From Rhodospirillaceae bacterium (GTDB lineage Bacteria > Pseudomonadota > Alphaproteobacteria > Rhodospirillales > 2-02-FULL-58-16): 18,185 nucleotides of DNA. Position 1 is the first letter of the stretch. Each line of letters opens with the position of its first letter. Positions 1 to 18,185 of this stretch are shown in pieces. A model generated the notes under the pieces. The model saw only the letters and a program-made list of their open reading frames with translations, was not told where the DNA came from and ran no database searches. A program made the translations under genes and the position numbers. Location: assembly GCA_030623425.1 (NCBI GenBank), contig JAUXMA010000004.1, forward strand, positions 1 through 18,185, written 5' to 3'.

Positions 1-297
1 GTCTGCGACGCCAGCTTCATCGGTCTTGAGACGGTGCTGCCGGCGCCGTTGGCGCTCACCTGCCCGGGGGCCCGGCTGATCGCCCTCATCAAGCCCCAGT
101 TCGAGGCCGGCAAGGGAAAGGTCGGAAAAGGCGGCGTGGTCCGCGATCCGGACCTCCACCGGCAGGTGACCGAACGCATCCGGGCTTGGCTCGGGGGCAA
201 GCCGGGATGGTCGGTTTTGGGGGTGACCGAAAGTCCCATAAAAGGGCCTAAAGGAAACAGGGAATTCCTGATCGCTGCCCGATACGAGCCGCATTGA
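1..297 (+). CDS. tlyA: TlyA family rRNA methyltransferase / hemolysin A, 3' part only
   Basis: The frame is open from base 1 to a TGA at 295-297 and gives 98 residues; the 5' part lies outside the window. The residues match the C-terminal half of the TlyA/FtsJ-like fold: DASFIGLETVLP near the start, then ALIKPQFEAGKGKVGKGGVV, then a final ESPIKGPKGNREFL block. In this family the Lys of the IKPQFE block belongs to the methyltransferase catalytic core. Characterised TlyA enzymes 2'-O-methylate cytidines of 16S and 23S rRNA; many alphaproteobacterial members are annotated as hemolysins without proof. The stop codon falls inside bases that match the terminus of the repeat element found elsewhere in this window, so the last residues may not be ancestral. 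Family assignment is firm; the exact substrate is not visible. Confidence 0.9.
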   Translation, partial: VCDASFIGLETVLPAPLALTCPGARLIALIKPQFEAGKGKVGKGGVVRDPDLHRQVTERIRAWLGGKPGWSVLGVTESPIKGPKGNREFLIAARYEPH

Positions 298-308
298 TAC
301 AGGCCACT
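295..308. repeat. relic of the terminal inverted repeat of the local MITE-like family
   Basis: The 14 bases TGATACAGGCCACT are the reverse complement of the element end seen at 3728-3741, and the next bases (GGG) replace the TAG expected at the element boundary. The match includes the TGA stop codon of tlyA. It is short, so it could be a footprint, a deletion scar or chance; chance is unlikely for 14 exact bases in an 18-kb window. Confidence 0.45.
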
Positions 309-330
309 GGGAAGTTACGCCCCCAGGAAG

Positions 331-1059
331 CTACGCCGTTGTCTTCCGCGGCATGACTTCGCGCTGGATGCGTTGGCCTAGTTCTTGTCGCGCCTTTGCC
401 AAATCGTAAGCCATTTGCAGGCGCATCCAGAATTCCTCGCTGGTGCTGAAATAGCGGGCCAGGCGGAAAGCGCTTTCGGCATCAACGGAGCGGGCGCCGC
501 GGACGATCTCGCCGATGCGGCGGGGCGGCACGCCGATGTCGCCGGCGACCTGGCTTTGGCTGAGACGCAAGGGCTTGAGGTATTCCTCCTTGAGCACTTG
601 GCCGGGGTGGACGGTGGGCACGTCGGTGGCCACCGCTTCGACGGCGTTGACGGCGATGTCATCCGACAGGTAAGGGAGTTCATGCGGTCGAGGCGGGGGA
701 ATATCCTGGATTTCCGTCGTCAAACCGGCATCCTTCCATGCCTTTATGCCGCCCTCGAGGTTGATCGCCGGCGGTTCATATCCGGCCTTCAGCAACTGCT
801 TGATGGCGGCGGCGGAGCGTTTGCCGACGGCGCAATGGATGACCAGCTTCTTTCCGGCGATTCGCGGAAACAGATCGGGATCGAATACCGACAACGGGAC
901 CAGCATCGAACCGCGAATGTGCTCTTGCTCGTATTCGGAGGTTTCGCGGACGTCGACAAGCATCGCCATGCCCTTGTCAAGCCAGCTTTTGACCGTTAAG
1001 GCGTCGGCTTCGATAATGTCCTTATTCGCGTTCTCTTCTTTCGCCGCTGATTTGATCAT
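331..1059 (-). CDS. rhodanese domain fused to HigA-family XRE antitoxin domain
   Basis: This is a 242-residue two-domain protein. Residues about 17-115 form a single rhodanese domain with LVDVRE at 34-39 and an active-site loop C76-A-V-G-K-R81 after HC, so the persulfide-carrying Cys is present. It ends with the usual LEGGIKAWKDAG signature at 101-112. Residues about 148-230 match the HigA/VapI branch of XRE regulators: HPGQVLKEEYLKPL at 151-164, a helix-turn-helix LSQSQVAGDIGVPPRRIGEI around 166-185, and the family-typical SAFRLARYF...EEFWMRLQ. A Pro-rich linker (about 120-150) joins them. HigA antitoxins are normally about 100 residues and follow a higB toxin gene; no higB-like frame lies on either side. 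The start ATG has GGAG only two bases upstream, so Met31 cannot be excluded, but it would cut the rhodanese fold. The likely role is a sulfur- or redox-linked transcription regulator; that part is inference. Confidence 0.9.
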   Translation of the reverse strand: MIKSAAKEENANKDIIEADALTVKSWLDKGMAMLVDVRETSEYEQEHIRGSMLVPLSVFDPDLFPRIAGKKLVIHCAVGKRSAAAIKQLLKAGYEPPAINLEGGIKAWKDAGLTTEIQDIPPPRPHELPYLSDDIAVNAVEAVATDVPTVHPGQVLKEEYLKPLRLSQSQVAGDIGVPPRRIGEIVRGARSVDAESAFRLARYFSTSEEFWMRLQMAYDLAKARQELGQRIQREVMPRKTTA

Positions 1060-1139
1060 GGCTCCGGTTCTTGCCGTCTGGTCCAGTGCTCGCGCCGCCT
1101 CCGGCGCATGTCAAGAGAATGGTGCAAGCGAATGCCTGA

Positions 1140-1167
1140 AATTTAAACCAACAAATTATTATGTCAA
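1140..1167 (-). promoter_or_regulatory. candidate sigma70 promoter of the rhodanese-HigA gene with overlapping palindrome
   Basis: On the minus strand TTGACA (1167-1162) and TAAATT (1145-1140) are 16 bases apart and point at the gene starting at 1059. The -35 lies inside TTATTATGTCAAATAA (1158-1173 region), an inverted repeat with 5-base arms. HigA-type proteins commonly repress their own promoter through palindromes, so this is a plausible operator. A second TTGACA on the same strand occurs near 1111. The surrounding 1130-1200 is strikingly AT-rich against the local background. Confidence 0.5.
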
Positions 1168-1280
1168 ATAAAAGTTTGCACACTATTTAGATGTTTAATA
1201 ATGGATGCCCCCGTCCTTCAAGGGCGGCCATAACGATTGCTAACGGCTGGTGATTCGACCGGTACGGAAGGAATGAGCGC

Positions 1281-1320
1281 AAAAAAAATTGCCGGGCGGA
1301 AAAATGTGGAACAGCCCGGC
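1281..1320 (-). terminator. candidate Rho-independent terminator, minus strand
   Basis: Arms GCCGGGC (1291-1297) and GCCCGGC (1314-1320) are perfect complements around a 16-base loop. Read on the minus strand, the stem is followed by AATTTTTTTT (1290-1281). It lies about 400 bases past the aroC stop, and the small plus-strand gene lies between. It could end aroC-fabI transcripts or shield the rhodanese-HigA gene. The long loop weakens the call. Confidence 0.45.
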
Positions 1321-1481
1321 GAGTCCTTGGAGGAATGATCTTGGAATGATCTTACTCGCAAATATGACAGCGGAAGCTGACGTTTTCCTTACAATTTAAA
1401 AAATTTGCTCACAACAATCCATTTTCAGAGTCTTCACCGGTTTGTTATGCTGGGTTTCGGTTGGACGACAAGGGGACAAGA

Positions 1482-1700
1482 ATGCCGAGCCATGCATGGA
1501 TGGCCGCCAAGCTGCTTCGCGGCGCCGCTATTTTTTTTCGCTCTATGAGCGAAACCAATCCGTCGATCAGCGCGGAACTGAAAACCAACGCCGAGACATG
1601 CGACCAGGTCGCCGATTGGGTCGAGAAAGATCCCAATGGATTAGCTCCCTCCCTCATTGACGGAATGGAAGAGGAACAGGACAAGACGAAAGTCCGTTGA
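1482..1700 (+). CDS. small hypothetical protein, 72 residues
   Basis: I do not recognise the family. The ATG at 1482 is chosen over an in-frame start at 1461 because AGGGGA lies about six bases upstream of it. The product begins MPSHAWMAAKLLRGAAIFFR, which could form a short amphipathic or membrane-touching helix, and continues into an acidic, Asn-rich, soluble tail ending EEEQDKTKVR. Codon use follows the window, which supports a real gene. It converges on aroC with 28 bases between the stops, placing it antisense to any extended aroC 3' transcript. No signal peptide or cysteine motif is clear. It could be a lineage-specific small protein or spurious; homologues would decide. Confidence 0.5.
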   Translation: MPSHAWMAAKLLRGAAIFFRSMSETNPSISAELKTNAETCDQVADWVEKDPNGLAPSLIDGMEEEQDKTKVR

Positions 1701-1728
1701 GCGGACGGCGCGCCGCATTTTCCGCCGG

Positions 1729-2805
1729 TCAGTCGGAACACTGGCCTTTGTGACGCAACATGTGGTCGGCAAGGGTGCAAGCCATCATCGCCTCGCCAAC
1801 GGGGACGGCGCGGATGCCGACACAAGGATCATGGCGGCCTTTTGTGGATATCTCGGCCTCTTCTCCCTGGATACTGACGGTCATCTGCGGCTGGGCGACG
1901 GAGCTGGTCGGTTTGACGGCGAAACGGACGACCAGTTCCTGTCCGCTGGAAATACCGCCGAGCACGCCACCGGCGTTGTTGGAAAGGAACACCGCCGACC
2001 CATTCCCGTCGATTCGCATTTCGTCGGCGTTTTCCGGACCCGAAAATTCCGCCGCCCGGAATCCGGCGCCGATTTCCACTCCCTTGACGGCGGGGATGCT
2101 CATCAGGGCTTTGGCGATGTCGGCGTCGAGCCTGTCGAAAACCGGCGCCCCCAAACCCGCCGGAACGCCGGTGACCAGCAATTCGATCACCGCCCCCGTC
2201 GAAGAACCTTCCTTGCGAAGACGGTCAAGGAAAATTTCCCAGTCCTTGGCGGCTTCTGCGTCAGGGCACCAAAAGGGATTGTTGTCAATCTCGTTCCAGT
2301 CCCAGCATTCGCGGTCGATCCGGTGCGGTCCCATCTGGACCAGGGCACCGCGAATCTTGATCCCGCCGCCCAGGACCTTGCGGGCGATGGCGCCGGCGGC
2401 GACGCGAGCGGCGGTCTCGCGGGCGCTGGCGCGGCCGCCGCCGCGGTGGTCGCGGATGCCATACTTCTGGAAATAGGTGTAATCGGCGTGGCCGGGGCGG
2501 AACAAATCCTTGATGTCGTCGTAATCCTTCGGCCGAGCATCCTCGTTGGCGATCAACAGAGCGACGGGTGCGCCGGTGGTCCTGTTTTCGAAAACGCCGG
2601 ACAAGATTTGCACCCGGTCGGGTTCGCGCCGCTGACTGGTGTGTCGGGACTGTCCGGGCCGGCGACGATCCAAATGGGCCTGAATGTCATCCTCGGTGAG
2701 CGGAATCCTTGGCGGTATGCCGTCGACAACGCAACCGATGGCGGAACCGTGGCTTTCCCCAAAGGAGGTGACGCGAAAAAGAGTTCCGAAGATATTACCA
2801 GACAT
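1729..2805 (-). CDS. aroC: chorismate synthase
   Basis: A 358-residue protein of normal family length. It catalyses the last step of the shikimate pathway, turning 5-enolpyruvylshikimate-3-phosphate into chorismate with reduced FMN. Visible signatures are the N-terminal VTSFGESHG (12-20), [17 protein letters not shown] (47-63) with its run of substrate-binding arginines, the [13 protein letters not shown] block, and [23 protein letters not shown] in the middle. The C-terminal region keeps the PTSSVAQPQ and [14 protein letters not shown] blocks. It starts 22 bases after the fabI stop on the same strand, so the two are probably co-transcribed. No strong Shine-Dalgarno is seen before its ATG, which fits translation coupled to the upstream gene. 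Confidence 0.98.
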
Positions 2806-2827
2806 GGGCTTCGGTTTTTTTTAACTT

Positions 2828-3655
2828 TTAGACTGTGGAAATATCGGGCGCGTCCACCGCTTTCATGCCGACGACATGATAGCCGCAGTCGACGTAGTGG
2901 GTCTCGCCGGTGACCCCGGATGATAGATCGCTCAATAGATAAACTCCGGCGCCGCCGATGTCGTCCAGGGAAACATTGCGGCGAAGCGGCGAGTTGAGCT
3001 CGTTCCATTTGAGGATGTAACGGAAATCGCCAATGCCCGAGGACGCCAGGGTCTTCATCGGCCCGGCGGAAAGGGCATTGACCCGAATATTGCGTGCCCC
3101 CAGGTCCTCGGCCAGATAGCGCACGCTGGCTTCCAACGCCGCCTTGGCGACGCCCATGACGTTGTAGTGAGGCGTCACCTTCTGCGAGCCGACGTAAGTC
3201 AGCGTGACCAGGCTGCCGCCGTCCGGCATCAAAGAAACGGCGCGTTGGCAAAGCGCGGTGAAAGAATAGCAACTGATGTTCATGGTCTTGAGGAAATTGG
3301 CGGACGTGGTGTCGATGTACTTGCCTTTCAACTCCTCCTTGTCCGAATAAGCGATGGCGTGGACCAGGAAGTCCAGCTTGCCCCAGCTTGCGGCAATGGT
3401 TTCGAATACGGCATCGATGCTTGATGCGTCGGTGACGTCACAATGCAGGACGATGTCGGAGCCAAGTTGTTCGGCCAGCGGAACGACGCGTTTCTCAAGG
3501 GAACCGCCCTGATGAGTAAAGGCCAGTTGGGCACCCTGGGCATAGGCAGCCTTGGCGATTCCCCAAGCAATGGAGCGATCGTTGGCGACGCCCGTGATCA
3601 ATCCCTTTTTACCGGCCAACAGCGATCCAGGAAATGTTATGGATTTGTTACTCAA
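2828..3655 (-). CDS. fabI: enoyl-[acyl-carrier-protein] reductase (NADH)
   Basis: A 275-residue divergent SDR enzyme that reduces trans-2-enoyl-ACP in type II fatty acid synthesis. GLITGVANDRSIAWGIAK (18-35) is the FabI-type cofactor loop. The active-site pair Y154 and Y164-x6-K171 is present in TLTYVGSQ...HYNVMGVAK. SAGPMKTLASSGI forms the substrate-binding loop, and the C-terminus has the usual ETHYVDCGYHVVGM. The only in-frame start before the cofactor loop is TTG at 3655; an in-frame TGA at 3676-3674 excludes anything longer. A nine-codon ATG frame (3677) ends in a TAA that overlaps this TTG. It is first in a likely fabI-aroC unit. Confidence 0.96.
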   Translation of the reverse strand: MSNKSITFPGSLLAGKKGLITGVANDRSIAWGIAKAAYAQGAQLAFTHQGGSLEKRVVPLAEQLGSDIVLHCDVTDASSIDAVFETIAASWGKLDFLVHAIAYSDKEELKGKYIDTTSANFLKTMNISCYSFTALCQRAVSLMPDGGSLVTLTYVGSQKVTPHYNVMGVAKAALEASVRYLAEDLGARNIRVNALSAGPMKTLASSGIGDFRYILKWNELNSPLRRNVSLDDIGGAGVYLLSDLSSGVTGETHYVDCGYHVVGMKAVDAPDISTV

Positions 3656-3692
3656 TGGGCCAAGCCAAAGCGTTCATTGACAGGTTGGCGGC

Positions 3693-3720
3693 ATCCTACA
3701 CAAAAAATCCGTAATGGCAA
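3693..3720 (-). promoter_or_regulatory. candidate fabI promoter
   Basis: On the minus strand TTGCCA (3720-3715) and TAGGAT (3698-3693) are 16 bases apart, predicting a start near 3686 and a leader of about 30 bases. The MITE-like element begins at 3726, only five bases upstream of the -35, so sequences that would normally lie upstream of this promoter have been replaced by the element. Confidence 0.5.
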
Positions 3721-3725
3721 AAGCC

Positions 3726-3970
3726 TAGTGGCCTGTATCATCTAAATTGCACCCCTTCGGGTCGCTTTTCCCGTTTCCTCGGTAGGCTTGAGGGAAACCG
3801 TGGCGCCGGTGGCGCCGCGTAAGTCCCCGAAAGGCTGCGCCTGCCTGCGCGAAGCCGGAGCTTCGCTTCGGCGAAGGCAGGCCGTGATGGGAAGGCCATT
3901 ACAAGCAGTATCCGACGCCGACCACGGGTCAAGGAGAGACGCCCGAAGGGTGGACCAAATCAGGCCTCCC
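3726..3970. mobile_element. degenerate MITE-like element, copy A
   Basis: It begins CTAGTGGCCTGTATCATC at 3725, matching the reverse complement of the end of the complete copy at 17946-18153. The internal 42-base core (3840-3881), a Pro/Arg-looking palindrome built on GCGAAGC...GCTTCGC, matches the core at 18041-18082 on the opposite strand with one difference. The right end is eroded: CGCCCGAAGGGTGG near 3940 and CAGGCC at 3961 align with the other copy's CGCCCGAAGGGGTG...CAGGCCAC. Orientation is opposite to the copy at 17946. No transposase is encoded, so movement would need an enzyme in trans. Confidence 0.75.
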
Positions 3971-4135
3971 GGGCGTTGCGGTAAACGCGCAAAAATTTTT
4001 CCGGGTCTTCCATTCAGGCAGATCCCAAGCCGAGTTTCGATTCCAGGCCGGTAACGCCGGCTTTGAAGGGTAACGTGGCCGGCCGCGTCTCAATCCCTAA
4101 ACCGCCCTCCCCGCCGCTACCCGCGGGCGCCGACG
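3971..4135. other. intergenic remainder between element copy A and lipoprotein gene
   Basis: No convincing frame is present. It contains several GC-rich short palindromes such as CCGGTAACGCCGG near 4047 and GGCCGGCC near 4078. Any of these could end transcription of the minus-strand lipoprotein gene, but none has a following T run. Confidence 0.4.
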
Positions 4136-4612
4136 TCAGCGGACGATCTTCCAGGTGCCATCGGGCTGCCGGCAAGCGCGGCCGAAAGCCTTTTCCATGC
4201 GCCCGCCGACGTTGATGGTCGTCTCGTACTCACGGCAATTCTGTCCACTGAGCGTTTGGTAAGTGCGGGTCGGCGTGTAAGTTCCCGAATGGCCACTGTC
4301 CGGATTTTGCCACGTCGAAGTCTGGCCTATCTTATTGTGTTCCAAACTGTTCTGGGCGGTGCGTGCGGCGTATAAACGGTCAGCCTTGTCCAGGGACTTG
4401 CCGATTTCACTGCCGGCCCAGGCACCGGCCAGGGTACCGATCGCCACCGCCGCAAGTCTTCCTCGGCCCTTGCCGACTTGCGAGCCGGCGAGGGCACCGA
4501 CACCGGCGCCAAGCAGGGTGCCAATGGACTGTTTCGGTCTTTCTTGCGCGTCGGCGCAAGCAGCAAAGAAAAGAACGGCCACAAGTGTCAATGTGATACG
4601 TTTGCTGTTCAT
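4136..4612 (-). CDS. glycine-zipper 17-kDa surface antigen type lipoprotein
   Basis: A 158-residue protein. The longer upstream frame is rejected because ATG at 4612 is preceded by GGAGG about ten bases away and begins a clear export signal. Residues 1-19 have a KR n-region, the hydrophobic stretch ITLTLVAVLFFAA and Cys19, giving a lipobox FAAC, so lipidation at Cys19 is likely. Residues about 30-72 form a glycine-zipper pair (GTLLGAGVGALAGSQVGKG and AIGTLAGAWAGSEIGK) as in SlyB/17-kDa antigen and RT0821 proteins. The C-terminal half (TWQNPDSGHSGTYTPTRTY, NCREYETTI, ACRQPDGTWKIV) matches the conserved tail of that surface antigen family. Envelope location is well supported; exact function is unknown. 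It diverges from pdxH. Confidence 0.88.
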   Translation of the reverse strand: MNSKRITLTLVAVLFFAACADAQERPKQSIGTLLGAGVGALAGSQVGKGRGRLAAVAIGTLAGAWAGSEIGKSLDKADRLYAARTAQNSLEHNKIGQTSTWQNPDSGHSGTYTPTRTYQTLSGQNCREYETTINVGGRMEKAFGRACRQPDGTWKIVR

Positions 4613-4799
4613 GATTTGCCGGCCTCCGGTCAGCGGTTTCTTGACAAATGGAAGTGACGAACCTTCCTTGAACTCAAGGGTTTCCACAAACGGCCGCGGC
4701 CCGTGGCGCCGGTGATGAGGAAACGTCCGTTCGTGGCTCCAAGATGATTTCACGGTGGTGCGTTGACTTAAATATAACCCATTATACCGCAAAGACGAC
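4613..4799. promoter_or_regulatory. divergent promoter region, lipoprotein gene / pdxH
   Basis: Both genes must start from this 187-bp stretch. On the minus strand TATAAT occurs at 4787-4782 with a poor -35 (GTGGCA, 18 bases away, inside the pdxH start). On the plus strand TTCACG (4749-4754) and TATAAC (4773-4778) are 18 bases apart. TTGACT at 4763 has no well-spaced -10. The elements overlap, so opposing transcription could interfere. Confidence 0.35.
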
Positions 4800-5390
4800 A
4801 TGACTGCCACCACGAGCAAGGATCCGATCGCATTATTTCGAGTCTGGCTGACCGCCGCCGAAAAGTCCGAACCCAACGATCCCAACGCCATGACGCTGGC
4901 CACCGCGACGCCCGAAGGGGTGCCGTCGGCGCGCATGGTTCTGCTCAAGGAGGTGGACGAGCGCGGTTTCACTTTCTATACCAATCTGGCTAGCCGGAAA
5001 GCCACCGAACTGAACGCCAATTCAAGGGCGGCGTTGTGCTTTCACTGGAAGACCCTGCATCGTCAGGTCCTCGTTGAAGGGACGGTGAAGCCCGTCGATG
5101 AAGCGGAAGCCGACGCCTATTTCGCCAGCCGCCCGCGGATGAGCCGGATCGGGGCTTGGGCGTCCCAACAGTCGCGCCCCTTGGCGGGCAGATTCGAGTT
5201 GGAGAAACGGGTTGCCGAATTTACCGCCCGGTTTCATGTCGGTTCCGTGCCCCGTCCTGACTTCTGGTCGGGGTTCCGGTTGCTGCCCGAGCAGATCGAA
5301 TTCTGGCGGGAACGGCCGTTTCGTTTGCACGACCGGGTGGTTTATCATCGCCATGAAGGCGGTTGGCTGATCGAACGTTTGTATCCTTGA
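4800..5390 (+). CDS. pdxH: pyridoxamine 5'-phosphate oxidase
   Basis: A 196-residue FMN flavoenzyme that oxidises pyridoxine or pyridoxamine 5'-phosphate to pyridoxal 5'-phosphate with O2, the last step of vitamin B6 synthesis and salvage. FMN-binding blocks [20 protein letters not shown] (43-62) and SRKATELN are present. [14 protein letters not shown] (81-94) and [19 protein letters not shown] (110-128) follow, and the substrate-binding RLHDR (175-179) and terminal RLYP are intact. Length is slightly short of the E. coli enzyme because the N-terminal extension is reduced. Its TGA overlaps the ATG of the next gene by one base, indicating translational coupling. Confidence 0.96.
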
Positions 5391-6328
5391 TGTCTGACGC
5401 AACAGCACCGGCGGAAACTCAACCTTCCCTTTCGGCGGAGGCATGCGGACGGTTGATGACGCTTGCGGCCTTCGCCTCGGTTTCGGTGGCGTCGGTCCTC
5501 ATTGCGTGCAAGTTCGGCGCCTGGGTGGCCACCGATTCCCTCAGCTTGCTGTCGACACTGATCGATTCCTTCCTCGACGCCGGGGCGTCGCTGATCAATC
5601 TGCTGGCCATTCGCCGTGCCTTGCAACCGGCCGACCGGTCCCATCGGTTCGGCTACGGCAAGGCCGAGCCGCTGGCGGGGCTGGCGCAGGCCGCCTTCAT
5701 TTTCGGTTCGGCGGCTTTTCTGCTGATCGAGGCGGGGGAACGGCTTTTCCGCCCCAGTGACATTGAAAATACCGCCATCGGCTACGCCGTGATGGTGTTT
5801 GCCATCCTCCTCACCCTGGTCCTGGTGCTGTTCCAGAAGTACGTGGTGCGGCGGACGGGCTCGGTCGCCATCCGCGCCGATTCCCTGCACTACCAGACCG
5901 ACATCTTGATCAACGGCAGCGTCATTCTTTGCCTTTTTCTGACCGCCAATCTGGGATGGAGGTATGCCGACCCCTTGTTCGCCACCGGCATTGCCGCCTA
6001 TATCGTCTGGGGCGCTTGGCGGATCGGGTATGGGGCTTTTCATTTGATCTTGGACCGCGAACTGCCCGACGAAGACCGTCGGCGCATCAAGGAAATCGCG
6101 CTGGCCAATCCCGGCGTCCGCGGCCTGCACGACATGCGCACCCGTTCGTCGGGGCAGAGCATGTTCATTCAACTGCACTTGGAGATGGACGGGCAGTTGA
6201 CTCTTTTAGAGGCGCATGAGATCGCCGAGGACGTTATGCTCGCGGTCGAGCGCGTCTTTCCCGGGGCCGAGGTGTTGGTCCATGAGGATCCGGAAGGCGT
6301 TGCGGAAAGACGGACCATCTTCAAATGA
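5390..6328 (+). CDS. cation diffusion facilitator (FieF/CDF family) metal exporter
   Basis: A 312-residue inner-membrane protein. The ATG at 5390 overlaps the pdxH stop (TTGATG) and is preferred to an in-frame ATG at 5363 inside pdxH. About six hydrophobic segments precede a cytoplasmic C-terminal domain. The metal site of the family is complete: D59-SFL-D63 in the second segment and H167-YQT-D171 in the fifth, the same DxxxD/HxxxD set as FieF (Fe/Zn export). HRFGYGKAEPLAGLAQAAFI is a further CDF signature. The C-terminal domain from about 222 is the ferredoxin-like dimerisation fold with conserved HDMRTRSSG. It is probably a proton-driven Zn2+/Fe2+/Cd2+ exporter; which metal cannot be told. 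Confidence 0.93.
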   Translation: MSDATAPAETQPSLSAEACGRLMTLAAFASVSVASVLIACKFGAWVATDSLSLLSTLIDSFLDAGASLINLLAIRRALQPADRSHRFGYGKAEPLAGLAQAAFIFGSAAFLLIEAGERLFRPSDIENTAIGYAVMVFAILLTLVLVLFQKYVVRRTGSVAIRADSLHYQTDILINGSVILCLFLTANLGWRYADPLFATGIAAYIVWGAWRIGYGAFHLILDRELPDEDRRRIKEIALANPGVRGLHDMRTRSSGQSMFIQLHLEMDGQLTLLEAHEIAEDVMLAVERVFPGAEVLVHEDPEGVAERRTIFK

Positions 6329-6368
6329 TCCCGGCGCCATGCCCGTTTAACCGGGAGCCCCGTTCACG

Positions 6369-7907
6369 GTGATCGTCGAGGATCAAAGCGAAGTCATAAG
6401 GTTTCTGTCCGGCGCCGCGGCTTTCGGCATCGGCGGCGATGATGTGGCGCGCCTCGAAACTCATATTTCCATTATTTTCCTGACCGCCGAGAGGGTCTTC
6501 AAACTCAAGCGGGCGGTCAAGTTCCCCTATTTGGATTTTTCCACCGCCGATCGGCGCCGCGCCGCCTGCGAGGCCGAGGTCGCCATCAACCGGCGCACCG
6601 CGCCTGGCCTATACCGTGGAATCGTCGCCATCAAACGGGCCAGTGACGGTTCCTTGCACTTGCAAGGGGATGGCGAGCCGGTTGACTGGCTGGTGGAAAT
6701 GGCGCGTTTCGACGAGGATACACTGTTCGATCATTTGGCCCAGCGCGGCGAACTCGACCGCCATGACATGGAGAACCTGGCCGAGGCTATCGCCCGGTTG
6801 CACGGGATGGCGGAAAAACGTGCCGATCACGGCGGGCGGTCCGGCATGGCCGCCATCATTGACGGCAATGCCGAGACTTTCGACGAATTCGCCGAAGGCG
6901 GGCTCGATCCCGCCGAAATTGACCGGCTGAACGACGAATGCCGCCGTCTTCTCGACGACAGGGCCAGGTTTCTCGAGGCCCGGCGGGCGGCGGGATTCGT
7001 CAGGCATTGTCACGGCGACCTGCACCTTCGCAACATTTGCATGTACGACGGCGAGCCGACCCTGTTCGACGCCATTGAGTTCAGTGAGGCGCTGTCCAAT
7101 ATCGATGTGCTTTATGATCTTGCATTCCTGCTGATGGATCTGGACCACAGGGATTTGAGGCACCTCGCCAACATTGTCCTCAACCGCTATCTGGACATTA
7201 CCGCGGATACCGGCGGTCTCAAGGCGATGCCTTTGTTCCTTGCGGTTCGGGCCGCCATCCGCTCCCACGTCAACGTCGCCATGACGGCGACTCTCGATGA
7301 TGGCGGCGATGGCGAAGGGAGGCGCCAGGAGGCCCGATCCTACCTGAGCATGGCGTTGGCCTACGTTTCGCCGCCGCCGGCCCGCGTCGTCGCCGTCGGC
7401 GGCCTGTCGGGCAGCGGCAAGTCCCGCTTGAGCCGGGAACTGGCCCCTTGCATGGGAGCGCCACCGGGGGCTCGGCTAGCGCGCAGCGATGTCTTGCGCA
7501 AACGCCTGGCCGGTGTCCCTTGGCTGGCCCGCTTGGGGGCGGAAGGCTATTCGGAGGAGATGACCGAACGCACCTACCGGGAACTTTATGAAGAGGCGCG
7601 GACGGCCTTGGATGCCGGGTATTCGGTCATCGCCGACGCCGTCTTCGCTAAGCTCGAGCAGCGTCAGGCCATCGAGGCGGTGGCGGCCGAGGCCCGGGTT
7701 CCTTTTCAAGGCATTTGGCTGCAGGCGCCGCGAGAAATCATGGAACAACGCGTCCGCGACCGCCGCCGAAACGTTTCCGATGCGACCGTCGAAGTGGTCC
7801 GCCAACAACTTGCCTATAATTTAGGACCCCTGACTTGGCCCAGGATCGACAGCTCGGGTACGAGAGAGGATACCTTGTCGCAAGGACTTCACTTGCTCGC
7901 TCTTTGA
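6369..7907 (+). CDS. aminoglycoside phosphotransferase-like kinase fused to P-loop ATPase
   Basis: A 512-residue two-domain protein starting at GTG 6369, with GGGAG about ten bases upstream. Residues about 25-300 are an APH/choline-kinase-like fold: VFKLKRAVKFPYLDF (43-57) as the ATP-side strand, catalytic HGDLHLRN (215-222), and FDAIEF (233-238) taking the metal-binding place. Residues 338-500 form a small-molecule kinase or AAA-type domain with Walker A GLSGSGKS (345-352) and an Arg-rich lid RVRDRRRN. This architecture is a conserved bacterial family annotated only as bifunctional APH/ATP-binding protein, with unknown substrate. It lies 40 bases after the CDF gene and likely shares its transcript. 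Antibiotic resistance should not be assumed from the fold. Confidence 0.9.
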   Translation: MIVEDQSEVIRFLSGAAAFGIGGDDVARLETHISIIFLTAERVFKLKRAVKFPYLDFSTADRRRAACEAEVAINRRTAPGLYRGIVAIKRASDGSLHLQGDGEPVDWLVEMARFDEDTLFDHLAQRGELDRHDMENLAEAIARLHGMAEKRADHGGRSGMAAIIDGNAETFDEFAEGGLDPAEIDRLNDECRRLLDDRARFLEARRAAGFVRHCHGDLHLRNICMYDGEPTLFDAIEFSEALSNIDVLYDLAFLLMDLDHRDLRHLANIVLNRYLDITADTGGLKAMPLFLAVRAAIRSHVNVAMTATLDDGGDGEGRRQEARSYLSMALAYVSPPPARVVAVGGLSGSGKSRLSRELAPCMGAPPGARLARSDVLRKRLAGVPWLARLGAEGYSEEMTERTYRELYEEARTALDAGYSVIADAVFAKLEQRQAIEAVAAEARVPFQGIWLQAPREIMEQRVRDRRRNVSDATVEVVRQQLAYNLGPLTWPRIDSSGTREDTLSQGLHLLAL

Positions 7908-7953
7908 GCAGTCCTTGGTTCCCAATCCCTATGATGATTTTCTATTTCGGGAA

Positions 7954-7982
7954 TTGACACTTCCTGCTTATTCTGTTATACT
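7954..7982 (+). promoter_or_regulatory. near-consensus sigma70 promoter of the usp gene
   Basis: TTGACA (7954-7959) and TATACT (7977-7982) are 17 bases apart, a perfect -35, optimal spacer and one mismatch in the -10. Predicted start near 7989 gives a leader of about 45 bases before the ATG at 8034. It is the best promoter in the window, so constitutive or easily inducible expression is expected. Confidence 0.85.
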
Positions 7983-8033
7983 GATTACTTCGGTTGTTCT
8001 TGGAATTTACTCTTCGGGCAAACGGGGCCGTGA

Positions 8034-8885
8034 ATGCCGATCAAAACGATATTGGTGCTATTCGACGGTGGCAATGAGTCGAAATCGGCCTTGCAAACCG
8101 CTTTTGCGGTCGGCCGTGATGTGGCGGCCCATATTCATGTCCTTAGTTTACACGTCGATCCCGAGCCGTTCTTGGTCATGTCGGATGCCATGATCGAGAA
8201 AATGGTTGCTCAGCAGAGCAAGGAATCGGCGGACCGCGCCGCCAAGGCGCACGGTATTTTCGATGATCTTTGCTCCCGTTACGGCATCCCTTCGAGGGAT
8301 GGCCCTGGCGGACAGGAGGAAGTTTCGGCGGCCTGGATCGAGGAAACGGGGCACTATTACGAGACCATAATCCGGCGCGGGCGTCTGGCTGACTTGATCG
8401 TCGTCGGACGGGCGACGCCCGAGTCGGAACCTCCCGTCAGGATGATCTTGCACGCCGCGCTTTTCGAAACCGGCCGTCGGGTCTTGGTGGCGCCTCCGCT
8501 GGCGCCTTCTTCCCTGGGACGAAAGATTGCCATTGCCTGGAACGGCAGCGCCGAGGCCTCTCGTGCCGTCAGCAACGCCATCCCCTTTCTGACCCGTTCC
8601 GAGGCGGTGATTATCCTGACCGCCGAAACCGACAATACCCCGCTTTCGGTTGCCGACGATCTGGCCGCTTATCTGGCTTGGCACGGCGTTGCCGCCGAGA
8701 TTCGGGCTTTTTCTCCCGAGCGCCGGTCGGTGGAGGAAGCGTTGCTCGGGGAAGCTTCGAACTCTGGCGCCGACCTGTTGGTTATGGGCGGGTATTCCCA
8801 CTCGCGCATGCGCCAGTTGATCCTCGGCGGCGTCACCCGGCATGTTTTGGAGGCGGCGGAATTGCCGGTGCTGATGGCACACTGA
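8034..8885 (+). CDS. tandem-domain universal stress protein
   Basis: A 283-residue cytoplasmic protein with two UspA folds. Domain 1 (about 1-155) starts IKTILVLFDG and ends with RGRLADLIVVGRA...GRRVLVAP, but lacks an intact Gly-rich nucleotide loop. Domain 2 (about 163-283) starts RKIAIAWNGSAEASRAV. It carries MGGYSHSRMRQLILGGVTRH (251-270), the G-x2-G-x9-G-S/T type ATP-binding signature. One degenerate and one intact domain is the common pattern in proteobacterial tandem Usps. Such proteins support survival under starvation, oxidative or respiratory stress; the specific stress is not visible. It has its own strong promoter and converges on the SRAP gene with seven bases between stops. Confidence 0.94.
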   Translation: MPIKTILVLFDGGNESKSALQTAFAVGRDVAAHIHVLSLHVDPEPFLVMSDAMIEKMVAQQSKESADRAAKAHGIFDDLCSRYGIPSRDGPGGQEEVSAAWIEETGHYYETIIRRGRLADLIVVGRATPESEPPVRMILHAALFETGRRVLVAPPLAPSSLGRKIAIAWNGSAEASRAVSNAIPFLTRSEAVIILTAETDNTPLSVADDLAAYLAWHGVAAEIRAFSPERRSVEEALLGEASNSGADLLVMGGYSHSRMRQLILGGVTRHVLEAAELPVLMAH

Positions 8886-8892
8886 ACCGTGC

Positions 8893-9489
8893 TTAAGGCC
8901 GGGTTTGGCGAAACAGGTCCGGTTGATATCCCGTGGCAACCGCTTCCTCCGCCTTGAGGGGGATTTCGTCAAAGGGAACGAGGAACGCCGCCGCTTCGCC
9001 GAAAGCAAGCGTTCTGTCCAGCCACATGCCCTCGGCTTGCGGCTTGAGGATCACCGGCATGCGGTTGTGAATTCGGGCGATGGCCGGAACGGGCCGGCAA
9101 GTGATAATGGTGAAATTTTCCCAGTCCATGAGCCCGGCGAAGGCGATCGGTTCGCCGTCCTTGCGGCTGATGCGGTTCTTGAGCTTGGCTTTGCCTTCTT
9201 TCCGCCATTCAAAATAAGCCGAGGCCGGGACCAGGCAACGGTTTTCAAGCCAGGGCCGGAAACTCTTTTTGCCGGCCAGGGTTTCGGCGCGGGCGTTGAT
9301 CAAGGGTTGGTTGCTCCAAGAGACACGCAGCCCCCAGCTCCGAAACAGCGGTTGTCTGTCGGCATTAATGACCAAGGCCCGGTTGCCGGGGCGGATTTCA
9401 TATCCGCGCGGTTCCGGCGGCGGGCCGGAAAGTTCGAACCGGCCGACCAGTTTTTCCGGCTGGACGTTGATCTCGTATCGGCAGCACAT
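8893..9489 (-). CDS. SRAP / YedK-type abasic-site crosslinking protein
   Basis: A 198-residue SOS-response-associated peptidase family member, related to E. coli YedK and human HMCES. These form a thiazolidine crosslink between Cys2 and abasic sites in single-stranded DNA, protecting them at forks. All expected residues are visible: Cys2 in MCCRYE, N65 in LINARAET, E94 in AYFEW, and H141 in IHNRMPVIL. MCC replaces the more usual MCG, giving two adjacent cysteines. The start is fixed by the need for Cys2. A TATAAT ends only eight bases before the ATG with no ribosome binding site between, suggesting a leaderless transcript. No LexA-type GTTC-N7-GTTC box was found upstream. Confidence 0.95.
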   Translation of the reverse strand: MCCRYEINVQPEKLVGRFELSGPPPEPRGYEIRPGNRALVINADRQPLFRSWGLRVSWSNQPLINARAETLAGKKSFRPWLENRCLVPASAYFEWRKEGKAKLKNRISRKDGEPIAFAGLMDWENFTIITCRPVPAIARIHNRMPVILKPQAEGMWLDRTLAFGEAAAFLVPFDEIPLKAEEAVATGYQPDLFRQTRP

Positions 9490-9497
9490 GAGACGGT

Positions 9498-9503
9498 ATT
9501 ATA
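9498..9503 (-). promoter_or_regulatory. TATAAT -10 candidate for the SRAP gene
   Basis: The perfect hexamer TATAAT on the minus strand lies eight bases before the SRAP ATG, so transcription would begin at or next to the start codon. The -35 at 17 bases (CGGGTT) is poor. An 11-base tandem repeat, ATACCAAGAAG then ATACCAAGAAA (9501-9522), fills the spacer. Confidence 0.4.
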
Positions 9504-9644
9504 CCAAGAAGATACCAAGAAACCCGCGGCGGCAGCGAGGATGGTCAGGCCCATCATCCACATGGCTCGGCGATGGCGAGGAAATCACGTTTCCAGCCTG
9601 TCGAGGACTGGAATCGTATCTTCATTTGTCCTAACGTCCAGGAA

Positions 9645-10385
9645 ATGGAAACAGGCCGCAAAACCGTCATCGTCACCGGCGCCAGCCGTGGCATTGGTCA
9701 CGCCACCGCCACCTGCTTCCTGGAAAGGGGCTGGCGTGTGATCACCTGCTCACGCGGGGACACACCGCCCGAATGCAAGCGCGATCGCAACTGGACCCTT
9801 CATGTTCCCACCGACCTTGCCGACGCCAACAGCCTCGAAAATTTTGTCGAAACGGTAAACGAGGCCCTTGCCGAACAGCCCTTGCATGGGCTCGTCAACA
9901 ACGCCGGGATGTCGCCGAAAGCGCCGTTCCAGGAACGTCTGGGCTGTCTCAACGGCGATCTCGAAGCCTGGCGGGATGTCTTCGAATTGAATTTCTTCGC
10001 CGCCCTGAAATTGTCCCGGGGCTTTGCCGCCGCCCTGCGCAGGGGCAAGGGCGCCATCGTCAACATCACCTCCATTGCCGGCCATTCGATTCATCCTTTC
10101 GCCGGATCGGCCTATTCGATCTCCAAGGCGGCCTTGTCGGCGCTGACTCGGGAAATGGCCAACGAATTCGCGTCGCTCCAAGTGCGCGTCAACGCCGTCG
10201 CCCCCGGTGAGATCGAAACCGCCATGGTTCAACCCGAATACGAGGCGCTGATTCCGCGCATCCCCCTCAACCGCATGGGCCAACCCGAGGACGTGGCGAA
10301 CACCATCTTCTATCTCTGTTCCGAGGATGCCGGCTACGTCACCGGTAACGAGGTCTGGGTCACCGGCGGCCAGCATCTCTTTTAG
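9645..10385 (+). CDS. SDR family NAD(P)-dependent oxidoreductase
   Basis: A 246-residue classical short-chain dehydrogenase. Cofactor loop TGASRGIG (11-18), NNAG (85-88), and the catalytic S143, Y157 and K161 (in ITSIAG and YSISK) are in place. The C-terminal NRMGQPEDVANTIFYLCSED...GNEVWVTGG is also standard. The ATG at 9645 puts the Rossmann strand at the family's usual distance. An in-frame ATG at 9573 would add 24 residues unlike the family and is less likely. The 'CSRGDTPP' segment after the second strand does not settle NAD versus NADP. The substrate is unknown; FabG-like acyl and sugar dehydrogenases share these motifs. Confidence 0.9.
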   Translation: METGRKTVIVTGASRGIGHATATCFLERGWRVITCSRGDTPPECKRDRNWTLHVPTDLADANSLENFVETVNEALAEQPLHGLVNNAGMSPKAPFQERLGCLNGDLEAWRDVFELNFFAALKLSRGFAAALRRGKGAIVNITSIAGHSIHPFAGSAYSISKAALSALTREMANEFASLQVRVNAVAPGEIETAMVQPEYEALIPRIPLNRMGQPEDVANTIFYLCSEDAGYVTGNEVWVTGGQHLF

Positions 10386-10456
10386 GAGAACCGTTCAACG
10401 GAGGATTAAGGAAACAGAAGTTCCACAACAATCTATATTTGGTTATGGATCAGCAT

Positions 10457-10485
10457 TTGCCGACAAGATATAGATGATGTATGAT
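10457..10485 (+). promoter_or_regulatory. candidate promoter of the 25-residue-repeat gene
   Basis: TTGCCG (10457-10462) and TATGAT (10480-10485) are 17 bases apart, in an AT-rich interval between the SDR stop and the start at 10535. Predicted leader about 40 bases. Confidence 0.5.
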
Positions 10486-10534
10486 GCAAGCGCCATCCTG
10501 GGACGGCTTTTGAAAAGCAAACGGGAAAGCGCCC

Positions 10535-13500
10535 ATGACCGACATGCATCGAATGCAAAAAGATGACGCCAAGCAGACCATCCAGGTTGTCTACGATGAA
10601 GACACCGCCGTTGACGAACACCCGATCGGCAAGGGTCCGGCCGCCGAGACAAAAAGGGTCGATCCAGCGGACGGAATAGCCAATGCCGCCGCCAACCTTT
10701 CCCCCGATCCCAGCGCCATCCTCGATGATTGGACGCCACCGTTTTACTTAAAATATCGGTTGCCGAGCATTGCCGGGATCGTGACCAGCCTTTCCTGGCT
10801 GATCGCTTGCGCTTATTACATCGACCGCCAGATCATTTGGAGCGATTTATTTTCCCTTTTGCCCCATGAAATAGCGGGCATGGTGGTGGGCGTTCTGACG
10901 CCACTGGCTTTGCTGTGGATGGTGATCGCATTTTTCGAGCGGGGGCGGCGACTGAGCCACGAAAGCGAGGCCCTGGGGTGGCATTTGAGAAAGCTGGCCT
11001 ATCCGTCCGACCGCGCCCAAACGCGGATGAGAGAAATCACCGAATCCTTGCGCTGCCAAGCCCGGGACTTGACCAAGGCCTCGGAGGAAGCGGCCTCGAG
11101 GGCGGAAGCCGTCGATGAAATGATTCGGCGGCGGACGGTAGGGCTGTCGCAGGTTTCCGAAGACGCGGATTTGCGGGCCCGGGCCATCGCCGAGGTGCTC
11201 GGGCGACAGACGGAAGACCTGCGGACGACGACGGAGAAGGCTGCGGAACGGGCTCGCCAAGCCGGTGAAGTGCTGTATCGGCAGTCCCACGAATTGACGA
11301 CATCGGCCGACCGAGCTTCGGCCCAGGCCGAAGACTTTTGCCAAGTCCTGCACCGACGCAGCCATGAATTGACCGAGACTTCGGAACAAGTCGCCGCCCG
11401 CACCCGGGAATCCGCCGATTCTTTCCAAGAGCGGACCAGGGAACTGGGTGAGATTTCAACTCAAACCCTGGCCTATGCGGATGAAACGGCCAAGGTCCTG
11501 CATGCACGCATGGAAGAGCTATTGCAAGCCTCCGACGATGCCGCCGAACAGGTTCGGGCTGGCGCCGAACTGTTGCACAGGAACTCCCAGGATCTCAACC
11601 GGCGGTCGGACCACGCGACCATGCAAACCGATCTGATCCGCGAAAACCTTCGCCAGCAAACCGAGGGCCTTGCCGATATTGGCAAACTGTTAACGGCCCA
11701 AACGTCCGAGATCGAAGTCAATCTGGGCCGGCAGGCGCAATTGCTGTCGGGGACCGCCGACAAGGTTGGCGAACAGGTTCGGGGAATCGGCGATGAATTG
11801 CAGGGCCAGGCCCGTGAATTGGTTTCCACATCCGAGCATGTTTCGCTGCACCTCAAGGCCAGCAGCGAGGCTTTCCACAAGCAAGCCGGCGAACTGAGTG
11901 AAGTTTCCGACCGCACAACAGCCAAGACCAGGACCCTCGGTGAAAACCTCCAGCAAATCTCCCAAGAGCTCTCGATCGTATCGGACAAGCTTCTGGACAG
12001 GGCGGACCGCGTTGGCGAAGCGTTGAAAAGCCGTTCCTCCGACCTGTCGGAGATTTCCGATCATACGCTGGTCAAGGTCGACAAGGTCGGCGAGAGCATC
12101 CAACACCGGGCCAGCGATTTGGCCGAATTGTCGAACCAGTGCCTATTGCGTTTCGGCAACGTCAGCGATTCCTTGCGGCAGCGGTGCGCGGAACTGGCCA
12201 CCGTCGCCGACCAGACAAGCAATCATGTCGGCTCTCTTAGCGTGGCTTTGGAACAAAGTTCGGAAGAGGTGGTTACGGCCTCGCAAAAAGGCGCCGCCGG
12301 CATCACCTCGGCGACGCAAGCGTTGCGCCGCGGCGTGATCGAGATCGACGCGACTTCCGGGCGGGCGAGCCAGCTCGTCGAATCCTTCAACGAACAATTG
12401 CATGGCATCACCGACATTTCGGAAGCGGCAATGACCAAGTTGCGGGACTTGAGCATGGCGGTTGAGGACCGGTCCGGAGAAATAACCGTTGCCTCGGATC
12501 AGGCGGCCAGCCAGATGGACGGCGTTGCCGCGCTGTTGGGGCAACAGGCGCAAAAATTGGATCACATCTCGGGCCGGGCGACGAAATTGATGACCAACGC
12601 CGTCATGCAATTGCAAAAACACTCTCAAGAACTGGATGGCTCCTCGGATAAAGCCGAAGCGCGGCTGCAAAATGTCGGCGAGGAGATGCAACGGGTCTTG
12701 CAAGAGGTGATAGCGGCCGCCGACGACGCCTCGGCCAGGGTTCAGGCGGTGGCCGGGAACTTGCAACAGCGTTCGGACGACCTTTCCGCCGTTTCCGGCC
12801 AGGCCGTCGGCGATGTCGGCATGGTGGGAACCGCCCTCTTGGAACGCTCGCGCGAGGTGGCGAGCGCCGCGGACCGCGCTTCCAGGCTGATTGCCCTGGT
12901 CACCGAAGCCATGCACCGCCAGGCCGAGGACTTAACGGGTTCCACCAGCCATACGGCCGAACGCATGGAGAGCACCAGCGAAAATCTGCTCAAACACTTG
13001 GTCGAACTGGGCCGGCTCGGCGACGATACCGCCGGCCGGCTGACGGTGGCCGGCAAATCCCTGCGCGTGCAATCCGAGGAATTGAGCAACGCCTCGAACT
13101 TGACGATCGGCCGATTTCAGGAAACCACCGGTTGCCTGCAAGAAGGTGTCCGCGTGTTGGGCGAAGCCTCCGATTCCGCTTCCACCCACATCGAGGCGGT
13201 TGGCGGAACCATGCGCGAGCATATGCAGGACGCGACCACCGCCACGGAACGGGCGGCGGCGCGGCTGGAAGGGATCGCCGGTTCGTTGCGCCAACATAGC
13301 AACGACATCAACGCTTCCCTGGAATCGGCCGGCAAGGGGCTCGGAGATGTCGGCGACATGCTGCAGCAACGCTCCAAGGATCTGACCGACGTTTACGGCG
13401 CGGCATCGGGCCACCTCAGGGCTTTTGGCGACATCCTCCATCAACAAGCGGCGGGAATGTCGTCCGCTTCCAACGAGGCGACAGCCAAGCTTGGCAAGGT

Positions 13501-14722
13501 GGGCGATGGCATCCAGGAACGCTCCCACCAAGTCACCGCGTCGGTGGATCGGGCGGTGAAGTTGTTGGGCCTTGTGACGAGCGCCCTGCACCGCCAATCC
13601 CTGGACCTGACCGCCGATGCCGGGCGGGCAACGAATCAGGTGGCTTCCTTCAGCGATTCCCTCACCGAGAGTTCGAACCAACTGAACGGTCTTTCCGAGC
13701 GCACCTTCTCTCATCTCAATGATGTCGGACAGGGTTTGCGGGAATGGGCGCGGGAATTGTCGAGCCTGTCGCGTCAGGCGACGGCCGATATGGATGGCGC
13801 GTCCGACGCTCTGCATCTTCGCTCCCGGGAATTGACCGCCGCCTCGGAGGAAGCGGTCGCTCAACTTGGCCGTGTCGACAAGTTGATGACCCAGCATTCG
13901 GACGAAGCCGTTCGAAAAACCGACCACAGCGCCGCCAAGCTGAACAAGGTGGGAAAAACCATCCATCGGCATTCCCGGCAAGCGTTCGCCATGTCAAGCC
14001 AGATCGCCGACAAGTTGGAAGGCGCCCGCGATGTCCTCCACCGGGGTATGCAGGAATTGACGGTCTCCTACGGAGAAACGGAAGAGGGCGTCAAGTCCTT
14101 GAGTGAGACGCTGAGCCTGCGGGCCGGCGAGATCGGCAAGGTGGCGGGCGAAACCCTGCTCAAGATGGAGGTTTGGGACAAAACCTTGAGCGAGCGGTCG
14201 CAAGGGTTGAGCAATGCCTCGGATGAGATGACCAGACAGGCCCTGGAGGCGACCGAGACCATCGACAGCCGAACCCAAGCGATGAAGGAGGTTTCGAGCG
14301 AAGCCGCGACGCTTGTGAATGAACTGAAAGAGCGGACGGAGCAAGTCGGCATCGCCGATTTCCTGCGCCGCGCCACATTCATCACGGAACGCTTGCAGTC
14401 GCTCGCGGTCGACATGACCCGGTTGCTGGAAACCCATATCAGCGAGGACGATTGGCGCCGTTTCAACAAGGGCGAAAAGGGAATATTTGTCCGCAAGATG
14501 CTGGGTTTCAAGGAGAAATCCCGGCTTGCCGCGATCCGGCGAAAATACCAGGAGGATGGGGAGTTCAGGGATTATGTAGACCGTTACCTCATCCAGTTCG
14601 ACAGCTTCTTGAAAGAGGCGAAGAAACGGGATCACCGGGAGGTGTTAAGCACCACCTTCCTGTCCTCGGACATAGGCAAGGTTTACATGCTGCTGGCCCG
14701 GGCGCTCGGCCGGGATATCTGA
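10535..14722 (+). CDS. giant membrane-anchored coiled-coil protein with 45 tandem 25-residue repeats
   Basis: A 1395-residue protein in four parts. Residues 1-72 are a polar, probably disordered cytoplasmic tail. Two hydrophobic helices (about 76-96 and 113-133) form an inner-membrane hairpin; YLKYR before and FERGRRL after put both ends in the cytoplasm. Residues 146-1266 are 45 head-to-tail units, each 25 residues except unit 20 (621-641), which has 21. The loose consensus is xLxxRSxELxxxSDxAxxx(V/L)xxVGE, with core positions 2, 6, 9, 13, 16, 20 and 23, which is a 7-7-11 coiled-coil pattern rich in Ser/Ala. Residues 1267-1395 are a non-repeated domain (DFLRRATFI, MTRLLE, EDDWRRFNKGEKGIF, DIGKVYMLLARALGR), which resembles the tails of other long Rhodospirillales hypothetical proteins by memory. 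No enzymatic motif is present. The anchor-plus-rod plan recalls Caulobacter TipN, but homology is not claimed. Confidence 0.93.
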   Translation: MTDMHRMQKDDAKQTIQVVYDEDTAVDEHPIGKGPAAETKRVDPADGIANAAANLSPDPSAILDDWTPPFYLKYRLPSIAGIVTSLSWLIACAYYIDRQIIWSDLFSLLPHEIAGMVVGVLTPLALLWMVIAFFERGRRLSHESEALGWHLRKLAYPSDRAQTRMREITESLRCQARDLTKASEEAASRAEAVDEMIRRRTVGLSQVSEDADLRARAIAEVLGRQTEDLRTTTEKAAERARQAGEVLYRQSHELTTSADRASAQAEDFCQVLHRRSHELTETSEQVAARTRESADSFQERTRELGEISTQTLAYADETAKVLHARMEELLQASDDAAEQVRAGAELLHRNSQDLNRRSDHATMQTDLIRENLRQQTEGLADIGKLLTAQTSEIEVNLGRQAQLLSGTADKVGEQVRGIGDELQGQARELVSTSEHVSLHLKASSEAFHKQAGELSEVSDRTTAKTRTLGENLQQISQELSIVSDKLLDRADRVGEALKSRSSDLSEISDHTLVKVDKVGESIQHRASDLAELSNQCLLRFGNVSDSLRQRCAELATVADQTSNHVGSLSVALEQSSEEVVTASQKGAAGITSATQALRRGVIEIDATSGRASQLVESFNEQLHGITDISEAAMTKLRDLSMAVEDRSGEITVASDQAASQMDGVAALLGQQAQKLDHISGRATKLMTNAVMQLQKHSQELDGSSDKAEARLQNVGEEMQRVLQEVIAAADDASARVQAVAGNLQQRSDDLSAVSGQAVGDVGMVGTALLERSREVASAADRASRLIALVTEAMHRQAEDLTGSTSHTAERMESTSENLLKHLVELGRLGDDTAGRLTVAGKSLRVQSEELSNASNLTIGRFQETTGCLQEGVRVLGEASDSASTHIEAVGGTMREHMQDATTATERAAARLEGIAGSLRQHSNDINASLESAGKGLGDVGDMLQQRSKDLTDVYGAASGHLRAFGDILHQQAAGMSSASNEATAKLGKVGDGIQERSHQVTASVDRAVKLLGLVTSALHRQSLDLTADAGRATNQVASFSDSLTESSNQLNGLSERTFSHLNDVGQGLREWARELSSLSRQATADMDGASDALHLRSRELTAASEEAVAQLGRVDKLMTQHSDEAVRKTDHSAAKLNKVGKTIHRHSRQAFAMSSQIADKLEGARDVLHRGMQELTVSYGETEEGVKSLSETLSLRAGEIGKVAGETLLKMEVWDKTLSERSQGLSNASDEMTRQALEATETIDSRTQAMKEVSSEAATLVNELKERTEQVGIADFLRRATFITERLQSLAVDMTRLLETHISEDDWRRFNKGEKGIFVRKMLGFKEKSRLAAIRRKYQEDGEFRDYVDRYLIQFDSFLKEAKKRDHREVLSTTFLSSDIGKVYMLLARALGRDI
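10970..14332 (+). repeat. 75-bp coding tandem repeat array, 45 units
   Basis: This is the DNA encoding residues 146-1266 of the repeat protein. Units are 75 bp (unit 20, 12395-12457, is 63 bp). They are conserved in protein pattern but strongly diverged in bases; short shared words such as GAATTGAC recur. That indicates old duplication followed by selection on helix phase rather than recent slippage. Confidence 0.9.
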
Positions 14723-16192
14723 GCTTTCATCCGGCGGGGGATTGCCCGGCGCCGGCGCCGCGGTGGCGCTCTTGTTCTTGCAAGCGCGGACGAAATCGAC
14801 GAAACGCCGGGTCCAGCGGTTGCCGCCGACGTCGCGCATATGGGCAAAGCTGGCCAACAGGTTGTTGATCACAAGCCCGTCGTGGCGTCCGTCGATGCCG
14901 GACCCGCGCAGGACTTCGTATGCGAAAACCGGCTCGAAGCCGAGGTTTTCCAGACTGGAATAATGGAACTCGTGGGCCGGCAACTCTTGCCGCCGGCCGC
15001 TGTCGTCCAACGGCGGCCATGGGCAGCGGCCGGTCTCCCTGAGCCGCACGTAGCCGCGTCCTTGCGGTTTTTCGTGCATGAGCGCGTCGGCGGCGATGAC
15101 GCCGGCCATCTCGCGAACGACTCCTCGCCAGGAAAGAGAACGGGCAAGATACATCAGACCACCGCATTCCGCGTAAGTCGGCAGGCCGGCCTCGATGGCG
15201 TCGCGGATTTGCCGGCGCAGGACGGCGTTGGCTTCCAGCTCCGCCATATGGGTTTCCGGAAATCCGCCGCCGATGATGAGACCGTCGATCTCGGCAAGCC
15301 GGGAATCGCTCAACAAGTCGATTGGCACCAATTCCGCCCGCGCCGCCGCAAGGGCTTCCAGGTCGTCGGGGTAGTAAAAGCCGAAGGCCCGATCCCGGGC
15401 AACGCCGATCCTGACGTCGGGCGTTGCCGCCGCCGGGCGCGGCAGTGGCGACGCGGCCAGGGACGGCGCCGCTATCTCCAACAGACGGTGCAGGTCCACC
15501 TGCCCGGAAATGGCCGCGGCGATGGCGGCGATCTTGGTTTCGGCATCGGCGACTTCGTTGCTTGGAATGAGCCCCAAGTGCCTTTCCGGGATTTCCAGTC
15601 GCGGCTCACGGTGGACGGCGCCCAGGACCGGCACGTCGGTGTAATGTTCGAGGGCGGCGCGGAGCTTGGCTTCGTGGCGGCCGCCGCCGATCTTGTTGAA
15701 AATCACGCCGGCGATTTGAGCCATCGGCTCGAAGGCTTGGTACCCCAGAATCAAAGGGGCGACGCCGCGGGTCATGCCGCCAGCGTCAATGACCAGCACC
15801 ACCGGCGCGCCGAGCAAGCCGGCAAGCGCCGCGGTGGAGTCGCCGCCGGCCAGATCGAGCCCGTCGTAAAGCCCCTTGTTGCCTTCGACGAGGGAAAAAT
15901 CGGCGCCGTCGGAATGGCGCGAGAATGTGGCGATGATCTCTTGTTGGGTCATGGTGTGGTAATCGAGGTTGCGGCACGCCCGGCGGCACGGGAAATCGGC
16001 CGCGCCCGCCGCCGCCGGTTCGGGGCGGTTAAGCGAAGCGGCGGCGGTCAGCCACATGGGGTCGATGTAATCCGGGCCCTTCTTGAAAGGCTGAACGACG
16101 TGGCCGCGCTGGACGAGCGCCCTGATGATGCCCGTGGAAACCATGGTTTTGCCCGATGACTTGCGGGCCGCCGAGATCAGAAGATGGGACAT
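14645..16192 (-). CDS. cobB: cobyrinate / hydrogenobyrinate a,c-diamide synthase family (CobB/DsrN type)
   Basis: A 515-residue ATP- and glutamine-dependent amidase. The N-terminal half is a dethiobiotin-synthetase-like ATPase with SAARKSSGKT (7-16), KKGPDYIDPMWL (37-48), VEGNKGLYDG (102-111) and DSTAALAGLLGAPVVLVID. The C-terminal half is a class I glutamine amidotransferase with LIIGGGFPETH (305-315), nucleophile C343 in TYAECGGLMYL, and HEFHYSS (407-413). Family members are usually about 430-470 residues. The excess here is an Ala/Gly/Pro insert (about 57-68) and a Pro-rich tail after 472. The end HDGLVINNLLASFAHMRDVG resembles the DsrN siroheme-amidase branch, so cobalamin precursor and siroheme are both possible substrates. 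The 3' end overlaps the repeat-protein gene by 78 bases in convergent orientation. Confidence 0.88.
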   Translation of the reverse strand: MSHLLISAARKSSGKTMVSTGIIRALVQRGHVVQPFKKGPDYIDPMWLTAAASLNRPEPAAAGAADFPCRRACRNLDYHTMTQQEIIATFSRHSDGADFSLVEGNKGLYDGLDLAGGDSTAALAGLLGAPVVLVIDAGGMTRGVAPLILGYQAFEPMAQIAGVIFNKIGGGRHEAKLRAALEHYTDVPVLGAVHREPRLEIPERHLGLIPSNEVADAETKIAAIAAAISGQVDLHRLLEIAAPSLAASPLPRPAAATPDVRIGVARDRAFGFYYPDDLEALAAARAELVPIDLLSDSRLAEIDGLIIGGGFPETHMAELEANAVLRRQIRDAIEAGLPTYAECGGLMYLARSLSWRGVVREMAGVIAADALMHEKPQGRGYVRLRETGRCPWPPLDDSGRRQELPAHEFHYSSLENLGFEPVFAYEVLRGSGIDGRHDGLVINNLLASFAHMRDVGGNRWTRRFVDFVRACKNKSATAAPAPGNPPPDESSDIPAERPGQQHVNLAYVRGQEGGA

Positions 16193-16195
16193 GGT

Positions 16196-16315
16196 TCAAG
16201 CCGCCAAACGTTCCCTAGTGGTCTGTATCATCTCCTCTTCGGTCAAGGGGCGCGACGTTCTCGGTCCCTTGCCGACGATGCGTGCGTACTGGCCGAAAGG
16301 ATGTTCCTCGCTCAT
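16196..16315 (-). pseudogene. 39-codon remnant resembling the start of a TrpD2-like glycosyltransferase gene
   Basis: The minus-strand frame from ATG 16315 to TGA 16198-16196 reads EHPFGQYARIVGKGPRTSR near its start. That resembles, from memory, the N-terminus of TrpD2/YbiB-like glycosyl transferase family 3 proteins (about 320 residues), which share an HPFxQYxRIxGKG opening. After PLTEEE the frame runs into MIQTTR, encoded by the 18-base repeat-element end at 16233-16216, then ERLAA and a stop. The rest of the gene is missing. The stop lies three bases before the cobB ATG, so the piece could still act as a leader frame coupled to cobB. It may be expressed but would lack the catalytic domain. 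Confidence 0.6.
16216..16233. repeat. terminal fragment of the MITE-like family
   Basis: TAGTGGTCTGTATCATCT matches, over 18 exact bases, the reverse complement of the right end of the complete copy (18136-18153). It includes the TA boundary and lies in CTAG context. Nothing of the element interior is left beside it, so it is a deletion scar or abortive copy. Confidence 0.65.
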
Positions 16316-16637
16316 GGCCGTTCCGTTATCCCGGCATGGAAGATATAGGTATGATTGATTCCAGTTTTATATTGCTTTGGCGGTTTTTGCATTCCTTGAT
16401 GTTTTCCCGTTTAAATCCGCCGTCTCGTCGGGCCGGCGGAAGTGGGGGTCGATGTCGGCGCCGGCGAGGCTGACGGGCAGGATGGGTAGTACTTTTACCG
16501 CCAACGCGACTAGTACAGTACAGCGCAATTAACGACCGCGCCGCCTTGGTGGACGATGGCGCTGAAAACCACTTGCTCCGGCGGGGCGCGTTTGCCGACG
16601 GCTCGGGGACGAACGGACAAAGGGAGACAAAGCGAGC
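16316..16637. other. gene-free gap, 322 bp, between the cobB side and heme A synthase
   Basis: No frame here is convincing. A TTG-started 53-codon minus-strand frame (16528-16367) has a hydrophobic start but no ribosome binding site. GTACAGTAC (16514-16522 region) is a 9-base palindrome of a kind used as a TetR-type operator, without further support. Promoters for both flanking genes must lie here; none with good elements was seen. Confidence 0.45.
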
Positions 16638-17684
16638 ATGACTGATCCAATCCTCCGCCGGCACGACAGGGTAATCGCCATGTGGCTTTTCGCCGTCATT
16701 GGCATGGTCTTCGCCATGGTCGTCCTAGGGGGAGTGACCCGCTTGACCCACTCGGGGCTGTCCATGGTCGAATGGAAACCATTGACCGGCTGGCTGCCGC
16801 CGCTGAACGAAACGGAATGGCAAGCCGCTTTCGGCCAGTACCGGCAATTTCCCGAATACGCGGCATTCAACCCAGGCATGACCCTGTCCGGGTTCAAGGC
16901 CATTTTCTTGCTGGAGTATACGCACCGTCTGTGGGGACGCTTGATCGGCACCGCTTTTTTGCTTCCCGGCCTTTACTTTCTCTTCCGCGGCTGGCTGAGC
17001 CGGCGGCTGGCGGCAAAGCTTTTGCTGGCCTTCGTTCTCGGCGCGGCGCAGGGCGGACTGGGCTGGTACATGGTGAAAAGCGGACTTATCAAGCATCCCG
17101 ATGTCAGCCAGTATCGCCTGACCGCGCATCTAGGATTGGCGCTGGCCATCCTCGGCTACATGTCATGGTTGGCGTTGGGGCTGTTGAAGCCGGAGCCCGA
17201 CCCGGAACGGATCCAGCAGCCGGGCCATTTATGGGGCGCGGCGATCGCCTTGGCGGGCCTGATCACCGTCACCGCCCTCTCGGGTGGGTTTGTCGCCGGT
17301 CTCGACGCCGGCTTTGTCTACAATACCTTTCCCCTGATGGATGGCCGGCTGATTCCCGATGGCCTTTTTTCCTTGCATCCGCTTTGGCGCAATTTTTTCG
17401 AGGACATCGCCACGGTGCAGTTTGTTCACCGGTCGCTGGCCGAAACGGTATTGCTGGCGGTCGGGGTGTTTTGGATCGGCGCCCTCGGGAAACGACTGGC
17501 GCCCCGTACACGCCTGGCCGTCAATGTTTTGGGCCTGGCGGCGGCGATCCAGGTCGGCCTGGGAATTTCCACCCTGGTGCTTGTGGTTCCGCTACCCCTT
17601 GCCGCCGGCCACCAAGCCTCGGCGGTGGTCCTGTTCTTTGCCTCGCTGTGGGTCGCTCATCGGCTGCGGCCAAGCCGGGAGTGA
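16638..17684 (+). CDS. ctaA: heme A synthase (COX15/CtaA type)
   Basis: A 348-residue inner-membrane enzyme with about eight hydrophobic segments. It oxidises the C8 methyl of heme O to a formyl group, giving heme A for aa3-type cytochrome oxidase. The four conserved heme-ligand histidines are visible: H96 in LLEYTHRLWGR, H164 in RLTAHLGLAL, H264 in QFVHRSLAE and H325 in AGHQASAVVLF. GGVTRLTHSGLSMVEWKP (31-48) and the NTFPLMDGRLIP block (229-240) are typical of the alphaproteobacterial/mitochondrial class. AGGGAG lies about 13 bases before the ATG, a little far but acceptable. No other oxidase genes are nearby. The symbol could equally be given as cox15. Confidence 0.95.
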   Translation: MTDPILRRHDRVIAMWLFAVIGMVFAMVVLGGVTRLTHSGLSMVEWKPLTGWLPPLNETEWQAAFGQYRQFPEYAAFNPGMTLSGFKAIFLLEYTHRLWGRLIGTAFLLPGLYFLFRGWLSRRLAAKLLLAFVLGAAQGGLGWYMVKSGLIKHPDVSQYRLTAHLGLALAILGYMSWLALGLLKPEPDPERIQQPGHLWGAAIALAGLITVTALSGGFVAGLDAGFVYNTFPLMDGRLIPDGLFSLHPLWRNFFEDIATVQFVHRSLAETVLLAVGVFWIGALGKRLAPRTRLAVNVLGLAAAIQVGLGISTLVLVVPLPLAAGHQASAVVLFFASLWVAHRLRPSRE

Positions 17685-17694
17685 CGGAGGCTCG

Positions 17695-17931
17695 TCATTT
17701 CTTGAACGTCTTGTGAGGATTCTTCATCGTTTCGATGGCTGACTCGAAAACCATGCGCACCTGCTCTTCGTCGCAGCCCATGAGCAAGGCGTCTTCGAAG
17801 GCGTCCTGACAGGATTGGCGGATCTCCTCGAGGTTCTCATTGAGCACCTTCAGCTTCTCCTCGCAGGTGACGGGGCTGCCGTCGGGCTGCCGCCAGACGA
17901 TCTGGCGTTGCTTGGGTTTTTTCGTGTTCAT
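17695..17931 (-). CDS. small conserved-looking hypothetical protein, 78 residues
   Basis: A compact, charged, soluble protein: a basic start (NTKKPKQRQ), then VWRQPDGSPVTCEEKLKVL, then a helical region with QDAFEDALLMGCDEEQVR. It has no signal peptide or membrane segment. I recall similar short proteins in other Rhodospirillales, but I assign no function. A weak GGAAAG lies about six bases before the ATG. The stop is ten bases from that of heme A synthase, in convergent orientation. The complete MITE-like element begins only 14 bases upstream of the ATG, so the promoter lies in or beyond the element. Confidence 0.75.
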   Translation of the reverse strand: MNTKKPKQRQIVWRQPDGSPVTCEEKLKVLNENLEEIRQSCQDAFEDALLMGCDEEQVRMVFESAIETMKNPHKTFKK

Positions 17932-17945
17932 TTAGCTTTCCACCC

Positions 17946-18153
17946 TAGTGGCCTGCGTCAGCCAAAGTGCACCCCTTCGGGCGGCCTTGCGAGGCTTCCG
18001 GACGTCGTCGCGCGCCGCTTGTGGTGCACAGACACCACGGCCTGCCTTTGCCGAAGCGAAGCTCCGGCTTCGCGCAGGCAGGCGCGACGCGCTCCTAGCC
18101 GGAAACCTCGCAACGCCGTCGTAGGGGTACAATTTAGATGATACAGACCACTA
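17946..18153. mobile_element. complete MITE-like element, copy D, 208 bp with TA boundaries
   Basis: Both ends lie in CTAG, with a TA at each border (17946-17947, 18152-18153), as expected if the TA target was duplicated. The terminal arms run inward for about 55 bases with imperfect complementarity: GTGGCCTGCGTCAGCC on the left against GTGGTCTGTATCATCT from the right end, then CACCCC/TACCCC and TTGCGAGGCTTCCGG/TTGCGAGGTTTCCGG. Inside are a hairpin GTGGTG-cacaga-CACCAC (18021-18038) and the 42-base core palindrome (18041-18082) shared with copy A. No frame in it reads like a transposase. TA duplication points to IS630/Tc1-mariner type mobilisation in trans, which is inference. Confidence 0.8.
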
Positions 18154-18185
18154 GCCGAATTGAAAACTCCTCGGCATGTCATCGA

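Follow-up and report, generated by a model that had tools for sequence, protein, structure and literature searches.

The gene at 10535..14722 of the window, the 18,185-nucleotide stretch of DNA that was analysed, encodes a 1395-residue rod protein (open reading frame and translation; all features given below lie on the + strand). This protein is probably an inner-membrane-anchored scaffold of the alphaproteobacterial RgsE/GPR superfamily, consisting of a membrane hairpin, a rod of 25-residue units and a C-terminal head, and acting at the cell pole or the division site. Topology, oligomeric state, location, partner binding and function are what we infer in this proposal. The two-helix hairpin would anchor the protein in the inner membrane so that both termini face the cytoplasm, and a straight coiled-coil rod of 25-residue units would be joined directly to a small C-terminal domain of helices, which may serve as a partner-binding head. 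Together with a few specialised units of the rod, this head would set partners at fixed distances from the membrane, with the pole or the division site as the expected place of action.

Self-comparison of residues 146-1270 gave z = 24.6, 20.7, 20.3 and 20.0 at lags 25, 75, 50 and 100. The best of the other lags among the 120 compared reached z = 8.0, and the maximum at any lag in 500 shuffles was 4.5. Together with the unit borders, this defines a rod of 45 units (residues 146-1266, 1121 residues; 10970..14332), divided into 19 units of 25 residues (146-620), one unit of 21 residues (621-641; 12395..12457) and 25 further units of 25 residues (642-1266). The sequence-only reading, which had counted 45 tandem units in a 25-residue phase with one shorter unit, was thus correct. 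The short unit is a stutter with the spacing 7-7-7 instead of 7-7-11. The core columns proposed for the 7-7-11 pattern in the same reading were borne out on 38 aligned proteins: the residues V, I, L, M and F together made up 0.98 and 0.93 of columns 2 and 9 and 0.71 and 0.64 of columns 20 and 23, Ala, Ser, Thr and Gly made up 0.78, 0.87 and 0.83 of columns 6, 13 and 16, and polar or charged residues accounted for at most 0.05 in each of the seven. Beneath the rod no DNA tandem array was detected by Tandem Repeats Finder (minimum score 30, region 10500-14750), and the sole row for this region was a 10-bp repeat with a score of 30 at 14390-14411, outside the rod. A conserved Tyr-Pro motif interrupts unit 1 (alignment A7 and AlphaFold2), so the uninterrupted helix begins at about residue 159. 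RgsE/GPR contain a continuous helix of about 1,700 residues. In the rod protein, whose repeat covers 1121 residues, the two ends, folded alone, were both predicted as a continuous helix leading into the rod, and a single predicted helix passes from the rod into the C-terminal domain. If the rod is one helix without fold-back, it would be about 166 nm long.

Very long helical repeats are also found in the myosin rod, which has conserved phase breaks, in SMC proteins and in ZorA tails, but the rod protein has neither a motor, an ATPase head or a channel nor end modules in common with them. The SMC profile gave 33.9 bits against a cut-off of 567, with the best stretch at 439-742, and no ATPase family was found. 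PADLOC ZorA profiles match the rod with up to 43.7 bits, as would be expected of a mechanosensory or channel-linked tail resembling the long tail of ZorA; however, the matches are restricted to the coiled-coil tail at 572-1252, the membrane helices number two only and include no counterpart of the MotA-like channel head, and no ZorB-like gene was present among the window neighbours examined. We therefore disfavor this explanation as highly improbable.

For the comparison with relatives, proteins were read from 44 of the 49 matching genomes, the other five holding pieces only. The length census covered 97 of 104 proteins of the window's order, seven being excluded due to a missing anchor. From anchor to anchor the rod measured exactly 1140 residues in 38 of the 97 proteins (query included) and exactly 730 residues in another 15, and the remaining 44 showed other lengths from 679 to 1924. 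The exact length of 1140 residues holds down to a rod identity of 25%. All 38 proteins of this length contain the identical 21-residue stutter at the identical place, and a profile built from the query alone recovered it in 36 of them. A residue-exact rod length combined with a common stutter within the window's order is new here. The best alignment was in register for all 37 homologues of equal rod length, with a rod identity of 33% in register versus 20-21% at ±25, which is in line with the long selection for the 25-residue phase suggested earlier. That suggestion could have failed on the absence of a 25-residue period or on irregular spacing in homologues, but the period is present and close homologues hold the register. 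By these identities, the rod units are position-specific and not interchangeable. Conservation is highest in the special units at residues 764-813 (0.48 and 0.41; 12824..12973) and 989-1013 (0.46; 13499..13573), compared with 0.21-0.36 in the remaining units past unit 6. By eye, unit 989-1013 looks like unit 764-788.

The length shared to the residue by each of two groups, the common place of the stutter and the position-specific units with two outstanding regions could indicate a molecular ruler, whose exact length is its function, either to keep head and membrane a constant distance apart or to determine how large a ring or cage becomes; the special units would then be docking sites at fixed heights. 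We regard this as possible but rather doubtful. Other lengths are common, and two of the longer rods carry a second copy of a 196-residue block that includes the stutter, so rod length is not universal. The rod of the relative L051 likewise has an excess of 196 residues, but its identity at lag 196 is not raised, and hence not all longer rods are recent block copies. Furthermore, small insertions and deletions are resisted by long coiled coils anyway, and the 38 proteins have a common ancestry. Length, register and stutter might also be kept because neighbours must match, if the rods pack side by side like myosin tails to form a filament or a sheet beneath the membrane. The regular core pattern and the conserved stutter, for which the skip residues of myosin offer an analogy, are consistent with such a lateral assembly. 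The assembly of GPR as a hexameric ring (PMC8262873) points in the same direction, but the loss of identity one unit out of register, by which the units are not interchangeable, argues against it, and we consider this arrangement unlikely.

A membrane-anchored scaffold of the RgsE/GPR superfamily, the explanation we prefer, is suggested by both ends of the protein. RgsE (SMc00190 of S. meliloti) and its homologue GPR (Atu1348 of A. tumefaciens, the growth pole ring protein) organise the growing pole in polar growers devoid of MreB; they are shape proteins, and their loss badly disturbs growth. At the N-terminus, hydropathy identified transmembrane helices at residues 76-94 (10760..10816) and 108-126 (10856..10912), and AlphaFold2 predicted helices at 76-100 and 110-155; the second helix, which is overlapped by a conserved LPHE motif, is also supported by alignment A7 and hhalign. 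In combination with the repeat, these helices confirm the membrane-tethered helical rod postulated earlier. Comparison of the hairpin with 13 RgsE-type N termini by hhalign resulted in a probability of 94.4 (E = 8.5e-8), and a rod segment from the same 13 proteins, used as control, in a probability of 1.0. The C-terminal helical domain (residues 1275-1395; 14357..14719) is common to the RgsE-type protein and has no Pfam family over the cut-off. When 72,556 plasmid records were searched by tblastn with the full-length protein, 6 records matched; in S. meliloti CP090106.1 the domain showed 37.9% identity over residues 1278-1393 (116 residues, E = 2e-18), within a 2089-aa CDS labelled 'kinesin'. 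Homology of the domain is also visible in alignments A1 and A2. The comparison with RgsE/GPR used the 2089-aa protein of S. meliloti Ak57 and Rhizobiales-type proteins; for RgsE, a length of 2,089 aa and as many as ten apolipoprotein domains are reported (PMC7327166). Both end modules are thus homologous to those of the RgsE-type protein, which makes the rod protein a distant RgsE/GPR relative. The former claim that no characterised bacterial family is known was therefore incomplete, and the guess of a polar or envelope spacer agrees with this kinship. Distant RgsE homologues in Rhodospirillales have already been reported and may play a different role (PMC7327166).

The proteins have further features in common: two hydropathy helices, a long helical repeat rod and usually a single copy per genome. 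The C-terminal domain is present in 152 of 387 genomes of the class, 292 of 297 genomes of the Rhizobiales-type order and 147 of 198 genomes of the window's order, in each case mostly once. GPR lacking the last 221 residues did not restore shape, GPR lacking the last 10 restored it abnormally, and GPR lacking the last 332 still formed the ring (PMC8262873). Since the 332-residue deletion keeps more function than the 221-residue deletion, the phenotype is not accounted for by loss of the domain alone; the domain is placed in GPR by analogy and not from the GPR sequence.

The rods themselves differ. RgsE/GPR comprise about 2,100 aa, whereas the rod protein is 700 residues shorter and lacks the proline-rich stretch located before the C-terminal domain in GPR. 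Among 22 Rhizobiales-type proteins the period was 11/22/33/44 in 17, 29 in four and 40 in one, in contrast to 25 here. At class level, lag 25 or 50 was top in 16 of 20 proteins of one set but in only seven of 19 of a second (20 stretches, one without a family gene), and in three of the 18 proteins from the initial search. The 25-residue unit does not occur in the examined parts of the published GPR and RgsE descriptions, the words 'repeat' and 'periodic' occur 0 times in the GPR paper, and a literature search limited to one combination of terms for a 25-residue repeat in bacterial coiled coils found nothing. That the protein binds lipids in the manner of an apolipoprotein, as argued for GPR, is very unlikely: the 2089-aa S. 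meliloti CDS matches PF01442 with 257.8 bits in 12 stretches, but the rod protein reaches only 14.7 bits (cut-off 90). The strong match accompanies the 11/22 period and may thus reflect helical period instead of lipid binding, although weak matches of the 25-period relatives P0002 and P0003 (44.6 and 54.7 bits, below the cut-off) indicate that the likeness is not limited to this period.

Two other groups were considered for comparison. TipN, the new-pole landmark of Caulobacter, organises the pole and has been likened to GPR (PMC8546619); with 882 aa (PMC13170164) its rod would be much shorter. Hypothetical proteins of sphingomonad type (P0012 and P0014 from Allosphingosinicella and Sphingobium) show a pair of hydropathy helices together with the C-terminal domain, which is found in 119 of 119 genomes of family f41, sphingomonad-like by inference. 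However, their hairpin matches weakly (hhalign 42.0), their periodicity is weak (z under 7) and they are mostly under 1,100 aa.

The genomic neighbours of the rod gene suggest no candidate partner. In the window's genome (behind the second of its ftsZ genes) and in two relatives, an ftsZ gene is immediately followed by a short paralogue that shares the hairpin and the C-terminal domain but has no rod; this position points to the apparatus of division or of the pole. Of 60 relatives of the window, 53 have MreB over the cut-off; since the hosts of RgsE/GPR are MreB-less, the task of the rod protein need not be polar growth.

The rods of GPR and RgsE have so far been read as apolipoprotein-like. 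Our comparison suggests that conservation resides in the end modules, and that the rod is an exchangeable spacer with a helical period varying by order. Tentatively, and with considerable doubt, this could be extended to a superfamily of bacterial molecular rulers with two fixed end modules, a swappable rod unit (25, 29 or 11/22) and lineage-exact length and stutter, in which the rod would set the distance from envelope to assembly, the rodless paralogue beside ftsZ would represent a ruler of length zero, and the ring of GPR would be one elaboration. By its position, the C-terminal domain, for which Pfam offers no family, should lie within the portion of GPR required for function. The length, register and stutter of the rod protein can be altered unit by unit, which makes it a system for testing the idea of a protein ruler in a bacterial cell.

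The 25-residue period claimed by the sequence-only reading for the rod protein (positions 10535-14722 of the forward strand, 1395 residues) was confirmed by self-comparison of residues 146-1270. The strongest peak was found at lag 25 (z 24.6), followed by lags 75 (20.7), 50 (20.3) and 100 (20.0), with the next lags at z 8.0 and a maximum of 4.5 over 500 shuffles. The rod consists of 45 units: 19 units of 25 residues (residues 146-620), a short unit of 21 residues (621-641) and 25 further units of 25 residues (642-1266). The consensus of the 25-residue unit is ALRRRAEELTAASDRAAARLEAVGE, and its core columns match exactly all seven named by that reading. No DNA tandem array was found within the rod, so the period is maintained at the protein level. 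Two other genes of the window were seen in passing. The gene at 331-1059 on the reverse strand encodes a rhodanese domain fused with a HigA-family antitoxin (TIGR02607, 92.8 bits, over cut-off). The one at 6369-7907 on the forward strand encodes a 512-aa protein with phosphotransferase (APH) and P-loop AAA_33 domains, both over the Pfam cut-off, for which no NCBIfam model was found at E 1e-5. Seven of 120 listed chorismate synthase relatives have an organism name (five Rhodospirillales, one Rhodospirillaceae, one Alphaproteobacteria), and an uncultured member of that group is the most likely source of the window.

Matching genomes make up 49 of 60 in the order, the window's own among them, and in all 44 proteins read, the query counted, the strongest lag was 25 or 50. 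A wider census added 60 proteins to give 104, 97 of them with both anchors. The anchor-to-anchor distance was exactly 1140 residues in 38 of the 97 and exactly 730 residues in 15, these proteins sharing ancestry and not being independent. Gapless comparison of the rods of the 37 equal-length homologues with the query gave an identity of 33% in register, 20-21% one unit off and a mean of 7.6% at the remaining offsets. The in-register offset was the best in 37/37, so the rod units are one-to-one orthologues, despite a lowest identity to the query of 25%. Conservation in these homologues peaks at units 1-6, residues 764-813 and residues 989-1013; the unit borders drawn for this comparison behind the short unit lie three residues off, which leaves the peaks unaffected.

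The short unit behaves as a stutter of fixed position. In 38/38 equal-length proteins a phase model placed a phase step of four residues close to residues 605-624; in 36 of them it is the sole step. Because this model was trained on the same 38 proteins, two controls without such training were used. Within single proteins, matching the two halves against each other gave an offset of 21 in 38/38 and matching each half against itself gave 0 in 38/38, and a profile from the query's first 19 units alone found the step in 36/38. All 15 proteins of the 730 group have another step, +11, about 630 residues from the end, and five of them have further steps closer to the N-terminal end. In one relative (L052) the stutter is repeated at 601, 797, 993 and 1189, and a second (L053) has one more stutter. 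With the identity of their 196-residue blocks at that lag (53% and 63%, respectively), this recurrence shows that the two rods were lengthened by tandem duplication of a block made up of seven full-length units and the short one. The duplication is less clear in L036 (identity 32%) and was not seen at lag 196 in L051. Of the 16 distinct length differences from 1140 that do not exceed 130 residues, nine are divisible by 11 (P = 2.7e-6 under independence, which does not fully hold) and another two equal +-7, with no multiple of 25 among them. Rod length thus mostly shifts by 7 or 11 residues, the steps of a coiled coil.

Both ends of the rod carry separate modules. Hydropathy places membrane helices at 76-94 and 108-126. 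For residues 55-225, AlphaFold2 (mean pLDDT 85.9, pTM 0.47, 18 sequences) predicted helices at 76-100 and 110-155, with a break at a Tyr-Pro motif that is conserved, after which the rod helix begins at 159. In the prediction of the C-terminal 172 residues (mean pLDDT 87.1, pTM 0.66, 28 sequences), a single helix runs out of the rod to about residue 1297 and is followed by six short helices. The conserved domain comprises about 115-120 residues. None of the solved folds compared with it stands out, and no Pfam family was over cut-off in this domain of the query, the S. meliloti protein, two rodless proteins or an 875-aa protein of family f41, the last matching DUF6058 with 17.2 bits (cut-off 25).

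The first protein search returned 18 proteins with 21-35% identity to the query, two of them named as sphingomonads, and the best alignment stopped at query residues 1392-1393 in 18/18. The C-terminal domain is present in 152/387 genomes of the class, in 292/297 genomes of an order inferred to be Rhizobiales-type, and in 245/247 and 119/119 genomes of families f179 and f41. A CDS of S. meliloti Ak57 that is labelled kinesin and encodes 2089 residues carries it as well, matching query residues 1278-1393 (37.9% identity, E = 2e-18); this CDS scores 257.8 bits against PF01442 in 12 stretches. Excerpts of PMC7327166 describe S. meliloti RgsE as a protein of 2,089 residues with a membrane anchor of two predicted helices, up to ten apolipoprotein domains and the partners RgsA, RgsS and TolQ. 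On species, length and domain the Ak57 CDS is probably RgsE (SMc00190). The N-terminal segments of the window group and the RgsE-type group aligned with a probability of 94.4% (control 1.0%), and those of sphingomonad type aligned weakly with the window group (42.0%). In S. meliloti as in Sphingomonas, an Hpt-domain gene (L172:2102-2470, L173:1820-2113) is annotated immediately upstream of the family gene and in the opposite orientation.

Of 22 Rhizobiales-type proteins, 17 had their strongest lag at 11, 22, 33 or 44, four at 29 and one at 40, and lag 25 scored just 0.9 to 6.3. In the rest of the class lag 25 or 50 was top in 16/20 proteins of one set and 7/19 of a second, so the 25-residue unit is widespread. 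The 11/22 unit may be a rhizobial departure. A strong PF01442 match accompanies the 11/22 period; two 25-period relatives scored 44.6 and 54.7 bits and the query 14.7, all below the cut-off of 90. The 11/22 period could explain, but does not prove, an origin of the apolipoprotein likeness of GPR for which lipid binding is not required.

Rodless paralogues also occur. The window's genome contains two ftsZ genes over cut-off, and directly behind the second lies a rodless paralogue of 301 residues (L045:2094-2999; the pair at L045:565-2999, G000:C366). The same pair recurs at L046:764-2800 in the genus mate G001, where the contig ends within the paralogue, and at L049:917-3470 in G043, a genome from a different family. 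A joint alignment of three of these rodless proteins matched the window family in hhalign at 98.5% for the hairpin and 91.6% for the C-terminal domain. Inspection by eye of the longer ORFs in the stretches around the rodless relatives L047, L048, L050 and L112 revealed no ftsZ. In three genomes of family f49 (L110, L111, L112) short open frames of 330-354 aa weakly match the C-terminal domain. In the one read, L112:748-1776, a membrane hairpin precedes the domain, and the ORFs on either side look greA-like and moeA-like by eye. Neither of the two genus genomes searched, G000 and G001, both about 90% complete, has an MreB that reaches the NCBIfam cut-off.

Taken together, the protein has a hairpin, a rod of fixed length and register and a head, and is homologous to the RgsE-type protein. 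The structure is real and unusually exact and belongs to a superfamily with a characterised branch. In contrast to RgsE/GPR, it has neither a PF01442 match nor a proline-rich stretch, and is therefore not classed as GPR, a protein called similar to TipN in an excerpt of PMC8546619. The rod protein may act as a cytoplasmic scaffold held at the inner membrane, in which the head and a few special rod units would provide docking sites spaced at set distances. Since 53/60 relatives have MreB over cut-off, a role in polarity or division is expected, and not in polar growth. It stands beside RgsE/GPR as a distinct version of one type of protein.
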